This document shows positions 1-64,000 of a stretch of 64,000 bases of DNA, piece by piece. Position 1 is the first letter of the stretch; each line of letters starts with the position of its first letter. A program made the translations under genes and the position numbers. The notes beneath the pieces are model-generated. The model was not told where the DNA came from and did no database searches. It was given only the letters and a program-made list of their open reading frames with translations. The DNA lies in assembly GCA_006384855.1 (NCBI GenBank), contig VCJN01001789.1:1-64000 (forward strand), in the 5' to 3' direction. Source of the DNA: Tetraselmis striata. Taxonomy: Eukaryota; Chlorophyta; Chlorodendrophyceae; Chlorodendrales; Chlorodendraceae.

Positions 1-1162
1 AGGATAAACCTAAATAAGTCACGACGCGCGCCACCCCATCGATCAATTCATTGCGTTTGACGTCGTATGATTGTGGGGCAAGCGTGCGAGGGCAAATACT
101 TTAAGTGTCTAATTGTGCTCGAATCGCATTGTCTAATTGGCACGAGTAGCCAACACTCGCATAATTACACCCCCTCCCCCCCCCAGGCCCCTACAGATAC
201 GTACAGCACCACTGTCTATCATTATATTGTCAACATGTCCAAAACGCACTTCTTATCGTCTGCATTGAAGCGGTGGTCGTTGACTTACCTGCGTTTGTTG
301 TCGACATCGAGTTATTTGTGGACGTTGAGCGCGGCACGGAGTCTTGCAAGCTCGTGATATCCATGTGCCTAATGCCGTCGAGGGGCAACGAGGCACCGCA
401 CTCCCTATTCGCCTCTTCCTGCAATTACACTAGGCCGAATGTGAGGTGGAGGCGCCGACAGGACAGGAGGGCAGAGGGTGCTCAACGAACACCGAACGAG
501 AAGGTGACCGGATCAAAAACGGCATAAGACGCCGGTGTCCAGCTCGCACTGCTCCTCCGCGGCAGTGACGGCACGGGCGGGTCCAAGGCTACCAAGGTGC
601 CACCCGTGCACGAGCCCCGCCCCCATCCCCATCCGGAGGTGGAGGCGGACGGAGGGCTCGCGATTCAGAGGGCCGAGGACGGTCGTCGGGTCCACCCAGG
701 CAGCGGGTCGGTGGGGGAGGGTGGGATTGGACTAAAAACCCGATATTGGACACGGGTATTTTGTGGCGCATTATTCGACGGCGGTAACAGGATTCGTACG
801 CGCGGGTACCGGTCCGGCTACCGAGATTACTAATACATGTTATCATCATATCACGTGCATGCTGCGATGTAGTATATTCTTCATTCGGAACCTCCTGTAT
901 CTCCTCTATGGTGCGCCACGATACGCACCGAATCCATGCTGGCGGGTGACGACCCCACTGCCGCACCGCCCTGCTACTTGGGCAGTGCGACGAGCGCCAT
1001 CGTATCTGCCCGCCTGCGCCCCGATCGCTGACGGGCATCAATCGGTACCCCCCAGCAGAAGCTACATAACCTCTAACCGTTACTTTGTCGTAAGCGTCGT
1101 CTCGCTTGCCACATCAATCCCCCGTCTATCCTGCACAACGCAACTCATCGCACTATACCACA
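1..1162. other. Spacer upstream of the PsbP-like gene, containing a dispersed repeat copy
   Basis: No gene was recognised here. Positions 429-735 are a copy of a dispersed repeat seen again at 47806-48095. The segment at 830-1160 is ordinary spacer that presumably contains the promoter of the downstream plus-strand gene; I see no clear TATA element. Confidence 0.6.
429..735. repeat. Dispersed repeat, copy 1 (about 300 bp)
   Basis: This stretch matches 47806-48095 over nearly its whole length. Shared blocks include GCCGAATGTGA, AGACGCCGGTGTCCAGCTC, CTGCTCCTCCGCGGCAGTG and AAGGCTACCAAGG, in the same order and spacing. It has no convincing protein-coding content; open frames across it are proline- and arginine-rich in all phases. 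The family could be a transposon terminal fragment. Confidence 0.75.
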
Positions 1163-1865
1163 ATGTCTACATTCATGGCTGCCGCTCGTGCGCCCGTGGT
1201 AGCCGGTAGCGCCGTGGCCGGACGCCAGCCCTCTCGCGCGCGCGCCAGCGTCCGCTGCGAGGCGCGATCCGCCTCCCGCAGCAGCGCCCCCGCGCCCGCT
1301 GCCGTCCTCGAGCTGTCCCGGCGCGACGCGATGCAACTGGCGGTGGGCACCGCCGTTCACGATGAGCGCGCTCCCCGCGGCGGCGGCAAAGACGCCAAAG
1401 GGGTTCCTGGGCGTGCGGGACCCGGCGGACGGTTACCAGTTCTTCTACCCCTTTGGCTGGCAGGAGGTGTCCATCCCCGGCCAGGACGTCGTCTTCAAGG
1501 ACGTTATCGAGCCGCTCGAGAGCGTGAGCGTGAACCTGCTTGAGGTTCCCGACAAGGAGAGCATCGCGGAGTACGGGGACGTGAACGAGGTCGCGTTCAC
1601 GCTGGCGGACAAGGTGCTGACGCCGCCCAGCCAGCCGGTGCAGATTCTGAAGGCCAAGGAGGACGTCTTCGAGGGCGTCACCTACTACACATTCGAGTTC
1701 CTCGTGGATGCCGGAAACTATAAGCGCCACGCGCTGGCCTCCGTCTGCGTGAACAACCACAAGTTCTACACGATGCTGACGGGCTGCAACGAGCGGAGGT
1801 GGAAGAAGACCGAGGGGAAGCTGAAGCAGATGGTGGACTCCTTCTCGACCTTCACCATCCTGTAA
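1163..1865 (+). CDS. PPL1: PsbP-like thylakoid lumen protein (PPL1-type), apparent frameshift in the targeting region
   Basis: The protein belongs to the PsbP-like family of the thylakoid lumen; PPL1 members assist photosystem II repair. The mature domain shows the family blocks DGYQFFYPFGWQEV, VFKDVIEPLESVSVN, YYTFEFLVDAGNYKRHA and FYTMLTGCNERRW, and ends with a TAA at 1863-1865. Upstream, from ATG 1163, is an Ala/Arg/Ser-rich plastid transit peptide followed by a twin-arginine-like lumen signal (LSRRDAMQLAVGTA) and an alanine-rich cleavage region (ALPAAAAK). The signal and the mature domain lie in different frames: the coding length of 703 nt has one base too many, and the shift falls between about 1350 and 1362. 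No intron of usable size can repair it. The internal ATG at 1362 gives the mature domain alone, without targeting. The cause may be a sequencing error, a strain-specific defect or a pseudogene. No introns were seen, unlike its neighbours. Confidence 0.85.
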
Positions 1866-1959
1866 ACGCCCGCCGCCCTCCCCCCCTTTTCACTCCCCAA
1901 ATCGCCCATCTTTTGCATTGGGCGCCCGCCTGCCGCAGCGTTCTCTTTAAGCTCATTTC

Positions 1960-2330
1960 CCGTCCCGTACTCTAGCCCCTTCATTGCACACCTCGCCCTG
2001 ACGCAGGAGGGAATTAGGGGGGCTATTTGCACACCACCGACGCATTCCTTCACCCACCCAGGCTTCCGTCCGCCCAGGCTGCAGTCTCTGTATCTGCACC
2101 GCTGCGCAGCCCGCCCGCTGGACCCCTGTGGAACCTGCTGACCCATCCCAGAATCCGCCTCTGATTCCATCAATGGCATCCATGCACCCTCCCCTCTGTC
2201 CTCTGCATGACCTGGGCACGACACCCTCAGCGCTGATATCAGCCAGGTGATACATGCTGCGCGGGAATGTAGCAGCCCTGGATGTCACCTGCACCGCAGC
2301 GCCCTGCATGGCCTTGCTGCGCGGTTGGCG
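1960..2330. repeat. Diverged direct repeat, copy 1 (pair with 5310-5690)
   Basis: Blocks recur in the same order at 5310-5690. Examples are TAGCCCCTT followed by GCACAC, TTTGCACcAC, CCTTCAC followed by CCCAGGC, AACCTGCTGA followed by ATCCC, and CTTGCTGCG. The match is patchy and ungapped alignment fails, so the duplication is old. Copy 1 starts about 100 bp after the PsbP-like stop codon and may include its 3' untranslated region. Confidence 0.5.
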
Positions 2331-4795
2331 CGCCCTCAATGTACAGTGGGCTGTCCCATGAGGGAGAAGGGGACTGCGCAGACAGAGGGCGGGCGGGGCG
2401 ACTCACTCCCGGACATTTGCGTTGCCGATGATGGCTGAGTACAACATGTCAGTATATGATTATAATACGCCACCCGCACGAGGTAGTCGAGCTGTATTAC
2501 CAGGTGCCAGGAGTAGATGACCTGGTACCACTGCGCCATTGTATGTGAGCTGACCTCATGTTGCGAGGCACGCACAGCGATAGGCATGCATCGTTTGGTG
2601 ATCATATCAAGGTTCTCCTGCGATAGTCTTTGAAACAGTTAAAGTACTATGACTTTGATGTGACGTGGCTTCGCAAAACGCGCGATAGGAGGGGTGTCGC
2701 GCGCTCTATTCCGGACAAATAGAGCGTCGACTTGGGGGGCGTCGGCGTCCATATCGGCTCCGGGGTGTCCGGCAGCTCTTGGGTCGGCGAGAGCCATGGG
2801 CGCCTGGGGGGGGGGGGGGGCAGCTTGGAGGGGATGTTGCGCACACCTGTCAGTCGCTTCCCGCACAAGCCGGCCTCCGCTTCCGCGGAAGTTGTTGTTG
2901 CAAGTGCATCCGCTGGGATGGAACACTTGCCGTTTATATATTTCCTTTGTGAAGGACGTGAACATTCTTCAAAGGACTGTATCCGACCTGCACCTGAATC
3001 TGAATCAACAGGAGACATCAGATGTGCAATTGACAATGGATACCATGACGCGTTGAGTCGATCCACTCGATATGAAGAGCGCATGCATGCTGGTTGGGCC
3101 GCGACTGTGGGATTGCGTTGACACGCCGTGTCATATTCACTCCACACTGTCTGAATTTTGTACTTCAGGCCCGATTGTTCAATAACCCACCTCGTTAAGT
3201 TTATTTGCCTACCTGCCCTCCTATAGAAACAGAACGAATAGGGGCTGCTTTACTATATAGCATGGCAGCTGTGACGACTGGCAGCAGCTGACGATGTTGT
3301 TTCTGGCTTTCTGCTGGTGTCGTCGGCTGTTGCTGCGCACCCATTTCGCAGTGTAGTCGGCAATACGGGTAGCGGCGTGCAGATTGACAGAAACTGTTGC
3401 ACAGCATCAATGAAAGGCACGGGCACAAGGTCCCACAGGGCGAGGTGGGCGCAGGTACTGTCGCGGTCGGTGCACATCGCCCTCACCACTACTGGTCGGA
3501 GGGTTCATGCTGCTCCATTCTACTCCATCCTATTACTGCCGTCGCTTTGCCCGGCCCGGCCGGCAGCAAGCGTGCGCTGCGTCTGAGTCGACGCTGCGTT
3601 CCTTCCTGCGCGTTGATACGGATGCCGACGCACTTCGAAAAGCGCGCCATCAGCATTTGCTATCAGTATTTGTATACAAAGTGGGCGGGAGCCTGCCGGC
3701 GCATACCGACGGTAGTTACTTTCTTATATTCGTCATCAACAATACTTCATATGTAATCAGTGTCAAGTTATGCCAGAAAAAGGCATTGCACTCTAAAATG
3801 AAAAATGAGCAGTTGTTCTTCAAATGCGTTGGTACCGTCGGTAGATGCATATTGCCGTGCTACTATACATAGTTAACGCCTGACCCTATATAATCAACTA
3901 TGTAATCATCACAACACGAAATGCCCTTCTGCTCGCTACACGTGCGAAACCACATAGCATGTTCTATTCTATTTAGTTCTGTTTGTAGTGCGCATTTGTG
4001 AAAGCCCAGATGTAATAAGATGAATACATAGCATGTTGTTCTACTTTGGGTTGACATCGCGATGGAGGGAAGCGTTGTGGTGGGAAAATCGATCTTTGTG
4101 ACTTTGGGGTTGCGTTTGGCTGAGTCCACGCGTCCGGCTTGTGTGTTGCTGAAGCATTGGGATGGGCTGATAATGAGCGCTACATTATCGATGTTGCAGG
4201 CGTCGGTGCCCGCACTTATACGTGCTGGGTCAACGCCGGTGCACATTTGGGACATGGGCCTGGCGCTGCAGCCTAGCGCACGAAACAGTCGGACAATGCT
4301 GCTTGATTCTTCCCAGGCGACCCGTGCAGCACATCATTCATCGGTGTGGGCGTTCTGTGGCGGAGTGCACGGAGGCGCTTGGGCGCCTCATCCGTGGCGC
4401 TGAGTGATGTCTTTGCGGTGCCCATTGCTGCCAAGACATCGACCCGCCGCTCAATTGTGCTGTTGCTGCGCGTGAGGGCATTCACGGCCCCATAACTTCG
4501 GAACATTCTGGCAGAGTCACCTGCTGAGTTTTGTCAGCTCAATGTGCTGGCATGGATGCGCTAATTTTCCTGCGGCGTGTCTCCGCTAATGTGCACGGCA
4601 TTATGGGCGAATAACTGCTTGCGATTGCTAGGACCCAGTCTTCCTTTGGCCACCATGTGCTCTGTTGGGGAGGGCAATGTCACCTGGCTGGGCGAGCTGG
4701 ACTCATTGGTTGGTGGGTTCCCTTTTGGGTACATGCATGTGGCTGTTCTTGTCTGTCTTTTGGTCGGCTGGTTTCTCTGGAAATTGCATATTTAG

Positions 4796-5049
4796 GTGAT
4801 TCAAGCGACACCGTTGCCGCTGCCTTTCCCGACATCGATTCCGCCAAGGCGGATCTCAGCACGCCCTCCGGCCCATCCCACCTAAAGATGATCTCCGAGA
4901 TGGGCGCCTCGGGCGCCAAGGCCGACCCCCACACCGTCGGGGGGCAGGTACAAAGCGCCGGGAGCGCAGGCGGCTCTGACAAGTTTTGGTGGGTCTGGAC
5001 CGAGATCAACCAGATGAACGCCATGTGCAGTACCACCTGCCTGATCTGA
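4796..5049 (+). CDS. Possible short coding exon, unidentified
   Basis: After a plausible acceptor (TTTAG at about 4791-4795) an open frame of roughly 84 codons reads through DSSDTVAAAFPDID, SHLKMISEMGASGAKAD and SDKFWWVWTEINQMNAM to a TGA at about 5047-5049. It is GC-rich, with a codon choice resembling the real genes here and unlike the AT-richer spacer around it. No family was recognised and no upstream exon was found. It may be the last exon of a small gene, a pseudogene, or chance. Confidence 0.25.
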
Positions 5050-5309
5050 GTCCAGCCAAAGGTGCGACCAATGCCTAGGCAGTGTAGCTTGTGAAGCTCC
5101 TCCGCTACTGGGGGCAGGCCGCCATGCCGGTGTATATCTTGTATTGTGTATGTGTGCACCCATTTGAATCTGCTGCATCACATTTTCTGCGGCCGCTGGT
5201 ATATATGGTGAACATTGCCATCGTGTAAAACCTCTTATCTTTATCCCTGAACCCACTCCCCGTACTCAGCTTCCTGGGTTGGGCAGCCGGGCGCCTATAG
5301 CCTCAAGTG

Positions 5310-5690
5310 CCCTTCCCATATGCTAGCCCCTTATATGCACACTATTGCTCCCTCAAATTGGAGATGTCGAAGGCTGGCTGCCTAATACACTTAAGGATTT
5401 GCACCACCCCATCTGCGCATCCCTTCACTCATCCCGCCCAGGCATGCATCCACCTGTCCGCACCGCAACCCAGCCCGGCTCCCGCCAAGCCTGACAAAAC
5501 CTGCTGATCAATCCCGCATCTCGCCGCCCACCCCATCGATGGCCAGCACCCACTGCAGCTATGCTCAAGCAGCGAATGCCGGCATCGTGAAGCCCATATA
5601 ATAAGGGGTTGATAAAGAAAATGAGCGTGGTGCAGCACAGGCACGTATACCCCTGCACCGTAGCCCCCCCGGCACTTGCTGCGTGGATGG
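5310..5690. repeat. Diverged direct repeat, copy 2 (pair with 1960-2330)
   Basis: This is the second copy of the old duplication described at 1960-2330. It does not follow a recognisable PsbP-like remnant, so the duplicated unit seems to be non-coding. Confidence 0.5.
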
Positions 5691-5994
5691 CGAGTCCTTA
5701 GCGCTCGAGCACAGCACACTCAGCATACTAGCACGACATCCGCGTTCATGGGGCCCGGGCTGCCTCGAGAGGGTGGCGAAGAACCTTTCAAGGCAGGCTA
5801 GGTGGCGGGACACGCACCCCACTGCATAGCACAGGTGTGTTGCCAGGGTTATTTGTATCAAGCCACCGGAGCTGCTCGCATTATAGGAATGCACCCGCCC
5901 ACCTAGGCCAGCAGCGCATGGTCTGGGCTAGTAGCTCTGAAGGACTGTTACAGTCGCAGATGGCAGCGAGTTGTGTACGGGACGCAGCAGCTGC

Positions 5995-8900
5995 TCAGGG
6001 CTGCCTGCCGCTGCGCACCAGCTGGCTGCCCGCCCGGATGACGGCATCGCGCAGGCGGGCTTGCAGGCTGGCAATGCTCACGGCGAGAGCCGGCTCGGGC
6101 GGCGGGCCGGCGCCACCTCCCACCAGCAGCCCCTCCGCCCAGTCCTGCACGCGCTTCAGCGTGTTGAGCATCGCCACCACGCCTGCGCCGCCGAGCTCCG
6201 CCGTGCCAGCCGCGCCGCACAGCTTGTGCGCGACGCCGGCAGCAAACCAGTTCTCCGTGGCGGCCAGGAAGGCGGCAGCCGCGTCCTGGCCAGCGCTGCC
6301 GCGGGGCTCCCCGTCAGCGATTGCGTTGGTGTCCACCGGCACGCCGTCCACACAGTTCATGCCAGCCTTTGCAGCCGCCTGCACGCGGAGACGGCACGCC
6401 GAAGCAAGCAACGCAGTCAATTGGACAAGCGCAGCAGTAGCATGAGCGTAGATGAGTTCCTTCACTGCCAGTGGGCGAGGGACACTATCTCGCCAGGCAG
6501 TGTCCAGAACATTTGTGAGCAAAACCCGTTCAACCTTAGCATAGCGGATGTGGATACCGTGATGCCAAAGACAATGGGATGTACGGGTAAAGGGCGGAGC
6601 GGGCGCTGCGCAGGTCTGATGCTTTATGGATCACAACCAGTAGTGTTAGTGTGACAACCCACTACCAGAGTTTATACTGGAACTTTTAAATGCTGATTGT
6701 TTAGGGTTGTCAGGATAAACATTACCACAACGAAATGATCAATCAAAGATGTATGTATTGCACATGTAATGTACCGATTTTTATGGTAAATGCTTCCGAA
6801 TCATCAATGACAAACACAATTGGTGACGAGAGTAGAGCTGAACGGTGATCTTGGCCTTTCGCAAAGAGAAACAAATATATATGTATAATATAATATATAT
6901 AGTATATATCTGTGCCAGAAGTAATCAAACGAGTAGGAATGTGTAAGACAATTATTGACATAGCGGAAATTTGAAGAGCTGTTTGATACAGCATGGTGCC
7001 CATATGCCGGAGCAGGGGCCACATGCTGTCTTGTGGAGGATTCCGGAGCGGTTTCGTGCACCCGGCAGAACTCTCAGGAAGGGGGGGGATGGGGGGGGAG
7101 GGGGGGGGGGGGTACCATCCGGTTCGCGGCCTGCACGCTGAGCAGTGCCGGGTCCAGCAGGGTGCCGTTGTCCATGGTGACGCCGCGGCGGTGCTTGGAT
7201 GGCGAGGCGCTGGTTGCCGGTGCGTGGCTCTTGCGGTTGTCGCCCGCTGCGGCAGTAGGTGCGGCTGTGCTCTCCATCAGGGCGCCGCGCCGTACGCTGG
7301 GCCCGGAAGCAACTTGAGAGAGCACATCCTCTACACCGCCCTCGTCTGTGACACGAAAGCGCACCATTAGACGCTATTCGGTTGACGACGGCCAATCTAG
7401 TGCAATTGGAACCCGGCATCTACTGCAATAACCGCATGGTCCCACGAGTGCCGGGCCACCTGCAAGGGCGCATCCTATAAGCCTGAATTCGGGCAAGCTA
7501 GAAGGCCCAACTGAAACATTCGCCATAATGGCGTAACGCTTTGGTCTATACATGACGTCTGACAGGCAAGGCAGGTTCATATTCGCAGTGCTATGATTGC
7601 CAGGTCAGCACCCGTATACGTCACCGTTGTCATACATGATACTTGCGATGTTAACAGTGACGCATTTATACAAGACCGGCATGAGGATGGCCACAATGAG
7701 ATATATGTGCACTTATCCATGTAAGTTGCGATTGATAAGACATGTGATAAATGCATGAGCGGTGAGCCCCAGCCCCCTATTTAATCTGCACCACGGTTTC
7801 AGTCGTCCACATATGCGCCGAAGTGGTGTAATAAACACATGTGGCTGCAGAGGGTGTATGTGTTGGGGGGGGGCGGGGGGGGGGGGGGGGGAGGGGGGGG
7901 CGTGCCTGCCCCCAGCTCCTTGGGCCAGCTCATCACGCGCTTGTTGATGCCAAGGTAGCCGTCCACAGCCGACATTAATCCCTGGGGAGTGCCGCTATTT
8001 GCGGCAGCCACCACCGAGGTGCTGAGTTCGGCCATGTGCGCGACCGCCCTGCGCAGACACAGGCATCGTGTAGACTCAGCGGGCGATGATAAGTTGGTGA
8101 CAGGGCCGAGAAAATGGTATATCCAAGTGCCACCGTGCGACCATTCAGTGCCACCGTGGCGCACCTCTCCGTTGCCCAGACTTCCTCAATGGCCAGCAAC
8201 GCCTGCTGCAGCGCTACCTCCCGCTTCCGCAGCATATCCAGGCGCGCCGCCTCCAGCGTCTCATCAGGCATTTGCGGGGACAGTTCCGACGCATGCGGTC
8301 CGTCCAGGCGCTGCTCCAGGTGGCGGTAGGCGGCCAGCAGTGCGGATGGCGGCGGAGGCGAGGGCGCCGGCGGTGCCTCTTTGCGGTGGCTGTCCTTGGA
8401 TGCCGGTAGGGCGGAGTCCAGCAGCACCTGATCCTCGCTGATGTTGTGCATGTCCATCGACATGCTTTGCCGGGCTGCGGCGCCCTGGCTGATGTGGTTG
8501 CGCCGGTGGGCGCCCTCACGGCTGCCCGCGCCTGTACTGGCGCTCCGGTGGTGGGCGGCGACGCCCTCGGGCTCGACAGCGCCACTGCTGCCGCTGCTGC
8601 GAGCAGTGCGGCTGGTCTTGCTCAGACTAGACACGGTGGCGGCCAGGTGCCCGCTGTGTCGGCGGCTCAGGCCAACGGGCGACAAATTGGTACCACTGCC
8701 GCGCATTGGCGTGGACGCATTGAGCCTTTCCCGGATAGAGCGGCTGCGGGCGGCGGACCTCTGGCTGCTCGCCATCTGTCCCATGCTTTGTGACAGGTCA
8801 ACTGCAGCGAGGCAGGGGTCCTCGTACGTCGGCTGGAGGGCCACCAGCCGCTCCTTCGCTGTCGTCCTCCGCGCGCCGCTGGAGCACGGAGAGCCCAGCG

Positions 8901-9291
8901 CGAACGGCGAGCTCAGCTTGCCCGCCGTGGTGCCCCCGCCGAACCCCCCCAGCTGCTCCACGACGCACACCATGTCCGTCGGGAGGCTGCCGCCCTCTTC
9001 ATCCTCCCGCGTGATTCTTCGGGAGCCGGTGTCGTCCTCGCCGGCATCGCTGCACGGCGCACCCAGCTCGCTGCCCCACCGTGACAGGCGATCCTCCCGC
9101 GGAGGAGACGAGGAGGGGCTCGACCGAGCCTCCCCCAGCTCCTCGCCGTCCGCCTCGTCAAACGTGTCCAGCAGAGCGGCCCGCAGGCTCCCGCGCCGCC
9201 CCTGACCACCGATGCAGGCGGTTTCCGGCGGGAGGCACCACTGTCCGCGTTCGCGCCCGCCGCTGCGGTTCGCCGCGACTGCTGCGTCCAT
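5995..9291 (-). CDS. Unidentified 679-aa protein, four exons, disordered N-terminus and helical C-terminus
   Basis: I do not recognise the family. Four exons join in phase: 9291-8165, 8048-7906, 7345-7116 and 6534-5995 (stop TGA 5997-5995). Intron 1 is GT-AG. Intron 2 uses a GC donor at 7905-7904, supported because the phase (one base left over) matches the next exon. Intron 3 begins GTACC and runs straight into a C-tract. The acceptor of exon 4 (AAG at 6535) is weak, so that junction is the least certain. Residues 1-300 are low-complexity, rich in Ser, Arg, Gly and acidic patches, with likely phosphorylation-prone stretches. From about residue 325 the sequence looks helical (LEAARLDMLRKREVALQQAL), and the last 180 residues are alanine/leucine-rich helices. 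No transmembrane segment or signal peptide is evident. The reading-phase agreement across three introns argues for a real gene. Confidence 0.6.
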
Positions 9292-10578
9292 TTCTCACTA
9301 GCAAAAAATCGTTTGACTGCACGACGCGCCGGCCGACGCTGATGGCCCGGTCCGCCACCTCCCCCTGAGGCGGCGAGAGCGGCGAAGCGGCCGTCAGAGC
9401 TGCCGAGTGGCTTAACGGTCCGTTACAGCGCACCTGCTGCTCAATAGCTCGACTGTGAGCGCTGGTGATGTGCAGCTATAGGCTAGTCGGGCCCAGTACC
9501 GGGGCAACCGCCGGTGCGGATAGCACCGCGTACTGGTGGACGGAGTAAAACCGGGGCGTCGTGCTTTTTTCCACCAGGCTCATTTCAGTGCTCGCGAGTC
9601 GCGGCAGCTCAGCAAGGCGGCGACGGTGCGTGACGCAGAGGGCTAGGCGTTGCAGGATTGTGCGCTTGCTTCGAAGGTTCTCATAGTGCAGTTGGAAATG
9701 GTGTTGACGCAGGTAGGGGGCGGGCAGGGCGGCGGGCGGGTCCGGCCGTGTACTGCCTGGTCGGAGTCGACTGCGCGTGCGGGGGTCGCACAGGAAATCG
9801 GTGTGGATAATCGCTCACCTGCCCCTATCCGGCCGCGGCTGGCGAGACGCGCTTAGCCCCGCACAGACGGTTGGGGCACTGAATGATAGATACAGGGTGG
9901 AGAAGGCGCGCGCGAAGAGGACACGAGAGCGCGGTGCCATCCGTGTGCGGCAGTTGCGGCTGTGCCCGGCCGATAGCCGAGTGGCTGGTCATTTTTCGCG
10001 CAGCAGATGGTCGTTGCCGGGCTGGGAGAGGAGGGGAAGGGGGTAGGTCCACTGCCGGGAACGCACCTGCCACACCGGCGGCCGTTGATGCGCCTGTCTT
10101 TCGCCAGGGGCAGCTATACGGAGGCGTGTATCGAGCTGTGGAGGCGGGTGGAAGTTCACGGCGTCGCCGCACAGGGATGGTTGCAAACAAAACGCCAAAC
10201 GACCGTCCGCAGCAGCTGCACGTCGGACTTCAAACCACCAAACCAATCCAGCAATAACGGCACCTACACGCTCCATCCGCGCCTTCTCTATCCGCGCCGA
10301 TCACAAATATTGCGACTACCCATAGCGACTTTGTACGAGATTAGCGGCCGCCCGCCTGCTGGCCCGCCAGTATCCGCCAATGTATCGGTACGGGTACCGG
10401 TAGTCGCTAGTCCCTAATAATCACCAGCAGTCGCTAATACTTTTAAAAGGATTCCTGGTATATAATCGAAAACACCACAGCCGCCACCGGCCGACAACAA
10501 CTGATGCATCCCAGAGCTTTTTTCCTTCCCCAGTCGTAGCGCTACTTTGCGTGCATTCTCTTGACGCTCTCCCTGTAA
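9292..10578. other. Spacer upstream of the minus-strand 679-aa gene
   Basis: No gene was recognised. The minus-strand gene starts at 9291, so its promoter should lie in 9292-9600. The right end, about 10505-10578, is half of a dispersed repeat interrupted by the TIR element that follows. Around 10395-10440 there are copies of a TAGTCGCTA motif and GGTACCGG. Confidence 0.5.
10505..10578 (-). repeat. Left half of a dispersed repeat split by the TIR element at 10579-12648
   Basis: Read on the minus strand this matches 30597-30662 and, more loosely, 40890-40985. Shared blocks on the plus strand here are TTTTTTCCTTCCCCAG, GTGCATTCTCTTGACG and CTCTCCCTGTAA. The other half continues after the element at 12649 (TAACCAAAAAGATA). 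The intact copy at 30597 shows the uninterrupted form. Confidence 0.75.
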
Positions 10579-12648
10579 GGCCAGTGAGATTTAATTGTCG
10601 GTTTTAGGTCCCCCCCCCCTCTGATTTGCGCCCCCCCTCCAGAGATTCTGTAGCTGGGTGATGTTCTATTTTAAAGTACTGTGCACCCTACTGCCAGCAC
10701 GCAAACTGCGTTGTAAGCGCCGGTTTGTTCAGTAGCAACCTACATTTGCGTAAGACTGTGCATGTACACTCATGGGAACAACATTAAGAGCTGAAACCAC
10801 ATAATTACAGTGGTTTATGGCTACAATACAAAGGCATTGCTCAGCACATCTAGTTGTCCGCTACTCTGCCGGCGGTGGCTCAGGTTTTTGCCCCGCGCCT
10901 TCTTTCCAGTTCTAGTGCACGAAGCAGTTGCTTGCCATTTGATAGCCCCTAGCATAATACTTCTCATTGTTATTTAGGCATGTCTGGCAAATACACCGTG
11001 GCGTGGTGAATACCGCTGCTAGCTTGTCATCAATGAAGGCGCCGTCTGGATCCATTGACATGCCAGCACACAGTGCACATAGCATTGGCTCGACAATGAC
11101 ATCGGCGTCCCCATCATAGGTCTTGCGGCGCTTGTTGCCAATGCTGTAGAATGTGAGCTCCACCACTTGTAAGTTGGCTGTCACACACAAACACATTGTG
11201 CAAGGGGTGATCTTGGTCCAATGGCTGCGTAACACCGACATATGCGTCGGAAGCCATGACGCCATGCAATGCTTGAGTAGCTAGCACCCTGCACCAAATG
11301 GCAAAGAACTCAGTCAAGGGATATATTAACATGCAAAATTGCAAAGTAAGAAAAAAAATATGCAACAGGCAGGCAAATGGGCACATGACCAGCACCTGCA
11401 TGCAGACTCCTCGTGCGCAGTGAATCGCGCAGCATGCTGCATGGTGGAAGGCGCCTTGTGCGAGTAGATGCACCTTTGCTTCCTGGATTTCGGCTTGTTG
11501 CATAGAACCAATCCCCTGATGTTGGCAGCTTTGCCAATGCTGAAATCCTTCTTGTTGGGAATGATGTGAATCATGGATTCCAGCGTCTCAATGGGTGCCG
11601 CTCATGCAGTTGCTTCTTGTGCATGCTGGGTAGCAGCAGCAGTAGCATGCCGCCACGGCCGCGAGCAACACTACCCCGTCCGGCCTGGCCACGGCCACGG
11701 CCATAGCCACGGCCGTTCCCGCTGCCTGTAGCACAGTGCGTTGCTTGACGCCGGGCCTTTGCATGCGCAATCAGGGACGGCTTGTGCTCACCTGTGAATG
11801 GCCTCCTCATTGACTCCGTGAGGGGCAGATATTGGATTTTGTCTTTCCTGTCCTCCTTATGACCTGTAGGGCGATCTCGAATTGGAAGTGCCTAGTGGGC
11901 ACATCCTCCATGACATCGTGTACGTTCACGTGCAGCAAACGGTTGGCGGTGACGCTGGCTGAGGGCCGCCGTCGCTTTCGCCCGGAGCCAGTGACTATGT
12001 CCTCGTGCTCCACGCACACCATCGTCACTTGCTCCACGAGGTCAAAGGACAACTCCGGGTCTATGTCCTTCGCCACATGCTGCATCAGCTCGTAGCAAGT
12101 GTGTGCTTGTAGCCAGTGCTCGTCAAAGACTTGCAGCGGTGCCCGCCCACCGCGTAGCCTGCCATCCCAGGTCGCGGCCACTTTCACAGTGCAGTTGGCG
12201 TTGCGTGCCATCGCGCCGTTTGGTCTTAGCTCGACGACGCGGCCGCTTACGGACCCTACCTCCGGCGCTAGACACTGGCTGGCACAGGTTGGTTTAATGG
12301 TGTTTGCTGCTCAGGGCATCCATTGCGCACCGGCCGGTATGCGTGCAGATGCATGCAGCGGCGCGGCGGTGGCGGCGCGTACATACCTACACTACGGGTA
12401 CCGGGTACTTACTCTGATGCGTGATAATCTTCCGATATCGCCTTTTTCACCTAGCTCATGTAAGTATACTTACCCTGGGTACGCTGCGTTCGTGCGCGAA
12501 AATACTAGTTGGCCCGGTTGCAGTACGGTTGGGAAGTACTGCCAATGTACTGGCTACACAATTATCGGGGTTATACTGAATAAATCCCCCCCCCCTCTGA
12601 TTTCGGCCAGAAAAGGACCCTAAAACCGACAATTAAATCTCACTGGCC
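10579..12648. mobile_element. 2.07-kb TIR transposon, PIF/Harbinger-like by its TAA target duplication
   Basis: The ends form near-perfect inverted repeats of about 33 bp; the left end begins GGCCAGTGAGATTTAATTGT and the right end is its complement, ending at 12648. The element is flanked by TAA on both sides (10576-10578 and 12649-12651), a three-base TWA duplication typical of PIF/Harbinger. The related copy of the host repeat at 30597 lacks the insert and one TAA, which proves the borders. Both ends carry a short C-run followed by CTCTGATTT just inside the inverted repeat. Minus-strand open frames inside include one with a Cys-rich block (CALCAGMSMDPDGAF and CICQTC) at about 10912-11200 and one at 12211-11810. 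I cannot recognise a DDE transposase, so it may be non-autonomous or degenerate. Confidence 0.8.
10912..12211 (-). pseudogene. Minus-strand coding remains inside the TIR element, unidentified
   Basis: Several open frames follow each other on the minus strand: 12211-11807 (contains ELMQHVAKDIDPELSFDLV and a basic patch GRKRRRP), 11503-11114 (hydrophobic, VLVMCPFACLLHIFF) and 11265-10912 (CxxC-type block CALC and CICQTC). They do not join into one frame. They may be exons of an element-borne gene or decayed coding sequence. No transposase signature was identified. Confidence 0.3.
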
Positions 12649-12845
12649 TAACCAAAAAGATATCCCAGAGCGAGGCCAGAGTATTTGTTCCGGGAAACTA
12701 CATCAAATTGGCAAGAGTAGTCGCTAAGAGATTACCGGGATGATGTCCATCCTAGAACATTCCAATAATAGGATATGGTCGTTGCAATATGATAAATCAA
12801 TAATGTTGTTTTCAGATAGAAACTATGAGTATACGTATTAAATTA

Positions 12846-13777
12846 GACAGGTCCGATTTAATGTCATGTTTTAGAACCCCCCCCCCCCCCTCTGTCCCCC
12901 CCCCTCTGCTTTATTTATATTGATCTCACAGTACTTAGTAGAACATGCCCAAAGTTGCATAGTAACTAATACCACTGGCATGACTTTTTTTAATGGTTTC
13001 AATGCAGGGCTGTGTGCAGGAGGGTGTTCCCTGCCATATGCAAGCAATATGGAGAGGGGCTGGGGCACTTTTTGGAACATCACCATATTTATTATTTCAC
13101 TCAGCATCATGGCAACCCAACCATACGGTGGCCCTATCCACCCCTCCATGTAGTGCTATGATGCTGCTAAGCTGATATATTTATGCCACGGCTATGTGTT
13201 GCTACTCTCACCGCGTTGCATTGCCATGCTGCCTGCCTATCAAGTTCTTGCATCTTCTCAGGAGAGTCGGCCTTGGCGCCCCTCACGAGCACTTGATAGC
13301 CTGCACGCTCACAGGTTTTGCACAAAGGCAAAACAGTAATGTAGACAATCAGCAACACCTCATCTACGAGTCCTCCGTCTTCATCACATGGACATCAGCA
13401 CAACGCATTATCAGTCGGAGCGGTGTGGCAAGCGTGCTGAAGGGGGGCTGGGGGCAGCACATAATGGCAGCATACCTCACGTGATGATCCTGCACACATT
13501 GCACACAAGGTGGGGATGCACTACCAAGTGCATGGGCCAGCGAGACGGGGTGTTTGTCCATCCTAGCCAAGCGCCGTCCAAGGATATGCCTGCGTGGATA
13601 TAATAACGGCGGTGGCGGTGCGGGTATGTGCCCCTAGCCGCTCATGCACAGGTCCCAGCCGCGGAGAACTCTTAAGCACGTGAACATAAAGGTGAGGCCA
13701 CTCACAAAGTGAACCCCCCCTCCCTATGTTTATCCGGAAAGTAGAGTACTAAAACATAACATTAAATCCGACCTGCC
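12846..13777. mobile_element. 0.93-kb TIR element related to the neighbouring 2.07-kb element
   Basis: Imperfect inverted repeats of about 27 bp bound the element: the left end begins GACAGGTCCGATTTAATGTC and the right end is complementary with three or so mismatches. TTA flanks both sides (12843-12845 and 13778-13780), again a TWA-type duplication. The terminal sequence shares GATTTAAT...GT...GTTTTAG with the element at 10579-12648, so both belong to one family. Just inside the left end is a long C-run, as in its relative. A minus-strand open frame at 13358-13167 contains CKTCERAGYQ. It is short and probably non-autonomous. Confidence 0.7.
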
Positions 13778-13780
13778 TTA

Positions 13781-14806
13781 GTGTACACTAAACATTTTAT
13801 ACTGTTACCACTGTACACTAAACATTTTATATTATTACCGGTTTCGCGGTTCATACTCGTAGCAATTATGTTGCACGGTGCCCTTGGTTGCCACATACAA
13901 TCGGTCGTTGTATCTACGCCACTGCCCGCGCGTCGTACGTGTCGTCATCTAGCGGATGCGAGCAGCGACCAACATGCAACCAGCGACCATCTATAACATA
14001 GCGACTATTAACATACGACTCACGTAGTCGCTACTAGCATGAATTTAATAGCCCGCGTTGCACGTCGTTAGTGAGATTCTCAGACTTCCGTTCCGCATGA
14101 ACGGAATTCCGGCAGTTCCGGCGGAATTCCGCGGAATTCCGTTCCGCCCCCCTGACGGAACGGAATTCCGGGCTGGAACTTCCGCCGGAACGCCCCAGAA
14201 TTCCGTCTGTTGTATGTCGCTTCCGCCGCGAGTCAGCGACCTAGCGAACATATGAATATATTTCGGGAACTATTCCCACTCATCCTCTATTCCTCACCAC
14301 CCATGGCCCAATCCAAGCATTGATATGGCGGTCTCTATGTTGCTATACCCTACTGTTGTGGAGGGTTCGGGGATATTCACACATTTACATATTACACACA
14401 AAACATATATGGATGGAAACAATTATATTTGTACACCCGAACCCCAATAGACATGGCCAGAATTATATGCAAGAGCTGTTTAGTGTATGAGCTACTGCTC
14501 TTGGGGGTTGGTGGCTATTTGTAAGTGCCGACGTGCAGATGCTTGGTACAAGATTGACCCGACTCACCGCCCCCCCATTGCCATAATATTATGACTATTT
14601 TGATGAGCATGGATGATAGTGCAGACGCAGTGCAATGCAAAGACACATTTCAACATTGAAAAAAATTACATTTGATATGTAAGGACCCCCAGCCCTCCCG
14701 TCTTTGCTGCAGGCTACCAGTCGTGTACTTGTCGAGGCTGATGTTGTCGCTCATCGTAAGTTGTTGCTCCAAAGCATATCATCAACAATGTATTCATTGC
14801 TCGTAC
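13781..14806. other. Spacer with a GGAATTCC palindrome cluster
   Basis: No gene was recognised. It contains a short direct repeat (TGTACACTAAACATTTTAT at about 13781 and 13812), TAGTCGCTA-type motifs at 13995-14035 and the palindrome cluster at 14088-14212. The remaining sequence to 14800 is AT-richer and featureless. Confidence 0.5.
14088..14212. repeat. Cluster of nested GGAATTCC / TTCCG palindromes
   Basis: In about 125 bp the motif GGAATTCC or GAATTCCG occurs five to six times, together with TTCCGTTCCG and CGGAACGG blocks on both strands. The two halves around 14147-14160 are roughly mirror-complementary, so a branched hairpin is possible. No similar cluster occurs elsewhere in the window. 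Confidence 0.7.
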
Positions 14807-17800
14807 TCATTGTAAATTGTGAAAATCGAAGTCGTCGCTGTTTGGATCGGCACACTTCACGCGATCGATGATTGACGCCGCAAACTGTGCCTCGGTTTTG
14901 ATCTTGGTGTATGCAGCGAAGTTGCCAGAGTAGGTCTCCCTGCCATAGGCGCTCTTCATGTTGTCGGCCACCTCTGTCGCAAGGTCCAGGTTCTTGTGAA
15001 TGAACACATGGGCGCTCACATTCTCAACACTCATAATGTTGCGGAGGGACCGAGTGACCATGCCAGCGAGGGAAAAGATACGCCCGCACTCAATATGGCT
15101 TGCATGGATGGCTAACACCATGCACGCCATCTGTGCTATCAAGGAGAATTCAACTTGATGCTCGCGCCACCAAGTAAGAACGTCGCATTCAGTGGCAGGA
15201 GTAAGGGGATCTGGGCAGGTCTGAAAGGCCTTCAACTATTGCTTAATGACTGCCGCCCTCCTTGTGCTGAGCGGCTACATCCTCATCAGCAGCTGCTACG
15301 TCAGCCTCATCCTCGTTGTTGTTGTCCTCATCACAGAGAGCAATGCGGTGCTTGAGGGCTTGGGGGGCCGCCGGCTGGTCATTCGCAACTCGAGCCGCAA
15401 CAGCGGCAGCGGCCTTCTCAGACTCGATGTGCTTCGATAGGGTGAGCAAGGCAGGTAGCAATACATGATCCTCGTAGCCACTTCTCATGACTTGAAACAA
15501 CGCCGGCCCTCTATGTCCAGGGAGCCGGCGTCGTCATGTTGTGTCAGTATGAAGACCTCACCGAGGCAGAAGCGAGGATCTAACATGGTCGCCATGCTGA
15601 GCTCAGGCATGAACTCCGTGAAAGGCTGCAGCACATTCGAGATGATTGTTTTCCATGATGGCGTCCCTCATGTTGACCTGCAGCAAGTTAATGCCATGAT
15701 ACAACCTGCAACATGATTGCATTGCGAATATTGGTGTTTATTTGATATATAGACACACGGACAAACAAGTTCCAAAGTGAACGGAAGGGGGGGGGGGGGG
15801 CGGACGGCCGGCGGGGGGAGGGGGGGGGGGGATTACTCCTTGTCACCCTCTTCCTGCACATGCGGCTCAGTCGCCTTCTCCACATGTTCAGTGGTTGGTG
15901 GTGCGGCAGGCGAAGCTGGTTGCATGTTTAGGTAAACCTCCAACTTGGCCAACGAGTGGATGGCATGGGACAGCGCATCCAATGGCAACCATGGGACTGT
16001 GCCTTGGTGACTATCTTGCCGGGGTAGTTGAGAACTACAGACTCCACAGCAGCAGCCACCCTCCACTCATAGCCCTCAATCTTCCGCCCCCTCAGGTGAG
16101 AGGTGGCGGCCAAAACGCCGCGGTACATGAAGTCCGGCACCTTGCGAGCGTTCCAACACGGACACGAGCATCCGCCAAGTCCCTTGGCAGCACCACCGTC
16201 GTCAGCGGCCATTGTATATGTGCTATTATTAGCTGAGCAAGCATGCATAATAGCATGGGGGGGGGGGGGGGGGGGTTCGTACGCTGGTGATGCGTGTTAT
16301 CACATGGGTGATGAATTCACCGCTTTCTGTCTCACAGTTGCGTAGGAAGTGCGCAGCGCATTTCGACCCTTCGACGACTTCTTTGTCTATGTGATGCAGC
16401 TTTGCGGGCGGGTGGCTATGGTCCCATCGATGCAGCGCTGCAACCGAGCACAACACACATTGCGGTTAGAATAATGAAGGGTGGCAAAACAAAGAGACAG
16501 GTGGGCGAGAACTTACGTCCAATTGCATGGATTTGGCGGTAAGCACAGCGGCATTGCATGCACATCCATTCAGCAGATGTGCGAAGCACATACAGCGCCA
16601 CATATGGGCGGAGAAAACCAAGAGCGGCGCAGCTTGTCAGGCGGCCCTCCGCAGCAAGAACTCGAGTAGCAGTGGCAAGGTTGGCAAGGTTGGCGCTATC
16701 CTTCACGATGGCGATGATGCAGTCCAGCATTCCGTACCCGCGCAGAGCAGGAGCGACCCGCTTGGCGATATCATGCCCAGTTGTGTTGTCCGTATTGCGG
16801 TTGAAAATGTCGATGTACTTGTGGTACCACCTCCAACTGCTATCGATGAAGTATATGTCAGTGGATACATATATAGTGTCCTCCGTCTTCCGGGACATCC
16901 ACAAGTCAAAGTTTATGGCTACAGCCCGCACACATGTGACTCTGTGAGGCACAGAGTACAGCATCGATCTCTGATTAGTATCAATTTAGATGCAACTGAG
17001 AAGCGACTCATTGTATGATCAGCGACGGTATGTGAAGGGGGTTGCACATCTTTGAGGGCGCGCTTTATTGCCTTGGTGCCCTCCTCCTTTGGTGCAGGCA
17101 GTAAGACATTGGTGAGCTTGTTGCGGGTTGGTAGCGGCATCGTTGCGTCGATGAACCACATGGAAAGCCTTGAATAGGATTCTCCACGGTGGAGAAGACC
17201 ACCGGTTGTAGACGAATAGCATGCACATCAGCCTCCAGCAGAAGGCCACCACCTTCCAGTCGTCGACATGCCGCCTCTTCTTCGTCAACTTGAAGTGGTC
17301 GGCGACGACTCTCGTCCCGGTGCCGCAGTCAGGGCTCTTTTGGTCAGCCTCATTGGCGCTAGGTGGGGTCGTCTTGCCCTTGTTGCCGAGAAGGACTTGC
17401 ACCTAAGGCAGCGATAGCACGCAGTAGCGTCGGGCAAGAGAATGATGAGTAAACGAGAAGCTGTCTTGAAACATTCATATGCGTTTTGCTATCGGTTGTA
17501 CTCAATATTATTATCGGAATTGGCTTCGATATGTTTAGAGATCTCGCAGAGCTCATCATATGCAGGTCCTCCCGAAGGTACTTCGTGCAGTGGTATCGCA
17601 ACAAGGCATTGCTGTCCTTTTTTGGAGTTGTACGAGATGACGTGCTTCGGTTCGCGACCGGATTTATCTTTCGCGAGCTCATGGGCCCACCGGTCCACGT
17701 CGTTCTCGTCCTCAACAAGAGGGAGTTGAGGGTGCAACTTGCCCGTTTTTGACGCTGACAGATAAGACACTCGACCTCTAGCACCTCACTCTTGTCCGAG

Positions 17801-17862
17801 AGCGCATCCTCTCCATCGTCGGGCTGGCACTGGGGGTCGGATGAAGAAAGCGCACACAGCAT
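14807..17862 (-). pseudogene. Degenerate hAT-family transposase
   Basis: Fragments of a hAT transposase lie in the right order on the minus strand but in different frames. Near 17790-17760 is a zinc-finger-like CLICQ. At 17161-16919 is the PLPTRNKLTNVLLP block. At 16964-16640 is the catalytic-core start (AINFDLWMSRKT, YFIDSSWRWYHKY, NTTGHDIAKRV, and the IVKDSANLANLA block corresponding to the DNAxN region). At about 15620-15560 is ATMLDPRFCLGE. At 15235-14807 is the C-terminal dimerisation domain (TWWREHQVEFSLIAQMACMV, HIECGRIFSLAGMVTRSLRN, NVSAHVFIHKNLD). Frame changes, stops and G-runs (15786-15830, 16258-16275) interrupt it. Some gaps could be introns, but several frame breaks lack splice sites. 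I could not find inverted repeat ends. Confidence 0.7.
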
Positions 17863-18780
17863 ATGCTGCCTTTTGCGTTTGACCCCGCCGGGTATTATCC
17901 GTTAGCTTCTGACAAGCTGATAACGAGACGGATTGGCGCGTCATCTTCGCCCTCGGGTTGCTGAGCAGTATCGTTAGTATAGTCTTAAAGCGCTCGGGCG
18001 GGGTGAGGTTGGGTTCAGCCAGTGGGGCGTCCTCCGCCGATGGCCGCGGATGCTAGGCGGTCGGGTTCGACTCAGCATCCTCCGCGATGTAGTGCCTCCC
18101 ATCACTCGGATCGATTAAGTTTATAGGCGGACCGTCCGCCCCAGCCTTATTGTGAAGTTGGCGGCGGTGTTATTCCGGTGTGGGAGGTGGAGTGGTTGTG
18201 AACGACGTGCCAAGGGCGCCGGCTATTTGTATGACGCGCAGCGCAGTATTTGGGGCTCCGGCGCATCGGCTCGCACTCGGCGTCGAATCGTCGTTGGTTG
18301 CCAAGGACATGCATAGGAGGGCTACTATTGTTTATGTACATCAGTATAGTTTCCGTACAGTCTAAAACCACCGACAATTCACGTTGAACAATCGAAACCC
18401 GCTGGCACAATAATTCAAATTTTAAATTGCTATACATGACCCCGCATTACACTTCTGCACGGGCTGATGAATCGACGATTCCTCCCGCCCGATACGCCTT
18501 CTGAACTGAGTTTACCGGTTCATTTCTCATCGGTATTGTACGAATTAGATCAAGTGCAGCGCACCATGAGTTATTTTCCGGGACAAAACATGGAATTTTC
18601 TAGAGGCACTTCACCCCCAGCACTTCCGCCGCATTTTTGAGATTCTTCCGTCCCGCCGGAAGTGCCATGGAAGCTTTGTATATCCGTGTATATCCCGTTA
18701 CCGGGTATACTGGTTTCAAACTTGCAATCGAGTCTGATTTTGCAAAAACAGAAAAGGTGCAAGGGCTATAATGTACATTG
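17863..18780. other. Spacer between hAT remnant and direct-repeat region
   Basis: No gene was recognised. Short open frames occur on both strands with no family signature. A TTTCAAACTTGCAATCGAGTC block at 18711-18731 recurs in similar form at 18988-19008. Confidence 0.4.
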
Positions 18781-18781
18781 A

Positions 18782-18925
18782 AGCGAGCTAGAAGATGGCA
18801 GACGGGCTGCTGGTGGCCGTCTTAAGTAGCTCCTTGCTTGGTTGGGAGCGCGGGGCTCACGGGCGATGGGGCAGCCCGCACTGAAACCTGATGGGACCGG
18901 TAACTTAACCGGTTGAAACCACCAA
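18782..18925 (+). repeat. Direct repeat, copy 1 (pair with 20252-20395)
   Basis: About 145 bp recur 1.47 kb downstream in the same orientation. Shared blocks include AAGATGG...GACG, GCAGCCCGCACTGAAACCTG, ATGGGACCGGTAACT and CCGGTTGAAACCACC. A shorter related piece is near 23749-23765. The pair resembles long-terminal or split direct repeats of a retroelement, but no coding region was recognised between them. Confidence 0.65.
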
Positions 18926-20251
18926 CCGACCGTGCGGGTCGTGATAGGACAGTTAAACTGTTGGGAAACCCCATACACCAGTTTAGACCATTTCAAACTT
19001 GCAGTCGAGTCGGTTCCACTCGGTTCGTTTACGATTGCGAGTTTCGCATCATGGAGTGCGGTGAGGCGGCCGCCGCTGCTACACCAACGATGGCTGCCGA
19101 CCACCTCACAAGTCGCAGACCTACGATGACGCCACCAAATTCACAAGTCGCGTTAAGTGGGGGAGCTGCCCCCCCGGCGGGCAGCTCGTGTTGTCACTGA
19201 TGAGATGTCGAGACGTCGGGAACGGATTTGCCGGCGTAGTGGCTCTGGTAGCCTACGCCAACCCGTAGCGATGCCAATGACGTCGGGGCGAGGGTGACGA
19301 CGAGGCGGCCGCTGCTGATGCACCAACGACGGTCGCCGAGGTTCCAAACCCAGAGTCAGACAGGGATAGTTATAATCATCACGAGATGTCGAGCACGCCA
19401 GGTGGTGGAGCTTCCCCCCGGCGGGGACGGAGCTGCTGCAAGTTGCTGTCGTGGTCCTTTGTGACGACGACGACGTAGTATGCTGACGCGCCGGGACGAG
19501 CCGCGCAAAACGCCTCCCACTGCGACTACATCAACAAACTACGTTGCGCAGCACGGTTAGGGCGAGGGCAACAAGCCCTCTGAAAACACAAGCGCATGAG
19601 CGGCGCCGTCCCCGTAACGGACCAAATATACGCGGGTAGTTATGACATTTAACCACAAGGTGTAACGTCCGTCGGTGCCACGACGCCCTACTGCAAGGAG
19701 ACGCGGACCCGGTTGAAGTGTCTCGCATGGCGGCAAGCGGCTATCCCGACGACACGGACGTCCTCCTCCGTCCGTGCCGATTTTTTGCGCGGTAGGCATA
19801 CTTGTCGTCGTTGACAACCGTAGTGGCGAGCAGCGGCCATGGTACCCAGCGCGCGCAGTCACCTTACCTAACCTCAAGAATTGAGTACAGCGAGAGGGTG
19901 CTCCACTGCAGGAACCCACGAAGGCCTAAACTGCGACTCGGCTTCGGGTGTTGAGGTTTAAACCCCCCCCCCCCCCCACCCTCCCCAACAAGGACCCCCC
20001 AGCTCCATTTCCATACCGTGCGCATCGCCATCCGAAAACGTCCCGGCTGCAAAGCCAAGGCAAAAACGGATAACGACTTCGTGCGCAAGAGTAGGGAAAA
20101 CCACACTACCGAGGGGCTGTCTATCGTTGCATGATGTAACGCATGTGCGCGGCACGACAACTCACTACCGGGAAAAGGAACCTCGGTGCGGACTTGATCA
20201 GCCTATGCGACCTTCGCGCGCACAAGTATGCGAGGCCGCTGCCGAAGGTAA

Positions 20252-20395
20252 CGAGCTGGAAGATGGAAGACGAGCTGTTGGTGACTGTCCTAAGTAGGTC
20301 CCCGGCCGGGAGCGTAGGGCTCGATGAGGCAGCCCGCACTGAAACCTGATGGGACCGGTAACTATCCGGTTGAAACCACCACCATACCGTACGAG
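20252..20395 (+). repeat. Direct repeat, copy 2 (pair with 18782-18925)
   Basis: This is the second copy of the repeat described at 18782-18925, with roughly 80 per cent identity by eye. Sequence just after both copies also agrees loosely (CGTRCGRGTCG then AGGACA). Confidence 0.65.
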
Positions 20396-20429
20396 TCGCA
20401 CTAGGACAATAAAAAAAATTAATATCAGT

Positions 20430-21125
20430 GCTTTAACATATGCGCACTACAAACAAAACTACAAGCAACTATGAAAGGTTGCCAGCAAAAGAGAGACATT
20501 AGCCTGAAACCAAGGTCAAGCAGAGGCCAGGGAGCCAAGAACCAAGGAAGAACCAAGGGAACCACGAAGTAGCCAAGCTGCCATGTACCAAATGGTCAAG
20601 GGAAGCACCGAAGCCACGGAACGACACCTGAAAACAAAATAGGAAACATGAAAACACTGGGGAACACCGCCCCGGGGTAGGCCATCAGCCGCGGCGAGAA
20701 CTAACGCTTGCAGCCAATGACCCGGGTCATAGCAACACATGCCGACGAGCGACGCGACGCAAGCGCAGGGAGCACCATCACGTGCCGCGCGCGCCGCCGC
20801 GACCCCGCGAAGAACGTTGTCTGCATGTGCCATGTCCAATTAAATTATTGGGAAACTCCATAAACTAGTTTAGATTAATTGCATCAGTGCTTTAACATGT
20901 GCGCACTACAAACAGAACTAACAACAACTATGAAAGGCTGCCAGCAATAGAGAGACATAAGCCCGAAAATAAACAAGGTCGAGCAAGAGGCCAGGGAGCC
21001 AAAAACCAAGGGAGAGCCAAGGGAACCACGAAGTCGCCAAGCTGCCAGGAACCAAAGGGGCCACCGCTATGGGGTAGGCCATCAGCCGCGGCGAGGACGC
21101 TTGCAACCAATGATCCGGGTCACAT
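20430..21125 (+). repeat. Tandem pair of retroelement-end repeats (20430-20730 and 20887-21125)
   Basis: Two copies of a 240-300 bp unit follow each other. Shared blocks are CAGTGCTTTAACAT, GCGCACTACAAACA, CAACTATGAAAGG, GAGGCCAGGGAGCCAA, GGGAACCACGAAGT and GGCCATCAGCCGCGGCGAG. A truncated third copy is at 24228-24270 (GCGCACTACAAACAGAAC). They border the recombinase and gag-like remnants and are probably its terminal or internal repeats. A shared GGGAAACYCCATA..ACTAGTTTAGA motif occurs at 18960, 20850 and 23876. Confidence 0.65.
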
Positions 21126-21175
21126 AGCAACTAGTTTAGATCGTTACTCGATTGCGCCGCGAAAACGAGTAGCAA

Positions 21176-22150
21176 CTAGTCGCTATTTGCTACTCCGAAC
21201 TCCGACGGCGTTGGCGGCAGACGCTGCTCCCTTGCGAAGGCTGTGTGAGGTCCAGGAAGTGCCGGCGGGAGGGGCAGCACCGACAAGACGGACGGCTGTA
21301 GACAGCCAGTCCGACATCGTAGCGGCGGTCCAAGGTTTTGACTGCTCGCTTGGGGTGACCGCCCAGACGTTTGTTTCAGTCTAGCAACAGTAACTAGGAA
21401 GATAGACTGTACGATTTCGATGAAATGGTGCAGGAGACGTGCAACTCGGGGGTGTTCTGACACCGGAAGGAGAAGCACGCGCATGTCGTCGGGTCCCCGT
21501 CGGCCAGCGCGGCCCTTCTCGCAGTACACCTGCAGGGTAATGTTATCATTATAATCGTCGACATGCACATCCCGCACTCGGCAGGAGACGCCAGTAAGTC
21601 CCCTGGCAAAGAACATGAAGTTGACAACCGAGGCCACGAGGGCTCGGCAGTCGTGCTGGTACTCTGTGGTGGGAGCAGACACAATCAACTCGGCCTTCGC
21701 GACGAAACTGTAAGCTACATCATCAGACCGAGGAACTCGCAAAGGGGCGGCTTCCAGACGGCGCTGCCGTAGCATCAGCCCACGCCTAGCTGCAGTAAGA
21801 TGTAGGCTGTCCTTGGCGATTGGGTCGAGGTTGTGCGGCTCGAAGAACGTGTTGATTGCGGACAGGTAGGGTTGCAGAGACTGAGCTCCAATGTGCCCTC
21901 GCTCACCAATCCAGGCAACGTACCGGACGACAGTAGCAGTGGTCGCCTCTAGCGGGTTGATGCTCTCGGAGTCGTGGCAGAACTCCGCGAACTGAGACAG
22001 TCTGCCGGCGTAGCTTTTGAGTGTCTGAGCGGTGAGGGAGCTGGAGAGCAGGTCGAGCGTCCGCTGTCCCAACTCGTCCGAGCCGAAAGCATCATGCAGT
22101 CGAGATCGCAGTGAAGCAGCCCGGGGAGCGACAGCTTCGGGCTCGTCAAT
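21176..22150 (-). pseudogene. Tyrosine recombinase remnant of a DIRS-like retrotransposon
   Basis: A minus-strand open frame of about 300 codons begins with an integrase SAM-like core-binding domain (TAQTLKSYAGRLSQFAEFC, ATTATVVRYVAWIGERG, LQPYLSAINTFFEPHNLDP). It enters the catalytic domain with VVNFMFFARGLTGVSCRVRD, which holds the first catalytic arginine. Beyond LLHHFIEIV (about 21420) the frame changes to low-complexity sequence, so the HxxR box and catalytic tyrosine are missing or frameshifted. Together with the gag-like region upstream this looks like a DIRS-type element that has lost its reverse transcriptase and RNase H segment. A Crypton origin is an alternative, but Cryptons lack a gag-like frame. 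Confidence 0.6.
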
Positions 22151-22684
22151 TACGTATGTGCGCCATTTTACCGACAGAGTACCCGGGGGGCGACTACTGT
22201 TTGCAAAGTACTCGGCAGCAGCGGTTAGGTTCCCGGCGGTTGGCCGGTAGTTGCTGGACTACAGGTTTGCAGTAGCACCGGTACGGGTTTGCGGGGCTAG
22301 GTTCAGGTAAGAGGGCCGCCCCGCGCGCCCTTCGCGCTCGTCGTAGCGTCTGTCACGCGCTTAACGTACACGCGCGAAGCTTGGTCGTTGCGAACCAATT
22401 GTAACACGCAGTGTGACAACCGACGGACGCAGTGATGAAATGGTACGGGAGGCGGTTGGTTGAGCCGCCATGTACATGTGTGCGGATGGTTGAGCCGCAC
22501 TCGGTTGTAGCTGTAAGAAGCGCCGCACCGAGGAAGGTCTAAATGAAGTCTGTAAGGTGGGGGGGTCAGGTTCTGATACATGGCGCTCATCCCGCCGTTG
22601 AGCTGCAAGGGTGCGCTTTGCGGCGGTCACCGAAAGGTGGCCTCGCAAGGCTCTAGCAGCTCCGACGAGAGGCGCCCCACACCG

Positions 22685-23640
22685 TCACTCGTGCTCACCT
22701 CCCCGGCCACGCCCGCGTCCACCGCCACGTCCTCGTACACGCCCGCGACCTGCGGCTGCTGCCGCCACCCGAGCAGTAGCGGTTGCTTTGGCGCTGCTGG
22801 CCACAGTCGCCTCGAAGACGCGACGCTCGTAGTCCCTCACGAGGTCCCCAAAAATCGCGGAACCCAGATGCTCAGAAGCAGGCTGAAAGTGCTGAGCTCG
22901 CAGCACGTCCATAATACCTTGGTCACCGTGCACACGCTTGACGTCATTATGCCTCCGTAGGAAGGCCAAACGAAAGCGAAACGCCTTGTCGATGGCTTCG
23001 GCGTGGGTCCGAGCTCTCGCGAGGTAGGGGATGAAGTCCTGATTTGCAGCAGGGACGTAATAAGGCAGCAGCTTGTCAAGAGCCACGAAAAGTGCGGCCA
23101 TGTGGGCGCCGAAACACGACATCCATAGATACTCCTCCTGGGCCGGCAGACGCCGGTCATCCTGCTTGAGGTACTCGTTCGTTGGGTCGGTGCTCAAGGG
23201 GAAGAGTCCAGGCACCCGGCTGACCGGTGGAACGGCCTCGTAACCAGACTCTGCTCGCTGCAGTAGCTCTGGCACCGCGAGGTAGTGACCGAGGTAGTGC
23301 CAGAGCGTGAGTGACGAGGATGACTGTCATCCTCGTCACTCACGGATTTTGCTCCGACACGGCCGCTCTGGGCTAGCTCTAGCAAGTCGGGGCGCTCTGC
23401 GGCTCCCCCGCTGCCTGTCGGCTGTCCCGCGATGCGCTGCCCGGAACCGGAACCATGTGCCCCTTCTCCATCAACAACGCGCTCACGAGCCGTCAATTGG
23501 GACAACGCTGTTGCAAGCTCGCACAGTAATAATGTAGAATGGGCCTTCACGTCTGTGTGTAGCGACTCGAGCGTCGGCTCAACGACGGGTTTTTCTCCAT
23601 CTGGCATGGTAACGCACGGACGTACGGATGAGAATATCAC
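22685..23640 (-). pseudogene. Gag-like region of the DIRS-like element, disrupted by a palindromic insertion
   Basis: Two minus-strand frames cover this region. 23640-23345 runs from MPDGEKPVVEPTLESLHTDV to QSGRVGAKSVSDEDD, and 23275-22685 from LLQRAESGYEAV to an arginine/glycine-rich tail (GRGRVRGRGGGRGRGRGGE) typical of nucleic-acid binding. The two parts are joined in one frame in the related copy at 57145-57325 (SGRVGAKSTSDADDYLAV then LLQRAESGNEDV). Here an extra palindromic stretch at 23276-23320 shifts the frame. The assignment as gag is inferred from position upstream of a tyrosine recombinase and from the RGG tail. Confidence 0.55.
23266..23343. repeat. Two adjacent perfect hairpins inside the gag-like region
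   Basis: Hairpin 1 has 10-bp arms GCTCTGGCAC (23266-23275) and GTGCCAGAGC (23297-23306). Hairpin 2 has 18-bp arms GTGAGTGACGAGGATGAC (23307-23324) and its exact complement (23326-23343) around a single T. Compared with the copy at 57245-57300 the second arm of each is extra sequence. Confidence 0.85.
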
Positions 23641-23970
23641 ACACGGGTGGTGAGCCGGGTGTGGTCTTGAACAACTTGGAGTGACTTTGCTCGCAACAGG
23701 TTACGAGACAGTTTTAACATCGCTGCGTGTAACACAGCGACAAATGGAAGATGGCAGGCTCAGCTGTTATGGCTGCTTTTATGTTGCACCCAAAAAGGGC
23801 GCAACGACAGGTGCCTAGTTCCCGTACCACTGAGCAGCACTTGTAGCTGAAAAGCGGTTAGATAGGTCAAGGGAGGAAACCCCACATACTAGTTTAGATC
23901 ATACTGTAGTAGCGAATTACATACACACGGCGATTTCACACACTGGTGCAACCAGTACCGGTACCAGCAG

Positions 23971-24172
23971 TGATCCAACAGTGTTGGAAATTCCGTCACT
24001 AGTCTTCAATAAGTTTTGCAGAATGCTTGGGCAATTTGCTTGATTACTATAACTGAGCGTCGCCTACCCAGGGCTCTCCGTAGCTGGATTCCTGCCGCCT
24101 AAACGGCCGTCCTATCCCATAGACGCTGCAAGGGTTTCACTGCCAGTCCTGTCACGGGGGCGGGAAAAACCA
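23971..24172 (+). repeat. Short interspersed repeat with A-rich end, copy 1
   Basis: About 200 bp match 51968-52149 and 56856-57049. Shared blocks are GTTGGAAATTCCGTCACT, GCGTCGCCTACCCAGGGCT, CCTAAACGGCCGTC, GCAAGGGTTTCACTG and CCAGTCCTGTC followed by GGGGGCG and an A-run. The defined A-rich 3' end suggests a SINE-like or retroposed sequence. This copy has the shortest A-run. Confidence 0.75.
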
Positions 24173-24680
24173 GTAGTGATGGGTTTGGTTACACACTAAC
24201 ACGGCGTATAATAAGTTATTACATTAGGGCTTTCACAAATGCGCACTACAAACAGAACAAACAGCAACTAAAAAGGCGTGTATATAATCCTTATATAGTC
24301 GGGCGAGAAGGAGTCCTTACCGCCCCGCCGGGGCCGTAATCACATAAACGCTGATTTGCGACGCCGCGCGACGGAGGGTGAGGAACGCGCTGTGGCAGCG
24401 CAGGCGCGGCGGAGATCGGCTGCAGTCACTCCGGCTCTGTGTGGTTCGTCGTGCCAGTCGTTCTGTTGTCACCATCCAGGCCGCCGCCGAGAACCACAGC
24501 AAGCCGCAGTCGCGTCTGCTGGCGCCCCGCCACACCTGGGGTCACACCGCCGCCGATATCCGCAGCCCCGCACGTCGTGTTTTTCATCTCTCTTCTTTTT
24601 GACAGCACCGCACCGGCTGGGAAGGACCCCCTCTGCGCAGCCCTAGACAGGGCAGCCTACGCGCGTCTGGACTTGCTGCC

Positions 24681-24945
24681 ATGGGAGGTGCGCGCTGGAA
24701 GGGGCGGCTAAGGCGGCTGGGGCGCTTTGGCGGCCGGACCTACCTACTCTATTGGGGGGCTGGTTGCAGTGCAATTGTGCCCCATGACGGCGGTACTCTA
24801 GCTTGAGTTGTCATAATAAGAAATTGAAAAGCCGCTCCGAAAATCATTTGGATTTTCTATCTGGGGTTGCGATCTCCACCAGGTACTTGCTGCCCAGCAC
24901 CCCACCCGAGCAGCAAAAGTCGCAGGACGATGCGGTGTGTTGTAT

Positions 24946-24976
<31 letters not shown>

Positions 24977-25297
24977 GGGGGGGGGGCTCAGTTGTCACCC
25001 CCTCTGCCCCGCATCTGACTTCCGTTAGCGGGCGTGCAGGTTACGTGGGCAACTCGGCGGATGTGAAGCGCATCCGCAAGCTCACAGAGGCGCGCGAGGC
25101 GGAGCGCAAGCGTGTGGAGGGGCTCATCCACCAGTCGGAGGATGCGGTGGAGGGCGCGGGGCTGCGAAAGTTTGGCGTGGGCACCTCAGAGGTGTGCGCC
25201 GGCGGGGGGTGGTGGGATGGGTGGGTGCGGGGGGGGGGGGGGGGGGGGGGGGGCACATGGTGGATGCTGTGCTGGGCGGGGTCTGATGATGGCGGTG

Positions 25298-25328
<31 letters not shown>

Positions 25329-28032
25329 CCATCCGACGAACTCCCGCCTGCCTATGGTGATGCCGCACCTTGCCAGGTGCTGGAGTCGGTGTTCAAGGCG
25401 GAGACCATCGGCCTGGTCACCAAGGAGCAGTTTGTGGAGAAGCGCGAGACGCTGAAGGAGCGGTGAGGCGCTGCCGCGCGTGTGTTTTTGGCGCTGGTGC
25501 GGTGTGTCTGTTTTGGGGGGGTCGGGGTCTTCGAGCCGTGGGCGGAGGGCTGCGTCAATGCGGTGTTTAACATATACAGCCTGGACCTAGCGGACAGTCA
25601 CTCGTTTTTGAGGTTGGTTGTCCGCCTACAAGCGCTTGCGTGCAATATCGGATACTATCTATGCAGCTGAGATACACAGAACCACATTACAACACCCGAA
25701 ATGGTATATTGTATCGTACATGCTTGCGGCGCGTGATGGCGCTGGCGCCTGGCGCGGGCGGCAGGTACGAGCTGGAGGAGAAGAGGAAGGCGGAGGAGGA
25801 GGCGGAGCGGAAGCGCAAGGAAAAGGAGAAGCGCAAGAAGCAGAAGCAGAAGCTGGAGAGCCAGCGCGCCAAGCTGTCCTTTGCGGAGGAGGCGCGCACC
25901 TGGGCTGCCTCTCCGCCCTGCTCCTGCCCACCCCCTCCCCCTCTGGCCTCTCAGCTTGCTGACTCCCCGGCGCGCAGGTGGAGGAGGATGAGGAGGCGGA
26001 GGAGGAGGAGGAGGAGCTGGCGCCGGGGAAGAAGGTCAAGAAGAACCCACTGGTGGAGACGGACTTCTTGCCAGACAGGCGCGCCCTGCGTCCACCTTAG
26101 TCTTTCCCAAGGGCAGAAAGGAGGGGGGGGGGGGGGGGGGGGGGACATATATTCATTTATATTCATATTTAGAGTTCTTTTAATATATTACAGACAGGGG
26201 GAGAAAGGGAGGGAGAGAGAGGCCTGGCATTTAGCTGTAGGGGGGTTCAGGGCATCACCGCATCTCAATTGGCCAAGCTGCCAAGCAAACCCTCCTCGAG
26301 GCAGAGAAACCAGGGTGTGTCCCTGTGTATTACTGAACAACTATCAGATGGCCGCTAACCGGGTTCAGGGTCCCATGATGGCAGCTCCAAAATTAGGCGG
26401 CCGGCATTGCCAGCTCCGGGTGTTGAAGTGCCCTTTGCACTACATAAGCTTACTCTAAGTCTGTTTGTCCCCCTATCCTCCTACCGCTAATGGCGCTGGT
26501 CGCGGCGGCTGCCGAGACTGGCGTCGTTCTGTAGCAGCTGTCGGCTGCCTTTGGCCCGCATGGGGAGGAAGTAGGCTTCTGGTTGTCGGCGCCCAATCCA
26601 TATTTTAGTCATGCTCTCACGTATCTTTGATGATGAAAGCCAGAACCACCTCGTCAAAGGGGGAGTCCGTCCTGATGAGGCGCGCGGCCCGGGTGCTGAC
26701 TCGCTGTCCCTGCGTGTGCCCGCCAGGGATCGCGAGAAGGAGGAGGCGGAGCTGCGCGAGAAGCTGCGCAAGGTGCGGCCCCGCCCTCTCTCTGACCGCC
26801 CGTTTGCCTCTTTGGCCCTCCGCTGCTGACTTTTGGCGCCGTGCTGCAGGAGTGGGAGGAGAAGCAGGACGTGGTGAAGCAGGAGCGGCTGGAGATCACG
26901 TACAGCTACTGGGACGGCAGCGGGCATAGGTCGGCTGGCCCCCCCCTGCACCCCCCCCCCCCCCCCCCCCTTTCCCCGCTGCGGTGTCGCACCAACTACA
27001 TGCATTATCATGTTATTTTTGATTATTTGAACGACAATGAAATAGTTATACAATGCACCAGTCATGAACGTGTGAACATACCTCAGTATTACCATATTCT
27101 CCAATATTTTTCTTGCTTGAAAAGTGATGGGATGTTATGCCCCTCTACCCTGGGGGCATGCTGAGCTCGCTCGCTGTGCTTTGCGATTCCTTTGCGTAGG
27201 AAAAAAGTGGAGGTGCTCAAGGGCGACACGATCGAGACGTTTCTGCGCAAGGTGCGCGAGCAGCTGGCGCCGAGCTTCCGCGAGATGCGCACCGCCGAGG
27301 TGGCCAACATGATGTACATCAAGGAGGACCTCGTCATCCCCTCCTCCATGACTTTCTACGAGCTCATCGTGAACAAGGCGCGCGGCAAGAGCGGCCCGCT
27401 CTTCGACTTTGAGGTCCACGACGACGTTCGCATCACCAACGACGCCACCAAGGAGAAGAACGAGTCGCACGCGGGCAAGGTGTGGGCGGGGGAGAGCTCC
27501 ACATGCCCTTGCGGCTTATCTGCTTGACATGCTTGTATCTGGCGGGGATGGCTGTGTGTGTTGTGGGCGGGCGCCTGCCATATGGCTGACTGTGGCCTTC
27601 ATTTATGATGGATTAGCTCTTAACATCGTTTCAGTGTGATGCTGTTATTGTTTTCTGTGGCTGTGATTGGATACGTGGTCCGATCTGCTGCCACTTCCGC
27701 ATATAACGGCGCCCTGGCTCCCGGGTCCCTTCGCTGCTCCACCCCTTCCATAACTCTGCTTTGTCCTGGCCCGCCATGCCTGCAGGTAGTCGAGCGGCAT
27801 TGGTACGACCGCAACAAGCACATCTTTCCGGCGTCGCGATGGGAGGTACGCCTGCGTGGCTCCCCCCCCCCCCCCCCCCCCCCCCCCCCGGGTCCCACCT
27901 CTACAGCCCAGTTCCCACTCTGCAACTGCCGGTGCATACCTCGTGTGGCGAGTGCTGACACAGGGGTGCCGGCTCTGCCTGCAGGTGTACGATCCGCAGA
28001 AGGACTACGGCGGGTACACAATCTTTGGCTGA
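24681..28032 (+). CDS. XCT: XAP5/FAM50 family protein (XAP5 CIRCADIAN TIMEKEEPER homologue), ten exons
   Basis: This is the algal orthologue of plant XCT and animal FAM50A, a nuclear protein linked to light/clock control, small-RNA production and splicing. Exons joined in phase: 24681-24687, 25040-25191, 25377-25462, 25765-25891, 25978-26078, 26727-26772, 26850-26929, 27200-27479, 27786-27845 and 27985-28032, giving 328 residues. The first exon is only seven nucleotides (ATGGGAG), which yields the family start MGGYVG. Family landmarks follow: [125 protein letters not shown] and the ending YTIFG. Residues 110-200 are a Lys/Glu-rich coiled-coil and acidic stretch. Introns 4 and 5 use GC donors (25892 and 26079); several introns hold long G or C runs and a GT microsatellite. 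The start is inferred from splice phase. Confidence 0.93.
25300..25328. repeat. GT microsatellite in XCT intron 2
   Basis: A (GT)n tract of about 14 units follows a G-run (about 25230-25252) in the second intron of the XCT gene. A shorter GT tract plus a G-run (24946-24986) lies in intron 1. Confidence 0.9.
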
Positions 28033-29208
28033 ACACCTCGCTATCCTTGCCCCCCTCCTCAACCTAATTGCGATGTGCCCAGCCCCTGGCTACGTCCCAT
28101 ACCCTTTACAATCGTGCAACGATAAACAGATCATGCGCGCATCGTCAATGGCTTTTAAATTATGTGGCGATGGAGACACATGAACCTACTGATGACAAGG
28201 GAATATCTCCTATGCTCACTACAGCAAGTCCGACTCAGCTGCGCCAGAATGGCGGGCAGAACGTGCCAGACTGTGACAAACACCTTGTGCCTGCCGCCAC
28301 ATTTTGTAAGCATATATTGTGGGCGAAGAACTGGCGACTGGAGAATGCTGTGCAACATCATTAGTCACACAGCATGCCGGGCTCAGCATATGTATGCTGT
28401 CCTGCAGCCCGAGTTAGCAGTGTCGGCAACCCTGTTAACATCGCAATGCGCGAGTGCAGAGTGTTTTGCCATATGTCCGTAGTATTATGGCTGTAATTAA
28501 AGTCTATATATCTCAGATGTATCCGATGTTGCTATTCTGTACATACAGTAGTATTGCATATTCATATTCATATTCATATTCATATTGATGTTATTGATAT
28601 ATAGACCTGATGATGTACAGTCCTCCACAAAGCCTTCGCATGTTTTCTAGGTTTGATTTCGATTGGGGTATTGAGTAAACACGCGAATGGTTGATGAACA
28701 CACTGTTGCAACCATCGCTACAAGCAGGAGCCTCGTGATAAGGGTGCACATACGGCGTGAAGTTCATGGTCAGCTAGAGGACTGCATAAAGCATTAGCAG
28801 CAACCTCCAGGCCACTTTTACTTTCATGCTTGCTTTATAAAGCACAACTTTTTTTTCAATCTCGCGCGCTGCCGACATTCATAGTAATTGTATTGCGCCC
28901 CTTTATCGAAATTGAGCGCGCCCTTGGGTGTTCTGTCATCAAGCCCCCATGTATGATCGGGAGCTGGCCAGCACTGCGCTGGCGGACTTGATGTGCAGCC
29001 AAACGCGATAGAGAATGTGAAAATAATCAATCATGATAAGGCGCAGCAAGACATCGAATGTAAAATTGTCTTCTCAACCTCCCACTACGCCGGTGACTAG
29101 ACGAGTATGCACACGGCGGCGGATTTACGCACGGCAGTCTTCGCCGCGCGCCGCGCCGTCGTACTCCGTGCTCTGTGTGTGGAAAAGTATATGTCGACAG
29201 TCGTAGTA
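28033..29208. other. Spacer between XCT and the left inverted element
   Basis: No gene was recognised. A hexanucleotide microsatellite (ATTCAT, about five units) lies at 28556-28585. The XCT 3' untranslated region should occupy the first few hundred bases. Confidence 0.5.
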
Positions 29209-30551
29209 CACCCCTCCACATAAGTCCGGGTTTTGCATTTTAGATCGCAAAGCGCATGCATGGGCGAGGATAACGCCGGCTGCATGTGCATACATGCCAA
29301 CTACAGTGGGAATAGTTCGGGCAAACGCCTATTGTGCGCTTTATACCCACCCGCGCGACAACGCGACCATTTGTGGGCGCCCTTGAAAAAACGCGAAATC
29401 ATTGCATGATGCGTTGGCGCTAGAAACTTGTGGGTTGCGCCAACCGTCCAAACCTATGGAAATAGCGGCACTCGTCGCACCAAACTCGGTGAATACGGCC
29501 CTTGGCATAAGTTGCACACACCGTGTGTGTAGGCCACTGAAAGCATGTTGCTATAGGCACGACGTGACACCCCAACGACAAGTTGGCCACTGTGGGGGGC
29601 AGTTTTGGGGTGAAAATGCTGCTGTTTCTGTGGCGAACGCACGTAGGAGAGGCGTTCGATGGCCCCCTTGGCGCAGGGCAATGCTCTACTATGGGGGCGC
29701 GTGGTAAAATGCCAGTTGCACCGTTTCGTGGGCGGGGTGGCGCGGTAGGGGCGTGGACTTTAATTAATATGAAATTCCTTGAAAAATGCTGTGGAAAATG
29801 GCATTTTGGCTGGTAGGTGTGTGTATCGCTAGGAGGCGGCACATGCCAAGTGTTGGTGGTCCGTGGTCATCCACACACATAACGCTCTCGCGCAACCGAG
29901 TATGGGGCTTAGACACGCACTTGGCGCAAAGCCACGCGCCCGACATGGGTGGGCACATGAGGCAGTGAGGGGCAACTTGGATGATCATCTTTGGGGATTT
30001 TTCCCGGGGCCCCGAAAATCGATTTTTGGTATTGGAAGACTGATTTTGACGCAGATTTGAACGAGGAATTGCGTGGTATTTTTAAAAAGTTTTTCTGAGC
30101 AAACCCTGAGAAGTTATAGCGTTTTAAAGCCGAGGGGGTGTTGCTGAGCGTGGCTAACACTGATGCCATGTCAGTATCGCAACGCGACATGTACTAGCAG
30201 CCACCCACACGGCTGCACCCCAACCAAATGCACCCGAGCCCCTCACCAATGTGTTTCCTCACGCGTTCATGGCCATCCCGCCGTGTGGTTGTCTATTCAC
30301 GCGCGTCGGCGTGTGCGCGATACCGACCCTGGTTTTGGTGCAGTTGCAGGCGACGCCCATCCACGCACCAAGTGCAGCGTGACACCCTAGTCAAAGGTCT
30401 TTAAGCTTCGGTTTGAGCCACTCGTTATGCAGGTCTTATGAAACCCTCTGAGATTCCAGGGTTTCATCTCATATAACCTACGTTCAGGTACCCTAGACTT
30501 CTGAAGTCTTGAGACTGCCGAAAAGGGACCCCAAACTTATGTGGAGGGGTG
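29209..30551 (+). mobile_element. 1.34-kb TA-flanked TIR element, copy 1
   Basis: The element starts CACCCCTCCACATAAGT and ends with the exact complement ACTTATGTGGAGGGGTG; TA lies directly outside both ends. A second copy, in opposite orientation, is at 34547-35877, and the two match throughout. TA duplication is typical of Tc1/mariner-like elements, yet no transposase is visible. On the element's own coding strand (minus here) conserved open frames occur: one ends at 29420 with CDECRYFHRFGRLAQPTSF, another around 29990-29770 has the Cys-containing block GAWLCAKCVSKPHTRLRESV. Both are conserved between copies. Confidence 0.85.
29420..29842 (-). CDS. Open frame conserved between the two TA-flanked elements
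   Basis: A 140-codon minus-strand frame begins near PPPSDTHTYQPKCHFPQHF and ends at GRLAQPTSF. The copy in the second element (35246-35667, plus strand) has the same length and ends at the same place, with mostly conservative changes (for example KGRIHRVWCDECRYF versus KGRFYRVWCDECRYF). No stop or frameshift separates them, which hints at a real or recently lost coding function. The product is unknown; two CxxC-like cysteines near the end might bind metal. Confidence 0.35.
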   Translation of the reverse strand: MPPPSDTHTYQPKCHFPQHFSRNFILIKVHAPTAPPRPRNGATGILPRAPIVEHCPAPRGPSNASPTCVRHRNSSIFTPKLPPTVANLSLGCHVVPIATCFQWPTHTVCATYAKGRIHRVWCDECRYFHRFGRLAQPTSF

Positions 30552-30596
30552 TAGGTCGTAGTAGTCGGTGGTCGGCGTCGTCATGTATTAATCCTT

Positions 30597-30665
30597 ATCT
30601 CTTTGGTTACAGGGAGAGCGTCAAAAGAATGCACGGAAAGTACTGGGGAAGGAAAAAGATTTAAG
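30597..30665 (+). repeat. Dispersed repeat, intact copy (empty site for the 10579-12648 insertion)
   Basis: The sequence ctttGGTTACAGGGAGAGCGTCA...GAATGCACGGAAAG...GGGGAAGGAAAAAG is the complement of 12649-12662 joined to 10505-10578. It carries a single TTA where the interrupted copy has TAA on both sides of the inserted element. A third copy is at 40890-40985. Confidence 0.8.
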
Positions 30666-31024
30666 CATAACCCTCTTAGCGCCGGGCCGCGGGGCCCGGC
30701 GATGTGGCAGGTAATTGTCGTCGTCGTCATCGTCCATCGTCGTCATCGTCGCGCGCTGCTTGCGTAGATGAACGGGCGCGTGACTGCGCGCGCATGTCAC
30801 CGCGCCGCCGCGCTTTTGCTGGCGGCCTCTAACTAATCCTTACAACGACGATGCGCTGCCAGCGGCAGGATAAGAACCCGCCTCCACACACAATCTCACA
30901 CAGACATTCGCTCTGCCCGAACCTACTCGCCACTCACTGCCGACGACTCCGCGCAGCTGACAAGCTTTCCTTGTTCTTACTGCGACAATACACTGCTCCG
31001 CGCAAGGTTGAGGAAGGAGGTGCG

Positions 31025-31107
31025 ATGCTGCTCCAACGGGCGTTCATCACGCAATGCGGCGGCCGGCCGCCCTCTGCCGCGACCAACCGCAGCGTGCCGG
31101 CAACGGG

Positions 31108-31143
<36 letters not shown>

Positions 31144-33359
31144 CGGCGCGCCTCCACAAACATACACACCTGGCCGGAAGCTGTTGGCATTGATCCGAGC
31201 AGGCAATGCGTTCGAAAATTTCGCTCATGCCCAACCGGGGCCTGCGGTTCAGCGCTGAGCCGAGTCGGGGGGCGGCCGGGGCTCGCAGGCGGTCGGCTGG
31301 TGGCGGCGGGGGCGCGCCCCTCTCTGCGCACTCGCGCGGTGGAAGACCTGGCCGGCGGACTGAGCACCGCGCCCCTGGCACTGGACGCGGAGGACGACAT
31401 GTTCTGCAGCCAGGCTGGTGCGCCGCGCCGGGGGGCCGCCTGCCGGGCTCGTAAACAAGGGCAACCACGAAGGCGAGGAGAGTTGGGGGGGGGGGGGGGG
31501 GGGGGTCTCCAGCATTGGCCATCAAGCAAGAATACATAACCAACCACTGACGAATGCACACGTTCTGCCGCGGCTCAGGCACCGTGCTGGCGCGCCCCCC
31601 GCCTGAGAATGCGGGCGGCAAACGGTACCACATCCACACCTTTGGCTGCCAGGTGTGCGCGCCCTGCAATGTCAACTAGTGACCCCAATGTCATTGTTGT
31701 GCTTCGGAACGGGCCGATACCGCAGTTTCTGCGGGGTGGGTGGGGGAGAAACAGATGCGGCATGGGGGAGAGGGGGAGGCATGATGTCCGCGGTGTGCGG
31801 GTCTGCAGATGAACATGGCGGACTCGGAGCGCATGGCGGGCGTGCTGGAGTCCGCCGGCTACAGCTGCACCGAGGACGCCGGCGACGCGGACGTGCTGAT
31901 CTACAACACGTGCTCCATCCGCGAGAAGGCGGAGTCGAAGGTGTACAGCGCGCTGGGGCGGCAGGCCAAGCGCAAGCGGCAGCACGGCGGCCTCAAGATT
32001 GTCGTCGCCGGCTGCGTGGCCAAGCAGGAGGCGGAGCAGCTGCTGCGCCGCGTGCCCGAGGTCGACCTTGTCATGGGTGAGCGCCGCATCGAAAAGGGGG
32101 TCCATTGGGTAAGGTCCTGGAACTTAGGGCTTGAGAATTATAGGCCCCCAAGGGCTTGAAGTGCTCAGCCCTCAAATGTCCTTTTAGCCATTGACACCTG
32201 GGTAACTACTTCCGCCACTGTCTGAAGGCCACTGCGTCATGTTTATTGTTGTCAAATGGGACGCGCTCCGTCACCATCCCACAGCTCCCGCCCACATCCC
32301 CGCGCCCCTCTCTTGACTGACGGGTGCCGCATCGCCGCCGCCGTTGTCCGATCCGCAGGCCCTCACCACGCCAACCGCATCGACACGCTGCTGGAGCAGG
32401 TGGAGCTGGGCAGCCAGGTGTGCGCCACGGAGGAGATCACCATCACGGAGGACATCGCAGTGCCGCGGCGCGAGAGCGACCTCACCGCGTGGGTGAACGT
32501 CATCCACGGCTGCAACGAGAAGTGCACCTACTGCGTGGTGCCCAACACGCGCGGGCAGGAGCAGAGCCGCACGCCGGAGGCCATCCGCAAGGAGATGGTC
32601 ATCCTGGGGGAGGCGGGCTACAAGGAGGTCACGCTGCTGGGGCAGAACATCGACGCCTACGGCCGTGACCTCCCCGGCCTCAAGGAGGACGGTGCGCCGC
32701 CGCCTCGTTGACGCAGTGGGGGCCCCATTGGGAGGGCCGTAGTTCCATACATGCCGTAAGCACACTGTTGCCTCCTCCTTCTCCTCCATCCCTCCTCTCT
32801 CCTCTCCCTTGCCTCGTCTTGTCTCCCGCGCAGTCATCCGCACCTCTCCGTCCTGCCTTGATGCCGTGCGCCAAGGGCACGCATAAGGCATGCACGCACC
32901 TTCGCTGGCTGGCGGCATCCTCAATATGCCGGTCGCCTTATTTGGTGCCACAGCGAAACATGGCTCAATCAATTCACATGCTCGGTGCCTCGCTGCCAGC
33001 GTGTATGCCCAAGACCCAGACATAACCACCCAATCCCCTCTCTCCGGCTCCGCCCTGGTCAGGGCAGGCCGGCGGGCGACAATCAGACATCTGGCGCACA
33101 TCCGCCGCAAGGGCCTCCTCGCGGATGCCTACCCGAAAACAACCCGCTGGTGTGCGCCTGACGTGTGATTGTCATCCACTTGCCGCCAGGGTCCGGGCGG
33201 CGCGCGTGGACGTTCACAGACCTGCTGCACGAGGTCCACGACGTGCCGGGTATCGAGCGCATCCGCTTTGCCACCAGCCACCCTCGCTACTTCACTGAGC
33301 GCCTCATCCGCGCGTGTGCAGAGCTCCCCAAGTGCGCTCCCCCCCCCCCCCCCCCCCCC

Positions 33360-33397
<38 letters not shown>

Positions 33398-34229
33398 CAC
33401 ACTCATCCCACCGCCTTGTTATGCGAAAGGGAGACTTCTTGTGGCCATGCAATGTTCGCCTCTCAACAAGCTCCCTCGTGCATCTACGTGGTTAGTTGAC
33501 AAAACACTTTAAGCAACACTAAATCTACTGGTTGTCATTTCATCCCATGTTAGCCGCCCCGCCCTCCGTCGTCTCTATCTCTTGCATGCGGGAACCTTCA
33601 CGTGCCCCCCCACCCCCTCCTGCCTTAGTGAAGCCTTGCCTCGTCTTGTTGGCGGTGCCGCCAGGATGTGCGAGTTCTTCCACATCCCCTTCCAGAGCGG
33701 CGACAACGACATCCTGCGCGAGATGGCGCGCGGCTACACGCACGAGCGCTACCGCCAGATCATGCACAACATCCGGCGCTACATGCCCGACGCCAGCATC
33801 AGCGGCGACGCGATCGTGGGCTTCCCGGGCGAGACGGAGGAGCAGTATTTGCGTACCGAGGCGCTTGTGCGCGAGGTGGGCTTCGACCGCGTCAACACCG
33901 CGGCATACTCGCCGCGCCCCAACACGCCCGCCGCGGAGTGGGACAACCAGGTGGCGGACCTCATCAAGGCGGACCGCCTCAACCGGCTCAACGCGGTGGT
34001 GATGGAGGTCGCGGAGGAGCGCAGCCAGCGCTTCCTGGGCCGCGAGCTGGAGGTGCTGGTGGAGGGGCCCAACCCCAAGGCGCCCGGGCAGCTGCAGGGC
34101 CGCAGCCGGCACAACAAGCTCGTGTTCTGCGACGGCGACGGCGATGCGCTCAAGGGGCAGCTGGTGCGGGTGAAGATTGAGGAGGCGCGCGCCTTCAGCC
34201 TCTTTGGCACCATGACCGCGGCGCTCTGA
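31025..34229 (+). CDS. miaB: MiaB-type tRNA-2-methylthio-N6-isopentenyladenosine synthase (organellar), seven exons
   Basis: This radical-SAM methylthiotransferase adds the 2-methylthio group to i6A37 of tRNA. It is close to bacterial/cyanobacterial MiaB, so a plastid or mitochondrial role is likely. Exons in phase: 31025-31106, 31253-31450, 31579-31652, 31809-32076, 32359-32691, 33190-33331 and 33665-34229 (553 aa). The N-terminal iron-sulfur domain shows all three cysteines: [22 protein letters not shown] and [11 protein letters not shown]. The radical-SAM domain has the CxxxCxxC motif in [17 protein letters not shown], then [12 protein letters not shown] and the TRAM domain (RELEVLVEG to FSLFG). 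The first about 110 residues are Arg/Ala/Gly-rich without homology, fitting a transit peptide; the first two exons and the start are the least certain part. Introns 1 and 6 run into C-tracts directly after the donor, and intron 6 also has a CA microsatellite. Confidence 0.9.
33363..33401. repeat. CA microsatellite in MiaB intron 6
   Basis: A (CA)n tract with one interruption directly follows a C-run (33340-33360) just downstream of the donor at 33332. Confidence 0.9.
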
Positions 34230-34546
34230 CTCAGCTGAGCCAACCTGCCCTTGCAGTGGGGGGGGGGGGGGGGGGGGGGGGGATGCAGTGGCCACCCTCC
34301 TCCATGTAACTTTATTCACCTTTCCTAGTTCCCGCCAAGCCAGAACCGGAGTCCATCCAAAAAAGCTTGGAACATGTACATACATCAGCTACCTCCAAAG
34401 CAGCACGATTGACAGCGGCCGCAGCGAAGAGCGGTGATCCTAGTTCTGTTTGTGGGCTGCTGTATGTCGACATGAAATGGCATAGTTCGTGCGTATATAG
34501 TAGCGCGGCGGCGCGGGCAGCTCTAGCGACTCTAGTAGCGGAATTA

Positions 34547-35877
34547 CACTTCTCCACATAAGTTTGGTGTCCCTTTTCGGCAGTCTCAAGACTTCAGAAG
34601 TCTAGGGTACCTGAACGTAGGGTATATGAGATGAAACCCTGGAATCTCAGAGAGTTTTATAAGACCTGCATGACGAGTGGCTCAAACCGAAGCTTCAAGA
34701 CCTTTGACTAGGGTGTCACGCTGCACTTGGTGCGTGGATGGGCTCGCCTGCAATTGCACAAAAACCAGGGTCGGTATCACGCACACGCCGACGCTCGTGA
34801 ATAGGCAACCAAACGGCGGGATGGCCATGAACGCGTGAGGAAACACATTGGCGAGGGGCTCGGGTGCATTTGGTTGGGGTGCAGCCGTGTGGGCGGCGGC
34901 CAGTGCATGTCGCGTTGCGATACTGGCATGGCATCAGTGTCGGCCACACGCGGCAACACCCCCTTGGCTTCAAAAGGTATAACTTCTCACGGTTTGCTCA
35001 GAAAAACTTTTTAAAACTACCACGGAATTCCTCGTTCAAATCTGCGTCGAAACAAATCTTCCAAAATGAATCACTTTTTGGGGGGGGGCCCGGAAAAAAT
35101 CCCCAAAGATGATCATCCAAGTTGCCCCATGTGCCCACGTATGTCGGGCGCGTGGCTTTGCGCCAAGTGCGTGTCTAAGCCCCATACTCGGTTGCGTGAG
35201 AGCGTTATGTGTGTGGATGGCCACGGACCACCAACACTTGGCATGTGCCGCCTCCCAGCGATACACACATCTACCAGCCAAAATGCCATTTTCCACAACA
35301 TGTTTCAAGGAATTTCATATTAATTAAAGTCCACGCCCCTACCGCGCCACCCCGCCCACGAAACGGTGCAACTGGCATTCCACCACGCGCCCCCATAGTA
35401 GAGCATTGCCCTACGCCAACGGGGGCATCGAGCGCCTCTCCTACGTGGGTTCGCCTCAGAAACAGCAGCATTTTCTCCCCAAAACTGCTCGCCACAGTGG
35501 CCAACTTGTCGTTGGGGTGTCACGTCGTGCCTATAGCGACATGCGTTCAGTGGCCTACACGCACGGTGTGTGCAACTTATGCCAAGGGCCGTTTTTACCG
35601 AGTTTGGTGCGACGAGTGCCGCTATTTCCATAGGTTTGGACGGTTGGCGCAACCCACAAGTTTCTAGCGCCAACGCATCATGCACTGCTTTCGCGTTTTA
35701 AAACGGGCGCCCACAGATGGTCGTGTTGTCGCGCGGGTGGGTATAAAGCGCACAATAGGCGTTTGCCCGAACTATTTCCCACTGTAGTTGGCATGTATGC
35801 ATACGCAGCCGGCGTTATCCTCGCCCATGCATGCGCTTTGCGATCGAAAATGTACAACCCGGACTTATGTGGAGGGG
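34547..35877 (-). mobile_element. 1.33-kb TA-flanked TIR element, copy 2 (inverted relative to copy 1)
   Basis: The copy starts CACTTCTCCACATAAGT and ends ACTTATGTGGAGGGG; TA flanks the left end and TA(TA) the right. It matches the complement of 29209-30551 along its length, at about 90 per cent identity by eye. Its coding-direction frames are on the plus strand here: about 34864-35112, about 35109-35325 (CPMCPRMSGAWLCAKC) and 35246-35667. The left terminal repeat has diverged more (CACTTC for CACCCC). Confidence 0.85.
35246..35667 (+). CDS. Open frame conserved with element copy 1
   Basis: This is the counterpart of the 29842-29420 frame, ending GRFYRVWCDECRYFHRFGR then LAQPTSF and a stop. 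The frame is open over the same about 140 codons. Most differences between the copies are single substitutions without indels. Function unknown; it could also be a fortuitous open frame in a GC-biased repeat. Confidence 0.35.
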
Positions 35878-36861
35878 TATATTAGCAAGTTTCTACTACT
35901 TTTCTACCTACTGCTGTACGTATACCGCCCTTTTGGGCTTCTGGCGCCGTGTAGCGACCAGCAACGCTGCCGTGGCGAGGTAGCGACCTAATCGCCGCTA
36001 TCGTGGCGGCGTAATTATGGCAGCAGGCACTCACCCTCCTCGTAGTCGGCTGCGCTGCTGCCCTGCTATACCAGCAGTAAAGCGGCATGTATTGACGACG
36101 GATACTACACTACCCAGTTGCGGCTCGCAACTGCAACCTACATCAGAGGACCAGTAATCCTTAGCCGACCAGAGCTCTCATCTTCGTATACAGTAATCCT
36201 TACTGCCACTGAGAAGCGACTAAGGATTACGGGTACTGTAGTCGCTAATACCGGACATACTTTTAGCGGTGGATTAAGCGGTGGATTTTAGCGGCGGATC
36301 CTTACTGGCCCGTTATAACTGGCCCTTTATAATTCACACCAGCAGGACCTGACACAGCTACTGATATGGAGCTCCGGGGACGATACATGTGGCGTGGAGC
36401 GATCCATAAAAAAATTATAGTCTTTGCCTGCAGGTCGCTACCTTCTGGTAGCAGCGAGCAGCAGGTGTAAAGAATACGGTACCCGGTACATGCGTACACA
36501 CACACGTGTGTGGTCGCCAGTCGCCACTTCTCCGGAGTGCCATATTTTCTCCAGTCGCCGACTGCCCCCGCGCGGTGTGTTGTGTGCACCTGTGCTTTAG
36601 CACCTGTAGTTGCTACAGCAGCCCGCCAGGCGCGCCGCGGGCCCGCGGCACAGTGCGTCGATCGGCACCGTTGGCAGGACGTCTCCAGGCGGAGAGTTGC
36701 GTTGGCGAAAGCCCACAAAAATATTTTAATATCGCATCATTTTTGTAGGTATTTCCGACGGCGGCCGCTATCCTTCGTCGCCAATAGCTCCTCCGCCAGC
36801 ACCTCGCAAGCGCCCTTCCACCGAAGGCTGAAAACCAGTCGCCCTCCACTGCTGCAGCGTG
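35878..36861. other. Spacer upstream of the J-domain gene
   Basis: No gene was recognised. Several TAGTCGCTA / AGCGACTA motifs lie at about 36200-36260 together with GGATTAC and repeated TTTAGCGG(T/C)GGAT units (36262-36300). The J-domain gene promoter should lie in the right part. Confidence 0.5.
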
Positions 36862-38002
36862 ATGGATGGCGGCAGCGGGTGCCCCTATCATGTGCTGGGC
36901 CTGGAGCGCACCGCGTCCCGGGAGGACGTGAAAGCGGCGTTCCGCGACAACGCGATGCGATTCCACCCCGATAGGTTCGACCCACACCGACGGGGCCTGA
37001 GGTCTGAGGGTGGAACAATTGATGTAGCCACCTCTCCGGCAGTGTGGCTAGGGGTTCACAGACCAGTTGCATTGAATGACCCCCGGTCGTGTCATCCCCG
37101 ATGCCGCAGAGACCCGTCTCCCCAGGCGGCAGCGCGCTTCGTGGAGGTGCGAGCGGCAGCGGAGTCGTTGCTGCACGGGGTGAGTGCGCTGCGCCGCGTG
37201 GGTGCGCGATTGCCCGCACTGTTGGGGCGGTCCACTCAGTTTTTTCGCTTTGCGCAGGACGGGTCCATAACCACGCACTGCCGGTGTTGTTCATCTCCGC
37301 ATATTCGCTGATGCAGCTACACCACCCTGATGCGCGCCGTGCAGAAACCTTTCGCCCAGCCCGGGAGCAGGGGTAGCAGCGGGCGCGGCGCGGCGTCCGC
37401 GAGCGCGTCCCACTCGGAGGCGTGGGTGGAATCGGTGCTGCGGCGGCGCGGCTTCTCGACGCTCTTCTCGGGTCTGTGCATCGCAGGCGGCTGTGCGCTT
37501 TTCGCCGGCGTCATGTATCAGCATATCTACCACCCAATGTGCGCCCCTACCTAACCGCAGCTCCTATCGGCGGCTCGCCTTGTGATGTGCTTCTGCATGC
37601 TCCTTTTTATTTCTCTTTGCCGCCACACCACACTCCCAAAAAACACGTAAGCTTACTACAACATGAAGGGCCCCTGTCGCCCAAGCATGAATGGATTTGA
37701 AATGCAGGTAGATCAGAGCAAACATGCTGCGAGGGCCTTTGTTAAGCTGCGGGCGATGAGGTCTTGTCCGCAGACTATCTTCTGGGTAGCCTCCACGTAG
37801 TTCCCTATGTATGGCAAGCTGACTCCCCCCCCCCCCCCCCCCCCCCCCCTTCCTCTGATGCAGGTACAACGGTCGCCTTTATATCCCGCCAGAACCATCC
37901 AGCGAGCCACGCGAGCTGTCAGAGCAGCAGGTGCTGATGAACGAGATGCTGCAGCGGAAGTTAGAGGCGCGGCGCAGCGACGCAGCCGGGAAGAGCGAGT
38001 AG
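36862..38002 (+). CDS. Small J-domain (DnaJ-like) membrane protein, four exons
   Basis: Exons 36862-36974, 37110-37179, 37345-37538 and 37864-38002 join in phase to 171 residues. The N-terminal 60 residues are a J domain: CPYHVLGLERTASREDVKAA, then the helix II basic residues and the HPD tripeptide (NAMRFHPDR) that stimulates Hsp70 ATPase. Helix III is RFVEVRAAAESLL. A Gly/Ser/Ala linker leads to one predicted membrane helix (LFSGLCIAGGCALFAGVMY, about residues 105-123) and then a charged tail with EPRELSEQQVLMNEMLQRKL. It probably recruits an Hsp70 to a membrane; which membrane is not evident. Three acceptors were tried for exon 3; only 37345 keeps the frame open. The 3' half of intron 3 contains a C-run (37826-37849). 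Confidence 0.8.
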
Positions 38003-39813
38003 TGGGCCGGGGCTGTAATCGGGGCTGGGGCCGAGACAGCGTGCTGGACCATGAGGTGATGCGGAGCGCTATCAGCGTGGGGAGGCTTGGTATAATGTCC
38101 GCCGCGCGGGCGAGACATTCCACCAGTGGTGATTATCCCTAGCACCTAGCGTGGTACCGAAGCTAGGCTAGAGGTCGCTGCCGGCGCTCCGGAAGGCAGT
38201 GGCATGGGGGCATGTGGCTTCGCTACAGGCGGTGCGCATCTGCCCGCTGATATGACATGATCCATCTGGGGTAGTTGTAATGTACTTGTATTTTCATTGT
38301 ATGTTTCAAGGGTGCGATTCACCGTTGCGCTAGCACAGGAGTTTTCGATGCAGCCATGAAAACCAGGAGATTGCCGCCAAATGGACTGGACATGTAAGCG
38401 CTCCTCTAGCACCGGGGTTGAGGTTGCGCAGTGCCAGACGATATCCGCCGGGTCTTTGGAGGGCAAGGCCAGGTTTTCCCGTCGTCCTTCTGAGGATCGG
38501 GTGTTTGAGCAGCTGATCATGGCAAGCATAGACTAGTTGTCATGCCACCCGTCCATCCCCACAAGGGGTTGATTCCTAATGCAGTGGTCGAGCAATGAGG
38601 ACGCCCGCTGCAATTTCCCAGCTGGCACTGGAATCCGTTATGCTGCATAGATGTGAGTGTCACGGGCAAAATTGACGGTCTTGTTTATCAAAGCAACTCG
38701 CCTCGGCCTTACACACCAAAGCACTCACGACCCCCAACTACGGCGAGGGGGTATCTTTACATGAGGGGGAGGGGGCAGGCATTAAGGAGGTATCCGCTGC
38801 CAGCCTGGAGGATATTACGTTGCCAAGTGCAACCAACTGCGGGCCACAAGAGCAACCCGGCTTCAGTGGGGGAGGGCGGCAAGCCAGCGTGTCAGCATTT
38901 TCAAAATTGAATTTATTGTAAGCAACCGGCATACTCGAGCAGCCGCAGACTCTGCAGTCGGCCACTTTTTCATAGCATATCCATGGGTTGATCTTGATTC
39001 CACGTGATCAATTGTACATCTTAGGTGCATTGGGACCACGGCAAGAGTGCTGTCATCATGGGTGAATACAGACACTATCAGCATCAAAGGGCGCTGGCTC
39101 AGCTGATTGCCCTCCCGCTGTTGCAAACAATGTGCAATGGCCAGGCAAAAGCCCCCCAACATGCGCCCGATGGTAAGGACAATCATTATATGCACCTGCC
39201 GCGCCCTCCACATGGCAGCGCAGTTTGGCAAAGTACTGATTGGCGTGTTGCAGCTAGATTTTTTCATTTCGCCATGCAACCTCAGTTCGATAGACATATT
39301 CAGCATTCTGATAGGCGCCAGGGCACCTGTGCGGACACGGAGAGTCCCTATGTACGGACAAACGCAGTACACTACCCCCACTTCTTCCCTCCCTCAAACG
39401 GCATTTCTCCCCCAGAGCGTGTCCCTCCCGCCAGCTTGAGAGCCCATAGCAAATCACTTTGCGAAGGCAGCCGCCTCCCCTAAGAGCAACGGCATGAGCA
39501 TCAAAGCTACATGCCTCACGCAGATTGCCATTCCAGCCCAATGGGGTTAGCGACTAGTTTGCCAGTATGTCTATCATTTACATCAGTAAGGGCGGCAGCA
39601 TCCCGCAGGCGGCGGCGCCCCCCTGAGGGCACCCTCCCTGGCCCGCCTGCGTATCTACCTGCCAGCCCGCCTGCCAGCCCGCCCGCCCACCTAGTAGCTG
39701 GTCATCGTCTGGCTGGGGTCTTGAACCACAATGCAGCAAAACTCGGAGCCTGGGGTTCAAGCAATGCCCGCTTCAGCAGCCAGCCACAAAGCCCTACAGG
39801 GGAAGGAGGTACC
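38003..39813. other. Spacer between the J-domain and roadblock genes
   Basis: No gene was recognised. It holds the convergent 3' ends of the J-domain gene (plus) and the roadblock gene (minus). A short GCC-CGC-rich simple stretch (CCTGCCAGCCCGCC repeats) is at about 39650-39695. Confidence 0.45.
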
Positions 39814-40480
39814 TCTGCAACAAAAAACATGACATTAAGGGGGGGAGGAGGGGGGGCTCACGCGGCGCGACCATCACCTCCGCCCCGTGGGAGCGGATCC
39901 GGAGAAACTCCAGGTCATTCTGGGGGTCCAGATCCCGGACCATGCTACGCGCCATGTTAGCCAGCTGCGGAATCATCTTGGTGTACTGCTCGGAGAGCTC
40001 ATCCTGTGTGCGCCCAGGGGAATGGGGAGGTGAGGGGATGGTGATGGCGGAGGATGGTGAGGATGGCACCCCAGCTCAGCATGCCGAGGGTGACTGGACC
40101 GTAGAATCTCACCCCCCCCCTCCCCCCTTCCAACCACCCCGCCCCTCTGCACCACTGTCCTCGTGCTCGTACGCATCCAAGCAGCTGGGCAGGTGCAAGG
40201 AGCGGGGCGGGGCTCACATCAAAGGTGGTGCGCAGCGTCTGGCCTTTCTCGTCCACGATGACATACCCCTTCACGCCCTGTAGCAGCAGCGGTGGGAGGG
40301 GCAGTCAAGCGAGTTAGCGCGCCGTACCATCAGGGTCAGCCGTGTGTCCCTCAGCGGCGCGGTGTGCGGCTTGCTATGCAGGGCAGTTCGGCCATTTCGC
40401 GGGCCGGCAGCTGAGCACGACGGCGCGTTCACCTTGTGCTCGTTTATCCTGGCCAGGATGGCATCCACCTCGCTCTGCGC
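39814..40480 (-). CDS. DYNLRB: Dynein light chain, roadblock/LC7 type (partial gene model)
   Basis: Roadblock light chains bind dynein intermediate chains in axonemal and cytoplasmic dynein. Minus-strand exons 40480-40433, 40277-40218 and 40003-39862 join in phase: [14 protein letters not shown], then [20 protein letters not shown], then [20 protein letters not shown] and [20 protein letters not shown] followed by AP. This covers nearly the whole family length of about 100 residues. The first coding exon was not located; an ATG directly followed by a GTGGGT donor near 40642 could supply it. The last beta strand expected after VMVAP (family: about LIVVQNP) is not found. The best acceptor, 39814, leads into an unrelated reading. 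Either the last exon is elsewhere or the C-terminus has changed. The presence of this protein suggests flagella. Confidence 0.8.
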
Positions 40481-40581
40481 CTGTGTCGAGCGAGCAGGTC
40501 ACCAGTCAGCGGGCCGCGGGGCCCATTTTGGATAGCGCTATTCTCCGGCCCATCCCGCGAGCGCGCCGCCCATCCCCCGCC

Positions 40582-40614
<33 letters not shown>

Positions 40615-40889
40615 CCCATACTCTCGGCGGAGGCGACCCACCATGCTGCCAAAGCGCGCCCGCACGGCCGGTCGCTGTGTCGCTTGGTGGCTGCACCAGG
40701 AAAGCTGGGAGAATTACACTGAGAGGGCGCTCGTAAGGCTAGTACAGTGAGGGTGGAGGTGCTGTTCTGCAGTTCGGCGCGGGACTACCTTCGTTCACCG
40801 CGAGGTGCTGCGCGGCGGCATGCCGCGGCATGCGCGGCCGCCCGTCCTAGGCTCACGCGCGCGGATGGTGCCCGCCTTGCATCCTTTTT

Positions 40890-40985
40890 GGTTACAGGGA
40901 CGCCCGCCTGGTTTACGTGTTGGTCACAGGGATATTTAGATAGCGTCAGGAGAATGCACAGAAAGTACTGGGGAAGGAAAAAGCC
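40890..40985 (+). repeat. Dispersed repeat, third copy
   Basis: TTTTTGGTTACAGGGA, then GAGAATGCACAGAAAG and TACTGGGGAAGGAAAAAG match 30597-30665. A tandem-like insertion (a second GGTCACAGGGA) separates the two parts. Confidence 0.7.
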
Positions 40986-41089
40986 TCCATTTCCCCGCTT
41001 GGTGCTGCACTGCTTGCTGCTGCGCAGCGCTCCGCCACGCCTACTAGCGACTGCTACTACTACGTAATATACTGCCACCGTTCTCGTGC

Positions 41090-41862
41090 CCTCGCCGAGC
41101 GTGCTGTTCTTAATTAATTAATTGCGCGCTGACTTCTCATCGTCTACGGCACAGTATTAATACGGGTACTGGTACCGCTATAGGGTATGCTTTACCCTCA
41201 CATCGTAGTAGGGTATATCAGGGTATCGCATGCCTGCTACTGCTGCACTGAAATCTGCATATAGGTATCAATAGGGCTTAGGGTTGGAAACAAATTCAGC
41301 AATTTCGAGCGGGGCGCCGGGCGTCGCCGGTCGCGCGGGGCTTTGCAGCCAGCCCGCCGCCGATGCCGTTCGCCCATCACGAATTTCGAGCTGCAGCCAC
41401 CGTCATCGCCAAACACGCCGTTGTCGTTGTCCTCCTCGCCGGCATCATAAGCTTCAGCCGAAGAGCCGCACGTCTGGCAGCGCGCTGTGCACCTTGAGGA
41501 ATGCTTGTACTTCGATAGGCGCGGATCCGTCAGCAGGACGCGCCGCAACAGCGTCCACCGAGTTGAACGGCCGACAGCCCGGCAGGGGGTCCCAGCCGCA
41601 CAGTCCGGCGGATACGCACGGGGAGAGAGGCACCTGTTGGTCCTACACGGCGGGCGGTAAGAGAGGGCGGCGTGAGGGCGCGCAGCACGATGGCGGTCGC
41701 TGGTGGGGGCGGCGGGTAGACCTCGACGCCCGCCACTGGGGCTGGCGGCCGACCGGGAGGCAGCGAGTGCTGAGTGAGCAAAGCCTCAAGGAGCCAGAAG
41801 AAGGGAGGGGGAGGGGAGAGGGCAAGGCAGGGGAGACGGGGGGGGGGGGGGGGGGGGGGTTG
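41090..41862. other. Spacer upstream of the U-box gene
   Basis: No independent gene was recognised. It contains TTAATTAATTAATT at 41111-41124, GGTACTGGTACC near 41166 and a G-run at 41840-41859 immediately before the U-box start codon. An open frame continues upstream of that ATG, but its composition is repetitive and no homology is seen. Confidence 0.4.
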
Positions 41863-42154
41863 ATGGCGGCCCGACCCACGGCCACGGCGGTCCGGCGACG
41901 GCACATCTCAGGCCCGTCGGAACCCGAGCCCGCGGCGGCGGCGACGCTGGTGGAGGAGGACGCTGAGGGGCGCACGCAGGTGTTCCTCTTCACGTCACCG
42001 CCGCCGCCCGACTTTTACTGCCCGCTCAGCGGCAAGCTCCTGGCGGAGCCAGTACTCACTCCTTACGGGCACACCTTCAGCAAGGAGCCGTTGCTGGCGC
42101 ATGTGCGCGCCACGGGGCAGTGCCCCGTCACGCAGAAACCGCTCAGCGAGTGAG

Positions 42155-42192
<38 letters not shown>

Positions 42193-43083
42193 TCCACACA
42201 CACACACACACTCTCTCTCTCTCATCCATCATCCCAGTCAACGGCAATGGCAGAGATACTCGTCTGAATTAAATCACGAAACACTCGTGGAGCAGCAGAT
42301 CTACCGCTATATTGCAAAACATAAAAACAGTACACGGTATGCGCATCATGAATTACACATCCATCACCGCTCACGGCAAATATACTCGCGTAGAGTGAAC
42401 ACTTCACCCGTTGTGTTGGGGGGTATCTATTCAGGGAAGCTGCCTGCTGCTGTGCCTTTACAGCTCCGCGAGGTGAGCTCCTTTTCCCTCTTTCTTCATG
42501 TGTAGCCTTATTGTTTCTGGACGGGCGCGATGCCAGATCGCAGCTGAAGCCCAACCTGCTGGCGCGCACGATGGTGGAGGAGCTGGAGGTGCGCTGCCCG
42601 TACGGCGTGCGGCTGGGCGCGGCCGGCTGGGAGGCGGACCCCGACGGCTGCCACGACACCTTCAAGCTGGGCCTGCGCCGCGCCAAGCTGCAGGCGTGCC
42701 GCTACCGCCCCGTGCGATGCCCGTACGGCGGCCGCCGCTGCGGCCCCATCCCGCGCCTCGACCTGCCGCTGCACCTGTCGGAGGAGTGCGCGCACCTGCA
42801 CGAGCGCGCGGGCGGCCGCGGCGACGGCGACACGCCCGGCGGCAGCGACACGCTGGAGGTGCTAACGATTCTGCTGGCGTGGGGGCTGCTGCTGTTTGGC
42901 TTCTACCAGACTCACTTTTTCGGGCGCCTCATGCGCGAGGCGTCGCCCTTCCTCACGCTGCTGCTAGGCATACCCGTCACGCTTGTGTTTGTCGCCATCC
43001 TCGCGGAGTACTGCATCAACCGCGGGCCGCTCAGCCCCGCCAGCGACGAGTCGGAGGAAGAGGAGGAGGAGGAGGACCGGTAG
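41863..43083 (+). CDS. U-box / TRAF-like zinc finger membrane protein, putative E3 ubiquitin ligase
   Basis: Two exons (41863-42149 and 42537-43083) join in phase to 277 residues. A U-box lies at about residues 45-110: DFYCPLSGKLLAEPVLTPYG, HTFSKEPLLAHV and QCPVTQKPLSESQLKPNLLA. U-boxes recruit E2 enzymes without zinc. It is followed by a Cys/His-rich stretch like a TRAF-type zinc finger (VRCPYGVRLG, GCHDTF, YRPVRCPYGGRRCG, LPLHLSEECAHL). Two predicted membrane helices are at the C-terminus (VLTILLAWGLLLFGFY and FLTLLLGIPVTLVFVAILAE), and the tail is acidic (SDESEEEEEEED). It is probably a membrane-anchored ligase facing the cytosol. The junction restores the conserved U-box ending. The start at 41863 directly follows a G-run; an upstream start is possible. 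Intron 1 begins GTGAGAA and then a 40-nt C-tract. Confidence 0.8.
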
Positions 43084-44040
43084 CGGGCGGGGCGGGGGGG
43101 GGACGCGTACCCTCTCCACTGGCCTGCACGGAGGGGTGGGGGAAGGGGGAGGTTGATGCCCACGCGTGCACTCCCCTCTGTGCGGGAGAGCGGCCGTGGG
43201 CGTTGAGCGTTCATCTCCCAGCACGGATAAGAGGCCGCACTAGTGACTAACAACAGGGATAGGCCATTAATTAGAGCCACTTAGCCGAGATGGCAGGGAG
43301 CAACATGTCAGCATTCATTGCCACTTACGCAATATTCTGTGATTCAATTTCAAATTAATTTTGGGGGTCTCCCGACTCTTTACGAGCAGTATACCCCCCT
43401 CCCCCTGCGGCTCTCATCACAAATGACTTCCTGTGGCATGCTTTTCTCCTTGCCCCTGAACCTTTAGAGAACGAAGAAACATAATGTGTCATTTAGAATA
43501 GCAGACGGGTGACCGCATGGGGGGGTGCGGGCCAAGGCAACATGCTCTCCGGGATCGGTTTGCATTTAGCATGCCAGGCACGGATGTTCCTGTTCCCAAC
43601 GTGAAGGAGGCGCGGCAACCAGCCCAACGTTTGGGGGGGTCTCGGGACCAATGCCCCCCCCCCCCCCCCCCCCCCCCCCCGTTCCGCCCCTCCGGTCTTA
43701 CTGATAGGAAGCCCCGCCGTGCACCCACGAGCCCATCTGGGCACCTGTGCCTGTGCGGCCCGATAAAGCACCATGCCTGCGTCAGAATCGTGAGTCTGTG
43801 ACGACTCCAAGTATGATAAGACGTAAAATGCCGACAACATTCCACATCAGCAAGCAAGACCAGCAAGGGAGTTTACAGACGGATTTTCCCCATAATAGCT
43901 GTGGGATAAGCCGGACGATAACCGGACAATAACTTCCATCCTCAAATGTGCAATAACGCTACATCCGCGGTGGACGATTTTGCTTTTTGGCTCTAGAAGC
44001 CCGATAATCTCGCGTGCTGATGATGTATATAATTTCATCG
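43084..44040. other. Spacer with a C-run
   Basis: No gene was recognised. A C-run of about 30 nt lies at 43652-43680. The U-box gene's 3' untranslated region occupies the start. Confidence 0.5.
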
Positions 44041-44043
44041 CGA

Positions 44044-45240
44044 TTATATCGCAATTATAGCGCGCGGCAATGGCGAGCGCCGCGCAGTGGGCAGGCGGGA
44101 AAAATATTTGAATCTGATTTCGGCCGCGACCGCCACGGTCGTGCCGTGGCGGGCTTGGTCGTGGGTGGCGGCTGCAAGTGATGACCCCCGACCACCACCC
44201 GTCATGGCCCCAGCGCCGCCCCATGCCATGGCCTCAGTACCGCCCCAGCCCCGGGCCGGCACTCCAGCCGCCGGCTTGGCGGGCTGCTTGGCCTTCATGG
44301 CCGGGGGCTCCGGGCTACTGCCCTCGTCGACGTTGTCGCCGGTGAAGGCTTGCGTGGCGGCCAGGTTCTTGACCGCGTTGGTGTCGTGCTTGATGATGCC
44401 GCCCGCCTTCTTCTGATGATGCCTCAGCTCGCCCACAAAGCTGTGGAGCTTTGGCGACGCAGCGGTGCCCGCCAGCGGCAGCTCCACGATCCGGTTCATC
44501 GCGGCCGGACATGGCATAGCCGACGAGCACTGAACACTCGGCACCATCGGCTTAGCGCCAAAATATAGGGAATGGGCGGGGGTCTGACACAACAACTGCG
44601 AAAGTATGTATGCGTGTTGACTGCTTGTCGCGGCGGTGGCTGTGTATAGTCGAACACGTGCGAAAACAAACGCGATTCACCTGCGGCTTCCGGGTGCGGC
44701 GTCACCTCGCAGACCTCCTCCTGGCCCTTGAACACGACGTTAGAAGGGAGGCGTTGGCCGGTTTTGTAATACCTTTCGAGCTCGCTCTCTTGCCATGCCT
44801 CTGCAAGGTCGAGGGCCTACCTTATCGAATCGGTCATGGCTCAGCAATTTTGAGCAATGGTTCCTTCATCCTAGCTTGGGCGTCCTTGCCCCCTTCCGAG
44901 AAGTAGTGCCGAGCGATGTATTTAGTTTCCCACATTCGCCTGCTTCATGGATAGCACAAGGTGCATAGTCGGCACAACCCATAAGGATGGTCGCAGTAGG
45001 TTGGGAGGAAGGGGGAAGGGTGTACTCTCGGAACGCGGCAATGACGGTCTCCTTGGCGTAGCAGTGGTTTTCGGCTGTGTCGCCGGCACTGAAGTTGAAG
45101 GTAGCGAAGCATTTCCGCTCGGTGTACGGGGCGGGGCGATGGGATACCTCGGCGTCTTCTTAAGAGGGTACGGGATCTCCGTCTGAGTGTCACGCGACCC
45201 GCATTCGTCAGACAGCCGAGAGCAAAACCTTGTCCTCATG
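44044..45240 (-). pseudogene. Degenerate minus-strand coding region, unidentified
   Basis: Coding-like pieces follow each other on the minus strand in different frames. Around 45150-44950 is a piece with NFSAGDTAENHCYAKETVIA; around 44910-44830 KYIARHYFSEGGKDAQARMK; around 44815-44690 ESELERYYKTGQRLPSNVVF and KGQEEVCEVTPHPEAA, ending at a GTGAAT donor. At 44595-44044 a long frame contains LHSFVGELRHHQKKAGGIIK and KNLAATQAFTGDN, then a Gly/Ala-rich tail. Some breaks could be introns; at least one stop (after LLKIAEP) has no obvious splice rescue. No family was recognised. It sits in a repeat-rich block and may come from a mobile element. Confidence 0.35.
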
Positions 45241-45309
45241 TGCAGAAGCTACAACACAAATGCAGCGCAGGGGCGGCCAACACCTGTGGAATTTAAATCC
45301 TTTTCGCAG

Positions 45310-45800
45310 TCATGTCAGCCACCGCCGATTCATTGTACCTTTCAGGTGAGACAACAACCCCCAGCTCGTGAGAATCTGACATGGACGGTCGACGGAGGCG
45401 TTCTCAACACCAGGACCCATGACAGATCCCGCAGGGCGCGGGGGGGGGGGGGGGGGGGGCGCTGCCTCGGGTGATGGATTCAAGATTTGGACACGCAACG
45501 CGTCGGGTACGGACGAGTTGAAATACAACGAGACGACATCATCGGACACTTACAAACATGTAGCAAGCAGGTTCTCCTCCCGGCGTCGTCGTTATGCTTC
45601 CGCTCATTGCAGTTGTCGAGTATGTCCCCGACAACATACCGAAAGCGTCGCGGCGGCCCTGAGTTGCGCCGCGTGATGAATGCGGATATCGCAGTCGGTC
45701 GCCCGGTCCGGAAACAGTGCGCGCCGGGGAGCTGTGGAGGTGCCCTTACCGCTTGGGTTGAGCCTCGTGCGGGATGCGGGCCGCTTTCAGCCGGCTTGTG
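45310..45800 (-). pseudogene. Further degenerate coding remains, possibly the same unit
   Basis: Minus-strand pieces FITRRNSGPPRRFRYVVGDI, LDNCNERKHNDDAGR and SDDVVSLYFNSSVPDALRVQ lie in neighbouring positions but different frames, ending at a C/G-run (45440-45460). No family was recognised. They may be the upstream part of the unit at 44044-45240. Confidence 0.3.
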
Positions 45801-45875
45801 GTGTTGATCTTTCAACTCTCCTTTTAGCGGTACCGGTAGATTTGTTAATAAATGTTTAAAGCGCAGTAAAAAGTA

Positions 45876-46046
45876 AAGTTCGCCCCGGGACATCGGCCGA
45901 AGCCGCCCCAGCACTTGACCTCGTGCGCCAACTGCAGTCGTAGGTCTGGCATAGCCCATAGACCATTGCCTCATTCGAACCCCGAAGGGCTAATGCATCA
46001 ACCGAGTAAACCCGGGACACGCCGGGCCGATATTGCCGAAATACAT
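45876..46046 (-). repeat. Short interspersed repeat (family shared with 58137-58482), copy 1
   Basis: Read on the minus strand this matches 58137-58285 and 58325-58482. Shared blocks are GGGTTTACyyGG, CATTAGCCCTTCGG, TGAGGCAATGG, ATGCCAGACCTACGACTGCA, TCAAGTGCyGGGGCGGCTTC and GGGGCGAACTTTACT. It is directly followed (on the plus strand) by a tRNA-like segment. It may be a tRNA-derived SINE body. Confidence 0.75.
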
Positions 46047-46049
46047 CGG

Positions 46050-46125
46050 CCAGGAATCGAACCCGGTTCCTCTGGCACACGAGACGACCGCCCTACCGAG
46101 CGGACAAGGGATGTACCTTGTAAAG
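46050..46125 (-). other. tRNA-like segment (probable tRNA-derived repeat, not a functional tRNA)
   Basis: On the minus strand there is a near-perfect T-arm (CCGGG TTCGATT CCTGG, one G-T pair). A D-arm-like GTCC...GGTAGGGC is also present, and partial acceptor pairing (ACATC with GATGT). The anticodon stem does not pair, and two acceptor pairs are mismatched. It could be the promoter-bearing head of a SINE or a decayed tRNA gene. Confidence 0.35.
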
Positions 46126-46346
46126 GTTTTGCCGGTATTACGGGTACAGGTACTCGTAATCCGGACAGACGGCCTAGGCGAGCTGGGACCAGCCCGCCTA
46201 TCCGCACGTTGGCCCATTTTTCAGGTCCTCATTCGATTCGTGAGTAGCGCAGTATTATATTAAAAAAAAAGATCAAGCCTACCAGCCGCGTAAAAGCGGG
46301 CCGCTGAATACTGGTGTGCATTACAAAAAGGCCACTAACAAACCCA

Positions 46347-47156
46347 TTCCCCTACCTCTTGGGTTGAGCGGAGGAAAAGGAGAGCCGCTTCCGAAATCGC
46401 CTGGAATATGAGAGAATTTATACCGGTTAGACTACGGTTTTATCACGGAATTTTAGGCGTCCTCCGTCTGTCCTCCGTCCGTCCGTCCTCCGTCCGTCAC
46501 TCCTCCGCCATACGCGCTTCGTGCATGAACCGTCATACGTTCGGTGTTCGCTCGTTTGATTTCACGGTACTGGTACGTGTACGTCAGGTCTACGGGGCGG
46601 GCACGGCGCGAATCGCCATGCCCGCCGCCTGTACCGGCACCGGACGCCGGACGCCGTCGTTCGACCGTCGCCCGTCCGTCGACGGACGCCGGGCCCCGGG
46701 TCGGCGGACTGCCCCCGCACCGCGGCGACCCCTTTTTACAGCATCATTTTACAGCATATACTTGGACTTCCGTATAGTCGCTGTATAAATATAAATATAA
46801 ATATAGAGGGCAAGTCTCGCTTGCTGATTCAGCAGTAAAAACGCGCTGCGGCACCGCGTTATTTTGGCGTTTTAGACGAATATATGACGTGCCTGGGCTA
46901 GAATACACGCGCATCCATTCAGAACCTTAACGTACACGTACCAGTACCGTGAAATCAAACGAGCGAACACCGAACGTATGACGGTTCATGCACGAATCGC
47001 GTATGGCGGAGGACGGACGGACGGAGGACGGACGGAGGACGCCTAAAATTCCGTGATAAAACCGTATTATTTGTAACCGGTATCGATTCTCTCATGTTCC
47101 AAGCGATTTCGGACGCGGCTCTCCTTTTCCTCCGCTCAACCCAAGAGGTAGGGGAA
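46347..47156. mobile_element. 0.81-kb foldback element with about 230-bp inverted arms
   Basis: The left arm begins TTCCCCTACCTCTTGGGTTG (46347) and the right arm is its inverse ending at 47156. The arms stay alignable for about 230 bp, through TTTTATCACGGAATTTTAGG, CGTCCTCCGTCCG repeats, ATACGTTCGGTGTTCGCTCG and GATTTCACGGTACTGGTACG. CCA lies outside both ends, a possible 3-bp target duplication. The loop contains ATAAATATAAATATAAATAT and no gene. Partial copies follow at 48105-48725. Confidence 0.8.
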
Positions 47157-47329
47157 CCATAATTGATTACATGAGCCAGCTGCAAAATTCAAGAAATCCA
47201 TACAGAAATCCAGAAGAAAATCCAGCTACGGAACACCAAAGGCGGGAACCGCCATGACAGCCACCGACCAGGCATCGCCACCAGCTAGCCGCCGCGCCAC
47301 GCAGTAGGGACGCTCTCCCCAACACACAA

Positions 47330-48095
47330 TCCCGGGCCACTCCAATAGCGGCACTAGGCCGAATGTGATGTGAAGGCGCCGACAGGAAAGGAGCTTCGAA
47401 GTAGAGGTCTCGCAGCAAGGAGCGGAAGTGGGGGGTCCAACCCAGAACGGGGCGCCACGGGCGGGTAACAGACGCAAGCCACCCAACGCCAAATCCGCCG
47501 CCGGCTCGGCCAGCGCGTCCTTTTCCGCCAAACGTAGAACGCCTTCCCCGCCCAAAGAAACATCCCGGGCCACTCCAATAACGGCGCTGAGCCGAATGTG
47601 ATGTGGAGGCGCCAACAAGAAGGGAGAAAGTGCTCAACGAGTAGGGAATGGAGAGCCGACCGGGCCAGCAACGACGTAAGACGCTGATGTCTAGCGCGCG
47701 TTGTTCCGCCCAGCGCTAGATCCGCCGCCAGCTCGGTCGCGTCCCCTTCCGCCGAACGTAGAACTCCTTTCCCATCACAACATCCCGGGCCACTCCAATA
47801 GCGGCACTAGGCCGAATGTGATTTGGAGGCGCCGACAGGATAGGAGGGAGAGGGTGCTCAAAGAACAACGAACGGGGACTTGACCGGACCAGCAACGACG
47901 TGAGACGCCGGTGTCCAGCTCACACTGCTCCTCCGCGGCAGTGGCAGCACGAGCGGGGCCAAGGCTACCAAGGCGCCACCCGTGCACGATCCCCGCCCCC
48001 ATCCCCAACCGGGGGTGAAGGCGGAGGAAGGGCCCGCGATTCCGAGGGCCGAGGACGGTCGCCGGGCCCGCCCAAGCGGTGGGTGGGTGGGTTAT
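47330..48095 (+). repeat. Tandem array of the dispersed repeat family (last unit = copy 2 of 429-735)
   Basis: Units begin with CCGGGCCACTCCAATA, then GCCGAATGTGATkTGgAGGCGCC, at about 47335, 47568 and 47787. The third unit extends to 48095 and matches 429-735 at the window start. Unit length varies (about 230 and 220 bp, then 310 bp). The array lies directly after the foldback element. Confidence 0.75.
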
Positions 48096-48104
48096 TTACA
48101 CCAT

Positions 48105-48725
48105 AATGAGCAGTAAAAACGCGTTGCGGTACCGCGTTATTTTGGCGTATCAGACGAATATGAAGCGTGCCTGGGCTAGAATACACGCGCGTCCATTCAG
48201 AAACAAGCCATACTCGTACCTGTACCGTGAAATCAAACGACCGAATACCGAACGTACAACGGTTCATTCACGAAGACGCAGCACGCGAGGAGGGAGGAGG
48301 AGGACATTCGTGATTTTTGTAATATGTTTCCGGTATAATTCAAGATAAATTCGTCTTTGTTGCAGGATTTTTCCGGACTGTGGTACCAGCGCCTAGAAAT
48401 CAAACGAGCAAACATCGAACGTATGACGGTTCATTCACGAAGACACAGCACACGCGGAAGAGGAGGAGGAGGAGGAGGAGGACGCCTCAGATTTCGTAAT
48501 GAAAACGCGGTGCTTCGTTACCGGTATTGGTTCGCTCACACTGCGGGCAATTTCGGACCGCCACCTCCGTTTTCTTCGCTAAACCCAAGAGGTAGGTGGA
48601 GGAGGACATTCGTGATCTCATAATGAAAACGCAGTGCTACCGGTATTGCTTCGATCACACTGCGGGCGATTTCGGACTGCCTCCTCCGTTTTCTCCGCCC
48701 AACCCAAGAGGTTGAGCGGAGCAAA
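48105..48725 (+). repeat. Truncated derivatives of the foldback element
   Basis: 48108-48310 repeats the loop-plus-right-arm of the foldback element (AGCAGTAAAAACGCG, GTGCCTGGGCTAGAATACAC, CCGTGAAATCAAACGA). 48395-48600 repeats an arm (ATCGAACGTATGACGGTTCA to AACCCAAGAGGTAGG). 48600-48720 repeats only the arm end (AACCCAAGAGGTTGAGCGGA). GAG-triplet expansions (48453-48483) sit at the arm position where the parent has CGGACGGAGGACGG. Confidence 0.75.
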
Positions 48726-49983
48726 CTTCCGCATGGATGCGGTCCTTGCTTGCTGCCCTGACCACCGAGTAGTATGGTCAGGCCTTTAGGCCTCAGTCAA
48801 CGCTTTTGCCGAGGGGGAGCATGGAAGTATCTTGGCTTGCATTGCCACCATAGTGCATGGAGAGGGATGGGGGACGAACAACTACGGTACCGTCTGGCGG
48901 ATGTCAGTGCGAGTGTTGTGCGTCAAGTAGATAGGCGCAGTTGCTATCAAAAAAAGTCCGGTGCCGCGCATGGACGACTCGCGCTCCGCTAGTATATTGC
49001 GCAGGTTGTAACAGTACGAGTAACCGGTTTGCTGCGTATCCATCCCGTAATATCCCAGTAATTGTGTTAAGTACTGAGCCATATCCCGTATGGCGCCCGT
49101 AATTAGTCTGTAAATGAGGACACATGTGTCGCTGGATGACACAGACGTGCTTCAGGGTCGTAAATTGAAATTGAATTTGATTACACCTGCTAGTATGCTG
49201 CATCCACGGGCTCAGACCGAGTTGCTCTTAGGGCATGTTGTCTCTAACCATGATAGTGAACACGAAGTGTAATTACAACTCTGTCAAGCTACCGGCCGTC
49301 CTCTTGTGCTCTAGCCTCTCCTCCTTCCGACGGGTTGTTGCTAGGACAGCAGCGCCCCCTGATGTCCGTACCCAAGTCAGGCCTATCCCATTCAGAGCTC
49401 ATCGGGTAGGATTAGGCAGCCAAAGGCGTCCCGCCCACATTTATTAAGGTGAGATGGGGGGAGGGCGCTGACCGGAATAGCTAATTGTCGCTCAGTATTT
49501 ATCCACCGTTGAGCCATACTATCTAGAAAGGATTCGCGGGGCTGCGATGCCCACCTTCAATGGAGTACGTATTGTTGTATTTGGCGGAGGAGAAGCTGCT
49601 GCGGTAATCAGCGACGGGGATGTCCCCTGTTTCGGGCGGTACGGTCATAATATTGCGTGAAAGTATAGTATAGTAGCAATAGCGGTCACACTGGTTAATA
49701 GTGGCCGGTGTTCTTAGGTCAGCTGGCCGGCTTGTCGTGACGATGGATCGCGCGGCCGTTATTGGTGTGAGCTGCCGGATGAGTGGTCTATTTTGTCGTC
49801 CGTCTCCCACTCGATGACAAAGTCGCGAGTGCCAAATTGGCGCGGCTTTGCTCATGCTGCCGGTGCGCGCGGCGCACCGCCCGGCATGCCGCCTGAGCGG
49901 CTACGTCCCCGGGGCTGCTTCTTCTTGTGCTTGCTAGGTGCAGCAACCTTGCCTTTGCCTGCCGGGAGGGGCTGGCGGGGGTG
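48726..49983. other. Spacer
   Basis: No gene was recognised. Short open frames on both strands show no family signature. Composition is mixed. Confidence 0.4.
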
Positions 49984-51028
49984 TTACTCGAGCTGAATAT
50001 AATGGCGCTTGGGGTTACGCGGTCGATATGACTCCGCTGTGAGGCGGGCAAGTTCGGCCGCGAGTGCGGGCTTGCTGGCCGGCGGGGGAGGACATGGCGA
50101 GCAGCTCGGTGGTCTCGGTGGTGAGGTGCAAAAGCTCGACAAGTCTTTCTGTGTGTGCCGGCGCGGAATTTGCACTGCGCTAGAGAGCGCTTGCGGGGCG
50201 GGGGGGGGGGGGGGGTGGTCGAGGGAAACGTCGGCCAGACCTGGTACCTCCGTTGCTCGCGATGGGCGGTATCCACGCACGTTCATAGTGCTGTCATTCT
50301 CCTTGCAGTTCAGTTCAATCTCGTCCTCGTCGTCTGTCTGTATTCTTGTGATGGCGGTCGCCGCTGGGGCTGTGGCTGCAGACGCAGGGGCTCGGTGAGC
50401 TGCTCCGGGGGCGGGCTCCGTTGCTGCTCGGCGCCGGTCGATGGCTGCGACGGCAAGAGCTACCACCCAGCGCCTCCGCATCACGTGTTCGAACCCATGG
50501 GGGGGATTGTCGTCGACCTGGGGTTCGGCCCGGGCTGCTAGGGTCGATGTTATTGTCGGTTGGGCTGGACCGGCTAGCGATGGTGCTGGCGTTGTTCCCG
50601 CGGGCCGCTCCTCGACCGGCGCCGGAGTTGGCGCGGCCTTGATCTTCCCGCTCACTATCGAGACTGTCTTACGCCACTGCTCCGTTCTGTCAGTGACCCG
50701 GGTGCCGCCGATGACGAGGCTGTGGTGGTGGGCGGTCAGCTGCAGGGTGAGGGTGTAGACCGCGCGATGTTCGGCTCGGAGGGCGAGGGATGCTGGAGGG
50801 GTCTTCCGAGCGTTCTTGCGCATGCCCAATAATAATAACGCTGTGCGTCAGAGCTGGTTGTGGCCAGCGTTGCCGCCGAGCTCTTCCGCCTCTCGGACCG
50901 TCTGGCTGAAGGGGTGTACGAGTAATTCCGAGGGATTGAACTCGGACTCCGTGAGGTAGATGACGATGGTGCGGAGGCGGACCGCCCGCACAAGGCCGAT
51001 GAGGGCTTTTGCGTCGCTTCATCGTCAT
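49984..51028 (-). CDS. Unidentified minus-strand open frame, 281 codons plus an upstream extension past one stop
   Basis: From 50829 to 49984 a 281-codon frame is open. It contains AEHRAVYTLTLQLTAHHHSL, VIGGTRVTDRTEQWRKTVS, then Ala/Pro-rich linkers and an end at RPRNPKRHYIQLE. The same frame continues upstream to about 51020 with coding-like sequence (ALIGLVRAVRLRTIVIYLTE, SEFNPSELLVHPFSQTV), broken by a single TGA next to HNQL (about 50853). No family was recognised. It may be a mobile-element gene with one nonsense mutation, or two exons. A G-run at 50200-50213 lies inside, read as a proline run. Confidence 0.35.
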
Positions 51029-52417
51029 CTATCTACCGCGACGCGGCGATGCGCTCCGGGCATCCCTTTCCGCCAAGAAACCTGACCGATTCTAGGCGCT
51101 CCCCGACGACAGTGCTACCCCACCCCTTCCGTGGAACGCCGCTACCCTCGGCGACTGGCTCAAGCGGGCCGTCGGCCGCATCAATCGAGCCCCCCACCCC
51201 CCACCCCGAGCGAAGGCTTAATGTGGATCTCGCACTCCTTATACAGAAAGACGCGGCGGGCGTATACACGCAGCGGCGTACCCTTGGACAAAATCCTCAG
51301 TGGCGGATTGGCCCGCAATTCTGCGGTAATCATCAACGACTACGTCGCCCCGATTATGCTTCCTACCCGCGCTTTTGTTCGGCTGGCTCTCTCCCACGGT
51401 GTTCCTTTGCAGCCTTCTCGGCAGCGCCCGCCCCGCTTCGTCGGCGCTGCCTCGCCCCCTCCATAGTCTAGAAACCGAGGCGACTAATCTCCCTGGCCTA
51501 CCTCCCTTTCAGATGTTCAAAGCTGTATTCTTGGGGTTTCCTTTCTCTCCTCCAGCCCTAGGGCATGCGGGTGTCGACACTGGCTGCCCGCGGCCTCTGC
51601 GTCACGCCAATTTGACGTGGCGGCCACAAGGCAATGCACGCCCGCCGGCAAGCTCGGTGCTACTTTAGCACTGACATGCACTTTGCGTGCCGCCCTCGGC
51701 AAAAAAACTCGCTCACCCCAGTAGTCCGCTAGATGGGACCACTCTCTTAGTTTTGTCCTGGCCTCCTGTCCGCACAACCCGCCCTCCCGCCTCCCTCTTT
51801 TGTGGCTCTCTGCCGCGAGTCCCCCCGCCTTTTCTGTGCAACAAAACCTGCGAACCTTTCGGCTAATCTCCCTTGCCTACCTCCCTTTGCATAAATTGGC
51901 GGGAGTCGCATCATTATTACGGTGTACTAGTCGCTACCATGTACCGTAGGTCCGTAGTACAAGGTGTGTCACTGGCCTTTAATTAGTATTGCAGAATGCT
52001 CCGGCAATTTGCTTGATGACTATAAAGGAGCGTCGCCTACCCAGGGCTTTCCGTAACTGGATTGCTGCCTAAACGGCCGTCGTAGAGCAGACGCTGCAAG
52101 GGTTTCACTGGTGCGAGTCCTGTCCCGGGGGCGAAAAAAAACAAAAAAAGTGTGTCCACTACCAAAGTGTACATTCGACGTTTCCCTGTACAGTACGCGA
52201 GGTGGCACACGACGAACCGGCGATGGCGGCGGGGCCGGGCGGGGCGGGGGGGGGGGGGGGGGGGGGGAGGGGGGGTTGGTCGACCGGACAGCATGCAGCG
52301 TCCACCTGCTGTCGCCGGCTGCAAAGAGCGCACTCCCGTAGCAACCGAGGTGCGTCGACGCGGTCATGCCCGTGGAGCGCTGATACGTACTGCTGGAGGT
52401 GAGGATATTCGTACGCG
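51029..52417. other. Spacer upstream of the glycosyltransferase gene
   Basis: No gene was recognised. It includes the SINE-like copy at 51968-52149 and a G-run at 52245-52275 about 140 bp upstream of the glycosyltransferase start. A TAGTCGCTA motif occurs at 51926-51934. Confidence 0.5.
51968..52149 (+). repeat. Short interspersed repeat with A-rich end, copy 2
   Basis: This is the same family as 23971-24172 and 56856-57049 and ends GGGGGCGAAAAAAAACAAAAAAAG, the longest A-rich tail of the three. It lies 270 bp upstream of the glycosyltransferase start codon. Confidence 0.8.
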
Positions 52418-53975
52418 ATGCCACCGCTGTCTGTGGGGGCGTCGTTGTCCCGCCGCAGCGGTGGTGCGATCCGGCGGCGGTTGGGGCCCATCCGGAGGCT
52501 GTTGCCGGCTGTCGTAATTCTCCTCGGACTCGCACTTGCGGGCGACCTGCTGTGGGTGCACTCGCGGGACCGGGATCCGGACAGCTCGAGCGTCGCCCAT
52601 GGCAAAGTGTCCCATGATCGTATGAGGCATCAGCGGCGGCTGATCTCCAGGACGCCTCGCGAGGCGGCTGTCGCAGATGGCTCCACGGACCGCGGCACAC
52701 AGCGAGCCAATTATAGGCCTGCGGCCGATGGGCTGGGCGGCAGAAGGGACTCGCGAGACAGGGCGCTTGGCATGGCGCTAAATTCGAAGTCTGATCGACC
52801 GCGCCCGGCGCACGCGGGGGATGGCGCGCTGGCCAACCGCACCGCCGACTTGTTGGCTGGCCTTCCGGCGCTGCTGGCAGTGAGCGCGGAGGGGCAGCGG
52901 AGGCCCCGGGCGGAGGGGGTCGACCCGCCGTACCTGGTGACTATCTTCGGCATGGACGACGGCGACGAGCCGGCCCGAATGCGCCACTTTTTGCGCCACT
53001 ACCTGAATACACTGGCCCTGCGCCGTGACAGGTGCCTGTTTGCCCTGCATAGCAACTTTGGCGATCAGGAGCGACTGGAAGCAGGTGAGGGGCGTGAATT
53101 TCCTGCAATAATGCCCCGCGTTGTGTTATTATTTGTTCTCTCTTGAATTCATTGCTAGCGAGGAGGGCTAAGAAAACCGCCTGGCGCAATATTCAGGGCG
53201 GAAAATCCTGGCGGAGTGGGGTGTGCAGCCCCGTCGGATGCTTCGAGCAGGATTCGACAACATTGCTCTGGCTGTGTTGATACGAGAGCTGCTGGATGAG
53301 GCGGGCGTGAAGCGCGCCGACCAGTGGGTGCTGCGCGTGGACTCTGACGAGTTTCTCGACATGGCGTCCAATGCGGACCTCACCAACACGCTTGCCGGAA
53401 GGGTGCCTGCGGTGTGCAATTACTTCAAGCTCGCCATGGCGGACCGCGTGTCGGCCACAGGGGAGCTGGTGGGCATTCAGGCGGAGGATCGCGCGGGCAG
53501 CTTGTACGAGCAGTACCCCGCAAAGTGCCAGATTACCAGGCGCATTGCTCTGGCGTTATCCACAAAAGCTGCCATTCACAATGGGAGACTGCGGACGACG
53601 CCTGGCGGCCATCGGATCGACAGGGATAACAGCACGGACATCTCCGTGCAGTGCGTGTCCAGCAGCGTCCAAACCCTCAGCCACTTCAAGTGGGTGGCGA
53701 CGGTGCCGCAGCGGCTGAGGCGGCGCGTGGAGCAGTACAAGGCGCTGGGCTACAACTACCACGACGAGTCCACGCGAGTGCTGAAGTACCTTGAAGAGCA
53801 CGATGGCCGCTTTGATGTGGGTAACGACAGCTATTGTGGGGTAGAGTACAGTTTGGGGGACGATGTCCACATCCCCGCGCTGCCCTCCATCGGCACACGG
53901 GATGTACAGAGGTGGAAGGATTTTTGGAAAACTGTGAAAGAAGGGCACGATGATGCAGACGACCTCACATGGTAG
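52418..53975 (+). CDS. Type II membrane glycosyltransferase, GT92/DUF23-like, two exons
   Basis: Exons 52418-53084 and 53197-53975 join in phase to 481 residues. The short basic N-terminus (RRSGGAIRRRLGPIRRL) and a membrane helix at about residues 29-47 (LPAVVILLGLALAGDLLWV) give a type II Golgi topology. A low-complexity stem of about 110 residues follows. The catalytic region starts at PPYLVTIFGMDDGDEPARM and contains the donor/metal-binding acidic motif in QWVLRVDSDEFLDMA (about residues 265-275), resembling the D-x-DEF motif of GT92-type enzymes. It also has AVCNYFKLAMADRV and SHFKWVATVPQRLRRRV. It probably modifies glycoproteins or wall glycans; donor and acceptor are unknown. The intron is short (112 bp). 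A GT2-type assignment is the alternative. Confidence 0.75.
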
Positions 53976-56207
53976 CTTGTCACAGGACAGCCCTTCAGAC
54001 ACGCTGGCTGCTCATCCGCACAGCTGGCGCCCTCTTGCACAAGATGAGAATGTTAACAGAATACCACGTGCTAGCAAATATCTTTCCCCCCGCCAGTTGC
54101 ACGACCATTTGCCTGGCCTTACAAACGACTGTAAACCATGAAGTTTCATGTGCCAGCTGTCTACTTCTACGTCTTATCAACAGAGCTCGGCGATCCCACA
54201 ATCTGTTAGCAGCGACAGGTGCTCTCTGATTCACTGCCAAACGCGCCGTATGAGTCCAATGATAAGTGAAGAAACTCCTACAGTCTGTAAGACCCGGCCA
54301 GTCTCAGAATACAACCTGCAAGAAGAACGACCGGAGTGAAGCATGGAAGTGTTTTGCCCTGTTCCTTGCTTACAAAGCAGCCACGGGGGAGTCCGTGGGA
54401 GGTAGCCAGTATTGCCGACCTCGCGAATTTGTGGAAGTTCTGCTGGCGCCGCCCCCCCTTCAACCCGTAGCGCAATGGACAAAATCGGCGCACACCCATC
54501 ACTCCCCCGGTGATTCCGCTCGTCGTGGATCAAAGGGGCAGGTCATGCGCGCAGATGATGCCGATATCCTTGTAACAAAGATGGGTTTAGCGAGAACTAC
54601 TGCTGGGGGCATCAAACCGTTTCTTTGTGGACAAGTGTACGAAGGGGAGCGGGCGCGCCTGGTGCGCACCACCCTGCCCGCTGCAGAGCACCGTTTATAA
54701 CCAACAATTACAGATGGTGGGTCATTGCGGTGCTCATTACTGTAAAGACTTGGCCGCTTGGCTCGTCGGCCAGGCACGGCGTTGCGGCACCCGAGGACCC
54801 TCGCGGCACCTGGCTTGCGGAACATCGCGGCTGAGTTCCCCGCCGAGTTCCGTCAACATGCGGCTCGGGTGCGCTCATCGCCTCTGCAGTGCGTCTCTGC
54901 TACTGTCCGCAGTACCATGGGCGAGCTTCGGGCTGATGGGATCCAATCTTCCTTGGCCTCCGTGTGCTCTGGGGAGGCTCGTATTTCGTGGCTGGACGAA
55001 TCAGAATGATTGGTAGCTGAGTTCGCCTGCGGGTCTTGCTAGGGTCCCTTTCGGATGCTCTTGGCTATCACTTGGTTCATTGGTTGGCTCTGGCTGGCTG
55101 GATCTTTTTGAACAGATGCAAGACTTGGCGCTGATGATTCTTAGATACGCATGTAAAATATGTACACATATATACATATTTAGGTCCCAGAGACGACAGC
55201 AATAAGGGATGCTTGAAGGTGGGACCCTTGAGTATACATGCGATCGATTTCCAATGTTCACCTCCTGTAATACCCGCATTGGGATATCATCGCCAGCCGT
55301 CAGACTACATTATAGCAGCTCCCATCAGTCCTGCTGCGCATGATACCGTGGCATTGTGTCCATTCTGCGCGACGCTGCGCATCTGTGCAGTCGTTGATGA
55401 TGCAGCGTCAATAAGCGGAAGCATGTTGCCTCCGGGACCCGTACATAATCCAGCACACCACCACGACTGCATAGTGCCCGCACGCCATCAGCTTAGTGAC
55501 GCGCCATGACTACAGCACAGCAGCTCCGTGGGAATGATGGCGAAGTGAACCCATACACCGGTGTGGCAGGGCCGCTGATTTCCTCACTCACACCGCCACC
55601 GTTACACCTCTGGGATCTTTGCTGCTCTTGCATGGGGGCCATTGCCGGTATGTATGTACCAGCACGGACACGGTTACATCGTCAGCCATGCATGCAGCGC
55701 TGCAACGCCTTCCCCGCCGCGCCCGCGATACAGCCAGACATTCCGAGGCTACCGTCACTGCTGGAGTCACGTTGGGTTACTGTTTCATGCGTCCCACTGT
55801 ACTTGCACACAGTACACATAAAGTAGATTCCCAATGTACACACATCGCGGTTTCATGCACGAGTACATTGGTCGCGCGCCGCCTTGCTCGTCATGCGGCG
55901 TCACGGCCGCCCTGCGCTTGGCACCACCCGCGAGCGCTGTCCGAGCTGGGAGCCACAGCACTTGGTACGCTGGTCCCAGTGACGCGCAACGGGCCCGTTC
56001 CCCGCCCGCTGCCACGCCGCTGGTTGTCAGCTGCCAGCTCAGGCAAAACCTCGTAGGCTGGGCCTCTGGTGCGGCCTGCGGGGTGCACCCATCAGGGGGG
56101 CCTGGCTAGGCACCTGTCTTATTGAGAGGCGCCGGGCGAGGCGCCGGGTGGCAGGGGTGTCTTCCCCCCCCATACAACCCGGGGAGGTGGTTTATCCTAG
56201 GGTTCCC
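53976..56207. other. Spacer with an old duplicated segment
   Basis: No well-supported gene was found. 54720-55020 resembles 4400-4720 (see findings). A short perfect repeat TGTACACATATATACATA is near 55161. Open frames elsewhere lack family signatures. Confidence 0.45.
54720..55020 (+). pseudogene. Diverged coding-like segment resembling 4400-4720
   Basis: Open frames here read VIAVLITVKTWPLGSSARHG, LRNIAAEFPAEFRQHAARVR and STMGELRADGIQSSLASVCS, ending at SGEARISWLDESE. The segment at 4400-4720 reads DVFAVPIAAKTSTRRSIVLL, LRNILAESPAEFCQLN and HGIMGE with the same order and spacing but with stops. Both look like decayed copies of one unknown coding sequence. Confidence 0.35.
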
Positions 56208-56601
56208 TTAGGGTTTCACCCCCTTCTTCTTCTTCTTCTTCTTCTTCCTGCGTCCCCGCCGCCGGTCCGGCCAGAGCCTGCCCGCCCCCGGGCACAGGGG
56301 CGCCTCGCGCCACGGCACGCGCACCGGCAGCAGCGGCACCGCCTCCCAGGGCGGCACCACTCGCAGCCGCTCCCCGTGCGGCCCGCGCCGCGCCGCCAGC
56401 GCCGCCAGCTCCTCGTGCAACGGCCGCGGCAGCTGCTCGCACGGCGCCGCCGCCGCCGCTGCCGCCGCGTCTGCGCCCGCGCCCGCGCCCGTCTCCTCGG
56501 CCGCCCGGCCGTGGCGGTGGGGGTTGTCGCTCTGGTGCGTCCGCAGGTACGCCAGCAGCTTGTCGTTGCGCCGCAGCTGCTGCACAAAGGGATGCCACTT
56601 C
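56208..56601 (-). CDS. Orphan terminal exon of an unidentified protein with a poly-lysine end
   Basis: After a good acceptor (TGCGCAG at 56602-56608 on the minus strand) the exon reads KWHPFVQQLRRNDKLLAYLR, THQSDNPHRHGRAAEE and an Ala run. It continues with PLHEELAALAARRGPHGERL and RVVPPWEAVPLLPVRVPWRE and ends in RRRGRRKKKKKKKK then GVKP and a TAA. The basic end, encoded by a CTT triplet run at 56222-56247, suggests nuclear or nucleolar targeting. I do not recognise the family. Upstream on the minus strand there is only repeat DNA (56700-57350), so the 5' part of the gene is missing or displaced. Confidence 0.45.
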
Positions 56602-56855
56602 CTGCGCAGCCCAGGTTAGGGGGTGGCGGGGGAAGCAAGGCGTCAAGGAGAGCCTGCCGGACGGCACCCGGCCGCCTTAGCGGCAATATATCGGGGAACG
56701 CAACCTTAGGAATATATCCAAATAAAAAGACATCGCGGGGAGGAAATGGATGGTTCCTCGCACGCCAATAAGCCAACAACGCGCTATGTCCATTGGTATT
56801 TTTTTCAGACGGCAGTGTTTTAGACGGCAGTGTTTGATGGCAGTGTTTTAGACGG

Positions 56856-57049
56856 TGATCCAACAGTGTTGGAAATTCCGTCACTGGCCTCCAATTAGTC
56901 TTGCAGAATGCTTTGGCAATTTGCTGGATGACTGTAACGGAGCGTCGCCTACCCAGGGCTTTCCGTAACTGGATTGCTGCCTAAACGGCCGTCGTAGAGA
57001 CCCGCAAGGGTTTCACTGGTGCCAGTCCTGTCCTGGGGGCGAAAAAAAA
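56856..57049 (+). repeat. Short interspersed repeat with A-rich end, copy 3
   Basis: Same family as 23971-24172 and 51968-52149. It ends with an eight-A run (57042-57049). Confidence 0.8.
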
Positions 57050-57112
57050 TGTCCCTATTATTTTTTTTCAGACTAATGCATCACGAAAATTACTAGTGTT
57101 GGGTAGCACCCC

Positions 57113-57352
57113 GTGTTTCTGTCTTTCAGAGCCAAAAATGGACGGTTCTTTCAGTTGACAGCGCGGGACAGCCGACAGGCGGCGGGGGAGCCGCAGCCTT
57201 GCTTGCTAGAGCCAACCCACAGCGGCCGTGTGGGAGCAAAATCCACGAGTGACGCGGACGACTACCTCGCGGTGCTAAAGCTATTGCAGAGAGCAGAGTC
57301 TGGTAACGAGGACGTGCAACCAATAGGAATACATCCAAAGGAAACGACATAG
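57113..57352 (+). pseudogene. Fragment of the DIRS-like gag region
   Basis: The plus-strand frame contains SRQAAGEPQPCLLE, SGRVGAKSTSDADDYLAVLK and LLQRAESGNEDVQP, matching the minus-strand gag-like region at 23440-23215. It lacks the palindromic insertion found there. Only about 70 codons of homology remain. Confidence 0.65.
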
Positions 57353-59234
57353 CAGGGAGGAAATGGATGGCTACTCACATGATGCCGCGGAGATGAGATG
57401 GACACAACCCCATCCGCCTTGGCTCATCAGTGATAAACCGCAGAACATAAACACGGATACACCAGTACATTCAATCGGCCTCACGGGTCCAAAGAAGCAA
57501 TGAATGGGTTTGCAGCAATGCGTCGGAGTGTTCGTTTATTATTCGCAATACATGCTGATGATGCATTTCATGATGAATGTATAGTTGTGTCACTCTTCAC
57601 GGGGGGGGGGGGTGGGGGCGGTGGCAAAAAAGATAGATAAAATACACCGCGGAACCCAAAGCGTGGCTGCTGCGGTACATTCCTCACGCTGCTGTCATTG
57701 GGAGTCCCGTCTTTGGAACACAATACGGAACCGCTGGCGAAATGAAGGTAGTGATGAGGCTGGCATATGAGCGGGAATTCACCAGGAAGCCCATCGCCAT
57801 TTCCCAATCAATGTGTTCCTTGTGAAAACAATAAGTGTCGTAATAAGAACCGGCCAACACGTTGCCTCATACATACGCACATTACCAAAGGGGCAACTCG
57901 TAGCTGAAGCAAAGACTCGTTTTCGTCAACACACAATGAACCGTTCACGCCGGGTTTCATGAGCAGGCTCAGTCCACGAACCGGAGCATGCAAGTGATAA
58001 GGCGGTGACGAATGAGGCAGTGGACCAAGGGCTATGCCAGACCTACGACAGGTGCCGGGCCAACTCGAGACCCTCCGTGATTGAATGGCGGTGCCAAACT
58101 TAGTTGTCAGTAACACGTACAAAACCCGTGTAAGCAATATCGGCCCGGCGTGTCCCGGGTTTACCTGGTCGACGCATTAGCCCTTCGGAGTTCGAATGAG
58201 GCAATGGGCTACGACGGGCTATGCCAGACCTACGACTGCAGTTGGCGCAAGACGTCAAGTGCCGGGGCGGCTTCGGCCGACGTCCCGGGGCTTTCAAAGG
58301 GAGGTAGGCAGGGACGAGGATTTACCCGGTCTGCTGGGTTTACCCGGTTGATGCGTTAGCCCTTCGGGGATCGACTGAGGCAATGGTCTACAGGCCATGC
58401 CAGACCTACGACTGCAGTTGGCACAAGAGGTCAAGTGCTGGGGCGGCTTCGGCCGACGTCCCGGGGCGAACTTTACTCTCACTTAAGACAATGACGGAAG
58501 CTGCGGTGTCGGTGCGGGCTCACAGCCGTCGGTTCCGCCGCTGTTCTGATGGCCGACTCGCCCGCCGCCCCAAAACTCCCCTCCCCCACTGCGACGAGGC
58601 GCTCCGCACCCGCACCCGCGCCGGCACCGCGGAGACAGCGGCAGCCGCGGTGCCGTGCCGTTATGACACCCTACAGCAATGTGGGCGTGTACTGTGTGGC
58701 CTATTCCGGGTCGCAGGGTCGGGACACGCCCGAACAGGCCAATTCGGGGCGTGCGGGGCTATGCGCCTTAACTCCGGTGCAAAATGGCCTCTAAACCCTC
58801 TAAGGGTGCCGCATGCCGGGTGCCAGATCCAGGGTGTGGACGGCGGGTCCGGCCAGACCCACACGTGGACGTGCTGATGGTGGATGGTCACGTACGTATG
58901 ATCCGGGTGCTTTTCGCGGTCATGACAGGGCGCGGGCATACGTGCCATCTTGAGGCTTCCCAAGGCCGTGGGGCGCGGCGCGGAGTCGCGTCTAGAGCAA
59001 CCAAACAATTAACTAAGTACTGCTCCGGGGTAGGGTCCGGGGAGGTGGTGGTGGTGATGGGAGGGAAGGGGGGGGGGGGGGAGGGCTGTGGAGAGGTTTG
59101 GCCGCAAACCCACGACAGGCGCCTGTCGTCTCGTGACACAGTTTCTCCACCCTCCTGCTACTGTGCCCTCAAAGTCATCCGATGTGGGGACAGACAACCG
59201 GGGGGGGGGGGGGGGGGGGGGGGGGGTGGCGCAC
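57353..59234. other. Repeat-containing spacer downstream of the Nudix gene
   Basis: No independent gene was recognised. It holds the short interspersed repeats at 57975-58482, G-runs at 57601-57611 and 59070-59083, and presumably the last exon(s) and 3' untranslated region of the minus-strand Nudix gene. Confidence 0.4.
58137..58482 (+). repeat. Tandem pair of the short interspersed repeat (copies 2 and 3)
   Basis: Units at 58137-58285 and 58325-58482 share the blocks listed for 45876-46046. A shorter related piece at 58003-58060 (GCAGTGGACCAAGGGCTATG, CCAGACCTACGAC) precedes them. The second unit ends GGGGCGAACTTTACT like copy 1. Confidence 0.75.
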
Positions 59235-61646
59235 TGGTGTTGCTCCGACGGCCCCGTGCCCAGGAGCTCCTTCATCGTGAACCAGGCCAGCGCCGACGTG
59301 CTCTGGCCGCCCCAGCACGAGTTGCCCTGCGCGATCCAGAGCGCAAAGCGGAGCGGCAGGTCCAGGTAGCCCTGCGGGAAGGGGGTTGGCGGGGCGGGGG
59401 GGGGGGGGGGGGGGGGGGGGGTCGCTCAGGGGGTCGTCGTGCTTGCAGGACCGGCGATGGCCTGGGCGCCGGAGGGGGGAGACTTGCGGCAGCATCCGCA
59501 GGATCGCCTCAGAACAGATGGGACTGCCCACAGCACGCGCTGCCACCCATCGGCCATGCACGGCGCGCCTGTCTCCGCTTCCCACCGGTTCCTTGGATGT
59601 TCGTGTACCATTCCACATTTGGTCGTCGATGAAGCCCCGAAACAGAACTGGTAGCAAGTACCGATGATCGCACCCCATCGCCATCGGCATCGCATGCCTG
59701 TACACATCCATCGATCACACCGGGATGATCGCCATCGCCATCGCCACCGCCGCCATCCGCATCACCACCCGCACGTCGCGTCCTACTAGCGCCATCAACC
59801 CCACCCTGACGAGCATGAGCACCACGGCCACCATCACCGGCCAGCACCGACATCACATCCACCACCGGAATCGCCACGGGCACCCGCATCCATCCGCACG
59901 TACACGGCCGCGACAATGATCGGCATCACCACCGCGACGGCCACCATCCACGCCACTAACACGAGCACGGGCATGCGTGTCGGCACAACGTCAGTCAGCA
60001 CAACTGCAATCGCTGCCATCCGCAGAGACAATCACCGCCGTTGTCATGCTTGCTATGCTCCTTCGAATCCAAGCGCTGATCCGACACACACACACACACA
60101 CCCGCTGCCGCTGATGTCGTGTTCACCTTGCTGTCGGGGGCAATTGCACCAATGCAGTCCTTCGACAAAGGGAACGAGGGCACAAAGGGGCGGGCACATG
60201 CGAGGGTGCGGCATCCGGAGCTGATGGGAGTGCCTCCCCTGGCAAGTTGGTACCCCCATGCGCACACAATGCCGGAGGGGGGGGGGGGGGGGGGGACGGG
60301 GGGCTGGCCGCGTACCTGCAGCCGCGCCACGTACACCACGTACAGCCCGTTGGGCTCCCACACCGCGCAGGGGAAGGGGCCGCCGGGGCCAACCACCAGC
60401 CCGCCTGTCTCCTCGTACAGCTCCCGCTTTGCCGTCTCCTCCGGCTTGCTGCGGTCGATCAAGCTGCGCTTCCCCCCTACGCTCAGCCACCGCCCACATC
60501 ATTCGTCTGCGGAGGGCCTCCAGTGTTGCAACGCACAGGTGGTAGCAATCAGGCAACCCTGATAGGAATGTGTGCGCCCTAGGCATGTCGTAGTGGGGAG
60601 GAGAAAGGGACGGGGGGAGGAGGACGCCGCACCGAGGACGTTCCACAGCTCCCCGCGCTTGCTCTTCTGCAAGCTGAACAGCAGCACCATCTTCCCGTCC
60701 GGCCGAAAGTCGTACATCAGAACTCCTGCATGCCCCATGGCGCCGGAGCAGGGCCCGCCATTATTGAGCAGACCCGCGTCTGTCCTGCCCTCGCAGCTCT
60801 CCTACCCTCGCAGCCTGACCAGTGCCCCCCCCCCCCCCCCCCCCGGTCCCCACCTGCGGCGCGGTACGCCAGGCACTCCGACAGCTTGGGCTTGTCGCGG
60901 ACGTAAGGTGCGCGGCTGTAGCGCAGCGTGGGCGGTGGCGGCGCGCTGCGCGAGGGCGCCCGCATTGCCGCCAGCTCGCGCTCCACGGCGATGCGCACCG
61001 TGCGGCCTCGCCCCACCGCCTCGCCCGCCACCGCCGCCGCGGCCGCCTTGGCTTTGGCGCGGTGGCCCTGCGCGTCTCCCTCACCTCCCCACTGCGGGCG
61101 GCTCCGCTTGCCGCCCTTGGCTGCCCCGCCGCTTGGACCGCCACCGCCGGCTTCCACCTCCGCGCTCGCCGGCTGCTGTTGATCCGGCGCCGGCTTGGCC
61201 CCATTGCCGTTCGCCCCGGCCTTGGCAGTGTTCCCAGAGCCGGTGCTCTTACCCTTCGTCTTTCTCTTCGTGTTGGCCGAGGTCGTGCCCCGACTCTTCG
61301 CCGTTGCCTTCCCCCGCGCCTTATGGCTTCCCGGCGCTTGCCCCGTCCCCTTCCCTCTCGGTGCGTCCTTTGGCCTGCTCCCCCCGCCGCTCCCCTGCCG
61401 CTTCTGCCCCGCAACCTCAGCCGTCACCATCAGCACGGCGGTCCTCAGCGCACCATGCCTCATGGACGGAAACGGAGGCAGCAGCCCAGCGGCGCCCGGC
61501 ATCGGGACGGCGCGTCGACGATGGGGCTGTCTTGCGGGTCTCGGCGGAGAGGGATGGCTGACGGGGTGGCTGCGGGTATGGCCCCTCTCGCGCTCGCTAG
61601 GACAGCCGACAGCCGCCCGCCATGCCGCCGCCGCCGGAGCAGCCAT
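59235..61646 (-). CDS. Nudix-type hydrolase with a long disordered N-terminus (3' end not resolved)
   Basis: Minus-strand exons 61646-60854, 60725-60633, 60476-60316 and 59371-59235 join in phase. The first about 240 residues are Ala/Gly/Lys/Pro-rich and disordered (KGTGQAPGSHKARGKATAKS and similar), possibly a targeting or RNA-binding region. The Nudix fold begins at AGVLMYDFRPDGKMVLLFSL, QKSKRGELWNVLGGGKR; the Nudix box is KPEETAKRELYEETGGLV. In the box the REUxEExG part is intact, but the glutamate of GX5E is not at its normal position. The fold continues with AVWEPNGLYVVYVARLQ. Exon 4, after a 944-bp intron, gives YLDLPLRFALWIAQGN then STSALAWFTMKELLG, fitting the usual Nudix C-terminal strand and helix. 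The final exon is not resolved. Substrate unknown. The start codon could also be one of the later Met codons, such as that at MRHGALRTAVLM. Confidence 0.7.
59725..60103. repeat. Low-complexity ATCGCCATC-type tract and AC microsatellite in Nudix intron 3
   Basis: 59725-59990 is a diffuse array of ATC/CACC/GCC triplets (GCCATCGCCATCGCCACC), and 60090-60103 is an (AC)n tract. Both lie in the predicted 944-bp intron, so open frames across them are unlikely to be real. Confidence 0.6.
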
Positions 61647-62355
61647 CTGTCGCCGCGCACCGCGCTCTCGGCGCGCAGGCCAGCCTCCTCGATGGTAGCG
61701 GTCCGCAGGGGGTGTGCTGACGGTGGAGCGGGCAGGCTCCGGCTGCTGCTCTGCGCCGCGCCGGTCGCTGGTGAGTGATGGTCACGCCAATGCTCTGCTC
61801 TCCGCTGTGCTGGCGTGCGACGCCGGGCAACTCGCCGCCAATGTCTGGATAAGGGTACAGGTACCAGCCACGTGTAATTATTTGCGACATCGGATTGTAC
61901 AGCGAGTCCCTGTTATGTGGGATGCTGATAGTCGCTACCTACCTATACCGGTTAAAAAATATTTCAAAGGATTAGTCGCTATAGCTCCGCGGTATGGCCG
62001 CAATAAACATGCACACACACAGCACAGACATACATTTGTATACCTGCTGTAGATAGAAACATAAGAGTGAAAACCAGTGAAAAAAGCGCCAGCGACTATG
62101 TAAGGATTACTGGTTTCCTGGTCGCGTAGCTCGAGTGTCGTAGTGCTGTCCGACTGTCCGGTCCGGCATGCCACATCCCCGGACCGCGAAGCTTATTATT
62201 CAAGGCTTTATTGTTCCACTGTACAGCCACCTTTCCTCGGGCATCGTTAGCTCCCGGTGCCATAGCATACTCTTACCCCGCCGCAACGACCACACTCACT
62301 GCCCATCCTCACAGCGGAGGCAGGCGTTTGACCTGTACGGCCGGGAGCAGCTGAA
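61647..62355. promoter_or_regulatory. Divergent intergenic region between the Nudix and thioredoxin genes
   Basis: The two genes start on opposite strands about 0.7 kb apart, so this region should contain both promoters. No clear TATA or core element was identified. TAGTCGCTA-type motifs occur at 61931, 61973 and 62092, with GGATTAC at 62105, which suggests that part of it is repeat-derived. Confidence 0.4.
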
Positions 62356-63470
62356 ATGTCGTTCCAGGTGCGCCGCTATATAACACCGCCCTCCCGCCTC
62401 CGGCTCTCCCTCGCCCTTAGGCTCACCCTAGCTGCTGCCTACAGCACATGCCGCACTCTGCGCCTGAGCCTGCAGCTTCCCCGCGCGACCGTCCGGGATC
62501 GAGCGTTGTAGTTGTGGCCGACGGAGCGCACGTGCCTCGGGCGATGCAATGCGCTCTGTGGGCGCGCTCGTCTCGCATGCGGCGATGGCCCGATCCCTCG
62601 CGGGTGCCCGGACGGCAGTCGCCGACGCCTGGACCCGAGTCCAACCACACGCCCCTCACTGAGGAACAGCCTCCGGCTAATTTGAGATCCCTGTCCCTGG
62701 TAGGTCGACTTGCAGTCCACGGATGACTGGAACAATGAGATCGTAAATACGCCAGGCCTGCTGCAAGGTGAGAGGGCGAGACAGAGCCCCCCCCCCCTCC
62801 CCCCTCAATGATGCTGACACCACTATCATCATACGTACACGCTCGCATCCTCATTGGCACTGCTTCCCAGCATGCAGAGAGTTCCCCCTCCAGTCAGACC
62901 GCGACCACTGAGACACTGCACTGCACTGCGAATGGGCAGCCGCTCAGCCCCCCCCCCCCCCCCCCCCCCCCGAACACACACACCACTCGGGCCATCACTG
63001 ACCATCACTCTCCGGCCCCCACTCAGTGGTGGAGATGTACCAGGAGTGGAGCGGCCCCTGTAAGGCCATCCAGAGCACGTTCAAGCGCATCTACTTCGAC
63101 AACAGCGACGCGCCGCTGAAGTTTTACACCGCCTGCGTTGGCAAGATCCCCGGGCTGGAGCAGTACAAAGGCAGCAGTGAGCCGGTGTTTTGCTTCTACA
63201 AGGCGAGCTTCACCCCCCCCCCCCCCCCCCCCCTACTTGATAAGAAGGTCATCATACGCGCACATTTCAGCACCGGCATGTTCGCACGTTATTGACCTAC
63301 GAGCCTCCTCCCCCCCCCCCCCCCTTGCCCCGCCTGCCATGGCTATGTTCCGTGATGTGGGGACTGAGAAGAGAACTGCGCCACAGGACGGGGCCGAGCT
63401 GGGCAAGATCACGGGCGTGAAGGCGCCCGAGCTCCAGAAAAAGATCCTGAGCTTGTTAGAGGACATTTAG
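62356..63470 (+). CDS. Thioredoxin-fold protein related to outer-arm dynein light chains / NME8-9 Trx domain
   Basis: Exons 62356-62367, 62704-62767, 63027-63202 and 63387-63470 join in phase to 111 residues. The first exon is 12 nt (MSFQ). The fold is complete: DLQSTDDWNNEIVNTPGLLQ, VVEMYQEWSGPCKAIQSTFK, PLKFYTACVGKIPGLEQYKG, EPVFCFYKDGAELGKITGVK, APELQKKILSLLEDI. The pattern of VVxxYxxWxGPC and EPxFxFYKxG resembles the flagellar outer-dynein-arm thioredoxin light chains and the Trx domain of NME8/NME9. The active site is WSGPC instead of WCGPC, so the nucleophilic cysteine is lost and disulfide reduction is unlikely; a structural or docking role is plausible. Intron 3 uses a GC donor (63203), supported by phase and by the family sequence YKDG. 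Introns 2 and 3 run into C-tracts. Confidence 0.85.
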
Positions 63471-64000
63471 GCGGTGCGTGTGGACGAGCAGAGCAGAGGG
63501 GGGGAGAAGGAGGGCGGCCCGGGGGGGGGGGGGGGGGGGTGGGGGGGGGCTGTGGGTCATGCGCTCACTGCGATTGTCGGCTGTAATGCACCAAAAGGTA
63601 GCACACGAAAGGTTGACAGTACCCCCAGTGTGTGGGTGGTGCAATCGAGCGAAATCATCCGCAAGAACCGGAGGCTCGGCCGAGTTTGCGGAAGCATGCG
63701 ACCCGCGGTTTTGCCATGGCCTCCACTCGCACGGAACGGGCGGCGGAGAATCCACTCCATTTGTCGAGAATGGATACTCGCCATGCTGGAGGGCGGTGTC
63801 AGGACACCGTTGACGCTCTGGGCATGTGTGTGCCCAAGAGATGGATGGCGTGGTTCAGCGGAGTCCGGCCGTGTGCGCACCACATACAGAATGGGAGTGA
63901 GCCCACGGCTTTGGTCCCGGACGTAGGGCTCTCCCTTAGGGACGGTGTCCACGCCTTGGCGTCATGCTATGAATTACATGGGTTGATATTAAGTCGCCCC
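63471..64000. other. Right-end spacer
   Basis: A G-run of about 27 nt (63523-63549) follows the thioredoxin stop. Beyond it open frames exist on both strands (for example 63952-63557 minus), but none has a recognisable family or splice-supported structure. Confidence 0.4.

What the first reader, a model, noticed from the sequence alone, without database searches (positions are those of the whole stretch)
10505..12662. Transposon insertion with its empty site present in the same window
The host repeat at 10505-10578 stops at CCCTGTAA, a 2.07-kb element with 33-bp inverted ends follows, and the repeat resumes at 12649 with TAACCAAAAAGATA. The complement of 30597-30665 reads CCCTGTAACCAAAGAGATA with no insert and a single TAA. 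This shows directly that the element duplicated TAA on insertion. A TWA duplication and GG-starting ends are known for PIF/Harbinger; the assignment to that superfamily is inference because no DDE transposase was recognised.
Basis: partly seen in the sequence, partly recalled or inferred. Interest (0 to 1): 0.72.

Follow-up and report, generated by a model that had tools for sequence, protein, structure and literature searches.

The report
Jumping gene with its empty site
A 2-kb crippled jumping gene in what looks like a green alga's genome sits in one copy of a locus and is absent from a near-identical copy, and a fuller relative carries a transposase-like protein that matched no family in the protein libraries searched.

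Summary
A 2,070-bp element (10579-12648) has perfect 30-bp inverted ends and TAA on both sides. Besides the diverged empty copy in the window, contig C974 holds the same flanks (about 98% identical) without the element and with one TAA. Repeat copies at another insertion (L003) also read one TAA.
In the 224-Mb source genome, 24 of 28 copies read at both ends have identical TAA (16) or TTA (8) flanks. Thirteen ~2.07-kb copies differ by a median 1.5%, so spread was recent.
A 5.9-kb relative (C541) is collinear except for 3.9 kb that the window element lacks. That stretch encodes a DDE-like protein (DDKxKV, DGGPDHN, NxAERVM), conserved between families, with no convincing Pfam or PDB match. Two further families with this protein also have GGC-starting ends and 3-bp duplications. 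DDE_Tnp_4 genes are abundant separately.
A very distant PIF/Harbinger relative is not excluded.

The parts
10576..10578 (+). left target-site duplication TAA
   Evidence: single TAA in the empty sites
10579..10608 (+). left terminal inverted repeat, 30 bp perfect
   Evidence: 87 genome matches at up to 3 mismatches against 0 for the reversed control
10579..12648 (.). non-autonomous TIR transposon, 2,070 bp
10864..11290 (-). remnant of the C-terminal part of the transposase-like gene
   Evidence: tblastn with an L010 frame, two pieces, 74 and 78% aa identity, E 5e-54
11392..11595 (-). remnant of a C-terminal part
   Evidence: tblastn with an L010 frame, 87% aa identity, E 7e-35
11727..11864 (-). 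remnant of a C-terminal part, reaching the deletion junction
   Evidence: tblastn with an L010 frame, 87% aa identity, E 1e-21
11860..11862 (.). junction (3 bp, TGA) where 3,899 bp present in the 5.9-kb relative are missing
   Evidence: element 1-1281 matches relative 1-1321, element 1285 onward matches relative 5221 onward
11828..12220 (-). remnant of the N-terminal part of the transposase-like gene (the match runs about 30 bp past the junction)
   Evidence: tblastn with an L010 frame, 86% aa identity over 131 aa, E 1e-80
12619..12648 (-). right terminal inverted repeat
12649..12651 (+). right target-site duplication TAA
30597..30665 (-). diverged copy of the host repeat without the element (paralogous empty site)
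12846..13777 (.). second, older TIR element of a related type: 29-bp ends with 3 mismatches, TTA flanks, weak remnant of the same protein

Best explanation
The element is a non-autonomous cut-and-paste DNA transposon. It arose by an internal deletion of about 3.9 kb in a 5.9-kb-type element. It keeps both ends and the outer coding parts but has lost the catalytic core. It is moved in trans by a DDE-type transposase from larger relatives, which recognises the GGC-starting ends and cuts a 3-bp TWA target with a staggered cut, giving the TAA or TTA duplication. Shown: borders, duplication, precise empty sites, many near-identical copies, a collinear larger relative with a conserved protein gene. 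Inferred: that this protein is the transposase, that its DDK, DGGPDH and AER motifs hold the catalytic D, D and E, that it acts in trans, and that the system is or was recently active.
For: Empty site on C974 with flanks 96.8-98.4% identical and one TAA. Two repeat copies looked at (L072, L073) show one TAA at the L003 site, and window 30597-30683 shows one TAA at the C221 site, though only some 9 bp align left of that point. 24 of 28 copies have identical TAA or TTA flanks. 13 copies of about 2.07 kb have pairwise difference 0.2-2.2%, median 1.5%, mostly star-like, with L015-L018 as a subgroup and L002/L006 as a close pair; the long flank pieces of the two alleles differ by 1.6-1.8%. L010: same ends, same TAA, 90-92% identical outer parts, 3,899 bp extra in the middle. 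A 138-aa stretch from the extra part gives 59 matches in the genome at E up to 1e-3, some contigs giving two or more. Against the C511 relative, three coding stretches have dN/dS of about 0.17, 0.12 and 0.10 with most change at third positions; their dS of 1.4-2.8 is near saturation. Families B (5,743 and 5,730 bp; TAT and TTA) and C (CTA, one copy) carry the same protein with GGC-starting ends. The D2-E motifs are conserved in an 11-row alignment, with 43 residues between D45 and E89.
Against: No assay and no structure model; a RNase H fold is not shown. No match below E 0.028 in Pfam or PDB for the proteins; one search gave Pollen_allerg_2 at E 0.0088 for a family-B frame, 16.9 bits against a cut-off of 28.2, which I take as chance. 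4 of 28 copies have non-identical flanks. The 2.07-kb group is only about 90% identical to L010, so L010 itself is not its direct parent. The motifs are not invariant: row L034 lacks DGGPD, and the first motif reads HDK in C511, DKK in L032 and GDK in L036. Several genomic copies have stops, C511 among them.
Confidence: 0.8

Rival explanations
1. The transposase is a highly diverged branch of the PIF/Harbinger-ISL2EU-Spy (PHIS) group, so that the first reader's filing is right at the level of the larger group.
For: TWA duplications and GG-starting ends fit PHIS as described in PMC4482050 (passages) and PMC10045372 (passages). Lack of a Myb/SANT partner does not exclude PHIS: Spy has one protein only (PMC4482050 passages) and PHISTA lacks Myb/SANT (PMC12730594 passages). 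The layout of a short strand, D, then an ER-containing helix resembles the TDKGFD...VERHF layout of the genome's DDE_Tnp_4 proteins by eye.
Against: 0 of 11 members match DDE_Tnp_4 in Pfam with the limit set at E 1, though the program's filters drop most matches above about 0.1. Profile comparison probability 0.2% (shallow profiles, 11 and 4 rows). No Myb/SANT match in the 7 L010 frames scanned.
Confidence: 0.2
2. The element belongs to another named superfamily without a usable Pfam model or outside my reach, such as AcademX or Novosib, and is new only to my tools.
For: AcademX makes 3-4-bp duplications (PMC10045372 passage). Repbase and Dfam profiles were not available. I recall, from no call, similar DGGPDH and AERVMS strings in uncharacterised invertebrate proteins, which would mean a wider distribution.
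Against: No XPG nuclease or helicase match in the L010 frames scanned. The paper defining the Academ lineages is not held. Zator, also 3 bp, is recalled to match a Pfam model of the ISAzo13/transposase-36 type; no such match was seen.
Confidence: 0.3
3. The 2-kb element is moved by the genome's ordinary PIF/Harbinger transposases, and the C541 gene is a passenger.
For: 150 DDE_Tnp_4 matches were scored in the genome, and the target is the classic TWA.
Against: Families B and C, with different ends, carry the same protein inside GGC-starting ends with 3-bp duplications, and outer coding parts of this gene make up much of the window element itself.
Confidence: 0.07
4. The empty site on C974 is a precise excision rather than the pre-insertion state.
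For: Sequence alone cannot give direction for one pair.
Against: Another copy of the same host repeat is continuous across the point (window 30597-30665), so empty is most likely the ancestral state.
Confidence: 0.05

Closest known systems
PIF/Harbinger (PHIS group)
   Same: TWA target duplication, GG-starting inverted ends, non-autonomous derivatives
   Different: The larger relative's protein has no DDE_Tnp_4 match, no Myb/SANT second protein was recognised, and a Cys-rich C-terminal part is seen by eye; TAT and CTA duplications occur at single sites in related families
Zator
   Same: 3-bp duplication (PMC10045372 passage) and a DDE-type protein
   Different: No match to the ISAzo13/transposase-36 type of Pfam model; the link of Zator to that model is recalled
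Plavaka B / EnSpm (CMCT group)
   Same: 2- or 3-bp duplications
   Different: [quoted passage not shown] here the ends are GGC..GCC and only 43 residues lie between D and E with no such motif in the alignment
Ac/Ds-type autonomous/non-autonomous pairs
   Same: Internal deletion derivative keeps the ends and outnumbers the coding element
   Different: Unrelated ends, duplication length and protein (Ac/Ds recalled)

Membership tests
PIF/Harbinger | TWA 3-bp target duplication | tested here: met
   16 TAA and 8 TTA of 28 copies with both ends; 4 not identical
PIF/Harbinger | DDE_Tnp_4-type transposase in full-length relatives | tested here: not met
   0 of 9 frames, 7 of L010 and 2 of the window, and 0 of 11 aligned members match DDE_Tnp_4; hhalign against four own-genome DDE_Tnp_4 rows 0.2% (low power)
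PIF/Harbinger | second ORF with Myb/SANT domain | tested here: inconclusive
   no Myb match in the 7 L010 frames scanned, but an intron-split domain could be missed and some PHIS groups lack it
Zator | ISAzo13/transposase-36-type DDE protein | tested here: not met
   no such match among 11 members; that Pfam holds the model is recalled
EnSpm/Plavaka (CMCT) | C(2)C and H(3-4)H between second D and E; mostly CA..TG ends | tested here: not met
   alignment A1 has neither motif; ends are GGCC..GGCC
Kyakuja-Dileera-Zisupton | KDZ transposase domain; 7-8-bp duplication | tested here: not met
   no KDZ match among 11 members; duplication is 3 bp; the genome search for KDZ found nothing but no control rang
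AcademX | Academ transposase with XPG nuclease, 3-4-bp duplication | tested here: inconclusive
   duplication length fits and no nuclease match was seen in L010 frames; no Academ transposase profile was used
DDE transposons in general | RNase H-like fold with D, D, E | not tested
   only sequence motifs were seen; no structure was predicted, see Tried and rejected

The most novel reading that the evidence does not exclude
A eukaryotic DNA-transposon superfamily that the searched libraries do not hold: GGC-starting inverted ends, 3-bp TWA-like duplications, and a large multi-exon DDE transposase with DDKxKV, DGGPDHN and NxAERVM motifs and a Cys-rich C-terminal part. It would be present in several families in one alga, with recent transposition visible between two alleles.
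Probability: 0.3. Interest if true: 0.62.

Novelty: new variant of a known kind. Interest (0 to 1): 0.42.

Why it matters
A deletion derivative with precise empty sites, near-identical copies and larger relatives in the same genome makes end recognition, target choice and trans-mobilisation directly testable. If the DDE-like protein is a lineage without a library model, its elements could be misfiled as PIF/Harbinger from the TWA duplication and GG ends alone. The case shows that these two features are not sufficient for that filing.

Tried and rejected
PIF/Harbinger by transposase: Pfam scans, PDB phmmer and hmmsearch, hhalign against own-genome DDE_Tnp_4: nothing convincing. PHROGs at E up to 0.01: 0 of 11 members. 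Relatives in other collections: viral contigs with P0002, A1 and an L040 frame and genome contigs with A1: none confirmed. KDZ in the genome: none, but no control rang. Empty site for L010: its left flank is a 90-93% repeat over only about 160-177 of the 200 letters given, so no clean empty site was read. Literature for a named match: search listings, and passages of PMC9587614, PMC4482050, PMC12477816, PMC8226300, PMC12730594, PMC11071193 and PMC10045372; no paper was read whole, and none of what I saw describes this protein. The 1719-2083 stretch was read in a wrong frame (3 and 2 stops) and served only as an unplanned out-of-frame contrast. In one search codons with a stop on either side were dropped. 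Nine of the 20 loci were left out of alignment A1 (L033, L035, L038, L041, L042, L045, L046, L047, L048): some hold stops in the match, the others are near-copies of rows kept. Species: not named; green alga inferred from a PsbP gene in the window; the paper search did not settle it.

Full report
Observation. The window shows a 2,070-bp element at 10579-12648 with perfect 30-bp inverted ends, flanked by TAA. The complement of 30597-30665 is a diverged copy of the host repeat that reads through the point with one TAA.

Better empty sites. Searching the source genome with the left 100 bp found contig C974 at 100%. It matches the window over 1,362 bp on the left at 98.2%, over the last 218 bp before the point at 96.8%, and over 1,505 bp on the right at 98.4%. 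It lacks exactly the element and one TAA and reads CCCTGTAACCAAAAAGATA. The two contigs behave like two alleles of one locus, although a duplication was not excluded. For a second insertion, copy L003, the two repeat copies I looked at (L072, L073) read ...GCAATAACC... with one TAA. For a third, the C221 copy, window 30597-30683 reads CGGCGCTAAGAGGG with one TAA on the complement; only some 9 bp align to the left of that point, so this case is weaker. The same host repeat was thus hit by this family at two different TAA sites.

Copies. The element gives 148 matching stretches in the 224-Mb genome, from 40 scored of 113 candidates, so a lower bound. Twelve places match the full 1-2070 at 97-100%, the window included; C2544 matches in two pieces. 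Among the copies fetched, shorter ones cluster near 0.8 and 1.5 kb. I read the ends of 29 copies (28 loci plus L065); L026 lacked one end. Of the other 28, 16 had TAA/TAA, 8 TTA/TTA and 4 non-identical flanks (one search shows the flanks of the first 28 loci). Thirteen copies of about 2.07 kb differ pairwise by 0.2-2.2%, median 1.5%, each 0.3-1.3% from the majority. The pattern is mostly star-like, with L015-L018 forming a subgroup and L002 and L006 a close pair, and fits a recent burst.

The larger relative. Copy L010 (C541) is 5,924 bp, has the same ends and a TAA duplication, and aligns at 90-92% in three pieces with the outer parts of the window element; 3,899 bp lie between, where the window element has only a 3-bp TGA junction. 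The window element keeps minus-strand remnants of the N-terminal part (86% over 131 aa) and C-terminal parts (74-87%) of the L010 gene, but nothing significant of the two central stretches P0001 and P0002 (best E 7.8). It is a deletion derivative. Two other long copies are derivatives with something nested in them: a chromodomain-type gypsy LTR element with identical 437-bp LTRs in C914 (the type is read by eye) and a tyrosine-recombinase-type element in C221 (the Pfam match is to its relative in the window).

The protein. A 138-aa stretch of L010 gives 59 matches in the genome. An alignment of 11 of the 20 loci fetched, chosen by me, shows D45GGPDHN and AE89R with 43 residues between; row L034 lacks DGGPD. 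An upstream stretch carries DDKxKV and VGEP in most members, with HDK in C511, DKK in L032 and GDK in L036. Against the C511 relative, three stretches of 213, 118 and 118 codons have dN 0.23, 0.20, 0.28 and dS 1.37, 1.67, 2.81; dS is near saturation, so the ratios are rough, but third positions clearly change most. The D, D, E assignment is mine and inferred.

Other families with the same protein. Family B (C1546, C1983) is 5,743 and 5,730 bp, with ends GGCCTGGAAGATTTTATCCGTTGTCTTTGGTGG and TAT and TTA duplications. Family C (C63) has imperfect GGCG-starting ends and CTA on both sides; this rests on one copy, since the second (C2373) is truncated. The C511 relative begins TTA|GGCCAGTAGG; its other end was not found. 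So the protein travels with GGC-starting ends and 3-bp duplications in families with different ends, which supports it as the transposase.

Filing. PIF/Harbinger is described as TWA-duplicating, with a DDE protein and, mostly, a Myb/SANT protein (PMC4482050, passages). The duplication fits; neither protein was found. Absence of the Myb protein is not decisive, because some PHIS groups lack it. DDE_Tnp_4 genes are abundant in this genome (150 matches over the cut-off from 150 scored of 187 candidates), so the model works here and does not match these proteins. The hhalign test (0.2%) used shallow profiles and does not exclude distant kinship. Plavaka/EnSpm, KDZ and Zator features are not met as far as tested; Academ could not be tested. 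Novelty rests on the searches listed in Tried and rejected and on libraries without Repbase or Dfam.

Mechanism. Shown: precise insertion with 3-bp duplication, and many recent copies without a catalytic core. Inferred: a staggered 3-bp cut by a DDE transposase made elsewhere in the genome, acting in trans.

Verdict. Observation confirmed and strengthened; superfamily guess not supported.

Noticed in passing
window 12846-13777: A second 932-bp TIR element about 200 bp away, TTA on both sides, ends similar to the first (GATTTAAT..GTTTTAG). It is on both alleles at 98%. The 38 other places of 40 scored (586 candidates) are 78-84% identical in their best stretches, so the family is older; a weak remnant of the same protein is inside (E 2e-7).
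   Followed up: partly
window about 20900-23900: Tyrosine-recombinase element (Phage_int_SAM_1 match) of the same type as a roughly 3.2-kb insert nested inside a derivative copy of the finding's family at C221 (L065), 87-88% identical over 21200-23902.
   Followed up: partly
L009 1343-8361 (C914): LTR retroelement with identical 437-bp LTRs nested in a 2.07-kb copy of the finding's element, so it arrived recently and after that copy.
   Followed up: partly
window 30597-30683 and L065: One copy of the host repeat in the window shows the empty state for two different insertions of this family, at two TAA sites.
   Followed up: partly
source genome G000: 150 DDE_Tnp_4 (PIF/Harbinger-type) matches from 150 scored of 187 candidates, many in open frames of about 500 aa.
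   Followed up: no
window 1203-1865 and 33513-34229: A PsbP match and a radical-SAM/TRAM match; the first points to a green alga-like host genome.
   Followed up: no
L017, L025, L027, L028: Four copies with non-identical 3-bp flanks; mutation or recombination between copies was not distinguished.
   Followed up: no
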